The notes beneath the pieces were generated by a model. The model made no database searches and was not told where the DNA came from. It saw only the letters and a list, made by a program, of their open reading frames with translations. From assembly GCF_000194625.1 (NCBI RefSeq), contig NC_015320.1:372001-436000 (forward strand): DNA of 64,000 bases, read 5' to 3'. Below are positions 1 through 64,000 of the stretch, one piece after another. This stretch comes from Archaeoglobus veneficus SNP6 (GTDB lineage Archaea; Halobacteriota; Archaeoglobi; Archaeoglobales; Archaeoglobaceae). The position numbers and the translations under genes are program-made. Position 1 is the stretch's first letter; the number at the start of each line of letters is the position of its first letter.

Positions 1-372
1 GGAAAGGATGTTGCCATCGCCGCAGAGACTGTAAAGCACGCTGTGAGAGTAGGCTACGAACTTGGGGCAGATATCGTGAAAACGAATTACACGGGCAGCG
101 TTGAGAGCTTTGCGGAGGTGGTTGAGTACGTACCTATTCCTGTAGTCGTTGCGGGAGGGAGCAGGAAAAGCGATGAGAAACTGCTGGAAGAAGTAGCTCA
201 GGCAATGCTTGCTGGCGCTGCTGGTGTGGCGATAGGCAGGAATGTCTTCCAGCACAATAATCCAGCGGCTATAGTAAAAGCTTTAAAGCGTGTGATACAC
301 AATGGCATAAGTGTCGAAGAGGCAATGGAGGTCTTATATGAAAGAAATTTGGTTACTAACAGAGGGCGATAA
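1..372 (+). CDS. aroA': 2-amino-3,7-dideoxy-D-threo-hept-6-ulosonate (ADH) synthase, C-terminal part
   Basis: The gene enters from the left edge; the reading frame is open from base 1, so the true start lies outside. The visible 123 residues form the last strands of a class I fructose-bisphosphate-aldolase-type TIM barrel. The segment DIVKTNYTG carries the Schiff-base lysine and VVAGGS is the phosphate-binding loop. In archaea without DAHP synthase this enzyme condenses 6-deoxy-5-ketofructose-1-phosphate with aspartate semialdehyde, the first step of the alternative shikimate route. The next gene (DHQ synthase II) overlaps its 3' end, which supports ADH synthase over a glycolytic aldolase. 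Confidence 0.88.
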   Translation, partial: GKDVAIAAETVKHAVRVGYELGADIVKTNYTGSVESFAEVVEYVPIPVVVAGGSRKSDEKLLEEVAQAMLAGAAGVAIGRNVFQHNNPAAIVKALKRVIHNGISVEEAMEVLYERNLVTNRGR

Positions 373-1351
373 CTGGAGTGAAGTCAAGGAACAGGTGAAG
401 GATGCTATAGAGATAGGCTTTACTGGCGTCGTTGTGAAGGATGAATTTGCGGAAAAAGCCGCAAAGCTGGGTAGAATAGCTGTTGTTGGGAAGAGCGACG
501 GCGAAGGACTTATTGGGAAAGGGAAGGCGTACTTCTTGGACATAACGTCTGCGGAAGCGCAGCAAGAAGCTATTGAGCTTTCGGAACATGCGGATTATCT
601 CTTCCTGAGCTTTTCAGACTGGCGCATCATCCCTCTCGAAAACCTCATAGCCATGCGCAAGCGGGCGAAGATCATTGCTGAAGTTAGCAGTGTTGATGAC
701 GCAAGGGTCGTGCTGACGACACTCGAGAAAGGAGCGGATGGCATTGCTGTTAAAGGCAACAGGGAGGAACTGCTTGGCTACTTCAAGGCCGTGATGGAGG
801 ACTCTGGAAGACTGAACCTCAAACCGGCAAAAATCGTGGAGATAAAACCTCTCGGTGTCGGGGAGAGGGTTTGCATAGACACAGTTACGCTCATGAGCGT
901 TGGAGAGGGGATGCTCGTTGGCAACAAAGCCGGTTTTATGTTCCTCGTTGCGAGTGAGAGTGAGGAGAGCGAGTACGTCGCTTCCCGCCCATTCAGAGTA
1001 AACGCAGGCAGTGTAAACGCGTACATAAAAGTTGGTGACAAAACGAAGTACCTTGCAGAACTCAAGACAGGCGATGAAGTGGAAATTGTGAGGTACGATG
1101 GAGCAGCGAGGAAGAGCTACGTTGGAAGGGTTAAGATAGAGCGTCGCCCCCTGATGCTCGTGAGAGCAGTAGCCAACGGAGAGGAGGGCAGCGTAATACT
1201 GCAGAACGCCGAAACAATAAAGCTGATAACGTCGGAAGGGAAGCACAAATCAGTTGCAGAACTCAAAGCAGGCGACGAGGTACTCGTCTGGGTTGGCCAA
1301 AAGGCGAGGCACTTCGGCGTGGGTGTGGAGGAGTTCATCATCGAGAGGTAA
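338..1351 (+). CDS. aroB': 3-dehydroquinate synthase, type II
   Basis: This 337-residue protein matches archaeal type II DHQ synthase (begins [10 protein letters not shown]). It oxidatively deaminates and cyclises ADH to 3-dehydroquinate, and is unrelated to bacterial AroB. I chose the ATG at 338 over an upstream in-frame start at 311 because GGAGG (327-331) sits at good spacing before it and the family begins here. It overlaps the aldolase-like gene by 35 bases, so the two are probably translationally coupled. The C-terminal half (from about residue 170) is the beta-rich region typical of the family. Confidence 0.9.
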
Positions 1352-1362
1352 CGAAGGATAGC

Positions 1363-1956
1363 ATGAAAATCGTCGTGTCAGCGAGGAGCCTGCAGGAAGC
1401 TAAGGCTGATTGCGACGTGGTTGAGCTGAGGCTCGATCTGTTCGATAGATTGCCTGCGATTTCTGAAGTTGAGGCCATATCGAAGGAAAAGATTGTTACT
1501 GTACGGAGAAAGGATGAGGGTGGCCTGTTTGAAGGGAGCGAGGAGGAAAGGCTCGAACTTATGAGGAAGTACGCCACAGTAGCGAACTACGTCGATGTTG
1601 AGTGCGATGCACATGACGACTTCTTCGACATGCCGTGCAAAATCATCGAGTCGTACCACAACTTCTCGGAAACGCCCCCGTTCGAGACTCTGAGAGATAT
1701 GATAGAGGGCAGGAGGGGCGACATCTTCAAGATCGCAACGCTTGGCAGGGATAAGAGAGACGTTTTGACTATCGTCAGAATCCTGTGCGAATATGACAAC
1801 GTTGTGGCGTTCCTCATGGGTGAGAAGTTCGCCTACACCCGCATTCTCGCAGTTATGCTCGGTTCACCCTTCATTTACTGTCATGCTGGCAATGCGGTAG
1901 CTCCGGGACAGCTTGAAGCAGGAAAAGCGAGAAAAATCCTCGAGATGTTACTATGA
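1363..1956 (+). CDS. aroD: 3-dehydroquinate dehydratase, type I
   Basis: A 197-residue TIM-barrel class I dehydroquinase that converts 3-dehydroquinate to 3-dehydroshikimate. Visible landmarks are ELRLDLFD near residue 22, the catalytic histidine in SYHNFSETP near residue 100, and the Schiff-base lysine in DIFKIATLG near residue 125. The length is at the short end but normal for archaeal enzymes. It lies 11 bases after aroB' and its stop overlaps the next start (ATGA), so it belongs to the aromatic operon. AAGGAT precedes the ATG. Confidence 0.92.
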   Translation: MKIVVSARSLQEAKADCDVVELRLDLFDRLPAISEVEAISKEKIVTVRRKDEGGLFEGSEEERLELMRKYATVANYVDVECDAHDDFFDMPCKIIESYHNFSETPPFETLRDMIEGRRGDIFKIATLGRDKRDVLTIVRILCEYDNVVAFLMGEKFAYTRILAVMLGSPFIYCHAGNAVAPGQLEAGKARKILEMLL

Positions 1957-3815
1957 AGCCGGGAATTTTGATTTACGGAATGGGGAGAATGGGTAAGTTC
2001 TTCTACGACTTCTTCTTCTCTCGCGGATACGATGTGGCAGGATACGACGTGGTTCCAGAAAGGAGAACTATTGAAGAGGATAAAATTGAAAGCTACGACG
2101 TCATATTCCTCTGCGTTCCCATGCAGGCAGTTGGAGATGCTATTGCCCGCATTCCCCGCAGCTCAGCGTTAATCGTTGACATTTCCTCGATAAAAGGCTT
2201 CGTTCTGCCATATCTTGATGCCTCAGGTTTTGACTACCTCAGCATACACCCCATGTTCGGGCCGGACAGCGAAATCGGGCTTTCCAACATAATTGTCGTT
2301 AAAAAATCTGGGAGGAAAGAGGAGGAGGTAATCCTTGAGGAGTTCAGGAAGGCTGGGGCGGTTTTGAGCGAGCTACCGCCGGAAAAGCATGACGCGAAGA
2401 TGGCTGAGATTCAGGGTTTAGCTCACTTTCTGCTTGTTGGTATGGCGCATTTCTTGGCAGAGAGGTTCGATAGAGAAGACCTGAAGTACGCTTCGCCCAT
2501 CTTTGCAACCCTCTACAAGCTCTCTTCGCGCATCCTAAACCAGGATTGGAGGATGTACTACTATATCCAGAAGAATGCGGAAATCTTGCGGAGAGAGTTC
2601 ATAAAGAGTCTTGCAGACCTGGATGCCAAATTTAGTGACGAGGAGAAGTTCAGAAAACTCTTCGAAGAGCTGGGCAGTAAGTTCGACGATTACGGGAACA
2701 GCACGCTGATACTCGACGCGTGCAAGGCAACCTGGGACGTCTCTACAATCGAGCTGCTGAGAGGATACATAAGGGCCGTAGACTCTCTCATCCTCCGCCT
2801 GCTTGAAAGAAGAACTCAGGCGGGGAGAAAAATAGCTCTCCACAAGCGCGACAGAAATGAGCCCATAGAGATTGCGGATTTGGAAGAGGTCAAGATTAAG
2901 GATTTGCTTTTGAGAACTTCTCTCAATCCAATATACGTACAGGACATATTCGAGAACATAATGGGATTGACGAAGGAGGAAGAATACCGGGTTCTCGGGA
3001 TAAAGAAGACCCTTGCAGTTCTTGGCCCGGCGGGAAGCTTCAGCGAGGAAGCGGCTCTGAAACTTGTCGGTTCTCGCTTACCTCTTAAGTACTGCGCAAC
3101 GACGGATGAAATAATCAAGTGCGTCGAAAACGGCAGCGCGGACTACGGCCTGGTTCCAATAGAGAACTCTGTCAACGGAACTGTTATTTCAGTGCTCGAT
3201 GCTTTGCTCAACCACGACGTTGAGGTGTTTGGTGAAACAACTCTCGAGATTGTACACTGTCTTGCTGCGAGGCGTTACATGCCTTTGAAGGAGATAAGGG
3301 TCGTTTATTCACATCCGCAAGCCATAGCCCAGTGCATGGGCTTCATAAACAACTATCTGAAAGCTGAGCTTCGCTACACCAGCAGCACGTCCGATGCCAT
3401 AGCTTTACTCGACGATTACAGCGCTGCAATAGTTTCTGAGAATGCTGCGAAGCTGCACAAGCTCTATGTTCTGAGGAAGGGAATTCAGGACGCAAAGGCC
3501 AACACAACGAGGTTCTACCTGATCCGGAAAAAGGGCAGCGGGGAGATGAGGGGCAGTATAACGTCTCTGTTCTTTGGCGTTGAGGACAGGCCAGGAGCAC
3601 TCAAGGATGTGCTGGAGGTATTCTACAGGAAGGGCATAAACATGAGGAAGCTCGAATCGAGGCCAGCAAGGACTGGACTTGGAGACTATGTTTTCTTCGT
3701 TGAAGTTGAGAAAGATCTGAGCAGCGAGGACTTGAGGGAGTTAAGGAACGTTACGACTTTCTATCACATTGTTGGAGTGTTTGACAGGGTTGAGAGGCTG
3801 GATTTGTGGGGTTAA
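1953..3815 (+). CDS. tyrA-aroQ-pheA: Trifunctional prephenate dehydrogenase / chorismate mutase / prephenate dehydratase
   Basis: A 620-residue fusion. Residues 1 to about 240 are a prephenate dehydrogenase with an NAD-binding start (IYGMGRMGKF). About 265-350 is an AroQ-type chorismate mutase helix bundle (ELLRGYIRAVDSLILRLLER). About 350-530 is prephenate dehydratase, with GPAGSFSEEAA at its start and NTTRFYLI near its end. The last 80 residues are an ACT domain with the phenylalanine-binding ESRP signature. It therefore supplies both the tyrosine and phenylalanine branches from chorismate, probably with Phe feedback through ACT. The same fusion order is known from Archaeoglobus fulgidus. 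It overlaps aroD by 4 bases and ends the operon, converging on the TrmB-type gene. Confidence 0.95.
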   Translation: MKPGILIYGMGRMGKFFYDFFFSRGYDVAGYDVVPERRTIEEDKIESYDVIFLCVPMQAVGDAIARIPRSSALIVDISSIKGFVLPYLDASGFDYLSIHPMFGPDSEIGLSNIIVVKKSGRKEEEVILEEFRKAGAVLSELPPEKHDAKMAEIQGLAHFLLVGMAHFLAERFDREDLKYASPIFATLYKLSSRILNQDWRMYYYIQKNAEILRREFIKSLADLDAKFSDEEKFRKLFEELGSKFDDYGNSTLILDACKATWDVSTIELLRGYIRAVDSLILRLLERRTQAGRKIALHKRDRNEPIEIADLEEVKIKDLLLRTSLNPIYVQDIFENIMGLTKEEEYRVLGIKKTLAVLGPAGSFSEEAALKLVGSRLPLKYCATTDEIIKCVENGSADYGLVPIENSVNGTVISVLDALLNHDVEVFGETTLEIVHCLAARRYMPLKEIRVVYSHPQAIAQCMGFINNYLKAELRYTSSTSDAIALLDDYSAAIVSENAAKLHKLYVLRKGIQDAKANTTRFYLIRKKGSGEMRGSITSLFFGVEDRPGALKDVLEVFYRKGINMRKLESRPARTGLGDYVFFVEVEKDLSSEDLRELRNVTTFYHIVGVFDRVERLDLWG

Positions 3816-3832
3816 ATTAGCGAGCTTTGTCT

Positions 3833-4594
3833 TTAGTTGAGCTTTTTCGTTTTTTCCGTTATTATCGTCTCTATCACACTTCTCTGCATGAACGCCACAA
3901 TGGGAAGTGCGATAAGCAAACCAAGCCTTCTACAGTCCTCCTCTATAACCACAATGGATTTCCTGCCATCGAATACGAAAATACCCTCTATTCTAACTCT
4001 GACTCCATCTTCAACTAATCCTTTGACGTAGCTTTCAATAAACCGATCTATCTCTACAAATTCTCTGAACTCGACGAACCTGGAAAGCTCTTTTATGAGC
4101 TTCTCATCTCTTCTTACAAGAACGCACACAGTTCTTTTCCTGGCTCTTTTTAGCTCTTTAGCAACTGATAGGAGGAGTTCAGGTTTTGCGGAGACTATCA
4201 CAATCTCCTCTCTCGCTTCCATTATCGCATCCCTGATTTTTTCCAAGATGTTCCAGTCTCCTCTCATTACCCATACAGGGGAAAATTCTCTGCGTTTTGT
4301 GAGTTTGAGCTTTTCAAGTTCAAGAATGCAATCATCGGCAGCCTTAACAACATCCATTTTTAACTTCTCTATAACCTTCCTCGGATCAACAGCTCTGAAA
4401 CGTTTCGGCTCACCCTCCTCAATATCAACGAAACCCTTGGATGCAAGCTTCTCGAGAACATCGTAGATCCTCGTCCTCGGAACCCCGCTCGCCTCGTGGA
4501 TCTCTCTTGCGCTTGCCTTCCCAAGTCCCACCAGAGTTACGTATACTTTGGCTTCGTACTCGCTCAAACCCAACTTTCTGAGATTTTCAATCAT
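3833..4594 (-). CDS. TrmB-family transcriptional regulator
   Basis: About 253 residues. Residues 1-75 form a winged helix of the TrmB type (LRKLGLSEYEAKVYVTLV, then VPRTRIYDVLEKLASKGFV). The rest resembles the effector/phospholipase-D-like half seen in TrmB proteins (REEIVIVSAKPELLL). TrmB proteins usually control transport or sugar genes; this one is divergent from an ABC exporter operon across about 50 bases and most likely regulates it (inference). I prefer the ATG at 4594; a GTG three codons upstream (4603) is possible. Its 3' end converges on the aromatic operon with 17 bases between. Confidence 0.85.
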   Translation of the reverse strand: MIENLRKLGLSEYEAKVYVTLVGLGKASAREIHEASGVPRTRIYDVLEKLASKGFVDIEEGEPKRFRAVDPRKVIEKLKMDVVKAADDCILELEKLKLTKRREFSPVWVMRGDWNILEKIRDAIMEAREEIVIVSAKPELLLSVAKELKRARKRTVCVLVRRDEKLIKELSRFVEFREFVEIDRFIESYVKGLVEDGVRVRIEGIFVFDGRKSIVVIEEDCRRLGLLIALPIVAFMQRSVIETIITEKTKKLN

Positions 4595-4648
4595 TGTTAC
4601 CACTTCAGTTACAACAGAATTAAATACTTTTATGCTGGAATTTTGCTG
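4595..4648. promoter_or_regulatory. Divergent promoter region, TrmB-like gene / ABC exporter
   Basis: Only about 54 bases separate the two start codons. An A/T box (ATTAAATAC, about 4619-4627) could serve as TATA element. GTTAC occurs twice (4596 and 4609 region) and TGTT/AACA half-sites flank that stretch, so it is a plausible site for the adjacent regulator. Neither promoter nor operator is proven. Confidence 0.4.
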
Positions 4649-5545
4649 ATGGCAAAACTTGCCGTTAAGAATCTCACAATCAGATTTGGCGAATTCGTTG
4701 CAGTAAACAACCTCAGCTTTGAGGTAAAGGAGGGCGAAATAGTTGGGCTGCTCGGCCCGAATGGAGCTGGCAAAACAACGACAATAAGGGCGATATTTGG
4801 CGTAATTCCCTACGAGGGAAGCATTGAGTTTGGTGGAAGGCAGATAGACGTATCAGACAGGAGGAAAATCGGATGGATGCCCCAGAATTCTCCTCTTTAC
4901 CTCAATCTGACCGTTGAAGAAAATCTGAGGTTTTTCGCTTCGATATACGGGGTGGAAAGGAGTAAAGTTGAGGAAAGGGTGAACGAGCTGCTTAAGCTTG
5001 TAGAGCTTGAGAAATTCAGGAAGAGGCTTGTAAAGAACCTGAGCGGTGGAATGAAACAGAGGTTAATGCTTGCCTGCTCAATGGTTCATGATCCAGAGCT
5101 GCTCGTGCTGGATGAACCAACTGCCGGAGTTGACCCGCCTTTAAGGAGAACGTTCTGGGAGCACTTTTCAAGGCTTAACGAGGAGGGCAAAACGATTCTT
5201 GTAACAACCCACTACATGGACGAGGCAGAGAACTGCCAGAGGCTTATTCTCATGAGAAATGGTACGAAAATTGTGGAGGGCAAGCCCGACGAGATAAAGA
5301 GGGCTGCGCTGGGTGGGGAAGTCATAGAGCTCCGCACATCAAACGACGTAAAGTCGGCGAAGATACTGGAAGATATGGGATACAGGGTTGAACTCAATGG
5401 TGTACTTCACGTCATTGTGGATGATGCGGCCATCAGCGTGCCTGCAGTTATTGAAGAGCTCAAAAGGGAAGGAATAGCAGTATTCAGGGCTGAAACAAAA
5501 AAGCTGACCCTTGAAGACGCTTTTATGAGGCTTATTGGAGGGTAG
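4649..5545 (+). CDS. ABC-2 type transporter, ATP-binding subunit
   Basis: 298 residues from the ATG at 4649; upstream in-frame codons fall inside the divergent TrmB gene and are unlikely to be used. All ABC motifs are present: Walker A GPNGAGKTT, Q-loop MPQNSPLY, signature LSGGMKQRL, Walker B LLVLDEPTAGVDP and the H-loop THYMDE. The C-terminal 70 residues (ELRTSNDVKSAKIL onward) are the usual exporter extension. It energises the permease encoded one base downstream. The third gene encodes an anchored surface protein, so the substrate may be exported or act at the envelope; the substrate is unknown. Confidence 0.93.
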   Translation: MAKLAVKNLTIRFGEFVAVNNLSFEVKEGEIVGLLGPNGAGKTTTIRAIFGVIPYEGSIEFGGRQIDVSDRRKIGWMPQNSPLYLNLTVEENLRFFASIYGVERSKVEERVNELLKLVELEKFRKRLVKNLSGGMKQRLMLACSMVHDPELLVLDEPTAGVDPPLRRTFWEHFSRLNEEGKTILVTTHYMDEAENCQRLILMRNGTKIVEGKPDEIKRAALGGEVIELRTSNDVKSAKILEDMGYRVELNGVLHVIVDDAAISVPAVIEELKREGIAVFRAETKKLTLEDAFMRLIGG

Positions 5546-5546
5546 C

Positions 5547-6647
5547 ATGGGGCTCAATGAAGTTCTTGCGGTGTTTAAGAAGGAGCTCAAAGTTGTTGTC
5601 AGGGAGAGAAGACTCCTTGCAATCCTGATAATTCAGCCGATAGTTCTCATATCTGTCTTTGGTTATGCGTTTTCCGGGGAAATCAAGGATGTTCCCGCAG
5701 CGGTCATAGATGACGATTCGAGCAGCATATCAAGACAGCTGATTTCCATGCTTGCATCGAGCGATGTGCTCGATATACGGTACTGGCTCGCAACTGAGAG
5801 CGAAGCAAGGGAGATGATTAAAAACGGGAAGATTTCAGCAGCCATATACATCCCTAAAGGCTTTCAGGATGGCTTTTTCAAAGGAAATGCAAATCTGAGA
5901 GTTCTTGTGGATGAATCGAACTTCAACGTTGCTGTTACGACTCTAAACTACATCCAGAATGTTGCATACAGGCTGTCAAAGGGGATGAATGGTGGAATTG
6001 ACGTGGAGCAGCGCTATGTGTTCACGACGAAGACGAGAATGATTGATTTCATCGCTCCGGCCATTGTGGGCGTAATAATTCAGATTCTGGGACTGATTCT
6101 GTCTTCAAGCTCAATTGCGAGAGAAAGAGAAGAAGGAACGCTCGAACTCATCCTTTCCACTCCTATAAGGAGTTCGGATTTAATTCTTGGCAAGTTTCTG
6201 AGTATAACAGCAATCATGGTTGTTGACATCCTCAGCGTCATGCTGATAGCCCATTACGTCTTTGACGTTGAGGTCAGAGGGAGCGTACATCTCCTCTTCT
6301 TCGTTCAGCTCCTGTTTCTGACAGGTTCTATCGGGCTAGGACTTGTAATCTCGTCTGTTTCGGCAACGCAGCTCCAAGGAATACAGGCAAGTATGCTGAT
6401 TGCAGTGGTGAGCATATTCCTCTCGGGCTTCTTTTACCCCCTCGAAAGCATGCCGGAAGCTGCGAGAGTGATTGCCTACTTTATACCCTTGACTTACGCA
6501 AACTTTGCGTTCAGGAACATTATGATTAAGGGTAACGGGCTGGATGTTGTTTATCCCTATGTTGGGGTTCTGGTTCTTTACACTCTCTTTACGGTATTTC
6601 TGGCTACTCACCTTCTTAGAAGGAGTATGAATAGAGGTGGTGCATAA
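5547..6647 (+). CDS. ABC-2 type transporter permease
   Basis: 366 residues from the ATG at 5547, which has GGAGGGT directly upstream. The topology is typical of ABC2_membrane_3/YhiH-type exporters: an N-terminal membrane helix (LLAILIIQPIVLISVFGYAF), a large extracytoplasmic domain (about residues 45-170), then five membrane helices, with REREEGTLELILSTPI as the conserved cytoplasmic loop. It pairs with the ATPase upstream; its stop overlaps the start of the next gene (TAATG). Confidence 0.92.
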   Translation: MGLNEVLAVFKKELKVVVRERRLLAILIIQPIVLISVFGYAFSGEIKDVPAAVIDDDSSSISRQLISMLASSDVLDIRYWLATESEAREMIKNGKISAAIYIPKGFQDGFFKGNANLRVLVDESNFNVAVTTLNYIQNVAYRLSKGMNGGIDVEQRYVFTTKTRMIDFIAPAIVGVIIQILGLILSSSSIAREREEGTLELILSTPIRSSDLILGKFLSITAIMVVDILSVMLIAHYVFDVEVRGSVHLLFFVQLLFLTGSIGLGLVISSVSATQLQGIQASMLIAVVSIFLSGFFYPLESMPEAARVIAYFIPLTYANFAFRNIMIKGNGLDVVYPYVGVLVLYTLFTVFLATHLLRRSMNRGGA

Positions 6648-8257
6648 TGAGATCGTTATTGATTGTTCTGGCTGTTTTAGTAACCACTTTGGTAATCATC
6701 TTGACGCCTGCAAATGCGGCAGTAGCCCACGACGAGCCTGAGATAGATGCGTACGTTACGAGCAGCGTTGTACCAGCAGGACAGACGTATCCGCTGCAGG
6801 TTGTGGTGGTAAACACGGCAAAGCATGAATGGGCGGAGAGAGGGAGCGTTGAAGAGGAATTGCTGTTCAACGCAAGCCTTACTGCCTATAACGTCACTCT
6901 GTGGCTTGAAGGAGACGAAGGGATTGATGTGAAGACAGATAGGGTAAGAATTCCCGTACTTCCATCTGCAAGTTTTCAGCCCGGGTACGCAAGCAGAACT
7001 GTGACGTTTCTGATAAGCGTATCGCCAGATGCTGTAGGAAAACATACGTTAAAGCTCCACGTAAGCTATGAGAGAGCCAGAATCATTGATGTAACTGGAA
7101 ATATCTCGGGAATATACGACGTAGTTTATTACTACATCAAAGAAGAGAAAGTTATTCCGATAGAGGTTGAGGTTTGCCAGTCTTCAAAACCAATTCTCAA
7201 GGCTTTTCCTGTCAAGTCAAGAATGTACACGAATGAAGTGAGTCAGTTGGTTCTTCAAATCGCCAATGAGGGGAATGGAGTTGCGAGGAACGTTGAGGTG
7301 AAGCTGAGTGGTGATCTGGACGTCCTCGATCCAAAGACTGCCTATGCGGCAACAATTCCTCCATCGACGTCGGTTCCCGTGTCATTCAGCGTTAAGTCAG
7401 ACAAAGAGACATGCAGCGTGAGAGTGGAAATGAGCTACGAGTACTTCGACGGATTGAAGTGGGTTAGAGGGGTTGATGAGGACACAGTTCAGCTATTTTT
7501 CGAGCCCTCGTCTGCTGCTATTACAATCTCGTGGGGAGACAACGAAGTAGTAAGGGGGCAGAAGGGACTTCTCGACCTGTACATTATGAACTCTCTGAGC
7601 TACCCCGTCTCGGCTCTCGTAATTCAACTTGAAGAGCCCGATGGTGTGGATTTAAAGATTAACAGCATTCTCGTGGGATTCCTGAATCCTGGAGAAGTGA
7701 GAGCCGTAAAAATCCCCTTTGAAGTTGATGACGAGGCGAAGTTTGGATACAGAACAATTAACGTCAGCGGGACGTTCAGACAGGCCATATATCCATCTGT
7801 TGAATCTCTACACACGTCAATTCCAGTCTATATTAAACCCGAGCCAGACTTCGAGATTGTGAGTGATCAGGTGGTCTATGCAGGAGAGGACAACCAGATA
7901 GTTGAAGTCAGGATTGTAAACAACGGCGGAGATGCGAAAGACATCCACGCACTTTTGAAGCCGAGCCCGGGAATTCTCGTTAAAGTACCTGACGCCTTTA
8001 TAGAGAGCCTGAAGAGCGGAGAAAGCAAGACGTTGAAGTTCAAGGTAGATGTTGACGAGGATGTCATCCCGGGCACAAAGTACAGAGTAATGGTTGAGTT
8101 AACCTCGGAGGACTTGAATGGGGACGAGCAAAAAGAGACGGAGTACTTCTACGTGAGAGTTGAGGAGAAGGGAGGACATGAGTACGTGTTAGTTCTGATT
8201 CTTGCATTGGTGCTGGCAGCTATTGCAGTGTACAAGAAAAAGAGAAAGAAAATTTGA
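6647..8257 (+). CDS. Membrane-anchored surface protein with CARDB/COG1361-like domains
   Basis: 536 residues: an N-terminal signal peptide (LLIVLAVLVTTLVIILTPANA), several beta-sandwich repeats of the CARDB/S-layer-like type (for example YPLQVVVVNTAKHEW, VSQLVLQIANEGNGVARNVEV, IVEVRIVNNGGDAKDIHALL), and a C-terminal membrane helix followed by KKKRKKI. It is probably anchored facing outward. It is translationally coupled to the permease and so likely acts with the exporter, as an envelope partner or accessory protein. COG1361-like genes beside ABC-2 permeases recur in euryarchaea. No enzymatic motif is visible. Confidence 0.8.
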   Translation: MRSLLIVLAVLVTTLVIILTPANAAVAHDEPEIDAYVTSSVVPAGQTYPLQVVVVNTAKHEWAERGSVEEELLFNASLTAYNVTLWLEGDEGIDVKTDRVRIPVLPSASFQPGYASRTVTFLISVSPDAVGKHTLKLHVSYERARIIDVTGNISGIYDVVYYYIKEEKVIPIEVEVCQSSKPILKAFPVKSRMYTNEVSQLVLQIANEGNGVARNVEVKLSGDLDVLDPKTAYAATIPPSTSVPVSFSVKSDKETCSVRVEMSYEYFDGLKWVRGVDEDTVQLFFEPSSAAITISWGDNEVVRGQKGLLDLYIMNSLSYPVSALVIQLEEPDGVDLKINSILVGFLNPGEVRAVKIPFEVDDEAKFGYRTINVSGTFRQAIYPSVESLHTSIPVYIKPEPDFEIVSDQVVYAGEDNQIVEVRIVNNGGDAKDIHALLKPSPGILVKVPDAFIESLKSGESKTLKFKVDVDEDVIPGTKYRVMVELTSEDLNGDEQKETEYFYVRVEEKGGHEYVLVLILALVLAAIAVYKKKRKKI

Positions 8258-8276
8258 ATTTTTAATTTTTTATTGA
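8255..8276 (+). terminator. T-rich terminator tract after the exporter operon
   Basis: Runs of T separated by AA follow the stop codon directly (TTTTTAATTTTTTATT). Archaeal RNA polymerase terminates at such U-tracts. The next gene converges from the right, so a terminator is expected here. Confidence 0.45.
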
Positions 8277-8280
8277 ATAA

Positions 8281-9237
8281 CTATACAAAAGACGGTCTAA
8301 AGGGAATCAGATCCGACATCTTGATCAATCCTGGCCTGTAGTCAACAACTGCCTTTGCGAGGTTCACCAGAATGGCGGCAGTTCCTAAATCGCCCTTCGT
8401 TCCGGTGCTTCGCCACGTTACGGGGTTATCTCCCTCAATTACTATCTCCTCGTATTCGCTTGCCCCAGCGTAGGCGTGGAATTCAATTCTGACCTTCTCT
8501 TCGTCATTCTTTATGGCGGAAGCGTATCCCTTGAGGCCTCTGACCTTCCCCGCCGGTACCTCTGCATTGCTCTCTGCCACGACTATCTCCTGTCCTTCCT
8601 TAATGTCATCCGGCTTCAGCCCCATTGCTTCGCAAACAACCATCACGGATTCAGCATATCCAACGTGTCCGGTCATCTCTCCTGATTCGAGCCTTCTCTT
8701 CACTTCTTCGACGTCCATGCCAACGCCTACTTTTTTCTGGAACGCTGTTCTCCTTTTCAGCGCGTCAACGCTCCTGACTGCCTTTATCCGCTCAACCTTT
8801 ACCGAAGGGGCAGAGAGAACGACAAGAAGCGTGTCGAGTAAGAATCCGGGATTAATTCCGGTCCCGAGAACAGTAACACCATGCTCCTTTGCAAGGCGGT
8901 CTATCTTTTCCGCCAATTCGGGATAGCGGTATTCCGGATAGCTGAGAGTTTCGCATGTGCTTATGACGTTGAATCCTTTCTCCACACACTTCTTTATCTG
9001 CGGAAATACTGAATCAAGATATGAACCTGTTGTAAGAAACACCACATCGCCTTCGAAGTCGAGGGAGTTCCTTACTTCGGCTTTGATGTCAAGGTTCAGC
9101 AGTTCTCCAGCGTTCTTACCGACAAGTTCTGGGTTCACGTCTACTGCGCCAGCTATCTCGATTCCCTTCTCATATGCGGCCTTTGTCACAATCCTGCCTA
9201 TCTGCCCGAATCCGTAGATTACTGCTTTGATCACCAT
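8281..9237 (-). CDS. Dihydrodipicolinate-reductase-like / 2,4-diaminopentanoate dehydrogenase-family oxidoreductase
   Basis: 318 residues. The N-terminal Rossmann domain starts VIYGFGQIGRIVTKAA and carries GDVVFLTTGS and NVISTCETLSYPE. The C-terminal half (VLGTGINPGFLLDTLLVVLSA, later TGHVGYAESVMVV) is typical of 2,4-diaminopentanoate dehydrogenase (Ord) relatives rather than DapB. The family makes NAD(P)-dependent amino-acid oxidations. It lies 42 bases downstream of the TAXI-TRAP genes on the same strand, so it may act on the imported compound (inference). The true substrate is unknown. Confidence 0.75.
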   Translation of the reverse strand: MVIKAVIYGFGQIGRIVTKAAYEKGIEIAGAVDVNPELVGKNAGELLNLDIKAEVRNSLDFEGDVVFLTTGSYLDSVFPQIKKCVEKGFNVISTCETLSYPEYRYPELAEKIDRLAKEHGVTVLGTGINPGFLLDTLLVVLSAPSVKVERIKAVRSVDALKRRTAFQKKVGVGMDVEEVKRRLESGEMTGHVGYAESVMVVCEAMGLKPDDIKEGQEIVVAESNAEVPAGKVRGLKGYASAIKNDEEKVRIEFHAYAGASEYEEIVIEGDNPVTWRSTGTKGDLGTAAILVNLAKAVVDYRPGLIKMSDLIPFRPSFV

Positions 9238-9279
9238 AGAAATCCCCTAAGAAGTCTGATAAGAAGAAAAATTAAAAAA

Positions 9280-10296
9280 TTAGATCAGACCCTTCTCCTT
9301 GTAGTACTTCTCTGCGCCAGGATGCAGCGGAATGGACATTCCGTCGAGTGCTGTTTCGAGGGTTATGTCCTCTGCCCTCTTGTGAGCAGCAACGAGTTCG
9401 TCCCTGTGCTCGAATATGGCCTTGGTTATCTCGTAGATAACATCTTCGGGCATATCTTCTCTCGTTGCGAGCATTGCAAGCACGGCAACACTCTTCACAT
9501 CCTCGTCAACTCCCTTGTAGCTTCCTGCGGGTATCGTGTACTGGATGTAGAACTTGTACTGCTCGGAGAGCTTCTGGAATATCTCATCTGGAATCTCGAC
9601 GATCTGCACATCCTTAACTGCTGCAATGTCACTGACAGCAGCAGTTGGAACACCGGCAACTATGAATCCTGCGTCAATGGTACCATCCTTCAGCGCGTCA
9701 GCAACCTCCTTGAAGTTTAGATAGCGAATGTCCGTGTTGCTCTCGTCGATTCCCACTGTGCCGAGTATCTGGAGTGCTGCTACTGCAGTTCCGCTTCCCG
9801 GAGCGCCTACAGCAACTCTCTTACCCTTCAGGTCGTATATTGTTTTGATTCCCTTGTCCTTCAGGGTTACAATCTGGACGACCTCAGGATAAAGCGTTGC
9901 AACCCCTCTGATGTTTTCTATCTTGTTGTCCTTGAACATCTCCGTTCCAGTGTATGCGTAGTAGGCGATATCGTTCTGCAGCAGCGCAAGCTCAGCCTCG
10001 CCGTTTCCGATTTTTCTTGCGTTGGCAACGGAAGCACCGGATGTTACAGCCGTTGCTTTAACGCCCTTCACGTGCTCGTTAATCACGTTTGCCATGGCTC
10101 CACCAATCGGGTAGTATGTACCAGCAGCACCACCTGTGAGAATCGTTACATGGATTTCTTCCGGCGTCGCTTTTGTTTCCTCTGCGGCAGGTGTTTCCTG
10201 CTCCACTGGCGTTACCTGCTTCTCTTGGGCGCAGCCTGAAAGTATCAGTGCGGCGCCCAGCACCAGCAGCAAAAACAGCTTGGCTTTCATTCTCAT
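9280..10296 (-). CDS. TAXI-family TRAP transporter solute-binding lipoprotein
   Basis: 338 residues with a lipoprotein signal (FLLLVLGAALILSGC), a Thr/Glu/Pro linker, then the TAXI fold: HVTILTGGAAGTYYPIGGAMANVIN is the family signature near residue 50, and GAPGSGTAV forms part of the ligand pocket. It captures a small organic acid or amino acid outside the cell for the fused permease. Its ATG overlaps the permease stop by one base; a GTG one codon earlier (10299) is an alternative. Hydrophobic-ligand or glutamate-like substrates are known for TAXI proteins, but the substrate here cannot be told. Confidence 0.93.
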   Translation of the reverse strand: MRMKAKLFLLLVLGAALILSGCAQEKQVTPVEQETPAAEETKATPEEIHVTILTGGAAGTYYPIGGAMANVINEHVKGVKATAVTSGASVANARKIGNGEAELALLQNDIAYYAYTGTEMFKDNKIENIRGVATLYPEVVQIVTLKDKGIKTIYDLKGKRVAVGAPGSGTAVAALQILGTVGIDESNTDIRYLNFKEVADALKDGTIDAGFIVAGVPTAAVSDIAAVKDVQIVEIPDEIFQKLSEQYKFYIQYTIPAGSYKGVDEDVKSVAVLAMLATREDMPEDVIYEITKAIFEHRDELVAAHKRAEDITLETALDGMSIPLHPGAEKYYKEKGLI

Positions 10297-12317
10297 CACC
10301 TTATGTTAAAAGATATCCACTGGTTTAAAACAATTACTCCAAACAATATTAAACCGGCAATTTTCGAATACAGCGAAGGGGCGAGCAAAAGAATCCCGGG
10401 GATGAGTAAAAACATTCTCGTCGCTTTGCTGCACGGCCTGAGCAGATATCCTATTGTGGCTCCGTTGATGGCGACGATGCCGAGCATAACGCAGAGAACT
10501 ATCCAGAGCAGGTTTATAATGTCGGGAAGTGAAAAGCTCAGGTTGAGAAGAAGTATGATTGGAGAATATATGAAAACGTACGGGACGAGATACTTTCCAA
10601 TGCCGATTTTAGCTGCGTTTATTCCTGTTTTCCATGGGTCACTGCCGGCGATGGCAGAACCTGCGTATGCTGCAAGCGCAACCGGAGGTGTGAGGTCTGC
10701 AGCAACGCCGAAGTAGAATACGAACATGTGGGCTGGAAGAACGAGTTCGGGATATGCAGCGAGAAAGTCTCTGACGTTCATTCCCGCGTTTGCCGCCATG
10801 AAGGTTATTATTGCAGGCGCAGCAATCGTGCTGGTTATTATGTAGTTTGCCGTCGTTGGAACGCCCATTCCGAGCATGAGTGATACGAACATGGTTAGCA
10901 GAAGTATTGGAAGAAGCTGGCCGTTAGATATGGTTACAGCTTCAGCGGCGATCTTGAATCCCAGGCCTGTAAGCGTAACCACGCCGACTATTATGCCTGC
11001 TGAAGCACACGCAATGGCAACTGCAACCGCTCCTCTCCCACCGCTGTTGAGCGCTTCTATGAAGTTCGACAGTATGTTCTTCGCGAGAACACCTGCAGGC
11101 AATCTCTCGCCTTTCGGGCGCTTCAGGTTCTCGTAAATGGGTTTGATGATCATTATCGCCACTACGCTGAGAATTGCGTAAATCGCTGCAAGTATCGGCG
11201 TAAATCCGTGGACGAGCATGTGAACGAGGACAAATAGTGGCACGAGGTAGTACCAGCCACCCTTCAAAACGTCCAGCGTTCGGGGGAGTTCCTCTCTTGG
11301 CAGCCCCCTCAGGTTTTCCTTTCTCGCTTCAAGATCAACGGCTGTAAAAACTCCGAAGAAGTACAGGAGAGCTGGTATCAGCGCTGCATAGGCTATAGTT
11401 ACGTACGGCATCCCGACGAACTCTGCCATTATAAATGCTGCTGCCCCCATCACCGGCGGGAGTATCTGTCCGCCCGTAGATGCAGCAGGTTCAACGGCTC
11501 CGGCAAATTCGGGCTTGTAACCAACGCGCTTCATCAGGGGTATTGTGAACGTGCCCGTGGTGACGGTATTCGCAACAGAACTGCCTGAAACCGTCCCCAT
11601 CAGGGCACTCGCCATTACCGCAGCCTTTGCTGGCCCGCCGACCATTCCTCCTGTTATCGAATACGCGAGGTCAATAAAGAACTTTCCAGCCCCGGATTTC
11701 TCAAGAAAAGCTCCGAATATTATGAACAGAACAACGAAGGTTGCGGAAACTGCAAGCGGTGTGCCGAAGACGCCCTCTTTTGTGAGGTAAAGGTGCTCGA
11801 GCACTTCTTTCCACGTGTAAGGTGGGTGAGATAACACACCCGGCAGGTTGGCGCCGTATTTTGCGTACAGGATAAACACTATAACGATTACGGCCATTGC
11901 GGGATTTACGGCTCTTCTTGTGGCCTCAAGGACGAGGATTATGCCCATTGCTGAAATCACGTAGTCCATGGTGTTGTAGCCAATGGCAGCCCTGTGAATC
12001 AGGTCGGAGTAGTTTATCGTTATGTATAGCGCGACGTAGGCTCCAATTATTGCGAGGATTAAGTCGTATACAGGGATTTTGCCGGAATTCTCACCTCTTC
12101 TTGCCGGGAAGAGTAGGAAGGTAAGTCCGATGGCAAAGGCGAGGTGAATGGACTTCACGATGTCCATCTGGAGCAGCCCCGTGTAGGAGCCGTTGATGAT
12201 GTGAAATGTCGAAAAGAGAGCTGAAATTATAAAGACGAGGATCGCATAGGGTTTTGACAGTTCTCTTTCATGCATGAACTTCCTCTTCAGCCTTGGATCG
12301 AGTCCGTCTATGTCCAA
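10296..12317 (-). CDS. TRAP transporter fused permease (TAXI type, DctQM fusion)
   Basis: 673 residues. The small DctQ-like membrane part is fused to the N-terminus of the large DctM subunit. Signatures include GGMVGGPAKAAVMASALMGT, GSSVANTVTTGTFTIPLMKR, EPAASTGGQILPPVMGAAAF and GMGVPTTANYII. The large subunit is an ion-gradient-driven elevator-type transporter. The start is probably the TTG at 12317: GGAGGTG stands before it and the family begins close to this point; it overlaps the DUF1850 gene by 10 bases. Together with the flanking genes it forms a complete TAXI-TRAP system. Confidence 0.95.
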   Translation of the reverse strand: MDIDGLDPRLKRKFMHERELSKPYAILVFIISALFSTFHIINGSYTGLLQMDIVKSIHLAFAIGLTFLLFPARRGENSGKIPVYDLILAIIGAYVALYITINYSDLIHRAAIGYNTMDYVISAMGIILVLEATRRAVNPAMAVIVIVFILYAKYGANLPGVLSHPPYTWKEVLEHLYLTKEGVFGTPLAVSATFVVLFIIFGAFLEKSGAGKFFIDLAYSITGGMVGGPAKAAVMASALMGTVSGSSVANTVTTGTFTIPLMKRVGYKPEFAGAVEPAASTGGQILPPVMGAAAFIMAEFVGMPYVTIAYAALIPALLYFFGVFTAVDLEARKENLRGLPREELPRTLDVLKGGWYYLVPLFVLVHMLVHGFTPILAAIYAILSVVAIMIIKPIYENLKRPKGERLPAGVLAKNILSNFIEALNSGGRGAVAVAIACASAGIIVGVVTLTGLGFKIAAEAVTISNGQLLPILLLTMFVSLMLGMGVPTTANYIITSTIAAPAIITFMAANAGMNVRDFLAAYPELVLPAHMFVFYFGVAADLTPPVALAAYAGSAIAGSDPWKTGINAAKIGIGKYLVPYVFIYSPIILLLNLSFSLPDIINLLWIVLCVMLGIVAINGATIGYLLRPCSKATRMFLLIPGILLLAPSLYSKIAGLILFGVIVLNQWISFNIR

Positions 12318-12787
12318 CCCAACACCTCCCGGATGAGAAACTCCCCGCAGGGGATATTTTTAATACTGACGGTGATGAACCCATTGCTAAATTTTAGAAC
12401 TTTTCCATTGACGGATATCGTGTAGTTATTTATTGGGGACGTCGAAATTTTCAGAGAGCTGAAAGTCCTGTGGATTTCGTAAACCATCCACTTCTGACCG
12501 TCTATCTCCTGAAATGAGAAGTTATTCTCTGTGCTCGGCAGTCCCCAGCCTGCGGACTGGGTGAGGGTTTTCACGAGCGTCAGATTGTTTCCCTCGATTA
12601 CGTATATCTCGACCCACGGGCAGAGTTCGACGGAATGAATGAAGGATATCTTCACCTCGTCCCCATCTTTTACCGCAATGACAGTGGTATTTTTCCCCTC
12701 CACCATGAGAACCTTGACAGGTATGGCTGAGGATAGCAGGATTACTATCAGCAAAGCAGATAGCACGGTGATTGCTTTATCCTTCAT
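12308..12787 (-). CDS. DUF1850 protein, TRAP-associated
   Basis: 159 residues with an N-terminal membrane segment (ITVLSALLIVILLSSAIPVKVL). The extracellular domain carries FIHSVELCPWVEIYVIEGN, matching the DUF1850 family signature (HSVe...W.E.y). DUF1850 genes are typically found next to fused TRAP-TAXI permeases; the molecular role is not established. It is the first gene of the operon, and the AT-rich 180 bases upstream (12788-12967) hold its promoter and that of the opposite small-gene pair. Confidence 0.8.
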   Translation of the reverse strand: MKDKAITVLSALLIVILLSSAIPVKVLMVEGKNTTVIAVKDGDEVKISFIHSVELCPWVEIYVIEGNNLTLVKTLTQSAGWGLPSTENNFSFQEIDGQKWMVYEIHRTFSSLKISTSPINNYTISVNGKVLKFSNGFITVSIKNIPCGEFLIREVLGWT

Positions 12788-12967
12788 CTACCTCTGTAAA
12801 ACCATTGTGGCTCATATGCTTTTTGAGTCGCACATCGTTTTCATGAAGAAATTATTATTTGAACATATTTAATTCTATTATTTAAATTACTTTTTGTCTA
12901 TCTTATCTCTACTGCTGGCCAAAAAAGGTTAATAGGATCGGGAACAAATAATATACAGTGATAGGAT

Positions 12968-13138
12968 ATGAGGCGGTTCGACTGGAGGTCTTTTGAGAGA
13001 AAGGGGAAGAACAAGAAGGAGAACAAGGAGGAGAAGCTTCTGATGGAGAACCTCGAAGACCTGAGGAAGGAAATCATGAGCAAGGGCGGCGAGGACATAA
13101 AGGAGATCGCCAAACTGGTTCTGAAAGAGGAGGAATAG
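12968..13138 (+). CDS. Small highly charged protein upstream of a sulfur-carrier gene
   Basis: A 57-codon reading frame (56 residues, begins MRRFDWRSFERKGKN, ends LVLKEEE), rich in Lys and Glu, likely helical in its second half (LMENLEDLRKEIMS). No family is recognised. Support for its being real: codon use like its neighbours, GTGAT upstream, and a stop (TAG) one base before the start of the ubiquitin-like gene, implying one transcript. It could be a partner or substrate of the sulfur carrier (inference). Confidence 0.65.
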   Translation: MRRFDWRSFERKGKNKKENKEEKLLMENLEDLRKEIMSKGGEDIKEIAKLVLKEEE

Positions 13139-13139
13139 T

Positions 13140-13364
13140 GTGAATACCGAAAGCCTCCTGAAAGTGAAGGTCAAGTTTCTTGGATTCGATAAGAAAGAAG
13201 ATGTCGTCGAGGTAAGTAGGGGTAAAACTTACTCGGCGCTGCTTGAAGAGATGGGAGTCAATCCTGAGACAGTTGTTGTGATAAAGGATGGTGTGCCTGT
13301 TCCGGTTGACGAGAGGGTAGAGGAGGGGGAGGTTACCATAATAAGGGTGATTTCCGGAGGCTGA
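13140..13364 (+). CDS. Ubiquitin-like sulfur carrier (MoaD/ThiS/SAMP-like)
   Basis: 74 residues, starting with GTG. The beta-grasp layout is clear: VKVKFLGF at the start, ALLEEMGVNPETVVVIKDGVPVP in the middle and EVTIIRVISGG at the end. The C-terminal Gly-Gly is the site adenylated by an E1-like enzyme; such proteins donate sulfur to molybdopterin, thiamine or tRNA thiolation, or are conjugated to proteins as SAMPs. No E1 or MoaE gene lies nearby, so the pathway cannot be chosen. It is coupled to the 57-codon gene upstream. Confidence 0.88.
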   Translation: MNTESLLKVKVKFLGFDKKEDVVEVSRGKTYSALLEEMGVNPETVVVIKDGVPVPVDERVEEGEVTIIRVISGG

Positions 13365-13539
13365 ACTTAATTCGAAGCTGGTAATTTGTTAACAAACTTT
13401 ATTTTTATTCTTGCTCTGGATTTGCTTTTGATCTGTTGGAAAATTATATATATAGAAAATGCAGAAGCAGACCCAGTAGACACAAGCTTAAAAGCTGTAA
13501 AAAATTCTAAAACAAATTACGTATTTAAAATAAATCTGC

Positions 13540-13559
13540 CAGAAGCTTATCAGCTTCTG
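13540..13559 (-). terminator. Stem-loop over the stop codon of the YlbF-like gene
   Basis: Perfect 8-bp inverted repeat CAGAAGCT / AGCTTCTG with a 4-base loop (TATC), overlapping the end of the minus-strand gene. AT-rich sequence follows on the minus strand. It may be a 3'-end hairpin stabilising or terminating the mRNA. Confidence 0.5.
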
Positions 13560-13906
13560 TACACTTCTGCAAAGTCAAATTCGATTTCTTTGCTTATGAT
13601 TTCTCCAACTTCACCCAGCATGTTGATGAGCCTGTTGTAGGAATCGAGGAAGTCGATAACACTCTCTCTTTTGTTGAGCTGGGCCTGAATCTCGGTAAGC
13701 TCACCCAGCAGGTCCTGATCGATCTCGCCGTTAAGCTGTTTCGAGATGAACTCTCTCTGCTTCTCCTGGAACTGGGCGAGCAATTCCTGGGCGGCTTCAT
13801 CCTTCTTTAACATCTCCTCTTTTTCGAGGAACTCCTTATATTCTTCCGTCTCCTGTATTGCACTGGCAAGAGCCAGCGCCTTTTCCTTAACAAAGTCCGA
13901 TACCAT
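13550..13906 (-). CDS. YlbF/YmcA (DUF964) family protein
   Basis: About 118 residues, nearly all helical: FVKEKALALASAIQETEEYKEF, LAQFQEKQREFISKQL and DSYNRLINMLGEVGEIISKEI. This is the pattern of the YlbF/YmcA family, which in Bacillus acts with RNase Y in mRNA processing and biofilm or competence control; archaeal homologues are uncharacterised. I prefer the ATG at 13906 (AGGTGA seven bases upstream) to a TTG two codons earlier. It lies 73 bases upstream of, and on the same strand as, no obvious partner; the RNase P gene is transcribed the same way from further right. Confidence 0.8.
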   Translation of the reverse strand: MVSDFVKEKALALASAIQETEEYKEFLEKEEMLKKDEAAQELLAQFQEKQREFISKQLNGEIDQDLLGELTEIQAQLNKRESVIDFLDSYNRLINMLGEVGEIISKEIEFDFAEVYRS

Positions 13907-13986
13907 CTTCAATTCACCTAACCTTTTCGTTTCCAGCTCTTTTTATCTCCAACTATTTTAACTTTTCCGTGATTTATTTCTTTATT

Positions 13987-14313
13987 TTATTTTTCAGGCT
14001 TTTTTATCACTCTCGCCGGTCTGATTGGAATTCTTCTGACAAAGCCGCAGTTCAGGCACGTGATTATCACCCTTGACTTCGCAACCCTTACCCTGATCCT
14101 GTCATACCTGTAGGGGTACAGACACTTCTTGCAGAACAGCCTCTCCTCCCTCGGTATTCTCAGCCTGTACTTCATTGCAATCCTCCTCGCAAGTTCCACG
14201 TAGCGCCTCGCCAGCTCGTAGTCCTCGAACTTAACTTCATGGGCTTTGTCGAGGAGGATTTTTATTCTCCGGAGAGCTATCTTCTTTTCGAGCTTCTTTT
14301 CCCTTTTCAGCAT
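13987..14313 (-). CDS. rnp4: RNase P protein component 4 (Rpp21/Rpr2)
   Basis: 108 residues. The helical N-terminus (LARRYVELARRIAMKYRLRIP) is followed by a zinc ribbon with CKKCLYPYRY and CLNCGFVRRIP. The fold and length match archaeal Rpp21, which binds the specificity domain of RNase P RNA as a heterodimer with Rpp29 and assists 5' maturation of pre-tRNA. The basic C-terminus (RPARVIKKPEK) is usual. Upstream 154 bases (14314-14467) separate it from the divergent VKOR-like gene. Confidence 0.93.
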   Translation of the reverse strand: MLKREKKLEKKIALRRIKILLDKAHEVKFEDYELARRYVELARRIAMKYRLRIPREERLFCKKCLYPYRYDRIRVRVAKSRVIITCLNCGFVRRIPIRPARVIKKPEK

Positions 14314-14467
14314 TTGTAGAAGGCTTGAGGGTGCAGTATATGACCTTTTTTATGATCTTTGCATCTGTGGGATTCGATGGATGCAGTTTGGTCAGTCGCA
14401 ATCCATTTATTAACTTCAGAAAAATAGAAATCATTATAGTACAAGATTTAGCCGTTTTGGACGGACT

Positions 14468-14815
14468 ATGAGGAACGGAATATTCCTTTCGCTGGCAACC
14501 ATTGGAATTCTCGACAGTCTGTACATTCTCTATCTTGAGCACTTCGAAGGAGTGTGCTTAGCAGGCTCGTGCACCAACGTTCCTGCCGTATTCGGTCTGC
14601 TCTGGTTTGCTACATCTCCGCTTGCCGTAGAGCGAGATAAATTCAGGCCTGCGTGGACTATCGCTGGATTGGTGGGTGTAGTATTTCTCGTTTCGATCGA
14701 ACTTGCCAGCGGAACGTTCTGCCCTTACTGCACCATCGCGCACACTGCTGGACTTGCCATGATTGCTATGACCACTCTGGAGAAGAAAGCTGCAATTAGG
14801 TTCTCCGATACTTAG
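14468..14815 (+). CDS. Vitamin K epoxide reductase (VKOR) family disulfide-forming membrane protein
   Basis: 115 residues with four predicted membrane helices. Cysteines lie in GVCLAGSC (periplasmic-side loop, near residues 29-34) and in the redox motif CPYC (near residue 85). VKOR homologues use quinone to re-oxidise thioredoxin-like proteins and so drive disulfide formation outside the cell. It is on the short side for the family. No DsbA-like partner is adjacent. The ATG follows GGACGGACT. Confidence 0.85.
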   Translation: MRNGIFLSLATIGILDSLYILYLEHFEGVCLAGSCTNVPAVFGLLWFATSPLAVERDKFRPAWTIAGLVGVVFLVSIELASGTFCPYCTIAHTAGLAMIAMTTLEKKAAIRFSDT

Positions 14816-14845
14816 TAAAAAAATTAAAAAAGAGTAAAAGGGAGG

Positions 14846-15967
14846 TTACTCCCCGCCTCCTGCAGGAATCTCTCCAACAACGTTGTCAACGAAGAAGTTC
14901 ATTGAAAGCAGCTCTTCGTCGCTCATCACTTCGCCTTCAGCCTTCACGAGGTTACCATTCTGGTCATATATTGGGCCAACGAATGGGTACTGTTCTGGCA
15001 CCTCGTGCTTGAGGTACTTCTCCTTCTCTTCCATCACTTTCTTCTGCACGTCTTCAGGCACTATCGGATTGAATGGCGCAATGTCCACTACACCCTTGTC
15101 AATACCCCACCATATCTGCTCGCTCTTCCATGTGCCCTTCATTACGTTTTCAATGACGTAAGCGTAGATTACGCTCCAGTTCCATACCGCTGCTGTGAGG
15201 TGAGCCTTGGGGGCAAACTCGTACATGTCGCTGTGGTATCCAATGGAGTATACTCCCTTCTCCTGGGCTGCCTGCTGTGGAGCTGGAGAGTCCTGGTGCT
15301 GGGCTATAACGTCACATCCTTCCTCGATAAGGCTCAGTGCAGCTTCTTTCTCCTTTGCGGGGTCATACCATGTGCCAGTCCATACAACGTAAACCTTCGC
15401 ATCCGGGTTTACGGCCTTGACACCCAGAGCGAATGCGTTGATACCTCTGATGACCTCAGGAATCGGGTGGGCAGCAACGTATCCGATCTTGTTGGTCTTG
15501 GTCATCTCTCCGGCAACGATACCTGTCAGATAGCGAGCCTGATACATTCTTCCGAAGTAGGTACCAACGTTTTCAGCCGTCTTGTAACCACTGCAGTGCA
15601 TGAACACGATGTTCGGGAAGTCCTTGGCAACGGTTATGGTTGGATCCATGAATCCGAAGGATGTCGTGAAAATTACATCGTAACCCTGCTCTGCATATTC
15701 TCTGATAACTCTCTCTGCATCAGCATCGCTGACGGATTCAGAATAGGCTGTCTGTACGCCGTAAACCTTCTCGATGTACTGTCTTCCTTGGTCGTGCATG
15801 TAGCTCCAGCCCGCATCACCCACTGGACTTACGTAAACGAATGCAACCTTGAGCTTCTTCTCCTCTGCTGGCGTAATGGTCGGCTTGGGCGTTGCCTTCT
15901 CCTCCTGTGCACACCCGGCAATGAGCAGCGCGGCCATCAGTACTGCTACTATTAATAGTCTCCTCAT
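14846..15967 (-). CDS. BMP-family (PnrA/Med-like) nucleoside-binding lipoprotein of an ABC importer
   Basis: 373 residues with a lipoprotein signal (LLIVAVLMAALLIAGC) and a two-lobed periplasmic-binding fold. The BMP-family start is KKLKVAFVYVSPVGDAGWSY, followed by GYDVIFTTSFGFMDP and FMHCSGYKTAENVGTYFGR. The family binds purine nucleosides (PnrA, NupN). It is the last gene of a minus-strand cluster with two permeases and a double ABC ATPase, but 86 bases separate it from the permease and it has its own TATA-like box, which would allow high expression. Purine nucleosides are the likely substrate. Confidence 0.92.
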   Translation of the reverse strand: MRRLLIVAVLMAALLIAGCAQEEKATPKPTITPAEEKKLKVAFVYVSPVGDAGWSYMHDQGRQYIEKVYGVQTAYSESVSDADAERVIREYAEQGYDVIFTTSFGFMDPTITVAKDFPNIVFMHCSGYKTAENVGTYFGRMYQARYLTGIVAGEMTKTNKIGYVAAHPIPEVIRGINAFALGVKAVNPDAKVYVVWTGTWYDPAKEKEAALSLIEEGCDVIAQHQDSPAPQQAAQEKGVYSIGYHSDMYEFAPKAHLTAAVWNWSVIYAYVIENVMKGTWKSEQIWWGIDKGVVDIAPFNPIVPEDVQKKVMEEKEKYLKHEVPEQYPFVGPIYDQNGNLVKAEGEVMSDEELLSMNFFVDNVVGEIPAGGGE

Positions 15968-16009
15968 GTGGAAGGCAACAACGTAGGTACAACATAAGTC
16001 TTTTCATCC

Positions 16010-16026
16010 AAAGTATTATAAATCAA
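16010..16026 (-). promoter_or_regulatory. TATA-like box for the nucleoside-binding protein gene
   Basis: On the minus strand the sequence reads TTTATAATAC, about 50 bases before the start codon at 15967, in the 86-base gap after the permease gene. It fits an internal promoter for the binding protein. Confidence 0.5.
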
Positions 16027-16053
16027 AATTAATGAAAAAATTCAACTGGAAAT

Positions 16054-16977
16054 TCAATACCTTTGCTCCCTTATGTACGGCTTACCGAGTGCCGACGGAG
16101 CACCAAACTTTTCTTTCTTTCTCATCACGCTGAATAGAAGCACGAGAATTGTTACAACGTACGGAATCATCTTCAGTAAATGATAGGACACACCAACACC
16201 GGCAGCCTGAAGCTTGAACGACAGCACATCGAGTCCGCCAAAGAGATAAGCTCCAAGTATGGCCCTCTGGGGCATCCATCCACTGAATATCACTAAGGCC
16301 AAGCAGATCCAGCCTCTACCTGCGGTCATGCCATCTGTCCATAGTTTTGCGTACGCGAGGCTTAAATGCGCTCCAGCGATGCCAACAAGGAAGCCCCCAA
16401 TCAGCACGCTTGCATACCTCAGCTTTTCGACGCTTATTCCAAGGGTGTCAGCCGCTTCAGGACTCTCTCCAACGGCTATTATCTCCATACCGTGCCTCGT
16501 TCTGAAAAGGAAGAACCACGTTAGCGGTACGAGGAGCATTGCAGCATAAACGAGAGGATCATGACTGAAAAACGCCTCACCAACAAAGGGAAGCTCAGAG
16601 AGGTATGGAATGTTCACGGGTTGAATGTATTCAGCGACCTGCCCGATGTAGTTCCTGCCGAGAAATCCCGTTAAGCCAATACCGAGCAGAACGAGCATCA
16701 GGCCGGTGACCGATTGGTCGGCTTTCAGCGTTATTGAAAAGAAGGCGTGGATTGAAGCCATCGCCATGCCCGCAAGCCCGGCAGCGAGGACACCCAGCCA
16801 GGGGTTACCTGTCAGCAGGCTTACGGCAAATCCCGTCATTGCGCCCGTAATCATAATTCCTTCGAGACCGAGATTCAGCACGCCACTTCTTTCAGTTATT
16901 ATTTCACCGAGCGTCGCGAAAAGCAATGGCGTGCCGGCCCTTATTGATGCGGCTATGAGCGAGGCTATGAAATCCAA
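16054..16977 (-). CDS. Nucleoside-type ABC transporter permease (NupC/YufQ-like)
   Basis: 307 residues, polytopic, of the branched BPD_transp_2 family. The N-terminal segment AGTPLLFATLGEIITERSGVLNLGLEGIMI is diagnostic for the second permease of Nup/Yuf nucleoside importers, as is the later GESPEAADTLGISVEKLRY. The start is a TTG preceded by AGGAGGGG, three bases after the first permease's stop. It forms the channel together with the preceding gene product. Confidence 0.92.
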   Translation of the reverse strand: MDFIASLIAASIRAGTPLLFATLGEIITERSGVLNLGLEGIMITGAMTGFAVSLLTGNPWLGVLAAGLAGMAMASIHAFFSITLKADQSVTGLMLVLLGIGLTGFLGRNYIGQVAEYIQPVNIPYLSELPFVGEAFFSHDPLVYAAMLLVPLTWFFLFRTRHGMEIIAVGESPEAADTLGISVEKLRYASVLIGGFLVGIAGAHLSLAYAKLWTDGMTAGRGWICLALVIFSGWMPQRAILGAYLFGGLDVLSFKLQAAGVGVSYHLLKMIPYVVTILVLLFSVMRKKEKFGAPSALGKPYIREQRY

Positions 16978-16979
16978 AT

Positions 16980-18026
16980 TTATCCCCTCCTTATCGTATA
17001 CTTCGTGAAGAATTCACCGCCAATTATAAAGAGGACAATCAAAGCCTGAAAGACGTAGACGATTGAAACAGGAATAGAATACGTGGTCTGCAGCGCTGAA
17101 CCGCCCACGTACAGGAATCCAAACAGAAACGCTGAGAGGATTACTGCAAGTGGGTTGCCCTTGGCAAGCAAGGCAACGGGAATACCTGCATATCCATAGC
17201 CCGGCGACAGTCCGCTCCTGAGTCTCATGTGTATCCCGCCCACTTCTATCATGCCCGCAAGTCCCGCAACAGCTCCACCTATCAGCATTGTATAGACTAT
17301 AATCTTCTTCCTGTTTATTCCTGCATACTCCGCAGCTTTCGGGTTTGCGCCAACAACCTTGACGGCAAACCCGAAACCCGTTTTCCTGACCACGTAGTAG
17401 AGCAGGACCGCAATTGCTATGGCTATGAACACTCCTGCATGAAACCTCGTTCCAAAAAATCTCGGAAGTATAGCAAAATCCGGGAAGATGTCCGAGTATG
17501 GGAAGTTGTACACTTCTTTGCCCCTCATAGGGCCGTAAACGAGATAATCGACCCAGTAAATTGCTACATAGTTCAGGAGAAGCGTCGAGATTATCTCGTT
17601 CAGCTCAAACTTGGCTTTAAGGACACCGGGAAGGGAGGCCCACACCAAACCCATGAAGGAGGCGGCGAAAGCCATTGCAGGCAGCACAAGTGGTGGGGGA
17701 AGTGAAACGTAAAGGGCAATGAAGCTTGCGGCGAAAGCCCCCATGTAAAGCTGTCCTTCAGCACCAATGTTCCACAAACCGGCTCTAAGAGGGATTGCTA
17801 CTGCAAGTCCAGTTAGTATAATTGGGGCAGTTTTGACAAAAAGCTCCGTCAGTCCGAACTTTGAGCCGAAGGACCGGGAAAACATCGTCATGTATGCATC
17901 AACGGGATTCACGCCAACAGTCAGCAGCAGCAAACCGACGAAAAGCAGAGAAACTGCTATTGAGATGAATGGTACGGCATACACGAGCCATCCTGGGGTT
18001 TCGTGTCTTCTTTCTATCCTTATCAC
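16980..18026 (-). CDS. Nucleoside-type ABC transporter permease (NupB/YufP-like)
   Basis: 348 residues with about nine membrane helices. GLAVAIPLRAGLWNIGAEGQLYMGAF and GANPKAAEYAGINRKKI are signatures of the first permease in Nup/Yuf systems. The GTG start overlaps the stop of the ATPase gene by four bases (GTGA), and the second permease follows two bases after its stop, so all three are translationally coupled. Confidence 0.92.
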   Translation of the reverse strand: MIRIERRHETPGWLVYAVPFISIAVSLLFVGLLLLTVGVNPVDAYMTMFSRSFGSKFGLTELFVKTAPIILTGLAVAIPLRAGLWNIGAEGQLYMGAFAASFIALYVSLPPPLVLPAMAFAASFMGLVWASLPGVLKAKFELNEIISTLLLNYVAIYWVDYLVYGPMRGKEVYNFPYSDIFPDFAILPRFFGTRFHAGVFIAIAIAVLLYYVVRKTGFGFAVKVVGANPKAAEYAGINRKKIIVYTMLIGGAVAGLAGMIEVGGIHMRLRSGLSPGYGYAGIPVALLAKGNPLAVILSAFLFGFLYVGGSALQTTYSIPVSIVYVFQALIVLFIIGGEFFTKYTIRRG

Positions 18027-19567
18027 GTTGCTACGCCTCCGGGTGTGATTTCAAGACCTTCAAGAGTTCCTCCGGCCATCAGGTATCCAATTTCCTCTAT
18101 GTCTGCCTTCTCTCGCGGGATAATCCCCTTTAGTTCTCCCTCGTAAATAACGGCGATTGTGTCACTGAGCTGGAGGATCTCATCCAGATCCTCAGATATC
18201 AAAAGGATGGCGCTGCCACTTTTTGCTGCATCGATTAATCTCTGCCTGACGTATTCGATTCCAGCTATGTCGAGCCCCCTCGAGGGCTGGGAAGCGATTA
18301 AAAGCTTGGGGTTTCTCGAAAGCTCCCTTGCAAGGATTAGGCGCTGGATGTTGCCTCCAGAAAGTGTACTTGCGGGCACATCCAGCGAGGGTGTTTTGAT
18401 TGCGAACTCCTCTACGAGTTTCTTTGCCCGCTCCTCCATAGCCTTAAAATCGAGCGTAAATCCCCTTCTGAAGTTCCTGAAGTCTCTGAGCATGAGGTTC
18501 TCAGCAACGCTCAGTGATGGGGCAAGCCCCACACCAATCCTGTCTTCGGGGATGCACGCAATACCGCTCGCCGTGTAACCTTCAACGCTGAGGTTAGTGA
18601 TGTCTCTGCCGTTCAGAATGATTTTGCCCTTCCTGGGCTTTCTCAGTCCAGCTATAGCTTCTTCAAGCTCTTTCTGACCGTTTCCTGAAACTCCAGCTAT
18701 TCCGAGAATCTCTCCCTTTCTTATGCTGAAGGAGATGCCTTTTAGAGCCATCAACCCTCTATCGTCCTCCACCCACAGGTCTTCCACCTTCAGAACCTCT
18801 TCGCCCAGCTCCACTTTTGGCTTCCTGATCTCCATGACGACTTCTCTACCGACCATCATTCTGGCAAGTTCTCTCTCGTCTGTCTTGGAGGTTTCAATCG
18901 TTCCAACGTTTTTGCCCCTCCTTAACACTGTAATTCTGTCAGTAACACTCAGCGCCTCCTTGAGTTTGTGGGTTATGAAAATAACCGTCAGACCCTTATC
19001 TGTCATGGCTTTAAGGGCTGAGAAAAGGTTTTTGACTTCCTGAGGGGTTAAAACGGCTGTCGGTTCGTCAAGAATTAGCAGCTTTACGTTCCTGAACAGG
19101 GCCTTGAGAATTTCAACCCTTTGCTCCTCTCCCACGCTGAGGTTTGCAACAACTTCGTCAGCGTCAACACCAATACCGTACGTCCTGGAAAGCTCGTTAA
19201 TCTTTTCTTTGACCCATCCTTCATCAATCAGAGGATCTTTTGGCGTCCTGTAGCCGAGCACAATGTTCTGAAGGACGTTCATCCTTCGCACGAGCATGAA
19301 GTGCTGGTGAACCATCCCTATTCCAGCTTCTATGGCATCCTTTGGAGACTTGAACCTCACCTTTTTTCCTTCGAATATTATCTCCCCTTCGTCGGGCTGG
19401 TAGAGGCCGTAGAGCACGTTCATTAGAGTCGTTTTGCCCGCTCCATTCTCTCCAAGCAGGCCGTGGATTTCACCCCTGTAAACTGTAAGGTTGACACCGT
19501 CGTTGGCAACAACTCCCGGAAATCTCTTGACGATTCCTCGCATTTCGAGGAGGACTTCCCTGCTCAA
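18023..19567 (-). CDS. Nucleoside-type ABC transporter ATPase with two ABC domains (NupA/YufO-like)
   Basis: 514 residues made of two nucleotide-binding domains. The first has GENGAGKTT, VHQHFMLV, LSVGEEQRVEIL, LLILDEPTAVL and FITHKL. The second (from about residue 255) has GVSGNGQKELEEAI in place of a classical Walker A and SGGNIQRLILARE as signature, as is usual for the degenerate second half of sugar/nucleoside ATPases. It begins with TTG two bases after the phosphoribosyltransferase stop and powers the two downstream permeases. Confidence 0.94.
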   Translation of the reverse strand: MSREVLLEMRGIVKRFPGVVANDGVNLTVYRGEIHGLLGENGAGKTTLMNVLYGLYQPDEGEIIFEGKKVRFKSPKDAIEAGIGMVHQHFMLVRRMNVLQNIVLGYRTPKDPLIDEGWVKEKINELSRTYGIGVDADEVVANLSVGEEQRVEILKALFRNVKLLILDEPTAVLTPQEVKNLFSALKAMTDKGLTVIFITHKLKEALSVTDRITVLRRGKNVGTIETSKTDERELARMMVGREVVMEIRKPKVELGEEVLKVEDLWVEDDRGLMALKGISFSIRKGEILGIAGVSGNGQKELEEAIAGLRKPRKGKIILNGRDITNLSVEGYTASGIACIPEDRIGVGLAPSLSVAENLMLRDFRNFRRGFTLDFKAMEERAKKLVEEFAIKTPSLDVPASTLSGGNIQRLILARELSRNPKLLIASQPSRGLDIAGIEYVRQRLIDAAKSGSAILLISEDLDEILQLSDTIAVIYEGELKGIIPREKADIEEIGYLMAGGTLEGLEITPGGVAT

Positions 19568-19569
19568 GG

Positions 19570-20169
19570 CTAACCCCTCGTCTCGCTATAGATTTCAAGC
19601 GCTCTGTTGATAATTTCTGGATCAACATCGAGATTGAAGTTGATTTTGAGATGTTCCCTAATTTCTTCAACGTTTGATGCGGGTATTTTGGGCAGAAATC
19701 CAAGAATCGTTTCAAAAACGCCCCAAGGGTATACAATCCATATCCACTCGTCGAGAATTTCTGCTGCAAAATCTGGCCTGAACGAGGAGGTATTTTTGTG
19801 ATGAAGCACAGCAGTCTTGGTTTCATTAGCTCCAAGCTCCTTTACGTGCTGAACCACAACATCCATGGTCTTGCCCGTGTCCGTAACGTCATCCACAACG
19901 AGCACGTTCATACCAGAGATGTCAGCGTTCAGAGGTTGTGTAATCACTGCATCTTCTCTTTTTTCCGCAACGTCCCAGTGCTCCGCCTTTACGCTGTAGA
20001 GGTTTCTAATGTCAAGAGTATCGCTCAAAATCCTCGCCGGCACCCATCCTCCCCTGCCAACGGCTACAATCGCTTCTGGCGAGAATCCTGATTTCCTTAT
20101 GTCCCCAGCGAGCTTGAGACACAGCCTGTAAACGTGATCCCATGTGAGCAGCACTGTGGTTATACCCAT
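19570..20169 (-). CDS. Purine phosphoribosyltransferase
   Basis: 199 residues of type I PRTase fold. The PRPP-binding signature VLVVDDVTDTGKT lies near residue 90; VAVGRGGWVPARIL is the PPi loop near residue 37. It resembles archaeal xanthine/hypoxanthine-guanine phosphoribosyltransferases (note IWIVYPWGVFE near residue 145). It would convert a salvaged base with PRPP to a nucleotide. As first gene of the nucleoside importer cluster it links uptake to salvage; base specificity cannot be read from the sequence. Confidence 0.88.
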   Translation of the reverse strand: MGITTVLLTWDHVYRLCLKLAGDIRKSGFSPEAIVAVGRGGWVPARILSDTLDIRNLYSVKAEHWDVAEKREDAVITQPLNADISGMNVLVVDDVTDTGKTMDVVVQHVKELGANETKTAVLHHKNTSSFRPDFAAEILDEWIWIVYPWGVFETILGFLPKIPASNVEEIREHLKINFNLDVDPEIINRALEIYSETRG

Positions 20170-20281
20170 GCCATGCCGTTATCCTGTCGTTTTAAACATT
20201 TTACTCCAGGATTTATCACTTTTTATCACTTCTATCGCCAGTCTCAGGAACATGCAAATCCGTAACTATCATCCGTAACGA

Positions 20282-20698
20282 TTATCTTCCGCAGTTACCT
20301 TTACCCCTTCTGCCACCTCTTCCCCTGCCCCGGCACACACCTCTGTGTATGTTCGCGCTCCCGCACTCGGGACAGTTTTCTGGTCTGCCTGTTCCGAAGG
20401 GCTCACCCCATTCATGACCGCAGTTGAAGCAGCGGAAAATGCGCATGACGTTTTCTCCTCCCACTATCCTCACGTCCGCTCTACCAAGAACGGCCATACT
20501 GGCCTTCCTCCTCGCCTCTTTGAGAATTCGGTGGAACGTTGGCTGCGACACGCCCATTAGCTCCGCTGCCTCTATCTGCGTCAGACCTTCGATGTCCGCA
20601 AGCCTCAGAGCTTCGAGTTCATCCGGAGTAAACTCTACTGTTCCCTCACAGGCTGGCAGTTCGAGAAAGACTTTTCTGCACTTTTTTCTCCGGGGCAC
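20282..20698 (-). CDS. DUF134 family DNA-binding protein
   Basis: 138 residues. The N-terminus MPRRKKCRKVFLELP and the sigma-70-region-4-like helix-turn-helix (LRLADIEGLTQIEAAELMGVSQPTFHRIL) define DUF134. Two CxxC pairs (CFNCGHEW and CPECGSANIH) form a zinc ribbon, followed by a Gly/Arg tail that ends GNCGR. DUF134 proteins often lie beside MinD-type ATPases or nitrogenase-cofactor-like genes; none is adjacent here. Start is GTG. It is divergent from the L7Ae operon. Confidence 0.85.
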   Translation of the reverse strand: MPRRKKCRKVFLELPACEGTVEFTPDELEALRLADIEGLTQIEAAELMGVSQPTFHRILKEARRKASMAVLGRADVRIVGGENVMRIFRCFNCGHEWGEPFGTGRPENCPECGSANIHRGVCRGRGRGGRRGKGNCGR

Positions 20699-20769
20699 AA
20701 ACAGAAGTAAGATTTCTCGAAGATAACCTTTTCCTCCGCTACAAATATATACTCTGCCCTCGGCTCACC

Positions 20770-20840
20770 AAAAGATTTAAAACGTAACCGCCTTGATGTG
20801 TGAAGCCGATGAGTGATGACGCAAGGAAGGAGGTGTAAAG
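20770..20840 (+). promoter_or_regulatory. Promoter and leader of the L7Ae operon, with box-C/kink-turn-like element
   Basis: AAAGATTTAAAAC (about 20771-20783) is a strong TATA-type box, placing the start near 20803. The short leader then holds GATGA followed by GTGATGA (20812-20818), an exact box C consensus (RUGAUGA), and ends in AAGGAGG before the ATG. GCC-GAU-GA upstream and GA-GGU around the Shine-Dalgarno could form a kink-turn-like fold. L7Ae binds kink-turns, so feedback control is plausible but unproven. Confidence 0.5.
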
Positions 20841-21200
20841 ATGTACGTGAGGTTTGAGGTTCCTGAGGATTTGCAGAATGAAGCTCTCTCCTTGCTTGAA
20901 AAGGTGAGGGAGACGGGGAAAGTGAAAAAAGGGACAAACGAGACGACAAAAGCAGTGGAACGAGGTATGGCGAAGCTTGTATACATAGCCACAGACGTTG
21001 ACCCGCCGGAAATCGTAGCACATCTGCCACTGCTCTGCGAGGAGAAGAACGTACCATACATTTACATCAACAGCAAGAGCACCCTTGGCCAGGCTGTCGG
21101 AATTGAGGTTGACTGTTCCGCAGCGGCAATCATAAACGAGGGAGAAGCGAAGAAGGAACTCTCGCAGATCGTTAGCAAGCTTGAAGGATTGAAGAAATAA
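20841..21200 (+). CDS. rpl7ae: Ribosomal protein L7Ae
   Basis: 119 residues. Signatures are [37 protein letters not shown] and [10 protein letters not shown]. Archaeal L7Ae binds kink-turns in 23S rRNA, in box C/D and H/ACA guide RNPs and in RNase P RNA. The start has AAGGAGG nine bases upstream. It leads a conserved euryarchaeal operon (L7Ae, S28e, L24e, Ndk, aIF5B). Confidence 0.98.
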
Positions 21201-21242
21201 ATTGAAGAATAACGTCGTAAATTTACGAAGTAGGTGATGTTT

Positions 21243-21458
21243 ATGGCGGAAGAGGAAGACATCCAGCCTGCAGAGGTTATAGAAATTATAGGCAGGACTG
21301 GAATGCATGGCGAAGCAACGCAGGTCAAAGTCAGGGTACTCGCTGGCGAGAACAAGGGTAGGATTATCACGAGAAACGTCTTCGGGCCGGTGAGGGTAGG
21401 AGACGTGCTCATGATTAAGGAGACTGCAAGGGAAGCCAAGAAGCTCTTGGTGAGATAA
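21243..21458 (+). CDS. rps28e: Ribosomal protein S28e
   Basis: 71 residues from the ATG at 21243, with AGGTGA five bases upstream (two earlier in-frame starts at 21234 and 21237 have no ribosome site). [25 protein letters not shown] and [20 protein letters not shown] are typical of the small OB-fold protein S28e of the 30S subunit. It lies between L7Ae and L24e, as in other euryarchaea. Confidence 0.97.
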
Positions 21459-21468
21459 AGGTGGGATC

Positions 21469-21651
21469 ATGGAGAAAAAAATCTGCTCTTTCTGCGGTGA
21501 AGAGATTGAAATAGGCACCGGCAAAATGTACGTCAGAAGGGACGGCAGGGTTCTCTACTTCTGCTCCAACAAGTGCGAGAAGAACATGCTGAAGCTGGGC
21601 AGAAACCCGAGAAAGCTCAAGTGGACGAAGTTTTACCAGAAGAAGCAGTAG
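21469..21651 (+). CDS. rpl24e: Ribosomal protein L24e
   Basis: 60 residues. The zinc finger is formed by CSFCGEEI near the N-terminus and CSNKCEKN in the middle, followed by the basic WTKFYQKKQ end. It is a 50S subunit protein. It starts 10 bases after S28e with GGTGG upstream. Confidence 0.97.
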
Positions 21652-21693
21652 TTAGTTAGTGTAGCAGTAAAAAAGTGGACAGGGGTGTCATAT

Positions 21694-22143
21694 ATGGAAC
21701 GCACGTTCGTAATGGTCAAGCCCGACGGCGTGCAGAGAGGACTGGTTGGCGAGGTAATAAGCAGACTCGAACGCAAGGGCCTGAAGATCGTCGGACTCAA
21801 AATGATGTGGATTCAGGAAGAGCTTGCCATGGAACACTACGCAGAGCACGCAGAAAAGCCGTTCTTCCAGAGCCTCGTTGACTACATAACCTCCGGCCCT
21901 GTCGTGGCTATGGTTGTTGAGGGCAAGGACGCAGTTAAGGTTGTCAGGACTCTCGTTGGAGCGACGAACCCTGTAGAAGCTTCGCCGGGGACAATAAGGG
22001 GCGACTTCGGCCTCGACATAGGCAGAAACGTCGTGCACGCGTCGGACTCGTTGAAGTCTGCGGAGAGGGAGATTTCCCTTTTCTTCGACGCAGAGGAGCT
22101 GATAGACTACTCCAAATCCGGTGAAGAGTGGCTTTACGAGTAG
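21694..22143 (+). CDS. ndk: Nucleoside diphosphate kinase
   Basis: 149 residues starting [17 protein letters not shown]; the ATG at 21694 is preceded by GGGGTGT, and a GTG three codons upstream is less likely. The phospho-histidine lies in RNVVHASDS, and [17 protein letters not shown] is the nucleotide-binding stretch. It equilibrates NTP pools, including GTP for translation, matching its place next to aIF5B. Confidence 0.97.
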
Positions 22144-22183
22144 CAAAGTATAACAGGTATAGCGGATATAGGTATAGCAGACC

Positions 22184-23950
22184 ATGAAACAGCTCCGAAC
22201 ACCAATAGTCTCAGTGCTCGGTCACGTAGACCACGGAAAGACTACGTTACTTGACAAAATCCGAAGAACGAGAGTAACTGCTAAGGAAGCTGGAGGTATC
22301 ACCCAGCACATAGGTGCAACGGAGATCCCAATCGATCTGATAAAGCAGATATGCAAGGACATCTGGAACGTAAAGGTAACGATTCCTGGCCTTCTTTTTA
22401 TTGATACTCCTGGCCACAAGGCCTTCACAAATCTCAGAAGGAGGGGCGGGGCTCTCGCTGACCTCGCAATCCTCATAGTTGACGTAAACGAGGGATTCAA
22501 GCCCCAGACGGAAGAAGCAGTATCTATTCTAAGAACATTCAAGACACCCTTTGTTGTTGCAGCTAACAAAATAGACCGCATCCCTGGATGGCAGAGTAGT
22601 GAATATGCTCCTTTCCTCAAGTCCTGGGCCCAGCAGGATGATTTTACGAAGCAGAAACTTGAGAATAAAATATACGAGCTGATAGGAGATCTGTACCGTT
22701 TCGGCTTTTCTGCAGATCGATTCGACAGAATAAAGGATTTCACGAGGACTGTTGCCATAGTTCCGATTTCGGCTATTACCGGAGAAGGCATTCCTGAGCT
22801 GCTAATGATTCTTGTCGGTTTGGCTCAGAAATACCTCGAAGAGAACTTGCGCCTCCAAGTTGAGGGGAAGGCGAAAGGAACAATTCTCGAGGTGAAGGAG
22901 GAGAAAGGACTCGGCATAACGTGCGACGTCATACTTTACGACGGGACGCTGAAGGTTGGAGACACAATCGCCATAGCCGGAAAGGACGACGTAATCGTTA
23001 CGCACGTTAAGGGAATCCTCAAGCCGAGGCCTGCCAAAGAGATGCGTGTTGAGAGCAAGTTTCAGAGTGTGAAGAGCGTTACGGCCGCTGCAGGAGTCAA
23101 ACTCGTAGCTCCGAACCTTGAGGGCGTTCTTGCTGGCAGCGAGTTCGAGGCAGTTGAGAGCGAGGAGGACATAAAGAACTTCAGAGAGAGAGTAAAGAAA
23201 GAGTACGAGGAGATAAGCATACAGACCGACGAAGAGGGCGTCGTGCTTAAAACAGACACACTTGGTTCTCTTGAGGCTTTAATTAACGAGCTTAAGGAGA
23301 TTGAAATACCAATAAAGAAGGCAGAGGTTGGAGACGTTGACAAGAGGGATGTCGTTGAAGCTTCGGCAAACAGAGACGAACTTAATCGCGTAATTCTTGC
23401 GTTCAACGTAAAGCTACTACCGGGTGTTGAAGAAGAAGCGGCAAAGTATGGTGTCAGAATATTCAAGGAGGATATAATTTACACTCTGCTCGACAAGGTT
23501 AAGCAGTGGAGAGAGGAGGAAAAACTTGCGAGGGAGAGGCAGAAGATTGAAGCACTCGTCAAGCCCGCGAAGATCAAGCTCCTCAAGGAGTTCATTTTCA
23601 GGCGGAGCAAGCCGGCGGTAGTTGGAGTAAAGATTCTCGCAGGTGAGCTCAGAAAGGACGTCCGCCTGATAAAGCCCGACGGAAGCCCGGCTGGTGTCGT
23701 TAGAAGCATGCAGAAGGAAGGAGAAAACGTCAGCGTGGCCAAAGAAGGAGAAGAACTCGCAGTCGCCATCGATGGAGTGACGATAGGCAGACACCTTGAA
23801 GGTGACGAAGTGCTTTACGTTGACGTGCCGGAGAGACATGCCAAGATTCTGGAAAGGGATTTGATGGACACACTCAGCGAAGAGGCTAAGAAGGCGTTTA
23901 AGGAGTTCCTCGAGATAAAAAGAAAGGAAAACCCGTTCTGGGGCAAATGA
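22184..23950 (+). CDS. infB: Translation initiation factor aIF5B (IF-2 family)
   Basis: 588 residues. The GTPase domain has GHVDHGKTTLLD, DTPGHKAFTNLR and AANKIDRIPG. It is followed by domain II (VEGKAKGTILEVKEEKGLG), domain III and the C-terminal initiator-tRNA-binding barrel (LKEFIFRRSKPAVVGVKIL). Length is normal for archaeal aIF5B without the long eukaryotic N-terminal extension. It joins ribosomal subunits at initiation. The 40-base gap before it has the repeat AGGTATAGC twice. Its stop overlaps the next start (ATGA). Confidence 0.97.
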   Translation: MKQLRTPIVSVLGHVDHGKTTLLDKIRRTRVTAKEAGGITQHIGATEIPIDLIKQICKDIWNVKVTIPGLLFIDTPGHKAFTNLRRRGGALADLAILIVDVNEGFKPQTEEAVSILRTFKTPFVVAANKIDRIPGWQSSEYAPFLKSWAQQDDFTKQKLENKIYELIGDLYRFGFSADRFDRIKDFTRTVAIVPISAITGEGIPELLMILVGLAQKYLEENLRLQVEGKAKGTILEVKEEKGLGITCDVILYDGTLKVGDTIAIAGKDDVIVTHVKGILKPRPAKEMRVESKFQSVKSVTAAAGVKLVAPNLEGVLAGSEFEAVESEEDIKNFRERVKKEYEEISIQTDEEGVVLKTDTLGSLEALINELKEIEIPIKKAEVGDVDKRDVVEASANRDELNRVILAFNVKLLPGVEEEAAKYGVRIFKEDIIYTLLDKVKQWREEEKLARERQKIEALVKPAKIKLLKEFIFRRSKPAVVGVKILAGELRKDVRLIKPDGSPAGVVRSMQKEGENVSVAKEGEELAVAIDGVTIGRHLEGDEVLYVDVPERHAKILERDLMDTLSEEAKKAFKEFLEIKRKENPFWGK

Positions 23951-24558
23951 GCCTGTTTTATCAGCTAATGTTAATTTATCAGGATGTGTTCAACCCAAAG
24001 TATTTCCTGTTGCTTTCAGCCGTTTTAATTGTCTTTTACGACTGGAAAAATTCCTCCCATGATTCCCGACACCTTTTCGGAAGACTCGCCGTAATCTCCG
24101 CATGCTACGCTATCGGCATAGAAACAATGGATTTCCTCCTGCAGCAGGTTTACGCACATTCTTCGAGCTTTCCGCAGTACCTTGAAGACTTTTCCGCAAT
24201 AGCGGGCATGATGCTTGGCCTAACACTTTCCGTTGCTCTCTGGAGAAAGCTCGGATACGGCAGAGAAGTCATCTGCGGAGCTCTTGGCCTGATTGCAGTG
24301 TCAGTACCCTACACAGCTATTTCCTACATCTGGAACATCTCAGGACATGTAACGTTCACGGCCGCTCCAGTTACCTATCTCACTGCGTTGGACAGGCGCC
24401 TCGCAATCCTTTACGTAATTCCAGCAATTATGGTGCTCAACAGGCCTGTCGTTGGCGCTCACACGGTTCTGCAGAGTGTTGCCGGGTTAATTCTCGGCAT
24501 CTCGATGATGCTCGTGGGTGTGAGGTGCTACCGGGCGGGATCATGCACCACGTGCTGA
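23947..24558 (+). CDS. Polytopic membrane protein, PAP2-like
   Basis: 203 residues with five to six hydrophobic segments. ISGHVTF near residue 135 and LNRPVVGAHTVLQSVAG near residue 160 resemble the second and third motifs of PAP2 phosphatases (SGH; R...GaHt...), but the first motif (K..RP) is not clear. It may therefore be a divergent lipid phosphatase or a non-catalytic relative. Translationally coupled to aIF5B (ATGA) and to the Fe-S gene that follows by a 16-base overlap. Function is not known. Confidence 0.6.
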   Translation: MSLFYQLMLIYQDVFNPKYFLLLSAVLIVFYDWKNSSHDSRHLFGRLAVISACYAIGIETMDFLLQQVYAHSSSFPQYLEDFSAIAGMMLGLTLSVALWRKLGYGREVICGALGLIAVSVPYTAISYIWNISGHVTFTAAPVTYLTALDRRLAILYVIPAIMVLNRPVVGAHTVLQSVAGLILGISMMLVGVRCYRAGSCTTC

Positions 24559-25079
24559 GGTTTTATTCCGCGAATCAGGAGCTTGTAATCAGGTTTTACA
24601 TGCTTGGGGCGAAGTTCACGAGGCTGCCAGTTGTTGGACGGCTTGTAAGGGCTCTGATGAACTGGTATGCAGTGACCCAGCATGCTGCCTGGATTCTAAC
24701 TCCGGAGGAGGCAAAGAAGGTTATAGATTCGGCAACGAGCATCGCTGTTGGGGACTGCAAGTGCAGAAAGGTCTTCAGGAATTGCGATAACCCGATAAGG
24801 ACGGACATAGTCATTGGAGTGGGCTACGCCGTTTTTACCGAGGTTAGAAGGGAGGAGTACGAGGAGATAAGCAAGGAGGAAGCGAAGAAGATAATCGACG
24901 AGTGCAGCAGAAGAGGGCTCGTTCAAAGCCTCGTGAAGTGCAGGGGTGAGGTTTATGCAATCTGCAACTGCTGCACGTGTTGCTGCGTTCCCTTAAGACT
25001 CAGAAGGGATTACGGGATAAAGAAGGTATGGAGGAGAGACAGGGAAGTTCTGAACGAGTTGCTTGATCGGATTGACTGA
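24543..25079 (+). CDS. Cysteine-rich probable iron-sulfur protein
   Basis: 178 residues from the ATG at 24543, which has GGGCGGGA upstream. An N-terminal part with little character precedes two cysteine clusters: GDCKCRKVFRNCDNP near residue 75 and ICNCCTCCCVPLRL near residue 148. This spacing could bind a 4Fe-4S cluster, as in ferredoxin-like archaeal proteins with CxxC-rich tails. No classical CxxCxxCxxxCP motif is complete. It overlaps the PAP2-like gene and may act with it in the membrane (inference). Confidence 0.6.
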   Translation: MHHVLRFYSANQELVIRFYMLGAKFTRLPVVGRLVRALMNWYAVTQHAAWILTPEEAKKVIDSATSIAVGDCKCRKVFRNCDNPIRTDIVIGVGYAVFTEVRREEYEEISKEEAKKIIDECSRRGLVQSLVKCRGEVYAICNCCTCCCVPLRLRRDYGIKKVWRRDREVLNELLDRID

Positions 25080-25112
25080 GTCACTCCTGCGCAGCAGGGC
25101 AGTACCCAATAG

Positions 25113-25124
25113 CTTTATAAATCC
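25113..25124 (+). promoter_or_regulatory. TATA box of the S6e gene
   Basis: CTTTATAAATCC stands about 30-40 bases before the start codon of S6e, at the distance expected for an archaeal TATA element with a short leader. Confidence 0.6.
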
Positions 25125-25153
25125 TTTGGGCTGGCGCTGAAAAGGTGGTAGCA

Positions 25154-25552
25154 ATGGAGTTCAAGGTCGTCATTTCGGATCCTGCAACCGGAAAGGCTTA
25201 TCAGAAGGTCGTGAGTGGAGCAAATGCTAACAAGCTCATAGGAAAGCAGGTAGGTGACGTGGTCAACGGTACATTGGTTGAACTTCCGCCGGACTACGAA
25301 CTGCAGATAACGGGCGGAAGTGACAGAGATGGCGTGCCGATACGCCCTGACATCCCTGGAAGTGGAAGGAAGAAAATCCTCCTTTCCGGTGGAGTTGGAT
25401 TCAGACCAAAGGAGAAGGGTCTGAGAAGGAGGAAGCTCGTCAGGGGCAGAGTGATCAGCAGGGACATTGTCCAGATAAACATGAAAGTTGTTACCCACGG
25501 CAAGGTGCCCCTTGAAGAGTTCTTCAAGAAGACTGAGGAAAGCAAGGAATAA
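25154..25552 (+). CDS. rps6e: Ribosomal protein S6e
   Basis: 132 residues from the ATG at 25154 (GGTGG upstream), beginning MEFKVVISDPATGKAYQK. GSDRDGVPIRPDIPGSGRKKILLSGG and KGLRRRKLVRGR are characteristic. It is a 30S subunit protein. The methyltransferase gene follows two bases after the stop, so the two are probably cotranscribed. Confidence 0.97.
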   Translation: MEFKVVISDPATGKAYQKVVSGANANKLIGKQVGDVVNGTLVELPPDYELQITGGSDRDGVPIRPDIPGSGRKKILLSGGVGFRPKEKGLRRRKLVRGRVISRDIVQINMKVVTHGKVPLEEFFKKTEESKE

Positions 25553-25554
25553 CC

Positions 25555-26172
25555 ATGGGCGTCCTTGAGGACAAGAAGAGGGCGAGGATTTTTTATAAGT
25601 ACTTTTCGAAGATTTACGATCGAGTTAACCCCTTCTTCTACTCCGACGAGATGCGAAAGACCGTCGTTGACATGGCCGAAGTCCACTCCGGCGATACTGT
25701 TCTTGAGGTTGGTTGCGGAACGGGCTTTACGACTGCTGAAATCGTGAGGAGAGTTGGAGAAGAGAACGTTGTAGCAGTCGATTTGACTCCGGAGCAGATG
25801 GAAAAAGCAGTTGCGAGATTCCCCAGTGCGACTTTTCTGAGAGGAGATGCGGAAAATCTGCCTTTCAGAGATGGCTGCTTCGATGCAGCAATTTCGGCTG
25901 GAAGCATAGAGTACTGGCCGAATCCTCAGAAGGGAATTGAGGAGATGGCAAGAGTTACCAAGAGCGGGGGTAGAATAGTCATACTTGCTCCCCGCAAGCC
26001 CGACAGCTTTCTCGCGAGAAAATTTGCCGAATCCATAATGCTTTTCCCCTCAACCCAGCAATGTGTTGCTTGGTTCAACAAAGCCGGGCTTGAGGATATT
26101 AGATATGTGGAGATGGGACCATACTTTTTCTGGAGCAAGCTTGTGGTGATTATTTCGGGGAAGGTGCCCTGA
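25555..26172 (+). CDS. SAM-dependent methyltransferase, MPBQ/menaquinone-type
   Basis: 205 residues, class I methyltransferase: motif I VLEVGCGTGFTT, motif II region VVAVDLTPEQM and AENLPFRDGCFDAAISAGSIEYWPNPQKGIEEMARVTKSGG. The stretch SIEYWPNPQKGI is closely like the plant plastid VTE3 enzyme, which methylates MPBQ/MSBQ and is of archaeal type. In Archaeoglobales it would methylate the menaquinone ring (inference from family). FFWSKLVVI near the end suggests membrane association, as in the family. Coupled to S6e. Confidence 0.8.
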   Translation: MGVLEDKKRARIFYKYFSKIYDRVNPFFYSDEMRKTVVDMAEVHSGDTVLEVGCGTGFTTAEIVRRVGEENVVAVDLTPEQMEKAVARFPSATFLRGDAENLPFRDGCFDAAISAGSIEYWPNPQKGIEEMARVTKSGGRIVILAPRKPDSFLARKFAESIMLFPSTQQCVAWFNKAGLEDIRYVEMGPYFFWSKLVVIISGKVP

Positions 26173-26239
26173 TTTGTTGTCTCCCTGAAATGCTAAAAAT
26201 AATTAAGTTAGGCAAAATATTAAGAATAATTTAATGAAT

Positions 26240-26542
26240 CTATTTTGCGTAGAAGAACACGCACTTAAAACCTTCCTTTGCCTCCCACTCGAAGGATATT
26301 GAGATGCTTTCTCTGCCCCTCAGCTCCACGTCCTGTCTGTGTATCTCGTACTCCGGTGTTGCGTACATGGCCGCCTGCTGGGGAGACATTATTATTTCGG
26401 GGGCCCAGTAGAAGACAGCTACGAAGCTACACGGCTCCTCGTCTGCGTTCGAAATCTTTGCCTCTATTCTAACCTTCTCACCCGGGCTCGGTACGGGGTT
26501 CGAAAACCGTATGCTTTCCGCAATAAGCTGCAAATTTTCCAC
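26240..26542 (-). CDS. Small CARDB-like hypothetical protein
   Basis: 100 residues, all-beta pattern (NPVPSPGEKVRIEAKISNADEEPCSFVAVFYWAPEI, later RGRESISISFEWEAKEGFKCVFFYAK), like a single CARDB or Ig-like domain. There is no signal peptide from this start (GTG at 26542), and AAGGAGA abuts it, so the start is uncertain. It stands alone between a convergent methyltransferase gene and an AT-rich gap. Function unknown. Confidence 0.5.
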   Translation of the reverse strand: MENLQLIAESIRFSNPVPSPGEKVRIEAKISNADEEPCSFVAVFYWAPEIIMSPQQAAMYATPEYEIHRQDVELRGRESISISFEWEAKEGFKCVFFYAK

Positions 26543-26929
26543 TCTCCTTTATCTTGCTACTCACTCCCCACTCCTGGTAGGATAAAAATGTTTGCATCGG
26601 ACGCATTCTATAATTAACATAATCTTCAACTCCACCTAAGTTCTTTTTGTAATACTCGTAGACGAAAATGGGAGTCAGATATTTTCTGGATTTTTTAATC
26701 TTCTTACTGATCTATTCTATAATTTCTCAATAGAGTTTACTACTGAGTTGATTGTAGTCTTCCGTGGATTAAATATTAGAATGCAATTTTAAGAAATATG
26801 TATAATAATATCTGTATGAATGACGAAAAAATGTAAGTGATTGCAAAATGTAATGATTTATATTGTGAAATCTACAGCAGTGGAGACAATATCGGTAATA
26901 GTAAATACTTGCAGTAAAAATCTAACATT
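26543..26929. other. AT-rich intergenic region
   Basis: 387 bases without a convincing gene. It holds scattered AT-rich promoter-like stretches (for example AATATTAGAATGCAATTTTAAG near 26770) and AATGTAA repeated near 26831 and 26850. It must contain the promoter of the three-gene cassette starting at 26930, perhaps near 26900 (AGTAAATACTTGCAG). Confidence 0.5.
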
Positions 26930-27793
26930 ATGTGGGTACGCCTCGGCAAGTACGATCATGATGATGCAATGGAGATCGTTTCTCATCTGAGAAAGGCGAA
27001 GATCAGGTGTGATGTAAAGCCGTTTATCGACTGGAACCTGAAGGAGAGGTATTACTTAAAGGGCAAATTCAGCGAATTAAAGAATTACGGCTTTAAGGAA
27101 GTTGAGAAGTGGGAAAAGTATATTGAAATACTCAGGAAAATACTCACTAAACCTCTCCCAATCAAGGAATTTGAGGAAAGGTTTCTCTCTGAGGTTAATC
27201 CTGAAAGGCATGCTCTCGTAAAGAAGTGCATCGAGCTTGTGGGGAGCGAGGTAGACCTGAGTAGGCTCAGAGAAGCAGGTATAGATCCTGCCGAGTTTGC
27301 GGACGGTCTCTGGGAGGAGCGCAACCTCATACTCGAGATATACGATATGCTCGAGATGAACGGAATAGAGATCGGGGAGTTCGTTGAGGGCAAGCTGCCC
27401 GAAGATCCGGAGCTTATAATTGAGCTTGAGGAGTACAAAGATGGGGCGAGAACACTGTACGAGCTTGAACTGTTCAAGGCTTGGGAGGTGTACGTGGATG
27501 CTGTAAGCGTCGCAGGTAACGTAAACTTCGACGAGGACTTTAAGATTCAGTACTGGGATGAGTTTATTCTTCTTGCCTCCATTGCGAGTATGATCGAGAG
27601 CTTTATGTCCTTCTTGTCTGAGAACCCTAAGACTGATATCGATGCACTCAAAGACCTCGAAAAGGGGTTTATAGAGGGGGAAGCTATTGATGTAGCAATT
27701 GAGGCGGAGGGAATTACTGAAGACATTATAAAGGCTCTCGAGGAAGTGGGTATGGTAAGGAGGAGAGGTAGAGTGGTGTTATGGCAGGATTGA
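26930..27793 (+). CDS. Hypothetical acidic protein, first gene of a three-gene cassette
   Basis: 287 residues, not recognised. The N-terminal 45 residues (MWVRLGKYDHDDAMEIVSHL, CDVKPFIDW) resemble a small alpha/beta domain as in regulators that read 'move the data' modules; the rest is helical and acidic, with repeated Glu-rich helices (KLPEDPELIIELEEYKDGAR). There is no signal or membrane segment. The 3' end overlaps the deoxyribosyltransferase-like gene by 13 bases, implying shared expression. The AT-rich upstream and its lack of a known family suggest an accessory gene. Confidence 0.6.
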   Translation: MWVRLGKYDHDDAMEIVSHLRKAKIRCDVKPFIDWNLKERYYLKGKFSELKNYGFKEVEKWEKYIEILRKILTKPLPIKEFEERFLSEVNPERHALVKKCIELVGSEVDLSRLREAGIDPAEFADGLWEERNLILEIYDMLEMNGIEIGEFVEGKLPEDPELIIELEEYKDGARTLYELELFKAWEVYVDAVSVAGNVNFDEDFKIQYWDEFILLASIASMIESFMSFLSENPKTDIDALKDLEKGFIEGEAIDVAIEAEGITEDIIKALEEVGMVRRRGRVVLWQD

Positions 27794-28215
27794 AGGTATT
27801 TCTCGCAGCCCCCTTCTTCTGTGAGGCGGAGAGGGAGTTCAATATAAAGGTTGCCGAGTTTCTCAGAGATAACGGGTTTGAGGTATGGATGGCTCAGGAA
27901 AACCCGTTCATATCTGACGGAAGCGAGGAAGAGAAGAGGAGAATTTTTGAGATGGATCTATCTGCGTTGAAGGGCTGCGACGCGGTTGTCGCAGTCCTCG
28001 ACGGCGAGTGCATAGATTCCGGGACAGCCTTCGAGCTCGGCTACGCGTACGCAATGGGAAAGCCCATTATAGGGATAAAGACGGATTACAGGACATTCTC
28101 ATCTATAGAGGGGCTAAATCTCATGATTGAAGTTGCCGTAAGGCTGATAAAGGCTTCAACGTTTGAAGAGCTGAAAGGGAGGCTGTTGGAGGCCTTAAGA
28201 GATGTTAAGCCTTGA
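27781..28215 (+). CDS. Nucleoside 2-deoxyribosyltransferase-like protein
   Basis: 144 residues. LKVFLAAPFFCEAEREFNIKVAEFLRDNG opens the Rossmann-like fold. DLSALKGCDAVVAVLDGECIDSGTAFELGYAYAMGKPIIGIKTD carries the family's Asp and the nucleophilic Glu in the FELGYA motif. These enzymes cleave or exchange the N-glycosidic bond of deoxynucleosides or deoxynucleotides; the fold is also used for NAD or nucleotide hydrolysis in defence proteins. It overlaps both neighbours (13 and 14 bases), so it is part of one cassette with the unknown and ArcS-like genes. Confidence 0.85.
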   Translation: MAGLKVFLAAPFFCEAEREFNIKVAEFLRDNGFEVWMAQENPFISDGSEEEKRRIFEMDLSALKGCDAVVAVLDGECIDSGTAFELGYAYAMGKPIIGIKTDYRTFSSIEGLNLMIEVAVRLIKASTFEELKGRLLEALRDVKP

Positions 28216-28846
28216 ACAAGCGTTAAAACTCAATCCCGGATTGAATCCAAAGCTTTTCCTTCCTTCGCCAGAAGACGTTCTCAGAATTCTGGAGGAGGAG
28301 CCGGTTAAGAGCTGGCTGGAGTTCATTGCCAATGAGCATGTGGCTCCGAAAAGGGAGGTACTTTTGCTCGTTCCCTGCACGGCTAAAAAGCCCTATGATC
28401 CCCCTCGCGATGAACTGCATTGCAGACTTCTTGAGCTTGAGAAAACGTATGACCTTTATCTTGTTTCCGTTTCCGAGCCTCTCGCTTTAGAGCCGAGGGA
28501 ATACTGGGACTTCCGCTGGAGGGGGCACAATCTGATCTATGATGCACCATTCTTTCCGTGGATTGAGCGCTATGGCTACAAATGGAGTGATGAGATAGCT
28601 GAAAAGGTGTGGAGTAGGCTTGCTGATGTGGCAAAAGCATGGCAGAAGAGAAACAACCACTTTGAACGAGTTATTTGCTTTGCAACACCCAACTCCGGTT
28701 ACAGAAGGATAGTGGAGAAGATGCATGTTGATGTATTTGTTCCGGATTTTGAACCAGACATTGACGTGAGCTACGAAGAAAATACGGATTTGATTTACAC
28801 TCATCCTGACGTCTGGAGGAGTTTGCTGGATGCGCTGACCTTATGA
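28202..28846 (+). CDS. ArcS/DUF5591-like protein
   Basis: 214 residues. VLLLVPCTAKKPYDPPRDELHCRLLELE and LVSVSEPLALEPREYWDF, then NLIYDAPFFPWI, match the core domain of archaeosine synthase (ArcS) with its PC.AKKPY signature; the TGT-like and PUA parts of full ArcS are absent. ArcS converts preQ0 in tRNA to archaeosine. This short stand-alone form may act on another deazapurine or nucleobase. Together with the deoxyribosyltransferase-like gene it points to nucleobase chemistry (inference). Confidence 0.7.
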   Translation: MLSLEQALKLNPGLNPKLFLPSPEDVLRILEEEPVKSWLEFIANEHVAPKREVLLLVPCTAKKPYDPPRDELHCRLLELEKTYDLYLVSVSEPLALEPREYWDFRWRGHNLIYDAPFFPWIERYGYKWSDEIAEKVWSRLADVAKAWQKRNNHFERVICFATPNSGYRRIVEKMHVDVFVPDFEPDIDVSYEENTDLIYTHPDVWRSLLDALTL

Positions 28847-28927
28847 TTGCTGAGATACGTCATCAACTTCTATTTTCCCAGCTTATTCTGACATACTTCT
28901 ATACTCTCACCAGTTGAATGTTTAGTG

Positions 28928-28943
28928 TGTGTTTACAAACACA
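28928..28943. promoter_or_regulatory. 16-bp palindrome upstream of the cytochrome gene
   Basis: TGTGTTT-AC-AAACACA is an inverted repeat with perfect 7-base arms, placed just before an AT-rich box (AAGATTTATG, about 28947-28956) and 39 bases before the start codon. It overlaps the likely BRE/TATA position, so a bound dimeric regulator could repress or activate the cytochrome gene. Confidence 0.55.
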
Positions 28944-28981
28944 AGAAAGATTTATGTTGGAAGTAGCAAATAAAAAATAGT

Positions 28982-30619
28982 ATGCGCCTCATACCGGTTC
29001 TCGTACTGATTCTTGCACTCTTAATGGCCGCATGTGCTGAAAAGCCAGAACCTGTTGGGAAGGCGGAAACAGTAAAACCAACTGTGAAGCCCATTGAAAG
29101 GGAAACACTTTATGAAAAAGCCGAGGAAAGAACGCTCTCGACTGCAACCACCTCTTTATTCGCAGCATCGGGCAACTGCGAGTTCTGCCACAATGGATTG
29201 GTGGACAGAGATGGAAACGATGTATCCATAGTCAATGACTGGAGCCAAACCATGATGTCAAACAGCGCAAGGGACGCACTCTGGCAGGCGAAGGTGAGCT
29301 CGGAGGTGAGCAGGAATCCACATCTGAGAGAAGTGATTGAGGAGAAGTGTGCAGCATGCCATATGCCCATGGCGAAGGTTCAGGCAAAGGTTGACGGGAA
29401 AACAATTGCTGTTCTGGACGGATTTCTTAAGGATGGCGAGCTGCACGAAATTGCGATGGATGGTGTGTCGTGCACACTCTGCCACCAGATTCAGGATGTG
29501 AATTTTGGTAAGGAAGAGAGTTTCAGCGGTGGCTATGTTATAGACACGGAAACACCAAAGCCCGACAGAACGATATTTGGCCCCTTTAAAGAGCCTGCAA
29601 TGGCGCTGATGATGAAGAACCACGTTGGCTACACACCTGAATTTGGCAGCCATGTCGAGGAGTCGGAGCTGTGTGCTGTGTGTCATACGCTCTATACGCC
29701 TTACCTCGACTCTAACGGTAGTGTTGCCGGTGTTTTCCCCGAACAGACTGCTTACCTGGAGCTGCTTCACAGCAGCGTGAATAAGAGCTGTCAGGATTGT
29801 CATATGCCCAAAACTGATGGTGTCAGGATATCTTCGCGGCCCATGAATCCAAATATGCTTCCCGAAAGGTCACCATTTGGCAAACACCACTTTGCTGGAG
29901 GCAACGTACCGATGCTTCAAGCTTTAGGCTGCTACACTGGAGCTGAAAGAACGATGGAGCAGTTGAGAACTGCCGCCACTCTTACCATAGAGAGCGCAGC
30001 TAAAAAGGGAGACGAGATAGAAGTTATTGTGAAGGTTGAAAACAAAGCCGGGCACAAGTTCCCGACTGGTTTTCCATCGAGAAGGGCATGGATACATTTG
30101 AAGGTTGTTGATAAAGATGGAAACGTGGTATTCGAGTCCGGCAAACCCGACAGCGATGGCCGCATTTCTGGATGCGATTCGGACGAAGGGAAGGGTTACG
30201 AGCAGCATTACGACGTAATAACGAGGAGCGATGAAGTGGAGGTGTACGAATCGGTGATGGTTGATACGGAAGGGCAGGTTACCTACACGCTGCTGAAAGG
30301 AGCGAGGTACATCAAAGACAACAGACTGCTACCCTATGGCTTCGACAAGACAACGGCAAGCGAGGATATAGCAGTTCACGGCAAGGCTGCGGAAGACTTG
30401 AACTTTGTTAGAGGGGGTGACGAGGTTAAATACATCGTGAAAACATCGGGCAGTGGCCCGTACAGGGTTTATGCAGAACTGCTCTACCAGCCGGCTTCAT
30501 ATCCCTTTATCGCTGATCTGCAGAAAGACGATACGGAGTATGTGGAGAAGTTTTTAGCAGATTTTGCCAGCGTTGAAAAGACAATAGCAGTATCGTCGGC
30601 CGAAGCTGTCGTAGAATAA
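28982..30619 (+). CDS. Pentaheme c-type cytochrome, lipoprotein
   Basis: 545 residues with a lipoprotein signal (VLILALLMAAC). Five CxxCH heme sites are present: CEFCH (residue 66), CAACH, CTLCH, CAVCH and CQDCH, within the first 290 residues. The C-terminal part is a beta domain beginning near VIVKVENKAGHKFPTGFPSRRAWIHLKV, a stretch shared by many multiheme cytochromes of iron and sulfur reducers. It is probably an extracytoplasmic electron carrier or terminal reductase component. No partner gene is adjacent; T-rich sequence follows the stop. Confidence 0.88.
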   Translation: MRLIPVLVLILALLMAACAEKPEPVGKAETVKPTVKPIERETLYEKAEERTLSTATTSLFAASGNCEFCHNGLVDRDGNDVSIVNDWSQTMMSNSARDALWQAKVSSEVSRNPHLREVIEEKCAACHMPMAKVQAKVDGKTIAVLDGFLKDGELHEIAMDGVSCTLCHQIQDVNFGKEESFSGGYVIDTETPKPDRTIFGPFKEPAMALMMKNHVGYTPEFGSHVEESELCAVCHTLYTPYLDSNGSVAGVFPEQTAYLELLHSSVNKSCQDCHMPKTDGVRISSRPMNPNMLPERSPFGKHHFAGGNVPMLQALGCYTGAERTMEQLRTAATLTIESAAKKGDEIEVIVKVENKAGHKFPTGFPSRRAWIHLKVVDKDGNVVFESGKPDSDGRISGCDSDEGKGYEQHYDVITRSDEVEVYESVMVDTEGQVTYTLLKGARYIKDNRLLPYGFDKTTASEDIAVHGKAAEDLNFVRGGDEVKYIVKTSGSGPYRVYAELLYQPASYPFIADLQKDDTEYVEKFLADFASVEKTIAVSSAEAVVE

Positions 30620-30656
30620 TTTTGCTAATTTTTACTTTTTTGTCGAAGTGAAACAC

Positions 30657-31981
30657 CTAAGTCTCTGTAATATCCTCCAGGTCATAGATCAAATAACCAA
30701 GCTCTATTAACTTCTTTTTTCCATCAATCTTCCTCGCTATTAGTCCATATTTCTTTTCCCCGCCAACTCTAACTTCTTCGGCTTTTCCTCCAATTCTCGC
30801 AGAATTCTCGCAGCTTCTCCATAACTCAGGTCTTTCCATTTCACCTCAAAAAAGTACGTTTCCTTTCCCAGCCCAACAAGGTCTATTTCAACGTCTTTAT
30901 ACCACCACCTACCCACCGGACACCTTAACCTGGAAACCAAAAACTCCGCTGCAACGTCTTCAAAAGCCTGTCCCACGAAAGCATTGAACTGATCTTTTAT
31001 AAGATCCAGAACGTAATCGATCTCATTCATCTCGAGAAAGCTCCTGTTGGGATACACGTATCTGAACCAGAATCTGTAGAAGTTATCTGCAATTCTGTAT
31101 ATTGCTCTTCTCGACTTCTTTTCCGTGACAGGAATTGTTCTTTTAATAATTCCAATTTGCTCCAGAGTCATTAAATACTTGGGAAGCTTGTTCTGTGGAA
31201 CTCTGCTCTTGTCTGAAATTTCTCCAAATCTGGTTGCCCCTTCTGCAATGGCGTTAAGAATTGCAAAGTAGCGGGAATAATCTTTGAACTCCTCAAAAAG
31301 CAAATTCATCGGCTCGTTGTAAAGAAAGCTTGTTCTGCTCAAAATCTTATTTTTTATGTTTGTCATGATGTCCGTGTCTTCAAACTCTTCCAGATACCTT
31401 GGCACTCCACCAAGAACTGCGTAAACTTCTACGAGCTCCCTTGCGGAGTAGTTGGGAAAGAACTCCTTTATATCTGCGAATTTCAACGGTTTTACTTCCA
31501 GTTCAGCTGTTTTTCTGCCATAGAGTGCACTTCCATAGCCCAGAGAAATTTTGTAAATAGTCGAAATAGTAGAGCCGCAGAGGATCATCATTATTTTCGA
31601 GTTCCTGAGAACTTCCCACCACCTCTGCAGTATGGTTGGGAAGGCTTTGTCCACCTTGTACAGGTACTGAAACTCATCCAGAACAACCACGACTCTTTCA
31701 TCTACTGCGCTCAGAAACTCAAAGAAGTCATCCCAGTTATCGAATCTGACAAAGCGGTACTGTCTCGAAACAACTCTGGAAAATGAATCCAGAATGTTCT
31801 CGGAAACGTCTGCAATCAGATAAATGTGCTTTTTATCCTTAACGAACTCCTGGAGTAGTCTCGTTTTCCCTACTCTCCTTCTTCCGTAAACGACAATAAG
31901 CTCAGCTCTGCCGGATTCGTATCTCTGCCTGAGAAAGTCCAGTTCAAACGTTCTGTTTACAAACATACTTTGAGGCATCAT
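30657..31981 (-). pseudogene. Archaeal ATPase (AAA, DUF234 C-terminus), frameshifted
   Basis: The long frame (30740-31981, 413 residues) has Walker A YGRRRVGKTRLL, Walker B VVVVLDEFQYL and the winged-helix and DUF234 parts (DVEIDLVGLGKETYFFEVKWKD). It leaves the family frame after ELEEK. The expected ending (AEEVRVGGEKKYGLIARKI) is present one base out of phase in the frame ending at 30657. The shift maps to the A4 run (plus-strand T4, 30783-30786); one extra A would restore a protein of about 440 residues. Whether mutation or assembly error cannot be told. It is flanked by its own AT-rich promoter region and not in an operon. Confidence 0.8.
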
Positions 31982-32020
31982 ACTTTAGAGTATGTTATTT
32001 TTTAATAAGGATTTAGGTTT

Positions 32021-32130
32021 GCTTGGACGGTACTATACAATAACACCAAGCGCTTTTGCTTGTCGAAAGGGATAGTCGATGAGCTTCGGTATAGTTCCTA
32101 TCCAGCACACAAAACCCGCTACCTTTTTTT
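32021..32130 (+). ncRNA. Candidate structured RNA or leader before the tRNA-binding protein gene
   Basis: Downstream of a TATA-like box (TTTTTTAATAAGG, 31998-32010) lie two hairpins, GCTTGG/CCAAGC (32021-32026, 32046-32051) and GGATAG/CTATCC (32070-32075, 32098-32103). A seven-T run follows at 32124-32130, then the next gene. This could be a short terminated RNA or an attenuating leader. No known family is recognised. Confidence 0.35.
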
Positions 32131-32152
32131 AGCCCCTTGCCAACAACCAAAC

Positions 32153-32785
32153 ATGGACACCTCGCAGGATTTCAGGATAAGGATGGCTGAAAAAGCAATT
32201 GCAGAACTCGAGAAGCTCATGCAGAACGTCAAGGTTCAGAGACGCAAGGAATTCCTCAAAGAGCTGAAGACAATGCAGAGCTACGTTCAGGTAGTCAAGT
32301 ACTCTTACATGCCTCCTGAACAGCTTGCACAGCTTTCTGAATTCTCAAACCTCGTAAAGAAGGCCTGGGAGATTAGGAATGCCATAAAAAACGCAGAGAA
32401 GGATTTTAACTACGTTCAGGCAAACTACTGGCTCGAATACGTTGAAAGCCTGCCAGTACTCATGACGAGAGGCGAGATAAGCAGGGCTTACGAAGCGATC
32501 AGATACTTCAGCGGCGAGATAACCAACAGGGTTGAGATTGGCGGCCTGTGGCTCTGCACATTTGATTGCAACTTCAGGCTCGATGTAGTTACGAACAGCG
32601 AGGCGTTTAAGCCGGGAAGGTATGCGGTTGTAGCATATCTCCCGCCGAGAAGGTTTGGCGATGTTGTAAGCGAGGGGATGTTCGTTGATGCAGATCTGGG
32701 AAAGAAAGGGGAGTTGAGCATAGATGAGATAAGAGGACTCGATGCAGGAGAGGTTGAGGCGATAATCCTCAACATCCTCTCTTAG
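32153..32785 (+). CDS. tRNA-binding-domain (EMAPII/OB-fold) protein
   Basis: 210 residues from the ATG at 32153; in-frame codons upstream run through the putative leader hairpins and do not look coding. The N-terminal half is helical (EKAIAELEKLMQNVKVQRRKEFLKEL). The C-terminal half matches the tRNA-binding OB-fold of Arc1/EMAPII/MetRS type (LDVVTNSEAF, AVVAYLPPRRFGDVVSEGMFVDA). Such archaeal proteins may assist aminoacyl-tRNA synthetases. It converges with the radical SAM gene, the two stop codons overlapping (TTAG). Confidence 0.75.
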   Translation: MDTSQDFRIRMAEKAIAELEKLMQNVKVQRRKEFLKELKTMQSYVQVVKYSYMPPEQLAQLSEFSNLVKKAWEIRNAIKNAEKDFNYVQANYWLEYVESLPVLMTRGEISRAYEAIRYFSGEITNRVEIGGLWLCTFDCNFRLDVVTNSEAFKPGRYAVVAYLPPRRFGDVVSEGMFVDADLGKKGELSIDEIRGLDAGEVEAIILNILS

Positions 32786-33960
32786 GGCTTTATCAGTTCG
32801 AATTTGCCAGGCTTGTATATGCATCTCGGCTCTGCAGCAAGGTAATCGCCAGTCATTGCGTAGGCTCTTGCCCTCGATCCCCCGCAGAGGTAGCGGAACT
32901 CACATCTGCCACACTTCCCCTTCAGCTTTTCCGGATCTTTCAAGTCCTGAAATATCTTCGATTTAGAGTATATCTCCTTTAAACTCGTCTCTCTTACATT
33001 CCCAGCAACGATGGGCAGGAAGCCGCTGGGATATACCTCGCCGACGTGGCTTATGAAGAACATGCCTCTGCCATCTGTTATGCCCATCATCCTTCTTATG
33101 CCGTCTGCTGCAAGGCTCCTTCCGTGGGCTCCTGCAACTATGGGCTTGCTGTTACCTTCTATTCCCAGCTCATCCTCAATTTCGTCAAGTTTTGCCCTCA
33201 GTTCGTAGTAAAGTTCTCCAAACTCCGGCTGGATGCCCTTGTCCCTCATGTACTCGATCCTTCGCAGGTGCGTAGCAGCGGAGCTCTTAATGTTGAGCGG
33301 GGTTTCTTTGCCAACATCGTAAAGCCAGTTGAGAATGTCCTCAAATTGCTGGGCGGTGGGCATGTATTCTGCTTTGGCTCTCCCTGTCGGAACGACAAAG
33401 AAAACATCCCAGAGTGCAACCTCCTTTTCGATGCATATTTTTACGAGTTTTGGCAGATCTGACATGTTGAAAGTTGTGACGGTTGTATTTATCTGCCTCG
33501 AAATTTCGAGTTCCTTAGCCATGTCCAAGATTTCCATGCTCGTTTCAAATGTCCCCCTTATTCCACGGAAATAGTCGTGGATCTCTGCCCTGCTGCCGTC
33601 GAGGCTTATGGCTATTCTCGCAATGCCTGCATCCTTCATCTTCTCGAGTTTCTCTCTCGTTGCAAGTGTGGTTCCGCTGAAAGCTATGGCGGTCCTTATG
33701 CCCTTCGAAGTCGCTTTGCTGACTATATCGAAGACGTCATCTCTCATCAGAGGATCGCCGCCGGTTATGACAACAAGGGGGTAAGGCTTTCCGAACTCGG
33801 TTATCTGCTCAATGACGTTGAAAGCTTCCTCGGTCGTCAGTTCGTTGGGGTGTCTTTCCTTCTGTGCTCTCGCTCTGCAGTGCTTGCAGGCAAGCATGCA
33901 TGCTCTTGTAAGCTCCCAGAATATTATGAAGGGCTTCTCCCTGATGTCAAAGTTATGCAT
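32782..33960 (-). CDS. Radical SAM / SPASM protein of the heme-biosynthesis-like subfamily
   Basis: 392 residues. The radical SAM cluster is CMLACKHC in FIIFWELTRACMLACKHCRARAQ. GITGGDPLMR-like VITGGDPLM and ISLDGS are the SAM-binding elements. The C-terminal SPASM region is CGRCEFRYLCGGSRARAYAMTGDYLAAEP plus a final Cys. This is the layout of AhbC/AhbD/NirJ relatives, but the Ser in CGGSRAR (Cys in heme synthase AhbD and NirJ) places it in a sister family often seen in archaea and actinobacteria. A role in heme or peptide modification is possible. Not in the hem cluster. Confidence 0.75.
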   Translation of the reverse strand: MHNFDIREKPFIIFWELTRACMLACKHCRARAQKERHPNELTTEEAFNVIEQITEFGKPYPLVVITGGDPLMRDDVFDIVSKATSKGIRTAIAFSGTTLATREKLEKMKDAGIARIAISLDGSRAEIHDYFRGIRGTFETSMEILDMAKELEISRQINTTVTTFNMSDLPKLVKICIEKEVALWDVFFVVPTGRAKAEYMPTAQQFEDILNWLYDVGKETPLNIKSSAATHLRRIEYMRDKGIQPEFGELYYELRAKLDEIEDELGIEGNSKPIVAGAHGRSLAADGIRRMMGITDGRGMFFISHVGEVYPSGFLPIVAGNVRETSLKEIYSKSKIFQDLKDPEKLKGKCGRCEFRYLCGGSRARAYAMTGDYLAAEPRCIYKPGKFELIKP

Positions 33961-33984
33961 AACCAGTGCTTTGTACAGAAGGAT

Positions 33985-35988
33985 TTAAGCTTTATCTTGC
34001 TTCGCTTTCCACTCGAGGTAGTTGCAGTAGGGACAGCCGAGGTCCCAGTAGCCCTTCTTCGTCCTGATCTTTATCTTCTTTATGCTGTGCTTCTCGCACT
34101 CCTTTGCCGTGATATACAGCGTGCCGTTCTGAGGCAGCGGAAGGGTAAAGCTGCATGCCGGGTATCCGCTGCAGCCTATGAACCTCTTTTTGCCCTTCGT
34201 TTTTCTTATAACGAGTTCCCTTCCACACTCCGGGCATTTTCCTACCACTTTGTCCTTCTTTACTCCTTCTCTGAGACTCTTTGAAAGCTCTTTGACGTCT
34301 ATGTTGCTCAGAATCTCGTCGAGGAACCTGACTGACTCTTCAACAACCTCTTCATCGCTCAGCTTTCCTTCTGCTATCGCGTCCATGTCCTTCTCGAGCT
34401 TTGATGTCATGTCAGGCAGTGTTATCGTCTCTGCATTGCTCTTGAGTGCCTCAATAACAGCAAAGGCAGTCTGGGTGGGGCGAAGGGGGTTGCCATAGAC
34501 GTACTTCCTGCTGTAAAGCTTCTTTATTATCTCGTGCCTCGTCGATTTCGTTCCCAGGCCGAGCTTCTCCATTATTCTGATGAGGTTGCCCGTCGTGTAC
34601 CTGCCCGGCGGCTTTGTCTCCTTTTCGAGGAGTTCTTTGTTCTTAATCCTCAGAATCTGTCCTACGGTTAGATCGGGGATGCTTACTTCTTCGGCCTTTG
34701 AATAGATGTATATTGCTCGCCAGCCGGGGCTGAGCAATCTTCTGCCTGTAGCTCTGAAAAGCTCTCCGTTCGCATCGATTTCTACGCGCTTTACCTCCCA
34801 TATTGCTTCCGGGGCGAGTGTTGCGAGGAATCGCCTTACGACGAGTTCGTAGATCGTCCATTCTTCCTTACTCAGTTCGCCCTTTTTCGCCACGGCAGTT
34901 GGGTATATCGGCGGGTGATCCTTGCTCTCCTTCTTTCCCCTCGAGGGTTTGATTGAGGGCTGGGAGAGAACGATTTTTGCCTCTTTTTCGAAATCGGAAT
35001 TCAGAAAGGATGTGGCTATTGCCTTCAGGTTGAGGGTTGGCGGATATATTGTGTTGTCAGTCCTTGGATAAGATATGTAGCCGTTCATGTAGAGAGTCTC
35101 AGCGACATTCATGGCCCTGTCGGGGCTCATGAATTTCGAAGCCTCTCTCAAAAACTCAGTGGTGTTGAAAGGAGTGGGCCTTGCTTCTTTTCTCTCTTTC
35201 TTTTCGAATGTTCTTACGGCTGCTGTATTGCCTATTTTCTTAAAGGCAGCCTTTGCCTTTGCCACGTCTGTGAACCTTTCGACGTGTTTTGCTGTAAAGC
35301 ACTCACCGTTACAGAATTCTGCAACGATCTCCCAGTAAGGTGTGGGCCTGAAGTTTTCAATCTCCTTCTCCCTCTCAACGATGAGCCGGAGTGTGGGAGA
35401 TTGCACTCTGCCAACGCTGAGAAAGTCTCTGCCCATCCTGCCGGAGGAGATGGAGATGAGCCTCGTTAAAACCGCTCCCCATATCAAATCTATGCGCTGT
35501 CTCGTTTCCGCAGCCTTCGCCAGATTGATATCCACCTTGCTTGGGTTAGAGAAGGCCTTCTTTATGTCTGCCGGCGTTATTGCGCTGTACTTCGCCCTAT
35601 CAACCTTAACATCTGGATTTACCTGCTTTACGATCTCAAGGGCCTCGAAGCCTATGAGTTCACCCTCTCTATCGTAGTCCGTCGCAACCGTAACGCGATC
35701 GACCTCCCTGGCAAGTTCTTTCAGCAGTCTGGCTATCCCCTTCTCCTTCACTTCTTTTACGAGTTCGGCACGGAGGAGAGAGCGAAGGGGAACGTTCTTC
35801 CAGCTATTGTACTCCTTCGGAAAATCGAGCTCGACAATATGCCCTTTCAGGCCAACAACGTAGGCATTCGATGAAGGTGAGTGGTAATAGGAAACTCCGT
35901 ACTTCTTGAGCTGTTTTACGTCGTTAAACAGGATGGACGCGATTCTTCTCGCAGTGTTGTGTTTTTCCGTAATTATCAACCAGCCCAT
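33985..35988 (-). CDS. topA: DNA topoisomerase I (type IA)
   Basis: 667 residues. The Toprim domain has the acidic motif TDYDREGELIGFEAL near residue 108. The catalytic tyrosine is in MNGYISYPRTDN near residue 310. The C-terminus carries two zinc-ribbon parts: CPECGRELVIRK with GCSGYPACSF, and a final CEKH with CPYCNYLEWK. It relaxes negative supercoils and resembles archaeal TopA/Topo III. The gene is close to, but separate from, the radical SAM gene (24 bases) on the same strand. Confidence 0.95.
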   Translation of the reverse strand: MGWLIITEKHNTARRIASILFNDVKQLKKYGVSYYHSPSSNAYVVGLKGHIVELDFPKEYNSWKNVPLRSLLRAELVKEVKEKGIARLLKELAREVDRVTVATDYDREGELIGFEALEIVKQVNPDVKVDRAKYSAITPADIKKAFSNPSKVDINLAKAAETRQRIDLIWGAVLTRLISISSGRMGRDFLSVGRVQSPTLRLIVEREKEIENFRPTPYWEIVAEFCNGECFTAKHVERFTDVAKAKAAFKKIGNTAAVRTFEKKERKEARPTPFNTTEFLREASKFMSPDRAMNVAETLYMNGYISYPRTDNTIYPPTLNLKAIATSFLNSDFEKEAKIVLSQPSIKPSRGKKESKDHPPIYPTAVAKKGELSKEEWTIYELVVRRFLATLAPEAIWEVKRVEIDANGELFRATGRRLLSPGWRAIYIYSKAEEVSIPDLTVGQILRIKNKELLEKETKPPGRYTTGNLIRIMEKLGLGTKSTRHEIIKKLYSRKYVYGNPLRPTQTAFAVIEALKSNAETITLPDMTSKLEKDMDAIAEGKLSDEEVVEESVRFLDEILSNIDVKELSKSLREGVKKDKVVGKCPECGRELVIRKTKGKKRFIGCSGYPACSFTLPLPQNGTLYITAKECEKHSIKKIKIRTKKGYWDLGCPYCNYLEWKAKQDKA

Positions 35989-36067
35989 AGCGCTCGTTTG
36001 TTGCTGTAGATTTGTACTTTTCTGATGCTGTTGTTGTTACGACTTCCCCAGGCATCCATGAATAAGA

Positions 36068-36144
36068 TTTATAAGCCAGAGGTGTCACATTGTCTCGCAG
36101 GGATCGAACCCCGTTCAACGCCGGTCAGCCCGGCTCATTGGCAA
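36068..36144 (+). promoter_or_regulatory. Promoter and leader of the tRNA gene
   Basis: TTTATAAG at 36068-36075 is a TATA box; transcription would begin near 36097, leaving about 48 bases before the tRNA. This leader holds GCCGG-TCAGC-CCGGC (36120-36134), a small hairpin, and reads on the opposite strand like a worn tRNA T-loop (GGGGTTCGATCCC). Confidence 0.5.
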
Positions 36145-36219
36145 GGGCCCGTAGCTTAGCCAGGTCAGAGCGTCCGGCTCATAACCGGACGGTCGAGGGT
36201 TCGAATCCCTCCGGGCCCA
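36145..36219 (+). tRNA. tRNA with anticodon CAU (elongator Met or Ile2)
   Basis: Complete cloverleaf of 75 bases: acceptor GGGCCCG / CGGGCCC with discriminator A at 36219; D-arm from GCTTAGCC; anticodon stem TCCGG / CCGGA with loop CTCATAA (CAT at 36180-36182); T-arm GAGGG-TTCGAAT-CCCTC. CCA is not encoded. The anticodon stem lacks the GGG/CCC pairs of initiator tRNA, so it is elongator Met or the Ile2 tRNA whose C34 is modified to agmatidine; I cannot decide between them. The accessory island begins right after it. Confidence 0.95.
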
Positions 36220-36288
36220 CTTATTTTTGGTTGCTGTGGGCTTCTGGTGCAAAATAAGCTGAGGAAGGTGGGGTAATCAGGGTTTAGG

Positions 36289-36612
36289 TCATTTCCTCTC
36301 AAAGAGTACGATTCCTTTTTTCAACGCCTCCTCGACAAGCGGATTGATTTCGGATACTGTATAGGGAAACACCTCAACAGGGAAGTCGATGGAAAACTTC
36401 TCGAGATATTCTGGGATTTTATCCATGAATCTCCTGTTATCTTCTCTCAGCAGTATCAGTACGTCTGCGTCGCTCCCCGGAACTGCCCTCCCTTCAGCCA
36501 GAGAGCCAAAAAGAACTATCTTGACGACTTTATCGTCTTTCTCTCCCACCTCTTTAGCAACCCTGTGCAGCTCTTTAATCAGCTCATCCCTCTTCAGCCA
36601 GAATACTCTCAC
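36289..36612 (-). CDS. MNT-type nucleotidyltransferase (HEPN partner)
   Basis: About 107 residues from a GTG at 36612; an ATG at 36648 inside the HEPN gene is an alternative. The motif LFGSLAEGRAVPGSDADVLI is the GS...SDxD signature of minimal nucleotidyltransferases. The protein probably AMPylates the HEPN toxin and so acts as antitoxin. It overlaps the 3' end of the HEPN gene by about 30 bases. The start is unsure because no clear ribosome site is visible. Confidence 0.8.
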   Translation of the reverse strand: MRVFWLKRDELIKELHRVAKEVGEKDDKVVKIVLFGSLAEGRAVPGSDADVLILLREDNRRFMDKIPEYLEKFSIDFPVEVFPYTVSEINPLVEEALKKGIVLFERK

Positions 36613-36969
36613 AGAATTCAATGACTCTTCTACAATAAAGGATCGCATTTCTTGCATCCTCCTCCGTAAAATACTCAAAAGGACTGCCGGAATCGAATCC
36701 GTTTGGATAGTATCTGTCCAGAGCCCTTGCACAGTTTAAGACGTCGTCTGGAACCGATATTTTTGTAGCGAGCATCCTCAACAAGTCGAAGACAGAATGT
36801 CCCCATGCTACGGAACCCATTTTCTGAAACACAGCTTTAACAGCTTTTTTTGGCAGCCTGCTGTGCAGCAAAGCATGACCACTCCGTAAAATCCGTCGCG
36901 CATAGCTTCTTCCGCCATTTCAAAATCTCTCTTTGCCTGTCTAATCCAGTCTCGACTTCTTTCTGGCAT
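36584..36969 (-). pseudogene. HEPN-domain toxin, frameshifted in an A7 run
   Basis: The gene begins with ATG at 36969 (MPERSRDWIRQAKRDFEMAEEAM, the usual HEPN start) and ends at 36586 with LDRYYPNGF and FTEEDARNAILYCRRVIEFCESIL. The two halves are in different frames; the shift falls in seven A's (plus-strand T7, 36845-36851). One added A would join GCQK to KAVKAVFQ. It is therefore broken, phase-variable or a sequencing artefact. Paired with the nucleotidyltransferase as a HEPN/MNT toxin-antitoxin module. Confidence 0.75.
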
Positions 36970-37058
36970 TTAAAGAAACTTTAATGTATGACAAGTTAAA
37001 ATTCTTTTGGTCTATATAGAATTCGTAACAAAGGCAATACGGATATTCGCTAACGTAT

Positions 37059-37586
37059 TCAATCAGAACTCAGTCTTTCAAGAGTTTTATGGAAAAGGTT
37101 GACAACTCCTGCGTCAACCCAGAAACCCTTCTCTACAATCCTTTCAAATGTCTCAGCACATTCTTTCCTGCTCAAAAGCCCGACCTTATATGACTTCAGA
37201 AGTATGTATATCGTTCCCTTACACTCAATCCTGTAAATCCGTGCAAATCTTTTTGCATCTTCGTCATCGGATAAGAGAAATCTGTCATTTGCATCCAAGC
37301 ACAATGCTATACATTCAATTTCCCCCCTCCCCAGCTGAAAGCCAAGTTTCTTTAAATGTCCTCTGATATCATACATCGTCTCTTCTCTGGGCTTGTGCAC
37401 AGATAGAAATCTACCAATTTCATTTTTTACCCTTAAGGCATCCTCAAACCCTTTTTCTTCACCTTTCACAACAACTTCACGATACACAGCTTCTGGAACT
37501 TTAAGCGAGCCATAAAGTTCTCTCAAAAGACGCAGCTTCTCCACCTTTGCCAGATAGATGAGGGGAGAAGAATCCGCTACTGCCAT
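37059..37586 (-). CDS. DUF3368 PIN-like toxin
   Basis: 175 residues. The N-terminal ADSSPLIYLAKV is typical of DUF3368, with acidic residues also in LGRGEIECIALCLDANDRFLLSDDEDAKRFAR. These are the metal-binding acids of the PIN fold, so an RNase is likely. Its start overlaps by one base the stop of the UPF0175 antitoxin gene upstream, the usual partner. Confidence 0.88.
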   Translation of the reverse strand: MAVADSSPLIYLAKVEKLRLLRELYGSLKVPEAVYREVVVKGEEKGFEDALRVKNEIGRFLSVHKPREETMYDIRGHLKKLGFQLGRGEIECIALCLDANDRFLLSDDEDAKRFARIYRIECKGTIYILLKSYKVGLLSRKECAETFERIVEKGFWVDAGVVNLFHKTLERLSSD

Positions 37587-37879
37587 TAGAGATCTGTCAG
37601 TTCGGTCTCAATAAGCCCGACATCCAGTCTAAGCGTATATCCTCTTCTCCTTAACTCCTGATGGAATTCCTGAAGAGTTAATCCTGCTTCTTCCGCAGCA
37701 GCACCTTGCGAAATTAACCCCCTCTGGTACTTCTCTATAGCCTTCTCTATCTTATACTCCCTGAGCCCTTTTTCAATAATTTCCCGAAGAACTTCCGAAG
37801 GTTGTTTGCCTTCCTCTTTTGCTATTCTATCTATTTCTATAATCCTGTCTTCCCTGAGTCTGATCGTTTTGACCTTCAT
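37586..37879 (-). CDS. UPF0175-type antitoxin with ribbon-helix-helix N-terminus
   Basis: 97 residues. The N-terminal VKTIRLREDRIIEIDRIAKEEGKQPSEVLREIIEKGL is a ribbon-helix-helix; the C-terminal YKIEKAIEKYQRGLISQGAAAEEAGLTLQEFHQELRRRG is the UPF0175 signature. It would bind DNA and neutralise the DUF3368 toxin encoded immediately downstream. Confidence 0.88.
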   Translation of the reverse strand: MKVKTIRLREDRIIEIDRIAKEEGKQPSEVLREIIEKGLREYKIEKAIEKYQRGLISQGAAAEEAGLTLQEFHQELRRRGYTLRLDVGLIETELTDL

Positions 37880-38034
37880 ATTATTTGTATGCTATCAGAA
37901 TACATAAGTGTTGTGGTTTATTTATTTTATTTCGCAGGTCATTTATAGATGATTGCGGACGTGGCATTTCGGCATTCTGAGGTTTCTATTGTGGGCGACG
38001 AACGAACTTTTCTTCAGAATAAAAATCTTGAATG

Positions 38035-38049
38035 CATTTGTTTGTTCAC
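38035..38049. repeat. Target-site duplication, left copy
   Basis: CATTTGTTTGTTCAC, 15 bases, directly abutting the left inverted repeat of the insertion sequence and identical to the copy at 39013-39027. Confidence 0.93.
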
Positions 38050-39012
38050 TGTCTTATCCCAAAATTATTTCACAACCCAACATCCAACTCTTGTGAGAAA
38101 ACTAACGAACAAGAAGATCAGGTGGATAATCAGACAACTAAACAAAGGAACTCCAGTGAGAGAAATAGCCGCTGTGATGAGAGTAACGCCAAGAAGGATC
38201 TATCAGCTTAAAAAACAATACGAAGAAACAGGAAAGATACCAGAACTAAAAAAAGCAGGAAGGAAACCAAAGTTAATAGATCCAGATATAGAGCAAATCG
38301 TTTTGCAAGCTTACCACAAATACAAACTGAGCCCTGTAACCCTTGAAAAACTGATAGAAAGAGATTATGGCATCCACATTCCCCACAACACCATCTACAA
38401 GATCATGCTGAAAAACAACCTTGTGGAGGAGAACATGAACAAGAAGAAGCAAAGAAGGTGGGTAAGATTTGAGAGAAAACATTCCATGAGTTTGTGGCAA
38501 GGAGACTGGAAAAAGCTTGGAAATAAGTGGATAATAGCCTTCATGGACGACGCTTCCCGTTTTATCACCTGCTACGGCATCTTTGATTCTGCTACTGCAG
38601 AGAACACAATAAAAGTTCTCAAGAAAGGATTCGCTGAGTTTGGCATTCCTGATGAAATACTGACCGACCACGGAATTCAGTTCGTTGCAGCTAAGAGCAG
38701 AGAGAAGGCTAAGCACAGGTTTAAGGATTTTCTGGCTGAGAATGGAGTTAAGCATATTCTGGCGAGAGTGAGTCATCCTCAAACAAACGGAAAGATCGAG
38801 AGGTTCTTTGGCTTGATGGAGCAGAAGCTTAGTCTTTTTGATTCTGTTGACGAGTTTGTTTATTGGTACAACTTTGTCAAGCCACACATGAGCCTGAATT
38901 TTGATGAACTGGAGACACCTTATCAGGCTTTTCTCAGGAAGTTGCCTGCTGAAAGGGTTTTCGAGTACGGGAGGTGGTTGTTTGAGGAGTGAAATTATTT
39001 CGGGATATCACA
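38050..39012 (+). mobile_element. IS481-like insertion sequence, 963 bp
   Basis: Bounded by imperfect terminal inverted repeats of 24 bases (38050-38073 and 38989-39012; 20 of 24 match; ends TGT...ATCCC and ATTTCAC) and flanked by exact 15-bp direct repeats. It encodes one DDE transposase (38093-38992) whose stop codon lies within the right repeat. The intact ends and perfect duplication indicate recent insertion. It interrupts an intergenic stretch between the UPF0175 module and the first acylphosphatase-type gene. Confidence 0.93.
38093..38992 (+). CDS. DDE transposase, IS481-like
   Basis: 299 residues from the GTG at 38093; the open frame extends upstream beyond the element boundary, so an upstream start is excluded. 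The N-terminal helix-turn-helix (IRWIIRQLNKGTPVREIAAVMRVTPRRIYQL) binds the ends. The rve core has the catalytic acids in WQGDWKKLGNKWIIAFMDDA, ILTDHGIQF and HPQTNGKIERFF. It looks complete. Confidence 0.9.
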   Translation: MRKLTNKKIRWIIRQLNKGTPVREIAAVMRVTPRRIYQLKKQYEETGKIPELKKAGRKPKLIDPDIEQIVLQAYHKYKLSPVTLEKLIERDYGIHIPHNTIYKIMLKNNLVEENMNKKKQRRWVRFERKHSMSLWQGDWKKLGNKWIIAFMDDASRFITCYGIFDSATAENTIKVLKKGFAEFGIPDEILTDHGIQFVAAKSREKAKHRFKDFLAENGVKHILARVSHPQTNGKIERFFGLMEQKLSLFDSVDEFVYWYNFVKPHMSLNFDELETPYQAFLRKLPAERVFEYGRWLFEE

Positions 39013-39027
39013 CATTTGTTTGTTCAC
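39013..39027. repeat. Target-site duplication, right copy
   Basis: CATTTGTTTGTTCAC, identical to 38035-38049 and directly abutting the right inverted repeat of the insertion sequence. Confidence 0.93.
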
Positions 39028-39078
39028 AACTTCCTCCAACATAGCAGCTCGTTCTTAGTAAGGTTTCGATTAATGGTT

Positions 39079-39657
39079 TTACATTATTCCGGCCCTCTTT
39101 AAGGCCTTTTCAATCTCAGAAATCTTTGAATGAATTTCCTTGAGGTTTAATTCGAGGTATTCTTTCAAATCTGAACGTAGTAAATCCACCTTTCCTCCCA
39201 GTTCATCTCGCGTCTTTTCGGATTCTACTTTGATCGTTTCTTTGACGTTTCTGATCTCTTTAATCGTCTCGTCCTGCTTCTCTATCATCGAATCCTGTCT
39301 TTTCAGCATCAAGTCCTGCTTCTCCAGCATACTCAACCCAACTTGAACTATCTTTGATAGCTGGGCAGTATTTAGGCTTGCCCTGAATTTCTCTATGTCT
39401 CTAACCCTTCCCTCATACTCTTCAACCCTTATTTCTTCGACAACAGCTTTTTCGGGCTTATTAGTTTTGACGTACTCGATAAAATCCCTAAGCTGCTTTT
39501 CATCTCCTTCAACTAAAACAATTAGGGCTTCCTTACCATCGATTTTAACATTTCTGGCATCAAATTTAGGAATAAACAGATAATCGGCCTCTTCAAGCAG
39601 AAATAAGCGGTAACCAACATCGTGAACCTTGCCTTTAATGATCATCTTGACTTTCAT
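39079..39657 (-). CDS. Acylphosphatase-domain plus coiled-coil protein, paralogue A
   Basis: 192 residues. Residues 1-90 are an acylphosphatase-type fold: KGKVHDVGYR near residue 8 keeps the phosphate-binding Arg, and ARNVKIDGKEA near residue 34 keeps the catalytic Asn. A linker (VEEIRVEEYEGRVRDIEKF) leads to a long coiled coil (LEKQDLMLKRQDSMIEKQDETIKEIRNV to the end) that finishes KISEIEKALKRAGIM. The end is nearly identical in all four local paralogues, so it probably has a binding role. No transmembrane segment. Its upstream region matches that of paralogue B at 42 of 43 positions. Confidence 0.82.
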   Translation of the reverse strand: MKVKMIIKGKVHDVGYRLFLLEEADYLFIPKFDARNVKIDGKEALIVLVEGDEKQLRDFIEYVKTNKPEKAVVEEIRVEEYEGRVRDIEKFRASLNTAQLSKIVQVGLSMLEKQDLMLKRQDSMIEKQDETIKEIRNVKETIKVESEKTRDELGGKVDLLRSDLKEYLELNLKEIHSKISEIEKALKRAGIM

Positions 39658-39700
39658 AAACCAGAGTTTGTTCGGGCAATTAAATAAATTTCGATTGCTT
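39658..39700 (-). promoter_or_regulatory. Promoter of paralogue A, duplicated at 40321-40363
   Basis: 43 bases directly before the start codon that differ at one position from the corresponding bases of paralogue B. On the minus strand TTTATTTAATTG about 25 bases before ATG is a TATA-like box, implying a short or absent leader. Confidence 0.65.
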
Positions 39701-39741
39701 TGATTGGCTGAAAGCCTTAAAATAAGCCTTAAAATGTTTTA

Positions 39742-40320
39742 TCACATTATCCCAGCCTTTTTTAAAGCCCCTTTAATTTCGGCTATTTCCTCCTGTATTC
39801 TCCTGAGATTCGACTCCATGTACTCTTTCAGATCTGAGCGAAGCAGGTCTACCTTCTCTCCAACTCTATCTACTCTGTCTCCAACACTATCTACCTTTTC
39901 GCCAACTTTATCCACCTTTTTCCCAACTGAGTCTATCTTAGCTCCCAGTTCTTTCCTCGTTTTATCACCTTCTTCCCTGATACTATCTCTAATTTCTAAC
40001 AGAACTGGAATTGCTTTCCCCCAGTGCTCAATCTGGAATGTCTGTATGCTTCTCTCAATCGGAGGGACTTCATATCTGTATTCTTCAAAGCTTATTGATT
40101 CAACAACCGCTTTTTCAGGCTTCTCCTTTTCAATTCTCTGTTTTACAATTTCAACAATTTCATCGGAAGCGTCTACCAAAACCATTACAGCCTGCTTACC
40201 ATCAATTTCAACGTTGAAAACTCCAAATCTGTCAATTCCGTATTCCAAGGCCATATTTATCAGCTTGACCCTGTATCCAACTCCGTGAACCTTACCCTTT
40301 ATTATTATTTTGATTTTCAT
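39742..40320 (-). CDS. Acylphosphatase-domain plus coiled-coil protein, paralogue B
   Basis: 192 residues. The acylphosphatase part has IKGKVHGVGYRVKLINMALEYGIDRF and VFNVEIDGKQAVMVLVD. The linker is EEYRYEVPPIERSIQTF. The coiled coil contains an unusual heptad run (KIDSVGKKVDKVGEKVDSVG repeated pattern, VDxVGxK) before LRSDLKEYMESNLRRI and the tail ALKKAGIM. Same length as paralogue A, with the same promoter. Function unknown; a catalytic acylphosphatase or a domain used as a binding fold are both open. Confidence 0.82.
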   Translation of the reverse strand: MKIKIIIKGKVHGVGYRVKLINMALEYGIDRFGVFNVEIDGKQAVMVLVDASDEIVEIVKQRIEKEKPEKAVVESISFEEYRYEVPPIERSIQTFQIEHWGKAIPVLLEIRDSIREEGDKTRKELGAKIDSVGKKVDKVGEKVDSVGDRVDRVGEKVDLLRSDLKEYMESNLRRIQEEIAEIKGALKKAGIM

Positions 40321-40363
40321 AAACCAGAGTTTGTTCGGGCAATTAAATATATTTCGATTGCTT
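40321..40363 (-). promoter_or_regulatory. Promoter of paralogue B, duplicate of 39658-39700
   Basis: Matches the paralogue A upstream region at 42 of 43 bases, including the TATA-like TTTAATTG and the run before the ATG. The remaining gap to 40594 holds no clear gene; TATA-like CTTTATAAAAATC (40555-40567) there serves the DUF4258 gene on the other strand. Confidence 0.65.
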
Positions 40364-40594
40364 CGGATTGGTTTGCTCTGACCACATGTTGAAACCTTTT
40401 TTTAGCGATGTAAGATGTTTTACACGGCCTTGCATGTTGTTGAACATTGTTCTGTGTTTATGCTGTTGATCTATAGCCCATCGATAGCCCTGCTATACCA
40501 TGCGAACATCACGCTCTTCGCAAAGCAAAAATAGCAGAAAATTTATACAATTTATGCTTTATAAAAATCAAGCCAGAAATTAAGAGGTGACCGT

Positions 40595-40855
40595 ATGCGG
40601 TTTACCAAGCATGCTGAGGATAAACTGAAGCTGCTGAAGGAGCATGGATTTAATATTCCTGAGAATTTTGTAGAAGAGGTTGTTAGAAGTCCCGACTTCA
40701 TAACTTATGAAAAATATGGGAGAAAGGCCGCATACAGGAGACTGGATGACAGACTTGCACTAAGAGTTATATACGAGGAAGTAGGAAATGAAATTGTGGT
40801 GGTTACAGTTATGGTAGTCAGGAGGGCGAGGTATGAAAAAAATTCTGTACGATAA
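40595..40855 (+). CDS. DUF4258 family toxin-like protein
   Basis: 86 residues: MRFTKHAEDKLKLLKEHGFNI, RSPDFITYEKYGRKAAYRRLDDRLALRVIYEE and EIVVVTVMVVRRARYEK match DUF4258, a BECR/RelE-like toxin candidate. GAGGTGA precedes the start. The DUF2283 gene overlaps its end by 23 bases, the standard pairing. Confidence 0.82.
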   Translation: MRFTKHAEDKLKLLKEHGFNIPENFVEEVVRSPDFITYEKYGRKAAYRRLDDRLALRVIYEEVGNEIVVVTVMVVRRARYEKNSVR

Positions 40856-41054
40856 GGACTCAGATGCTCTTATAATTGTTGTATCGGATAAGAAACTGGA
40901 GTATGAAGAGGAGGTAGATGACCTGATAGTCGGGTTCTCTAAGGATAATGAGCCGGTATGGATAGAGATACTTGATTTCAGGAAGAGGTTCCTTCCGGAA
41001 GTTATAAACAAAATCGCAGACAGTGGTGTTCCGATAAAACTTTTAGAAGTGTAA
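40833..41054 (+). CDS. DUF2283 family antitoxin-like protein
   Basis: 73 residues: KILYDKDSDALIIVVSDKKLEYEEEVDDLIVGFSKDNEPVWIEILDF is typical of DUF2283, usually found beside DUF4258 as the suspected antitoxin. It overlaps the preceding gene by 23 bases, and its stop is one base from the convergent paralogue C. Confidence 0.82.
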   Translation: MKKILYDKDSDALIIVVSDKKLEYEEEVDDLIVGFSKDNEPVWIEILDFRKRFLPEVINKIADSGVPIKLLEV

Positions 41055-41055
41055 A

Positions 41056-41436
41056 CTACATAATTCCAGCTTTCTTCAAGACTTTCTTAATTTCGGATAT
41101 TTCACCGTATATTCTTTTGAGGTTTGTCTCCATGTATTCTTTCAGATCAGATCTCAGATTTGCTATCTCTTCCTTAACACCCCTGATTTCACTCTTCAAC
41201 TCAGTCCTTGTCTTCTCTCCCTCTTCTCTCACGGCTTGCTTGACTTCTCTGATTTCTTTGATTGTTTCATCCTGCTTTTTTAACATTTTAGCTCCATAGC
41301 TTGCTATCCTGTACAGCTGCTGTGCGGAGAAAAACCTGTGGTAGTTTTCAATGTCCATGACAAAGCCATCATAATCTTCAAAATTAATTGATTCAACCAA
41401 AGCCTCATCAGGCCTTTCTTTCAGAACAAAGCATTA
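41056..41436 (-). pseudogene. Acylphosphatase/coiled-coil paralogue C, 5'-truncated
   Basis: The coding frame begins only at about 41436 after an in-frame stop, in the linker zone (LKERPDEALVESINFEDYDGF). The acylphosphatase domain is missing. The coiled coil (LKKQDETIKEIREVKQAVREEGEKTRTELKSEI, then LRSDLKEYMETNLKRI) and tail (VLKKAGIM) are intact. No good start codon exists (first candidate TTG at 41400), so it is best called a remnant, although translation of the coiled coil alone cannot be excluded. Confidence 0.7.
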
Positions 41437-41540
41437 AATTACCATTTGAATTAAGGAAATCGTAATTGTAATGACAACATTAAAATAACATTCTAATAAA
41501 TTTAGAAAAATTTTTATGTTAGTATTTTTAGGCTGCAAGC

Positions 41541-41957
41541 ATGAGGGCGCTGGCAGCGATACTTGTTTTCGTTGTTATGGGAACTGCGATGGCTGCAGTG
41601 TACTATTTCTCTCTGGAAAGCGACGTTAAAGTGAGCGAGACGAACCTCTCGGTTAGCCCCGGAAGTTTCTCTGTTACCGTTGCCAAGGGAGCAAGCTACG
41701 TCAGAACCGTAACAATAGAAAACACCGGAGAAAGTGCGGATATCTACTTTGAGAAAGTCGTGGAAGGGCCAGATCCGGATGCAATCAGCGTATCATTCCA
41801 CGATATTTACGGAAACTCGATATCGTCCTCGAATAAGCTGAACGTTCCCGCTGGTAGTGATGAGAGTCCGTCACAGGTGAAGGTTAACGTGCACATAAGC
41901 GTTGATGAAGATGCGGAAGAGGGTGAATACACGGTGTACATACAGGCTAAAGGATAG
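41541..41957 (+). CDS. Small secreted protein with a CARDB-like domain
   Basis: 138 residues: signal or anchor (LAAILVFVVMGTAMAAVYYFSL), then one beta-sandwich: LSVSPGSFSVTVAKGASYVRTVTIENTGESADIYFEKVVE and VKVNVHISVDEDAEEGEYTVYIQA. It fits a single COG1470-type surface domain. Upstream AATTTTTATGTTAG (about 41508-41521) could be its TATA box. It stands alone among the acylphosphatase-type paralogues; function unknown. Confidence 0.7.
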   Translation: MRALAAILVFVVMGTAMAAVYYFSLESDVKVSETNLSVSPGSFSVTVAKGASYVRTVTIENTGESADIYFEKVVEGPDPDAISVSFHDIYGNSISSSNKLNVPAGSDESPSQVKVNVHISVDEDAEEGEYTVYIQAKG

Positions 41958-42017
41958 TTTGAGTAATTTTATTTTTTATTGCCCTTGTGAAAAACCCGGT
42001 AAATTACGTAATATTCA

Positions 42018-42600
42018 CTACATAATTCCCGCTCTCTTCAAGGCTCTCTCAATCTCCGAAATCTTTGAGTGAATCTCCTTGAGGTTTGACTCCATGTATT
42101 CTTTCATGTCTGAGCGAAGTAAGTCTATTTTCCCTCCTATTTCCCCTCTTGTTTTCTCAGATTCTTCTTTTATTATTGACCCCAATTCTTTTCTCGTCGT
42201 CTCTCCCTCTTCTCTCACAGCTATCTTGACTTCTCTGATCTCCTTTATCGTTTCATCCTGCTTATCCATCATTTCAAGCATTATAGGGATAGCCTTACCC
42301 CAGTGTTCCATCTGAAATGCTTGCATACATCTTTCAATTGGGGGGGACTTCGTACTTGTAATCTTCGAAATCTACTGATTCCACTACTGCTTTCTCCGGT
42401 TTTTCTGCTTTAATCCTCTGCTTTATTATTTCAACGATTTCATCTGGAGCATCTATTAAACATGTTACAGCCTGCTTACCATCGATTTCAACGTTGAAAA
42501 CTCCAAATCTGTCAATTCCGTATTCCAAAGCCATATTTATCAGCTTGACCCTGTATCCAACTCCGTGAACCTTACCTTTGATTGTTATCCTCAGTTTCAT
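42018..42600 (-). pseudogene. Acylphosphatase/coiled-coil paralogue D, frameshifted in a G7 run
   Basis: Two frames make up one gene: the first (42334-42600) gives the acylphosphatase domain (IKGKVHGVGYRVKLINMALEYG, VFNVEIDGKQAV) and stops at YEVPPN. The second resumes after the break (AFQMEHWGKAIPIMLEM) to the tail ALKRAGIM. In paralogue B the junction reads YEVPPIERSIQTF; here seven C's (plus G7, 42340-42346) replace the six needed. One base less would restore a 193-residue protein. May be phase variation, decay or a sequence error. Confidence 0.75.
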
Positions 42601-43005
42601 GCTCTTAGTTTGATAGGGCGATTAAATAGATTTTGATTGATAGCCTGCTGCTGTAACTCGATAATCTGTCTTCCTTAACTTCCGATACATCCGTTTTTAT
42701 AATGTTTTATAATGCTCTTTTTGCTGCAAACCCAGACTGGATAAGTTCTGCATCACTCAGCCATGCACAGCAACGCCGCCTGCATGCATATCCTCTCCTA
42801 CACATCTCCACAGCCAAAAACAGCAAAAGATTTAAATATGGTTTTAGTTTTATATTGGTAAGGTGGCGGCGGGTAGCTGAAGGCGGGCTTTACAAAGTAT
42901 TTCGTTGCCTGCCGAAGCTATCTTCGCCGCCAGCAAAAAGTAGAGTTTATATAGTGGAAGGTGTAAGGCAACGCGTCTATTTCGAAAAGAGGAGGTAGGT
43001 AGAGT
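42601..43005 (+). promoter_or_regulatory. Long upstream region of the first S-layer gene
   Basis: 405 bases without a gene. Two TATA-like boxes can be seen: TTTAAATAT (42831-42839) and TTTATATAG (42946-42954). Transcription from the first would begin near 42861, at the foot of a long hairpin (42864-42932). The second would give a leader of about 30 bases ending in GGAGGT (42991-42996) before the start. The 5' half holds nothing recognised. Confidence 0.6.
42864..42932 (+). ncRNA. Long hairpin in the S-layer leader, with competing alternative pairing
   Basis: Three stacked stems: TGGCGGCG (42864-42871) with CGCCGCCA (42925-42932); GGTAGCT (42872-42878) with AGCTATC (42916-42922); GGCGGGC (42882-42888) with GCCTGCC (42907-42913); small GAA/GA and TT internal loops and an 18-base tip. 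The tip/stem bases CGTTGCCT (42903-42910) can instead pair perfectly with AGGCAACG (42966-42973) nearer the start codon. This is the pattern of a switch or attenuator; function unproven. Confidence 0.6.
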
Positions 43006-45786
43006 ATGAGTAGGAAAAGTTTGAAAATAGGGATAGCGACACTACTGGTACTACTGATGGCAATGGCTACAGCGAGTGCTGCAACCTTTACAGATGCTGA
43101 TGTAGAGTTCAAGAACACAACGTATCCTCAGATTACACTTACTGTCTATGACATTACTCAGAACAACACTACAAATATCCTCTCACTTGACTATGGAGAT
43201 GTCCTCAAGATCTCTGTAGACGTTCCCGACAGAGCTACTGTTAAGCTCATAGACTTGGACACCAATGATGTCATAATAACTGAGACGGTCTCTGGTTACG
43301 CCGAAATTTCATGGGACACCTTGGCACTTGGAATTAAACCCTCTAACTATACGATTTCCGTGTTTGCAAGCACTACTACTGATACTAATGAGATGAACAT
43401 TAATATTAAATCGACAGTGAACAGTGTGACTAACGAAGGTGACTGGGTTAACGACACATCTGGTTACAAGATCGTTGTCAATCCGAAAGAAGTAAACCAG
43501 CCGGAGATTACCCTTACGCTTAAGAACCCCACAACGCCGGTAGCAAAGGGCGACTTGGTTGTTATTGAAGGGTACATCTATGGAGCAACTCAGGCATACT
43601 ACAATGTAACTGGTCCGTACAACACGAGCAAGATTGTGGGTGGCAACTACTCAGACTTTGTTCTTGAAAATGGTGCTGCGGACAATGACAACCTGATAAG
43701 CGTACAGTCTGGCACTCACAAGTTCGAGATTGGTATAAAGACAGATGTGCTATTCAACGATTACGATGCAACTTCCGGTACGTACAAGCTTACTGTAAAG
43801 TCTGGTGAAACTGAAGAGAGTATAGAGTTCCAGATTACAGACCTCACGATAAACCTTGAAATAGAGAAAGACACTGTCAGGCTCGGTGAGGAGATTTCAT
43901 TCTATGGTACAACAAATGCTGCAGAGAGTGGCAGTGACTACGACCTGAGTCCGAGGAACAATGTTACCATAAAGATATTCAATGACACATCAGCCAACTG
44001 GGATGACGCTCAGTACTTGGTTGACACTCTTGTAGATGACACAATCGCGAGCGATGGCTCGTTCAGCAAGGATCTGACGTTCCAGCTTGACTGGAAGAAG
44101 GACACGGACTACAAGGCAATTGCAAGAGTTTACACAACTGCCGACTGCTATGAGGAGGCTGAAGTAACATTCTACGTTAAGAAGCCAGAAATAACCCTCA
44201 ACCTCGACAAGTATACCTATGAGAGAGGCGAAAAGATAACAATCAAGGGTACTACGAGCCTTAAGGGCGGCCAGAAGGTTGTACTTTATGGAGATCTCAG
44301 TGACCTTGTAATTGGTGTTGGTACGAGTGGTGCCATCGTTTACACAAGCACGGATGGTTCATTTGAGAAAGAGTTTACGGTCAAGCCGGATGCCTCTCTG
44401 ACAACTTACACAATCAAAGCAAAGATCGTAGATTCTAACGGCAATGAAGTCGCTAAGACTTCTGCGGACGTTAGAGTTGTCAGGCAGAGTCTCCAGGCAA
44501 CAATCAGCGACACAAGTGTGGTTAAGGGTGGCTACTTCAGAATAAACGGTACAACTACTGTTGACTACGTCTACATCTATGCAAGTGATAAGAATACATT
44601 TGTCGGAGTTGCTGAAAAGCCGGACGATGATCAGTTTGATCCAACCGCTGCTGGTTACACAACAAAGAGTGTTATTGTGGGTGATGACAACGAGTTCAAC
44701 GTCAGAATAGATGTTGAAGATACTGCAGACACTGGAACGTACACACTGTACCTCTATGCACCAGCAAACAGCACATGGATTGACACAACTGAGGATGCGC
44801 AGGTAGTATTCATGGTTACAGTAACTGATGTCGGCATAGTTGAAGCTCCGGAGTATGTTACAATCGTGCAGGGTGAGAGCAAGGACATCGACATTTACAT
44901 TAGCGCTGACGAGGATGATGATGTCTACGTCAATGCAACCTTCAGTGGTCAGGGTATTAAGGTCGATGCTGAGGACGATAGTGACCTGTACGTCTCACAG
45001 CTTGATGATGGAGTCGCGACGATAACAATCGATCCGTACTACAACTCATCGAGCGATGAACTTGTGAGCACGTACGGAACTAATTGCATGGTCCTCAAGC
45101 CGGGACTCTACACACTGAAGGTCGAGGTATTCTATGCAAACTCTGATGACAAGGCTGACGAAATTAGCATACCTGTAGAGGTCGTAGCGCCTACGCTCGA
45201 CGTCGATGCGCCGAGTGAGGTAGTGAAGGGCGACCAGCTCGTGATTACAATTAAGACGAACAGAGACAGCGGATACGACAACATATATGTCATCCTGAAG
45301 GCTCCAATGGACGAGTACAAGCAGAAGGTATCAACTGACGAGAACGGAACGGCAGTAGCAATCTTTGAGACTATGGGTCTCACTCTTGGCGAATACAAGC
45401 TTTACGTAAGAGATACTCTTGGTACTGAGTCTGGTGGAAACATCGACGACTACTATGACATTGATCCGACTGATGCATATGCTAGGACTTACGATGCCGA
45501 CGACGACATCCTCGTAATCAAGACAGTCAGCATCGTTGAGGAGCTCACGACCACACCAACACCTGAGGAGACTGCCACACCAGTAGAGACTGTTGAAGAA
45601 ACCCCGACACCGGTAGAAACAACCCCGACACCGGTAGAAACTACTGCAACACCAGCACCTACCACACCTGAGGAGACCGCCACGCCAGTGCCAACTGAGA
45701 CCAAGGAAGAGAAGCAGCCCGGCTTCGAGGCAGTGTTTGCCATTGCCGGTCTGCTGGCAGTAGCATACCTGCTGAGGAGGCGCTAA
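43006..45786 (+). CDS. S-layer type surface protein with PGF-CTERM
   Basis: 926 residues. Signal peptide MSRKSLKIGIATLLVLLMAM then ATASA at the cleavage site. The body consists of many Ig-like beta repeats (for example ITLNLDKYTYERGEKITIKGTTSLKGG, IVEAPEYVTIVQGESKDIDIYI) with many NxT/S sites for N-glycosylation. Near the C-terminus are Thr/Pro repeats (PVETTPTPVETTATP), then PGFEAVFAIAGLLAVAYLLRRR: the PGF-CTERM signal that archaeosortase A removes when linking the protein to lipid. Probably the major S-layer or a close paralogue. GGAGGT lies 9 bases before the ATG. A T/C-rich terminator follows. Confidence 0.93.
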   Translation: MSRKSLKIGIATLLVLLMAMATASAATFTDADVEFKNTTYPQITLTVYDITQNNTTNILSLDYGDVLKISVDVPDRATVKLIDLDTNDVIITETVSGYAEISWDTLALGIKPSNYTISVFASTTTDTNEMNINIKSTVNSVTNEGDWVNDTSGYKIVVNPKEVNQPEITLTLKNPTTPVAKGDLVVIEGYIYGATQAYYNVTGPYNTSKIVGGNYSDFVLENGAADNDNLISVQSGTHKFEIGIKTDVLFNDYDATSGTYKLTVKSGETEESIEFQITDLTINLEIEKDTVRLGEEISFYGTTNAAESGSDYDLSPRNNVTIKIFNDTSANWDDAQYLVDTLVDDTIASDGSFSKDLTFQLDWKKDTDYKAIARVYTTADCYEEAEVTFYVKKPEITLNLDKYTYERGEKITIKGTTSLKGGQKVVLYGDLSDLVIGVGTSGAIVYTSTDGSFEKEFTVKPDASLTTYTIKAKIVDSNGNEVAKTSADVRVVRQSLQATISDTSVVKGGYFRINGTTTVDYVYIYASDKNTFVGVAEKPDDDQFDPTAAGYTTKSVIVGDDNEFNVRIDVEDTADTGTYTLYLYAPANSTWIDTTEDAQVVFMVTVTDVGIVEAPEYVTIVQGESKDIDIYISADEDDDVYVNATFSGQGIKVDAEDDSDLYVSQLDDGVATITIDPYYNSSSDELVSTYGTNCMVLKPGLYTLKVEVFYANSDDKADEISIPVEVVAPTLDVDAPSEVVKGDQLVITIKTNRDSGYDNIYVILKAPMDEYKQKVSTDENGTAVAIFETMGLTLGEYKLYVRDTLGTESGGNIDDYYDIDPTDAYARTYDADDDILVIKTVSIVEELTTTPTPEETATPVETVEETPTPVETTPTPVETTATPAPTTPEETATPVPTETKEEKQPGFEAVFAIAGLLAVAYLLRRR

Positions 45787-46315
45787 ACTCCCAGCTTTCC
45801 CTTTTTTCTTATTTTGTTTTCTTGGGCTTAGCAGTTCTGTATCGGTTTTTCTGTCCGAGAGATGCCTTTTTCTGTCTTGCAGAATCAATCCACAAGGTGG
45901 CAGGAGAGTACAGTTAATGCCGGTTCTTGCTAATTGCTTATGCTAATCAGTTGATGCGAGCCGTGGGAAAAGTGTCAAAATTCGAAAGCTGAAGGGGTAT
46001 TGAGGATTTAGATTAGGCATTATCCAGCTTCACTTTTATCGAGCCTACACACGTCTGACACGTCTGGGTATCTAAGGAGACGAGGTAATTTCTACGATTT
46101 TACGATTTGTTGAATGTTTGTTAGTGTTTGTTGAAGTGGAGGTAACCTTGAGAAATAATCTCAGGAAAAGATATCAAAAATAACAAGAGAAAAATTTATA
46201 TGGAATAACTTATAAAGACTAAGAGGGTTTAGCCCATGCCGAAAAGGCAGGGCTTATATAGTCCGACGGCGGGAGTTAAGTAGTGTGGTAAATTGAAGCA
46301 AGGGGGAAGTGATGT
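45787..46315 (+). promoter_or_regulatory. Intergenic region and leader between the two surface-protein genes
   Basis: 529 bases. A terminator-like pyrimidine tract (CTTTCCCTTTTTTCTTATTT, about 45800) follows the first gene. A tandem 9-base repeat (ACACGTCTG twice, 46049-46066) and TATA-like boxes TTTATATG (46195-46202), CTTATAAAG (46209-46217) and TTATATAG (46254-46261) precede the second. The hairpin at 46232-46253 lies between the boxes. A strong purine site (AGGGGGAAG) stands before the start codon at 46316. Confidence 0.6.
46232..46253 (+). ncRNA. Hairpin in the leader of the second surface-protein gene
   Basis: GCCC-A-TGCC (46232-46240), loop GAAAA, GGCA-GGGC (46246-46253): eight base pairs with one bulged A. 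Outer bases GACTA (46217-46221) and TAGTC (46259-46263) can pair as well. Its place between two TATA-like boxes parallels the hairpin of the first surface-protein gene. Confidence 0.5.
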
Positions 46316-49138
46316 ATGGGAAATAAAGGATTAATCAGGATAGGAATGGCTTTTCTCGTGTTACTTGCGGTGATGGGGGTTGCTAACGCTGGAAATGTGA
46401 CAGGTATATACGACGCTGATGGAGCAAACTTGGTTGTTCCTGGTGAAACTTACTTAGCGTATAACTTTACATATCTAGAAACAAGTGTTACTGGGAAAAC
46501 TAACCTAACATGGTTTAACATTTCTGGATGGAACACTTCAGCTTTAGGTTGGAACGACAATAATGTAAGCTTTGATGACATAGTTAATATTTCGTTATGG
46601 AACACGTCTGATTGGAGCCTTATCGGTAATGCATCAAGAAGTGATATCCAGGACGGTTTTCCGATAAACATTGATCTCAGGAACTATACAATAACTGCAG
46701 ATACTGTCATCTACGTCAATATAACATTAAACACCACAGGTTTAATAGATGGTAAGCAAATAGCATTTAATGCAAGTTTAAGTTATGTATCAAATGTAAC
46801 TGGTACTACTGAATACCCGAATACTGAATGGGTAAACGACACAGCAGCGGAAACAATCAACGTGTTAAATGCGACAATGGATATAACCGATCAGTATGCT
46901 GCACAAAACCAGGACAACATCGTGATTGCAAATCTAATTGTGGATCCGGCCAATAACACCGTAGCAACAAATCTAACGGCCGTAACGTTCAACATAACGA
47001 GTGCAACTCTGAATCCAAGCAGCATAACAAACTTCAGCCTGTGGAACGATACCAACGCGAACGGCAAGTTCGACCCCGGAGATCAGCTTGTTGCAAGCAT
47101 ACCCGGAAATACGTTGAATGCGAGCTTTACAAATCTGGATTCGGATCCAGACTCTTTCATACCGGCTAATACATTCGGACGCTTCTTCTTAACGATGAAC
47201 GTAAGCGGGGCGAGTGATGGCGATAATTACAGGCTAAAGGTTTTTGCCCAGAACATATCTATAAAGGAGGGGACTGGAGATTCTGCAGACACTACCGAGT
47301 CCTTACTGCTAACAATTAAGAAGGTTGAGGAAGACTCACCAGCTACAACAGTCGTTCCAGGTCAGACCTATTTAGCGTACAATATCACCTACTACGAAAG
47401 AACGAGTGACACTGATGGAGCGATCCTAGAGTGGCTCAACATAACCGGATGGAACAACTCTGTCAGCAACCTTGCAAACATCGATGACATCGTAAACATT
47501 ACGGTTACAAACGCAACTACTGGTGTTGTATTAGGCTACAACGATACATTTACAGCGTTCCCGATTAGTATTCCCCTGAATGAAGTCGTTCCGGATAATT
47601 CAACCTACAAGCTCTCTATCTGGGTAACGGTCAACACCACCGGGCTTGTGGACGGCAGGAACATTTCGTTCAACGCAACACTCAAAGACAACGAGAGCAT
47701 GGTTGTCTATACGAGCGATCCCGATGTGGAGACGATAAACGTTCTGGATGCTGTAGCTCATCCAACGGATGCGCATGCGTATGAGGGACAGAACCTCGTG
47801 GTTGTGGGCAACATAACGATCACTCCCGGCGTTTCCACGAATCTCGTGGCAATCACCTTTAACGCAACATCAGCCACAACCCTGACAGCAGACGACATAA
47901 GCCAGTTTGCTCTCTGGAAAGACGACAATGGAGACAACGTATTCGATTCCGGCGATACGCTGATTGCCAGCATATCTGCAACGGACATAAACGCAAGTTT
48001 TACAGGTCTGTCTGTTTCAGTTCCGGCAACTACCCGCTTCTTCCTGACAATGAACCTCAGCAGCGACATTCCAGAAAATAGAATATACTATCAGGCTGAG
48101 GTACTTCCGCGGAATATTGTGGTAAGCAACGGAACAGGAGCTTCCTCAACTACCGGGCCGTTCTCAATTGTGGCAATAACAACGGTCAACGACTCAGCAA
48201 AGACTTACGTAAAGCCCGGTGAAACGTACCTCGCATACATCATAACGTATGCTGAAAATAGGAACGATCCAACAGGAGCGCTGCTGCAGTGGTTCAACAT
48301 AACGGGCATGAGTGCCGGTACAATTACAAACATAGTGAACGTTACAGTTAGAAATGCAACCGACGGCACGCTGCTCGGATACAGCAACTCGTTCAGTGGG
48401 TTCCCAATATCTGTGAATCTTAGCAATCTAAATCCATCTGCTGCAATAGTTCCTGACAACACAACTTACAAGCTCGCAATTTATCTGACAGTTGCTTCAT
48501 CGGTACCTGATGCTACACAGATTGCTGTAAATGCAACTCTTGTGACAAATGAAACCGTCAATGCGCTGGTCGTGAACGATCCATCCCCCGAAATAGTCTC
48601 AATACCGAGTATAAGGATAATCGCTCCGAGCAGCGTGGGCATCGGAAGCTTAACCATCCCGATTAAAGTGGTTGATGCTGCCGGCAATCCTCTTCAGAAC
48701 AGCAGAGTTACGATATCCGGATTGGTTCCGGCAACAACAAAGCTTACCGGGTCGAATGGAATAGCAACGTTCAACGTGTTCGTAGTTTACGCTGGAACGA
48801 TTAATGTGAAGGCAACGTACACAAACGCTGAAAGAAACACCCTGACCGCCACAGCATCCATAAGGGTTGCACCTTCTGCTGGAGCTGGCGGTGGTGGTTA
48901 CATAGTTACACCCGAGGAAACGACAACACCCGAAGAAACAATTACGCCAGTCGAAACCGCAACGCCAGTCGAAACAACACCCACCGTCACGCCAGTAGAG
49001 ACCACTGCAACGCCAGTTGAAACCACAGCAACACCTGCAGTTACTGAAACTACGCCAGAAAAGCCAGTACCGGGCTTCGAGGCAGTGTTCGCCATCGCTG
49101 GCCTGCTGGCAGTAGCATACCTGCTGAGGAGGCGCTGA
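46316..49138 (+). CDS. Large secreted repeat protein with PGF-CTERM
   Basis: 940 residues. Signal peptide (GMAFLVLLAVMGVANA). Three repeats of roughly 285-305 residues begin near residues 39 (VVPGETYLAYNFTYLE), 344 (VVPGQTYLAYNITYYE) and 629 (VKPGETYLAYIITYAE), each with FNITSAT/ISQFALWKD-like segments and many N-glycosylation sites. Then a beta domain (IRIIAPSSVGIGSLTIPIKVVD), a glycine stretch, Thr/Pro repeats and the same PGF-CTERM as the first surface gene. It would be lipid-anchored by archaeosortase, as a second S-layer-associated protein. The last 60 bases are nearly identical to those of the first gene. Confidence 0.9.
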   Translation: MGNKGLIRIGMAFLVLLAVMGVANAGNVTGIYDADGANLVVPGETYLAYNFTYLETSVTGKTNLTWFNISGWNTSALGWNDNNVSFDDIVNISLWNTSDWSLIGNASRSDIQDGFPINIDLRNYTITADTVIYVNITLNTTGLIDGKQIAFNASLSYVSNVTGTTEYPNTEWVNDTAAETINVLNATMDITDQYAAQNQDNIVIANLIVDPANNTVATNLTAVTFNITSATLNPSSITNFSLWNDTNANGKFDPGDQLVASIPGNTLNASFTNLDSDPDSFIPANTFGRFFLTMNVSGASDGDNYRLKVFAQNISIKEGTGDSADTTESLLLTIKKVEEDSPATTVVPGQTYLAYNITYYERTSDTDGAILEWLNITGWNNSVSNLANIDDIVNITVTNATTGVVLGYNDTFTAFPISIPLNEVVPDNSTYKLSIWVTVNTTGLVDGRNISFNATLKDNESMVVYTSDPDVETINVLDAVAHPTDAHAYEGQNLVVVGNITITPGVSTNLVAITFNATSATTLTADDISQFALWKDDNGDNVFDSGDTLIASISATDINASFTGLSVSVPATTRFFLTMNLSSDIPENRIYYQAEVLPRNIVVSNGTGASSTTGPFSIVAITTVNDSAKTYVKPGETYLAYIITYAENRNDPTGALLQWFNITGMSAGTITNIVNVTVRNATDGTLLGYSNSFSGFPISVNLSNLNPSAAIVPDNTTYKLAIYLTVASSVPDATQIAVNATLVTNETVNALVVNDPSPEIVSIPSIRIIAPSSVGIGSLTIPIKVVDAAGNPLQNSRVTISGLVPATTKLTGSNGIATFNVFVVYAGTINVKATYTNAERNTLTATASIRVAPSAGAGGGGYIVTPEETTTPEETITPVETATPVETTPTVTPVETTATPVETTATPAVTETTPEKPVPGFEAVFAIAGLLAVAYLLRRR

Positions 49139-49498
49139 ACCTGATTTTCTCCTTTTCTTTTTTCTTATTTTTGTAAATCCTGTTTCTAAATTTGCTTATT
49201 CTCTCTCAGGAGAATCTACATCTCCTATCCAGCGATCGAAAAGCTACCTGCGACAGCATAAAGCTGAACACAATCGTCGGGGGGCATGTGTGAAACTCGA
49301 TGAAATACGATTGCCTGGTGTGTCAGGACGAAAAGCCATGAAATCAATAATCAGAGAAAAGAGAAACCAATTGGTGAAAACCGGGTAACGTGTAAATCAG
49401 ATCTACAGGCAATACGGGGAAACAAGAGAAAATTCAGAGCTAAAGAAGATGACAAAATGAGAGAAATGTTTTAAATCTTATCGAAATTAAAGGAGTTT
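49139..49498. other. Intergenic region after the second surface-protein gene
   Basis: 360 bases. The first 35 are a terminator-like pyrimidine tract (TTTTCTTTTTTCTTATTTTT). AGGAGA/TCTCCT (49208-49226) can form a small hairpin. The rest shows no coding sequence I can recognise; AAGGAG (about 49490) belongs to the antitoxin gene that follows. Confidence 0.5.
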
Positions 49499-49723
49499 AT
49501 GGTCAGGACGATTACAATCCGGGTACCAGACTGGATTGATGAAGAAAAACTCAGAAGAGCTATAGCTCAGGCAGTGGCTCAGGTCACGTCTTCAAAAGAG
49601 ATACCGGTTAAAGAAATAAGGGAGATGTTAGGGATAAGGTCTGAAGATTTAACGGAGGAGCTTGAAATCGAAAATAACATAGAAAAACTAAGGGAAAAAG
49701 AAAAGGAAAGATTAAAATGGTAG
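49499..49723 (+). CDS. VapB-type antitoxin
   Basis: 74 residues: VRTITIRVPDWIDEEKLRRAIAQAVAQV at the start is a short DNA-binding beta-helix module, followed by an acidic helix (EELEIENNIEKLREKEKERL) that would wrap the toxin. AAGGAG precedes the ATG. It overlaps the PIN gene by 7 bases. Confidence 0.8.
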   Translation: MVRTITIRVPDWIDEEKLRRAIAQAVAQVTSSKEIPVKEIREMLGIRSEDLTEELEIENNIEKLREKEKERLKW

Positions 49724-50043
49724 TACTGGACACTAATGTAGTCATTGAACGTATTAGAAATAGAGAAGAAGTGAGAGACAACATAACTGCAGTTACGTTT
49801 GTAGAATTTCCGAAAATCGTATATTACAAGAAATTCCACGGTAAAATTCTATTTCCAAACACAGATGACTTTATACTGGCTCATAAAATTCAAAGTGAAC
49901 TTGTAAGAGAGGGTAAAGCTAAAACCTTTGCGGATCTACTTATAGCCTCCATATGTATAAACAGGGACGAAGAATTGGTAACAAATGATAGGGATTTCAT
50001 AGACATTGGAAAAATTTCAAACCTTAAACTTAAGATAATTTAA
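49717..50043 (+). CDS. VapC-type PIN ribonuclease toxin
   Basis: 108 residues. VVLDTNVVIERIRN carries the first acid, VEFPKIVYYKKF the second, ADLLIASICI the third and ELVTNDRDF the fourth: a complete PIN quartet. It is shorter than the usual 130 residues, with a reduced middle region. Coupled to the antitoxin before it. Confidence 0.85.
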   Translation: MVVLDTNVVIERIRNREEVRDNITAVTFVEFPKIVYYKKFHGKILFPNTDDFILAHKIQSELVREGKAKTFADLLIASICINRDEELVTNDRDFIDIGKISNLKLKII

Positions 50044-50044
50044 T

Positions 50045-50212
50045 AATTCAAATTTTTACAGAGAGGGGAAACTAACGTTAAAGCAAGCTTCAGATTTGGC
50101 TGACTTATGCTTAGAAGACTTCATGAAAGTTCTGAGCGAGAAAAAAGTGAGCGTAATCAATTGGGACGAAGAAGAACTACAGAAGGAGTTAAAGAATGCA
50201 GATAGTTTCTAA
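50045..50212 (+). pseudogene. Truncated UPF0175 antitoxin remnant
   Basis: In-frame remnant of about 55 codons with no start: FYREGKLTLKQASDLADLCLEDFMKVLSEKKV and NWDEEELQKEL are the UPF0175 C-terminal half. The DNA-binding N-terminus is missing, directly after the vapC stop. It overlaps the start of the broken DUF3368 gene, the same gene order as at 37.1-37.9 kb. Confidence 0.7.
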
Positions 50213-50679
50213 TACGTCTCCTCTAATTCTAAAGAAATCTGGAGCTATCTTTATTCTTGATGATTTATTTGATAGTGGTAATCCCAAAAAGTGTTCAGAG
50301 GGAGTTATTCAAAAAGGAGAAGGAGTTTTTCTCTTCACTCAAAATTTTGAGGGTTGCTGAGCTTAAAGATGACAATTTAGCTAAGGCTTTAAAGTTGATT
50401 GTTGACGAAGGAGAAGCTGAGGCATTGGCCTTAGCTTTAGAATTAAACTTGCCAGTACTCATCGACGATGGCAAAGGAAGAAGAGTAGCAGAGAAACTCG
50501 GTTTAAAATTTATAGGATCATTGGGATTGCTGAAAATAGCGAAAAAAAGAGGAATTATTGTGGAAGTAAAACCTTTTATTCAAAAATTCCTGAACAAAGG
50601 ATACTATCTGGATGAGAGACTGATCAGACGATTTTTAGAAATTTGGGTGAAGAGTGATTTGGCAGGGGATTTGGAATAG
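50196..50679 (+). pseudogene. DUF3368 PIN toxin, frameshifted
   Basis: The ATG at 50196 opens QIVSNTSPLILKKSGAIFILDDLF, the DUF3368 start, but the frame is lost near 50270-50280. The rest continues in the next frame (VVIPKSVQRELFKKEKEFF, then VDEGEAEALALALELNLPVLIDDGKGRRVAEKLG, ending WVKSDLAGDLE). A single base change would rejoin them. Decayed partner of the truncated antitoxin before it. Confidence 0.75.
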
Positions 50680-51003
50680 AGGGGTTGAGTATTTGCAGTC
50701 TGTTTGCGTTGATAGCTGCTGCTAATTTTTATTTTTTGCTGTCATTCAGAATTGTGAAAGTTGGCTATCACACATCTCGAGATAGAGAAAATTCGGATGA
50801 TACTGAACCATCTAACCGTGCCAGATCACAGCTTAACCATGTTCGCTTTCGTGGAAAAACAATTGGGCAGACAGCCAAAGCAGATGTGCCCGGGAGAATC
50901 TCAAGGGTTTATGTGATTGTTACCAGGGAAATGGGTTTCTGTGAATTTTGTCCCAAACCCCTCAATGCAAAAGAATTAATAATCGTATACCACACTTAAA
51001 AGT
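50680..51003. other. Intergenic region, no recognisable gene
   Basis: 324 bases. A 104-codon frame (50685-50999) spans it but its translation has no recognisable domain, odd composition and no ribosome site, so I do not call it. The TATA-like AATAATCGTATACC near 50980 may serve the next module. Confidence 0.4.
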
Positions 51004-51189
51004 ATGAGCGTTGAAGTTGAGCTGAAAGAAATAAAAAAGCACATACTTGAGATATCAAAAAAGCTTGACGAACTTATGCAGGAGAGGGAAATAGTTTCCA
51101 TGATGAAACTCTCTGAGAAGTCTCTGAAATTCCTTGAGAACGAACCGGATATTTACAGGATTGAAGATCTGAGAGTTAGATACAAATGA
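51004..51189 (+). CDS. Antitoxin of a MazF/PemK module
   Basis: 61 residues, helical and acidic (VELKEIKKHILEISKKLDELMQ, then FLENEPDIYRIEDLRVRYK). It overlaps the toxin start by four bases (ATGA), the usual arrangement. Homology to a named antitoxin family is not clear. Confidence 0.75.
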   Translation: MSVEVELKEIKKHILEISKKLDELMQEREIVSMMKLSEKSLKFLENEPDIYRIEDLRVRYK

Positions 51190-51479
51190 AGGGCAAAATC
51201 GTCCTTGTTCCATTCCCTTTTACAGATCTAACAGCAGCAAAATTGAGACCAGCTTTAGTCGTTCATGAAGGGGAGAGGGATGTCTTGGTTGCTTTCATTT
51301 CATCAAAAATTCCAGACACACCATCAGATGGCGATGTTGTTGTTAGAATGGGCCATCCGGAGTTTAAACTCACAGGCTTGAAAGTTGATTCGGTTATAAA
51401 GCTTGATAAGGTTGCAACAATTCTAAAAGAACTTGTAATCGGTGAGCTTGGCGAAGTCGGGCAGACGCTTAAGAGTTGA
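51186..51479 (+). CDS. MazF/PemK-type mRNA interferase
   Basis: 97 residues: GKIVLVPFPFTDLTAAKLRPALVVHEG is the PemK/MazF opening, with DVLVAFISSKIP and LKVDSVIKLDKVATI later. An endoribonuclease toxin on the family's precedent. Length is near normal (usually 105-115). Coupled to the preceding antitoxin. Confidence 0.87.
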   Translation: MKGKIVLVPFPFTDLTAAKLRPALVVHEGERDVLVAFISSKIPDTPSDGDVVVRMGHPEFKLTGLKVDSVIKLDKVATILKELVIGELGEVGQTLKS

Positions 51480-51540
51480 AATCAACGAGAGGTTAGGAAA
51501 GATATTCAGGATATGATCGGATCTCTGTATCTATGTGACA

Positions 51541-51755
51541 CCAAACCAACCAGTCGAAACGGCAAAGCCCGTTGAAATTCTACAGTAACAGCCACGTCAA
51601 ATGAAGGCTACAACACTATTTAACTATTTAAAAACCATCGCAACACATCGCGACTCACCCGCGGTTACTGAAACAACACCAGAAAAGCAGCCAGCTTTGA
51701 GGTCTTTGCCATCGCCGGTCTGCTTGCAGTTGCTTACCTGTTGAGGAGACGCTAA
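51541..51755 (+). pseudogene. Eroded 3' end of a PGF-CTERM surface-protein gene (remnant 1)
   Basis: Pieces of a Thr/Pro stalk (near 51541-51580, then VTETTPEKQP from 51664) run into a frameshifted PGF-CTERM: FEVFAIAGLLAVAYLLRRR and stop at 51753-51755, followed by the same pyrimidine-rich terminator as the intact genes (TTTTTTTCTTATTTTTT). The glycine codon of PGF has lost a base and the body of the gene is missing. Confidence 0.8.
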
Positions 51756-51834
51756 ACTCTTTTTTTCTTATTTTTTGTTTAGTAACCGATTTCAAGGCCG
51801 ATGAGCTTTTACACGGTTTATACCAATTTATACC

Positions 51835-52023
51835 ATGCGAAGGTATGTTTATCCGGTTAATCTTACAGAGGTTGAGAAAGAATTGAACATTATAGCTGAA
51901 AAACTGAAAATTTCGAAGGCTAAAGCGATAAGAGAAGCAATAAAATTCTATGCTGAAGAACTGCGGGGATTAGGGGTGATTGAGCTTCGAGATGTTGCAC
52001 GAGACCAAGCAAAAAATCATTGA
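51835..52023 (+). CDS. Ribbon-helix-helix antitoxin-like protein
   Basis: 62 residues: YVYPVNLTEVEKELNIIAEKLKISKAKAIREAIKFYAEEL is a CopG-type ribbon-helix-helix. Its usual toxin is not seen; the 3' end overlaps a broken winged-helix frame. AT-rich TTTATACC boxes stand directly upstream, so it may be leaderless. Confidence 0.65.
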   Translation: MRRYVYPVNLTEVEKELNIIAEKLKISKAKAIREAIKFYAEELRGLGVIELRDVARDQAKNH

Positions 52024-52125
52024 ATTCATCAAAGGTAAGGATGGAGTTTGGGTGGATGAGATTTCAGACGCCTTAAAGCTTTTCTTGACGTCAGTTTCGT
52101 TAATGACATCCTGATGGAGCTATAG
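51992..52125 (+). pseudogene. Broken winged-helix fragment
   Basis: The ATG at 51992 gives LHETKQKIIEFIKGKDGVWVDEISDALKL, a winged-helix start. The next helix (LDVSFVNDILMEL) lies one base out of frame and ends at 52123-52125. It seems a truncated, frameshifted DNA-binding gene. The next 290 bases (to 52417) contain no gene I can support. Confidence 0.5.
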
Positions 52126-52417
52126 AGTTAAGGATATGTCGAGCCAGAGGATTGAGGGGAGAAGATAAGGTGCGTAGGCAGGAAAATCTCGAAACCGAGA
52201 TTGATTCATCAAACAGGTAGGCATAAAGCCATAGAGTTTTTGTAGAAGGAAGATCCCAAGAGCTGAATTATTAGAGCATGGAGAGTCATCAAATAACTTT
52301 CTTCAAAAACTTGCTGAACCACTCTTCCTTATTTTATTTTTGCCTTATTTTGAATTTGCCAGTCGATTCTCCGATTACTCAGGAAAAATTATTTAGCATG
52401 AGGATGGAATTACTGAT

Positions 52418-52639
52418 ATGATAGAGGTTCTGAGAATAAAGGAGGCTGATGGCAACGTAATAATAAAAAAGGAAGATTTTGAAAAACTCATCGCTGAACT
52501 TGAATCGCTGATTGAAACTCTTGAAGTTCTTGGTGATAGAGATTTAATGGAGCAAATAAAGAAAAGTGAGGAAGACATCCTGAAGGGCAACATCGTGAAG
52601 GTAGAATCGGTGGATGAGTTTAAGAAGCTTTTAAAGTGA
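52418..52639 (+). CDS. RelB-type antitoxin
   Basis: 73 residues: DGNVIIKKEDFEKLIAELESLIETLEVLGDRDLMEQIKKSEEDILKGNIVKVESVDEFKKLL is the pattern of archaeal RelB antitoxins with the toxin-binding end. The adjacent relE is broken, so this antitoxin appears orphaned. Confidence 0.78.
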   Translation: MIEVLRIKEADGNVIIKKEDFEKLIAELESLIETLEVLGDRDLMEQIKKSEEDILKGNIVKVESVDEFKKLLK

Positions 52640-52928
52640 ATTTAATGACATATTCACTCTTTACACCAAAACCTTTGAAAAACACATCAAGAAGTTCAGA
52701 AAAGATAAAAACTTATGGAAGAGCTTGTAAAGAAGGATTGAAAAGCTATTGGAAAATCCCAATGCTGGAAAGCCTTTAAAGTATACTCTCTCAAAATACA
52801 GATCAATCAGAATAAAGGAAAAATACAGACTCCTGTACCATGTGAGGGAGGAGACCAAGGAAGTTATTTTAATTGCATTTGGACACCGAAAAGACATCTA
52901 CAAGTGGCTTGTACTTCATTCTCAGTAA
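52640..52928 (+). pseudogene. RelE toxin, broken
   Basis: The family frame (FTLYTKTFEKHIKKFRKDKNLW, then RRIEKLLENPNAGKPL, RLLYHVREETKEVILIAFGHRKDIYKW) has no start codon at its beginning and an in-frame TAA at 52728-52730 before RRIEKL. It ends at 52926-52928. Without both defects it would be a normal RelE of about 90 residues next to relB. Confidence 0.78.
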
Positions 52929-52995
52929 ATGGTTTATTAAAAGCTTAGGATGCTCGCCCAACCTTGCATTTGGTCTGTGTTAAAGTGGTGAGAAA

Positions 52996-53210
52996 ATGGA
53001 AAAAGTCAATGCTGAGAATGTTGAGTATGTCATGAAAGAGCTGGAGAGGCTTAAGGTTGAGATTCAGAGGTTGGAGGCTATGTCATTCCAGTCCAGAGAG
53101 ATCAGGATATAACTGAGGGGGGGATTGCAGAGCTACTTGAGCTGGCTAAGGATGAAAATCCAGAGAACTGGATCGACGCTGATGAATTCCTGAACCTGAT
53201 TGAAGGATAA
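52996..53210 (+). pseudogene. RelB-like antitoxin, frameshifted
   Basis: ATG at 52996 gives EKVNAENVEYVMKELERLKVEIQRLEAM; the frame then breaks near 53085. The following frame carries VIPVQRDQDITEGGIAELLELA and ENPENWIDADEFLNLIEG to the stop at 53208-53210. It stands two bases before a RelE-like gene. Confidence 0.65.
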
Positions 53211-53212
53211 CA

Positions 53213-53552
53213 ATGTCATACCGGGTTAAGACCACTGACAGGTCTTCGGACTTTGCCTAAAGCCCATTATCGAAGATTCTCGGAGTTTAGGAATGTTTTG
53301 GAGTATGAGTCCGTTCCAGGACAGAAGTTTGATATAATCAAATTGGAAGATACTGAGAGCTTGGACATCTATCGTGTCCGTCTGGGCGATTACAGGGTAA
53401 TCTATTCGGTTAGTTGGAAGGATAGAGTCATAAAAATTCTAAAACTCAAACTTAGAGGGAAAAACCTACAAATAGTACATCCATTAGAAGTTTCCATTTC
53501 TCCCGGTGGTTGCTCGTGTATGCTGTGGCAGTTTCGTCGAGGGTTGGCGTGA
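53213..53552 (+). pseudogene. RelE/ParE-type toxin, frameshifted
   Basis: The ATG at 53213 gives SYRVKTTDRSSDFA then a stop. The remaining RelE fold is in another frame: HYRRFSEFRNVLEYESVPGQKFDIIKLED, then DIYRVRLGDYRVIYSVSWKDRVIKILKLKLRG, the core of RelE. The frame runs past the usual end to 53552. Decayed partner of the broken antitoxin before it. Confidence 0.7.
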
Positions 53553-53742
53553 ACCCTGATTCCAACCAAGGCACCTGTAACAACACCCAGGCCATGCTTT
53601 ATAATTATAATGTTTATTTGTAAGAGAGTTTGTAGTGGAAAATTGATGCTAAAAACTCTAAAAAGGTACCGGAAAATGGGCTTATGATGAGCACTTATCT
53701 GGATACTGCTGCTATAGTCTTTGTTCTGACAGAAAGACATCG

Positions 53743-54117
53743 TTAAGTATCTGGTTCTTCACCCTCGAGCTTTACCCTCCTAATTCCAAGTCTATCGAAG
53801 ACGGAATCTGAACTGATTACGGTTCCGCTGCAGTGGGCTGCGTGAAAGGCATCGAAAACTTTAACATTGTAATCTTTGATGTAAATTGCAGCTTTTAGCA
53901 GTCTTTCGTCGTCGATGTTGCAGATTGCCATAACACTTCTGGTTATTTTAACCGGATCAAAGTTGTAGCGTTTTGCTAACAGCATTAGCTCAATAAAGGT
54001 GACCACCGAAGTGGTTATCTGACCTTCGTATCTGTCGAGAATGGCTTTGGCTTTCCCCTTCAGCCAGTCCTTGGGCTTTAGCAGGGCTAAAAAGAAGTCG
54101 GTGTCGGCGTAGATCAT
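53743..54117 (-). CDS. VapC-type PIN ribonuclease toxin
   Basis: 124 residues. IYADTDFFLALLKPKDW has the first acid, SVVTFIELMLLAKRY the second, VKVFDAFHAAHC the third and VISSDSVFD the fourth. A full PIN toxin. Its start overlaps the AbrB-type antitoxin gene by four bases. Confidence 0.88.
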   Translation of the reverse strand: MIYADTDFFLALLKPKDWLKGKAKAILDRYEGQITTSVVTFIELMLLAKRYNFDPVKITRSVMAICNIDDERLLKAAIYIKDYNVKVFDAFHAAHCSGTVISSDSVFDRLGIRRVKLEGEEPDT

Positions 54118-54341
54118 TCAATCTCCTCCATCGCCTGCTCTGTTATTTCTTTTCTGAGTTCCTCAATCGATTTGTCTGGTAAGGATTTACCTATTTCTTC
54201 GAGTTCTTTTACAGGGTCTCTGGGTTTTGGAATTATCACAATCCCGTCGTCCATTTCGACAAGGTACACTTCATTGCCGAGTTTTCCCCTAATCTTCTTT
54301 GGGATGTATAACCTGCCTCTTGAATCCACCTTGATCAGCAT
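54114..54341 (-). CDS. VapB antitoxin, AbrB/SpoVT type
   Basis: 75 residues. LIKVDSRGRLYIPKKIRGKLGNEVYLVEMDDGIVIIPKP is a swapped-hairpin AbrB DNA-binding domain; the Glu-rich tail contacts the toxin. It is divergent from an AT-rich stretch that separates it from the PGF-CTERM remnant. Confidence 0.88.
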   Translation of the reverse strand: MLIKVDSRGRLYIPKKIRGKLGNEVYLVEMDDGIVIIPKPRDPVKELEEIGKSLPDKSIEELRKEITEQAMEEIE

Positions 54342-54487
54342 TTTCCCACCCAGAGAAATTTAGTGGAATTAATATTTAAAATTTCCCACCAAAGTTAATC
54401 ATCGGTTAACTCAGTGTTGTAGTGGGGACAGAGCTAAAAAATAGAATGTAAAAATCCTGGAAACTCAGTGGATTCCGGTAGTTTTGT

Positions 54488-54528
54488 TGATTTCAGGATT
54501 AATCAACTACGGAGCAGTATTTACCATC
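54488..54528 (+). repeat. 41-bp direct repeat, left copy
   Basis: Identical over 41 bases to 55396-55436, starting TGATTTCAGG and ending TTTACCATC; weaker similarity continues on both sides. It includes GTTGATT/AATCAAC, arms of a 7-bp inverted repeat. The last part is the start of the PGF-CTERM-like remnant. The two copies lie 908 bases apart and enclose the TumA/TumE module. Confidence 0.85.
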
Positions 54529-54564
54529 ACTGGCCTGTTACATCGCCTACCTGAGGAGGTGCTA
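54511..54564 (+). pseudogene. Eroded PGF-CTERM-like 3' end (remnant 2)
   Basis: GAVFTITGL is legible, then the frame breaks; the bases matching AYLLRRR-stop of the intact genes follow (CCTGAGGAGGTGCTAAAC). A pyrimidine-rich tract with nine T's follows, as after the intact surface genes. No body of the gene remains upstream; the region 54342-54748 is otherwise empty. Confidence 0.7.
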
Positions 54565-54748
54565 AACCTAATTTCCTTTTCTTACTTTTTTTTTGTCAGA
54601 AATACTTTAGAAATACTTCGGATTTGGTCGTAGAAAATTGGCTAAAGCATACTTCAAAGCTCTTAGAAAGGATTAACAGCTGGGGATAAGATTGTGGCTG
54701 TAGACTTCTCCAGAAACGTTAAATACTTTCCTCGACCTTAATTTAACG

Positions 54749-55009
54749 ATGCAGGAAACAGATATTAAAGTGACTATTACAAAAACTATTCAACGTAGGA
54801 TAGAAGAAATAAACCGTACTTTGCAAGAATTGTCAAAAAACATTGAATATTTTGAAAAAAAATATGGAATGAAAACTGATGAATTTTACGATAGATTCGT
54901 CAAAGGTGAGCTTGGTGACGAAATGGATTTTTTCGAGTGGAAGTCTTCTAAAGATTTGTACGATGAGCTGAAGAAAGAAAAAGAGTTGCTTCTCAGGGCA
55001 ATCGTATGA
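54749..55009 (+). CDS. TumA-like antitoxin
   Basis: 86 residues, helical (IQRRIEEINRTLQELSKNIEYFEKKYGMKTDEFYDRFVKGELGDEMDFFEWKS). The stretch DEFYDRF...EMDFFEWK is seen in antitoxins paired with DUF6516/TumE toxins. It overlaps the toxin gene by four bases (ATGA). TTTAACG and a TATA-like GTTAAATACTTTCC (about 54719) lie upstream. Confidence 0.8.
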   Translation: MQETDIKVTITKTIQRRIEEINRTLQELSKNIEYFEKKYGMKTDEFYDRFVKGELGDEMDFFEWKSSKDLYDELKKEKELLLRAIV

Positions 55010-55374
55010 TAGAAGATTATTTTGAGTTTTTAAAGAAACTGGCGTTAACGAGCTCAGTCACAAAGGAAATTAGAGTACTGAGGGAGTTTTGTGGTACGGA
55101 AAGCGGGTTTATCAGGTTTGTAGTAGAATTCATTGATAATTCGGAACTCCACGTTTTCGAGCATGTGGATAGAAATCTTCGTAAGACGGATTATTCCTAT
55201 CACTGGCAGGATAAGGATAGAAAATTGCTGTTGAGATGGGACAATGCCCCTCATCACCCTGAAATTGAAACTTTCCCACACCACCTGCACAGAGGAAATA
55301 AGGTTGAACCAGCAGAAGAATTGACATTTGCAGAAGCTCTTAAAAAGATAGAAAGTAAAATTCTGAAAGCTTAG
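55006..55374 (+). CDS. TumE-type toxin (DUF6516)
   Basis: 122 residues: FIDNSELHVFEHVDRNLRKTDYSYHWQDKDRKLLLRWDNAPHHPEIETFPHHLHRGNKVEPAEELT matches DUF6516/TumE, a small RNase-like toxin with conserved WDNAPHH. Coupled to the TumA-like gene. The pair is enclosed by the 41-bp direct repeats. Confidence 0.85.
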   Translation: MIEDYFEFLKKLALTSSVTKEIRVLREFCGTESGFIRFVVEFIDNSELHVFEHVDRNLRKTDYSYHWQDKDRKLLLRWDNAPHHPEIETFPHHLHRGNKVEPAEELTFAEALKKIESKILKA

Positions 55375-55395
55375 GAAAATTCTGGTAATTCTTGC

Positions 55396-55436
55396 TGATT
55401 TCAGGATTAATCAACTACGGAGCAGTATTTACCATC
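55396..55436 (+). repeat. 41-bp direct repeat, right copy
   Basis: Identical to 54488-54528; leads into the third PGF-CTERM-like remnant. Confidence 0.85.
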
Positions 55437-55482
55437 GCCGGCCTGATTGCATTAGCGTACATGCTGAGAGGCTCTGAACTTT
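55418..55482 (+). pseudogene. PGF-CTERM-like 3' end (remnant 3)
   Basis: Reads GAVFTIAGLIALAYMLRGSEL then stop: the hydrophobic helix of the PGF-CTERM is kept in frame, but the preceding PGF and stalk are missing and the Arg tail is altered. CTTCCCTTTTTCTTAATTTTG follows as terminator tract, as in the intact genes. Confidence 0.72.
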
Positions 55483-55580
55483 AAACTTCCCTTTTTCTTA
55501 ATTTTGCTTGAAAAAGTTTCTTTTTTCAGCCAGTCGCCAGTCACCGCAATGTTTTTAAAGTGAGTTGAAAAGGCTGTGCC

Positions 55581-55763
55581 ATGGGTAAAACTGGCACCAC
55601 CACCTGGATCAAAATAAAGGGAAGGAAGGGACAGACGAGACTCGTTCCGGGCAAGTACCAGAACTACAAGAAGCCAGGACCAAACCAGAAGTACACGTCC
55701 GACGGAAAGAGGAGAAGAAGGCTGCCGAGGTCACCGAAGTCCATAATCGGAGTAAAGCAGTAA
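55581..55763 (+). CDS. Small basic protein, DUF5350-like
   Basis: 60 residues, strongly basic: MGKTGTTTWIKIKGRKGQTRLVPGKYQNY and KRRRRLPRSPKSIIG. It resembles a small conserved euryarchaeal family (DUF5350, recalled not searched). It may bind RNA. It marks the return to conserved genes after the accessory island. The start follows AAAGGCTGTGCC; its upstream TTTTTAAAGTG may be the TATA box. Confidence 0.65.
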   Translation: MGKTGTTTWIKIKGRKGQTRLVPGKYQNYKKPGPNQKYTSDGKRRRRLPRSPKSIIGVKQ

Positions 55764-55802
55764 CCGGTTAAATTTTTATAAAATTTTACGTAGCCATTCT
55801 TG

Positions 55803-56426
55803 ATGATTTACTTTGTACTGCTTGGGGCAGCTATTCTTGTTCTTGCCGTTGTCCTGAGACACATTGTTGGAGCCCTTGAAAACGCTGGCTTCGATAGATC
55901 CGATGCATTTGCAATCCTGCTCCTGCCGCCAGTCCTCGAAATGTTTGTCCACCCCATGCACGTGGCCACCTTTAACCAGATGGATGTGTACGCAGACCCA
56001 GCAGGATTCTTTCTCCCCCTCCTCATTTCTGCCCGTCTCATCTCATCCGGGAAGGTGCCCCTGTACAGGGTATTGGCAGGCGTAGCTCTCCTGTCTTACG
56101 TCTGCAACAGGCATGCCGTTCCGGGTCACTTCGGCGTGGGCATAACTGACATGGCCACTCCTGTAATCGTTGCATCGCTCTACTCTCTTTATATGTCGCC
56201 CAGACAGCCCGCTCCCCTTGCATACGTTTCAGGAACGCTCGGAATGATTGTGGGAGCAGATATAGCAAACCTGCCCGAGCTCAGCAGGATGTTCGCTGGA
56301 GGAGTCGTCACGCTGGGCGGTGCGGGAATGTTCGATGCAATATATCTCGTTGGCATATCGGCCGTATTTCTTGATCTCTTCATTTCCCTGGCTGAAGAAA
56401 TTAGAGGAGTTAAAAGAAAGCTTTAA
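55803..56426 (+). CDS. DUF1614 membrane protein
   Basis: 207 residues with about six membrane helices (YFVLLGAAILVLAVVL at the start). NRHAVPGHFGVGITDMATPVIVASLYSL and GTLGMIVGADIANLPEL with GGAGMFDAIYLVGISAVFLDL are characteristic of DUF1614. Function unknown. I chose the ATG at 55803, one codon after a TTG. No partner is evident. Confidence 0.8.
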   Translation: MIYFVLLGAAILVLAVVLRHIVGALENAGFDRSDAFAILLLPPVLEMFVHPMHVATFNQMDVYADPAGFFLPLLISARLISSGKVPLYRVLAGVALLSYVCNRHAVPGHFGVGITDMATPVIVASLYSLYMSPRQPAPLAYVSGTLGMIVGADIANLPELSRMFAGGVVTLGGAGMFDAIYLVGISAVFLDLFISLAEEIRGVKRKL

Positions 56427-56508
56427 AAAACCGAACACATGATGGCCAAAAAGTTAAGGTTATATTGGGTTAAGTACCTCATTTAATGCTTAAAGCCCGG
56501 GTGAAATA

Positions 56509-57813
56509 ATGGAGATAGCAAACCTCGTGGTTTCCCACAAAAAAGCTTCACTTGAGGAGATTGAAAGGGCGTGGCATGGCGATTGCCGTGCACTCATAGA
56601 ACGCGTCCTCTCGTACCCCAACATCACTGAATGCGCTATCCTCATGACGTGTAATCGCGTTGAAGTTTATGTCGTCGGTTCTGACACGGAATCGACGCTC
56701 AGAGACTTCGCAAAGTTCATGCATGTATCGGAGAGAGTAATGGAGATTCACAGAGACGACAGGTGTCTCGAACACCTGCTCAGAGTTGCTTCTGGTCTTG
56801 AATCGATGATGGTTGGTGAGGATCAGATTTTAGGGCAGGTGAAGGACTTTTACAACCTGAGCAAGCAGTTTGGTGGAATCGGTGAAGTTCTCGATGTGGT
56901 TTTCTCCAAGGCGATTCAGGTTGGAAAGAAGGTGAGGAAGCTCACAGGGATAAACAAAGGCTCCGTTTCCATAGGTTCTGCAGCTGTCGAGCTTGCCGAA
57001 AGGAGTCTCGGGACTCTCAGGGGTAAGAAAGTCCTCGTTGTTGGAGCAGGAGAGATGGGCGGCCTTGTTGCTAAAGCTCTGGCGCACAAGGAGTGCGAGA
57101 TATTGATTGCCAACAGGACGTTTTCAAAGGCTGAAAAGCTCGCAGCAGAGGTGGGTGGAAAGGCCGTACCGTTTAACAAACTCGAGAGGTACATCGTCGA
57201 GAGCGACGTCGTAATCACGGCAACGTCCTCGCCTGACTACATAATCACCCGTGAGATGATCGAGAGAGTAATTGCCGTCAGAGGGGAGGGGATACTTCTC
57301 ATAGACATCGCAATGCCGAGAGATATTGAGGAGGACGTTGCGGAAATTGAAGGCGTCGAGCTTTACACAATCGAACACCTGAGGGAGATAAGCGAGGAGA
57401 ACCTGAGGAAGAGGTTGAAGGAAGCAAAGAAAGCTGAAAAGATAATTGCCGAAGAGCTCGAACATCTCAAGCTAATGCTCAAGGAGATGAAGGCCGATTC
57501 TGCGATTTCTGCCATGTACAGCAGGGCGGAGGAGGTAAAGAAGGAGGAAATCCTTGAACTTTACAACAAGCTCGCTGCTAAGTACGGTATTGACGAAAGC
57601 GTGTTGCCCATATTAGAGGAATTTGCCAACTCATTCGTTAAGAAATTCCTCAGGAAGCCAACTATAAGGTTGAGAAAGGCGGCGAGAAGCGGCAATGTGG
57701 CAATCATTGAGGCAGCCGAATACCTCTTTGGAGGTGATGAACTTGGAGTTTCCAAGGCTCAGGATGAGAAGACTGAGGAAAGACTCGCTAAGACCGCTTG
57801 TCCGAGAAAGTAG
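56509..57813 (+). CDS. hemA: Glutamyl-tRNA reductase
   Basis: 434 residues. [18 protein letters not shown] opens the catalytic domain; the nucleophilic cysteine is in MTCNRVEVY near residue 48. [17 protein letters not shown] and the NADPH domain ([29 protein letters not shown]) follow, then the dimerisation helices. It makes glutamate-1-semialdehyde from Glu-tRNA, first step of tetrapyrrole synthesis. Its end overlaps hemB by up to 77 bases. Confidence 0.96.
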
Positions 57814-58711
57814 GCTCAGCGTTGAAGACCTGATAATGCCTGTTTTCGTTGACGAGAACATCTCCGCGAAGAAAGAAATTCCATCGATGCCCGGTTATTA
57901 TCGTATCCCCCTCGGTGGAGTTGCCGAAGAGGTTGGCAGGGCCATGGAGAAGGGTATAAAGGCGTTCATACTTTTTGGCATTCCCTCTTACAAGGATGAG
58001 GTCGGCTCATCTGCTTTTGATAAAAATGGAGTTGTTCAGAAGGCTGTGAGAGAAATTAAAGCCGAACACAGCGATGCAGTCGTCGTTACGGACGTCTGCC
58101 TGTGCGAGTACACCACGCACGGTCACTGCGGTGTTGTGAGAGACGGAATCATCCTGAACGACGAAACCCTGCCAATTCTCGGAAAGACGGCCGTAAGCCA
58201 CGCAGAAGCAGGGGCAGACATCGTGGCACCTTCAGGCATGATGGATGGTATGGTTAAGGCCATCAGAAATGCGCTTGATGCGGAGGGCTTTCAGGATGTT
58301 GCCATAATGAGCTATTCTGCGAAGTACGCATCGAGCTTCTACGGCCCCTTCCGCGAAGCAGCGGAAAGCGGCTACGCTTTCGGCGATAGAAGAAGCTACC
58401 AGATGGACTTTCACAACAGCAGCGAAGCACTTCGAGAAGTTGAACTGGACATAAGGGAAGGGGCAGACATCGTAATGGTCAAGCCAGCACTATCGTACCT
58501 CGACGTGATAAGGAAGGTTAAGGACAAATTCGGCTATCCAACCGCAGCTTACAACGTGAGTGGCGAATACTCAATGGTCAAGGCTGCTGGAAAAATGGGG
58601 TGGCTCGACGAGAAGCAGATTGCCTACGAGATCCTCGTATCGATAAAGAGAGCAGGAGCAGACCTGATTATTACGTATCACGCAATGGAGATCGCTGATT
58701 TTCTCGGGTAG
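57737..58711 (+). CDS. hemB: Delta-aminolevulinic acid dehydratase (porphobilinogen synthase)
   Basis: 324 residues from the ATG at 57737 (GGAGGTG just before it); an ATG at 57764 with AAGG upstream is the alternative and neither can be excluded. The zinc-site cysteines are in [15 protein letters not shown]. The two active-site lysines are in [17 protein letters not shown] and [10 protein letters not shown]. It condenses two aminolevulinates to porphobilinogen. The long overlap with hemA is unusual and suggests tight coupling. Confidence 0.95.
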
Positions 58712-58805
58712 ATTTGATTCTCTTTTCTGTTTTTTGGCATTCCTATTTCTCATTTCGGACTGCTCACTTCTTAACCTTTAAAAACAGCATGCCCGTCTTT
58801 GCGGT

Positions 58806-60077
58806 ATGAAATTTGATAAATCAAAATCCCTTTACGACAAAGCGATAGGGCTGATGCCCGGCGGCGTGAGCAGTCCTGTTAGAGCAGTAAAGCCGTTCCC
58901 GTTCTACACTGCCCGTGCTAATGGCTCTAAAATCGTTGACGTTGATGGAAACGAGTACATCGACTACTGCATGGCCTACGGCCCCCTCATCCTCGGCCAC
59001 GCAAATCCGGCAGTTAAGAAAGCCATCGAGGAGCAGCTCGAGAAGGGATGGCTCTACGGTACGCCAGTAGAGCTTGAGGTGGAGTACGCGAAGCTGATAA
59101 CGGAACTCTTTCCGGGCATTGAAATGCTGCGCTTCGTCAACACGGGCAGTGAGGCAACGATGGCAGCTTTAAGACTCGCAAGGGGCTTCACTGGCAGGAA
59201 CAAGATAATAAAGGTAGAGGGCAGCTTCCACGGAGCGCACGATGCCGTATTGGTTAAAGCTGGAAGCGGTGCAACAACTCACGGCATTCCTAATTCCGCT
59301 GGCGTTCCAGCGGACTTCGTGAAGCACACGCTGCAGGCTCCATACAACGACATCGAAGCTCTCGTAGAGGTCATCGAGAAGAACCGCGATGACGTTGCGG
59401 CTCTCATCCTCGAGCCCGTTATGGGCAACTCAACGCTCATCCTTCCCGAAAAGGACTATCTTAAGGAGGTAAGGAAGGTAACTGCTGAAAACGACGTTTT
59501 GCTCATATTCGATGAAGTAATTACCGGCTTCCGTTTGGCTTTGGGTGGAGCGCAGGAGTACTACGGCGTTAAGCCCGATTTAACCACGCTTGGCAAGATA
59601 GCAGGCGGTGGATTGCCTATAGGCATCTTCGGCGGAAGGAAGGAGATAATGGAAAACGTAGCTCCGGCTGGAGGCGTTTATCAGGCTGGAACCTTTAGCG
59701 GAAACCCCCTCAGCCTGACGGCTGGCTACACTACTGTCAGATTCCTGATGGAGAATAAGGTTCACGACTACGTCAACTCCATAACAAAGGAGCTTGCAGA
59801 TGGCGTAAGAGACCAGATAGCGGACTCGAATCTGAGCTACGAGGTCGGCAGCATAGCTTCGATGTTCTGCATATACTTCGGAAAAGCTCCGAAGAACTAC
59901 AGCGATGCCCTGAAACTCGATGGTAAGAGGTTCATCGAGTTCTTCTGGAAGCTGCTCGAGGAGGGGGTTTTCTTCCCGCCCTCGCAGTACGAAACATGTT
60001 TCGTCAGCTTTGCACACAGCCGAGAGGATGTTGAAAAGACCATCGAGGCAGTTGGAACATGCCTGAGAAAATTGTAG
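58806..60077 (+). CDS. hemL: Glutamate-1-semialdehyde 2,1-aminomutase
   Basis: 423 residues of PLP fold type [20 protein letters not shown] is the typical N-terminus, [11 protein letters not shown] the PLP-Asp region, and [14 protein letters not shown] carries the PLP lysine. It makes aminolevulinate from glutamate-1-semialdehyde, between the HemA and HemB steps. It overlaps hemC by 19 bases. TTAACCTTTAAAAAC upstream (58770-58785) may be an internal promoter. Confidence 0.96.
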
Positions 60078-60941
60078 TTGGGACAAGGGGCAGCAAGCTC
60101 GCTTTGGCTCAGACGGAGAAGGTAATCGCTCACCTGAAGGCAGAGGGCTACGAGGTCGAAATCAGGATAATCAAGACTCCCGGCGACATAATGAAGGACA
60201 GACCTCTGCACGAGTTCAAGGGCATGGGGGCCTTCGTGAGGGTTATCGATGAGGCTCTCGTCGATGGCGACATAGACATCGCCGTTCACAGCTACAAAGA
60301 TGTGCCCTCGAAGATAAACGGGGTGATTGCAGCCGTTCTCGAGAGAGAAAGTCCGTGTGATGCATTCGTGACGAGAGAAGGTTTGACCATCGACGAACTC
60401 GAAAGCTATTCCGTTGTTGGCACATCAAGCCTGAGGAGAAGGGCCCAGATAAAGCGCTACCGCCCCGACCTGAAAATCGAAAACCTGAGAGGGAACGTGG
60501 ATACGAGGCTGAGAAAGCTGAGAGAAAAACAATACGATGCGATTCTGCTGGCTGAAGCCGGGCTTATAAGGCTTGGCCTCAATGAAAAGGTCAGATACCA
60601 GTCCCTGAACCCCGAAATCTTTGTTCCTTCTGCAAACCAGGGTATAATAGCCGTGGAGACGAGGAAGGGTGAAGAAGACCTCGTTTCCTTCATGAATCAT
60701 AAAAGGACTGCGGTTGAGGCAGAAGTTGAGAGAGCTGTGCTGAAGGAGCTCGGCGTTGGATGTGCAGTGCCCGTCGGCATCTATGCGAAATTCGATGGAA
60801 AGATAAGGCTGTACTGCGAGGTTCTTTCACACGACGGCAGCAGGGCTGTGAGGGTTGAGGAAACTCTTAGCCCGAAAACGGCAATTGAAGAAGCCATAAT
60901 TATTGCAAGGGAGCTCAAAAAGGAGTGCGGAGGGATGCTCG

Positions 60942-60949
<8 letters not shown>
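60059..60949 (+). CDS. hemC: Porphobilinogen deaminase (hydroxymethylbilane synthase)
   Basis: 296 residues. [16 protein letters not shown] at the start, [10 protein letters not shown] (active-site Lys/Asp region) and [14 protein letters not shown] are conserved. The dipyrromethane cofactor cysteine is in [13 protein letters not shown] near residue 235. It polymerises four porphobilinogens. Overlaps hemL and cobA. Confidence 0.96.

Positions 60950-64000
<3,051 letters not shown>

Follow-up and report, generated by a model that had tools for sequence, protein, structure and literature searches.

The conserved unit at the locus analysed here is a pair of adjacent genes, one encoding, to judge from its sequence, the N-ribosyltransferase AvNRT and the other a stand-alone paralogue of the core domain of archaeosine synthase (ArcS); the trio in which the pair stands in Archaeoglobus veneficus is confined to one genus. 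We tentatively favour a reading, falling somewhat short of probable, in which the two products work as a two-enzyme module on a free ribonucleoside of the guanine type, with a 7-deazaguanosine as the likeliest candidate. The window, i.e. the whole stretch of 64,000 nucleotides that was analysed, corresponds to positions 372001-436000 of the closed 1,901,943-bp A. veneficus genome, and its features, in window coordinates, are as follows:

26930..27793, + strand: gene 1, 287 aa, without a known family
27781..27793, + strand: 13-bp overlap of genes 1 and 2
27781..28215, + strand: gene 2, 144 aa, N-ribosyltransferase AvNRT of the PF05014 fold (UniProt F2KPY9 / AEA46496.1)
27799-27801, + strand: F7 of gene 2, Phe in place of Tyr
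28033-28035, + strand: E85 of gene 2, catalytic Glu
28202..28215, + strand: 14-bp overlap of genes 2 and 3
28202..28846, + strand: gene 3, 214 aa, stand-alone ArcS-core (DUF5591) paralogue
28373..28396, + strand: PCTAKKPY (residues 58-65 of gene 3), corresponding to PC-x3-KPY of the ArcS signature and unchanged in all 9 stand-alone and all 36 canonical proteins

The three open reading frames share 13 and 14 bases, just as an earlier note on this DNA had read them, and the frames are kept in two congeneric species as well. Short gene overlaps are commonplace in archaeal operons, and alone they are no proof of joint function. The three-gene order is also present in G018 and G019, the remaining two genomes of g1 (the genus of the window), where gene 1 is the fastest diverging of the three (62-64% identity to its orthologues versus 84-85% for gene 2 and 89-92% for gene 3). 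A survey of 57 Archaeoglobales genomes revealed gene 2 and the stand-alone gene 3 together in five (3/3 genomes of genus g1 and 2/6 of genus g12), only one of them in none, and neither in 52. The two genes are adjacent and co-directional in all five genomes carrying both, and adjacent again in contigs L067 and L068, apparently of the same species as G044 and G040. The Fisher test of this co-occurrence gave 2.4e-07, a value that is overstated, as the five genomes represent two clades, so that the pattern effectively reflects only few events of shared gain or loss. Of the co-occurrence that the earlier note had proposed for all three genes, that of the pair was recovered elsewhere, whereas that of the trio was seen only within the genus; a three-gene cassette does not hold, gene 1 standing in other genera apart from the pair and usually beside kptA.

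In both g12 loci the pair is followed, after a gap of ~550 bp, by a gene for a radical-SAM protein (L067 7221-8048, L068 2450-3277), which could be part of the pathway there. Downstream of the cassette in the window lies an intact multihaem cytochrome gene (28982-30619), of which G019 appears to keep a truncated remnant (L003 2155-2658).

The product of gene 1, which had been called unrecognisable, indeed matched no family in Pfam, NCBIfam, PADLOC or PHROG. Its homologues (23-64% identity) occur in genera without genes 2 and 3, namely g2, g13 and, more distantly, g3 and g11, and gene 1 is absent from g12, so that it is a lineage gene with a history of its own, which joined the pair in one genus. 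As far as searched, it seems to be specific to Archaeoglobaceae. The gene order in g2 and g13 is aminotransferase (AAT), gene 1, kptA and a small Zn-ribbon-like protein, with a DUF531 gene inserted between the gene-1 homologue and kptA in g2. In g13, gene 1 directly abuts or overlaps kptA, and the order of aminotransferase, gene-1 homologue, kptA and Zn-ribbon-like protein is kept in the Archaeoglobaceae loci L035-L047, L106, L107 and L110. The AlphaFold model of gene 1 (pLDDT 90.8, pTM 0.59) gave only a weak hint, a winged-helix match of ~60 residues in the C-terminal segment (TMt 0.72), and the protein is probably accessory (a regulator) or a passenger. Its role as an essential third part was rejected, since gene 1 is found in other genera that have no such pair, and g12 has the pair but no gene 1.

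Gene 2 matches the PF05014 profile (E 8.5e-25), and its residues F7, P11, P42, 43-FISDGSEEEK, D79, E85 and N113-L-M115 are those numbered for the published enzyme (PMC7308715), with which the start codon is consistent as well. This residue-by-residue agreement identifies gene 2 as AvNRT of A. veneficus, UniProt F2KPY9. D79, E85 and N113-L-M115 are present in 5/5 gene 2 orthologues. According to the same source, AvNRT cleaves guanosine, frees guanine and hands the ribose to another base, gives no transfer from deoxyguanosine, and shows good activity only with acceptor purines bearing a 2-amino group, the role of Glu85 as nucleophile being derived from homology and modelling (PMC7308715). Hydrolysis of ordinary nucleosides is very low in that account (0.002-0.02 IU/mg; PMC7308715), a level suggesting that the real substrate is missing from those assayed. 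The name "deoxyribosyltransferase-like" given in the earlier note is therefore supported as to the family and disfavoured as to the sugar. Phe7 has been linked to ribose acceptance (PMC7308715), and Phe was found at this position in 5/5 transferases paired with gene 3, against Tyr in 16/16 unpaired archaeal PF05014 relatives inspected, so that the ribose-type signature goes with the partnership. At position 7, the PF05014 homologues inspected in G156 and G181 carry Tyr instead of Phe. A protein tree of PF05014 did not settle whether the five paired transferases form one clade or several.

The ribose exchange of AvNRT, together with its failure to use deoxyguanosine as a donor, also argues against the suggestion that the genes make a modified nucleobase for DNA or serve nucleotide-based defence, which we regard as very improbable. 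Viral DNA does use 7-deazaguanines, some phages carry ArcS homologues, and such homologues can take part in the DpdA-type 7-deazaguanine DNA modification of phages and bacteria (PMC6884629). Here, however, the transferase is ribose-specific and DpdA is lacking: a PF01702 search of the genome returned two matches only, arcTGT and the TGT-like part of ArcS, and thus no DNA transglycosylase of the TGT family beyond these two. The PADLOC models gave no match at E <= 1 for any of the three proteins, PADLOC and PHROGs yielded nothing decisive, and the viral contigs, phages and plasmids searched contained no relatives. Around the cassette lie mostly housekeeping genes (rpS6e, an IF2-like GTPase, a topoisomerase).

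Gene 3 matches PF17884/DUF5591 over the cut-off (E 1.1e-07), which confirms its reading as a stand-alone ArcS core domain. DUF5591 was matched in 9/9 stand-alone family members and is the only domain of the 214-aa product, which lacks the TGT-like N-terminal and the C-terminal PUA domains; the NCBIfam equivalog NF040592 was not reached (27.2 bits, cut-off 440). Comparison of the stand-alone family with the canonical ArcS core by hhalign gave Prob 98.2 and E 4.2e-14, and the closest solved sequence of gene 3 is AF0587 (2q07). The AlphaFold model of gene 3 has a pLDDT of 90.4; Foldseek against the PDB returned no significant match for either the gene 1 or the gene 3 model, so the folds were not used as evidence, and the relation of gene 3 to ArcS rests on sequence profiles.

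The core domain with PC-x3-KPY is common to gene 3 and archaeosine synthase ArcS (TgtA2; NF040592 / PF17884), whereas the remaining features set the two apart. Full-length canonical ArcS comprises about 515-650 aa (the canonical frames compared measured 464-653 aa, the shortest ones being cut by contig ends), and gene 3 carries a family-specific inserted segment, EYWDFRW. The full ArcS signature, which we take to be PC-x3-KPY-x2-S-x2-H, is present in 36/36 canonical ArcS and is incomplete in the stand-alone proteins. In the alignment with these 36 sequences the signature Ser is found in every canonical protein and in 0/9 stand-alone ones (Pro in eight, Ala in one), and the position of the His is occupied by H in five, F in three and Y in one. 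Hence, of the ArcS catalytic residues on which the earlier note had made its assignment depend, the PC-x3-KPY part is kept, while the Ser is lost throughout and conservation does not extend to the His. In place of the canonical YP..YD..TG stretch there is a family-specific N-[LM]-[IV]-Y-D-x-P-F-F-P segment, and given these three changes gene 3 may catalyse something other than lysine transfer.

The stand-alone family is a close-knit one, its members sharing 53-92% identity with the window protein, and apparently represents an undescribed subfamily of the ArcS core. It occurs in Archaeoglobaceae, in G168, G156 and G181, which belong to two other families of the phylum, and, in another phylum, in the two genomes L069 (a Njordarchaeota bin) and G395. 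Since canonical arcTGT and ArcS are also encoded in the A. veneficus genome, gene 3 is a paralogue. Canonical ArcS is present in every gene 3-bearing genome where it was sought, except G018 (76% complete); G395, which the DUF5591 search left out, has a second TGT-family match of the kind given by ArcS. The idea that gene 3 stands in for canonical ArcS was rejected, both being present, and this co-presence implies that gene 3 does something else.

A role in tRNA, with gene 3 as an extra ArcS-type archaeosine factor (for a second amino acid or another tRNA position, or as an adaptor) and the transferase as a side branch taking away or supplying 7-deazaguanine nucleosides, seems quite unlikely. 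It would agree with the neighbours of the family, which in distantly related archaea adjoins a divergently oriented arcTGT in L082 (PF01702 E 1.3e-88) and a convergent TGT-like gene of divergent sequence in L069, whose closest solved protein is arcTGT 1iq8 (E 7e-07), and with those of the gene 1 relatives, which adjoin kptA, an RNA 2'-phosphotransferase, and in g2 also the DUF531 gene. However, gene 3 has neither a PUA nor a TGT-like domain, canonical ArcS is already present beside it, and the transferase is a free-nucleoside enzyme. The TGT-like protein of L069 (6732-7673, - strand; 313 aa) stays just under the PF01702 cut-off, contains a CNCPACK motif and is possibly an unusual 7-deazaguanine transglycosylase. 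Gene 3 has a methyltransferase as its neighbour in L105 and no clear partner beside it in L083/L084.

It is established that gene 2 exchanges ribose between ordinary purines, that the pair is genetically linked and that gene 3 is homologous to the ArcS core. In the two-enzyme module that we tentatively prefer, the natural partner base of gene 2 would be preQ0 or another 7-deazaguanine, and the product a free 7-deazaguanosine. A 7-deazapurine is devoid of N7, the atom protonated on cleavage, and for this reason ribosyl transfer to a 7-deazaguanine may be nearly one-way; preQ0, being a 2-aminopurine analogue, is the kind of acceptor that gene 2 prefers. As an ArcS core stripped of the tRNA-binding parts, gene 3 would then alter the 7-substituent of that nucleoside, either by joining an amino acid or an amine to its nitrile group or through some related chemistry, the expected product of gene 2, a preQ0 ribonucleoside, being the smallest substrate of the ArcS core, and gene 1 would be a regulator or passenger of the module. 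Canonical ArcS attaches lysine to the preQ0 of tRNA; it also acts slowly on the preQ0 nucleoside and well on its 5'-monophosphate, but not on the preQ0 base (PMC11298593). Acceptance of the nucleoside and not of the base fits an order of transferase followed by ArcS-like enzyme, with no RNA needed. The same steps reversed would amount to salvage of 7-deazaguanosines from tRNA breakdown, and the data fit either direction. A 7-deazaguanine as the natural substrate, modification of the nucleoside by gene 3 and the direction of the reaction are what we infer.

The module is favoured by the identity of AvNRT, its ribo- and 2-aminopurine specificity, the co-occurrence of the pair, Phe7, the arcTGT/TGT-like neighbours and the presence of gene 3 beside canonical ArcS, with the QueC-like cluster described below as an independent parallel. 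It is disfavoured by the absence of the signature Ser from gene 3, by the genomes in which gene 3 has no linked transferase (G168, G156/G181, G393 and G395) and by the weak action of canonical ArcS on the unphosphorylated nucleoside, whose authors think that the enzyme rarely uses nucleosides or nucleotides in cells (PMC11298593). The open-licence literature yielded neither tests of gene 2 with any 7-deazaguanine nor assays of gene 3. The link to 7-deazaguanine chemistry that had been drawn earlier is nevertheless supported as the leading hypothesis. Its more specific form, an archaeal pathway of free modified 7-deazaguanosine outside RNA and DNA, in which base exchange at the nucleoside level (a small-molecule counterpart of tRNA-guanine transglycosylase) and then the ArcS-core enzyme would yield an archaeosine-like free nucleoside or nucleotide, seems unlikely.

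Ordinary purine salvage, which has genuine support but seems somewhat unlikely as well, would make AvNRT a guanosine nucleosidase/transglycosylase freeing guanine for a phosphoribosyltransferase, and gene 3 a binding or regulatory protein or a nucleoside-modifying step unrelated to 7-deazaguanine. AvNRT does free about half of the guanine from guanosine even with little acceptor product (PMC7308715), and a purine phosphoribosyltransferase and an AtzT-like ABC importer are encoded within the window, ~7 kb off and on the other strand:

14846-20169, - strand: purine uptake and salvage genes (phosphoribosyltransferase, ABC ATPase, two permeases, Bmp-family binding protein)
19570-20169, - strand: phosphoribosyltransferase, closest solved relative purine PRTase 4trb

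The Bmp-family binding protein of this importer is closest to AtzT (6pi5, E 6e-106), which binds guanine (PMC6834077). These genes, however, lie outside the operon of the pair and were not seen at the g12 loci, and together with their strand and distance this led us to leave them out as members of the system. Furthermore, the hydrolysis rates of AvNRT are very low, and salvage leaves unexplained both the strict tie of the ribosyltransferase to an ArcS-core protein and the arcTGT/TGT-like neighbours of gene 3.

The gene 2 enzyme is known already, whereas the gene 3 subfamily and the pairing are apparently new: no description of either was found in the open-licence literature, so that the absence of a described system of such composition, as stated in the earlier note, holds within the literature searched. 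AvNRT has been handled as a biocatalyst, no mention of its operon or an ArcS-like partner was found in the sections consulted, and its discoverers remark that the enzyme poses questions on the biological significance of its family (PMC7308715). AvNRT has so far been studied as an industrial catalyst without a known natural job, and its strict link to a stripped-down archaeosine synthase offers a concrete and cheap hypothesis, namely 7-deazaguanine substrates. A ribosyl-exchange enzyme with an ArcS-like partner suggests, short of proof, a route making or recycling a 7-deazaguanine nucleoside outside RNA and DNA. If true, archaeal 7-deazaguanine chemistry would extend beyond tRNA and viral DNA to a free-nucleoside branch, in which a new subfamily of ArcS-core enzymes would be placed.

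With nucleoside 2'-deoxyribosyltransferases (PF05014; 6evs, 7m5h, 8pqq) gene 2 shares the family and the catalytic Glu85, Asp79 and Asn113-Leu-Met, and differs from them in Phe7 for Tyr7, ribose for deoxyribose and the 2-aminopurine preference (PMC7308715). A PF05014 domain together with a relative of a 7-deazaguanine enzyme also characterizes QueC-like Cluster 4, reported in 2026, in which a PfkB-PF05014 protein is found in ~89% of neighbourhoods (PMC13329287). That cluster, however, is bacterial (mostly Proteobacteria), has a QueC fold rather than ArcS, and has PF05014 joined to a PfkB kinase domain (PMC13329287). The analogy suggests that PF05014 enzymes have repeatedly become associated with relatives of 7-deazaguanine enzymes.

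Many archaeal PF05014 proteins (L134, L136, L139, L140, L143 and others) are C-terminal parts of longer frames of ~280-440 aa, the upstream domain of which is, by eye, DUF523/2-thiouracil desulfurase-like.
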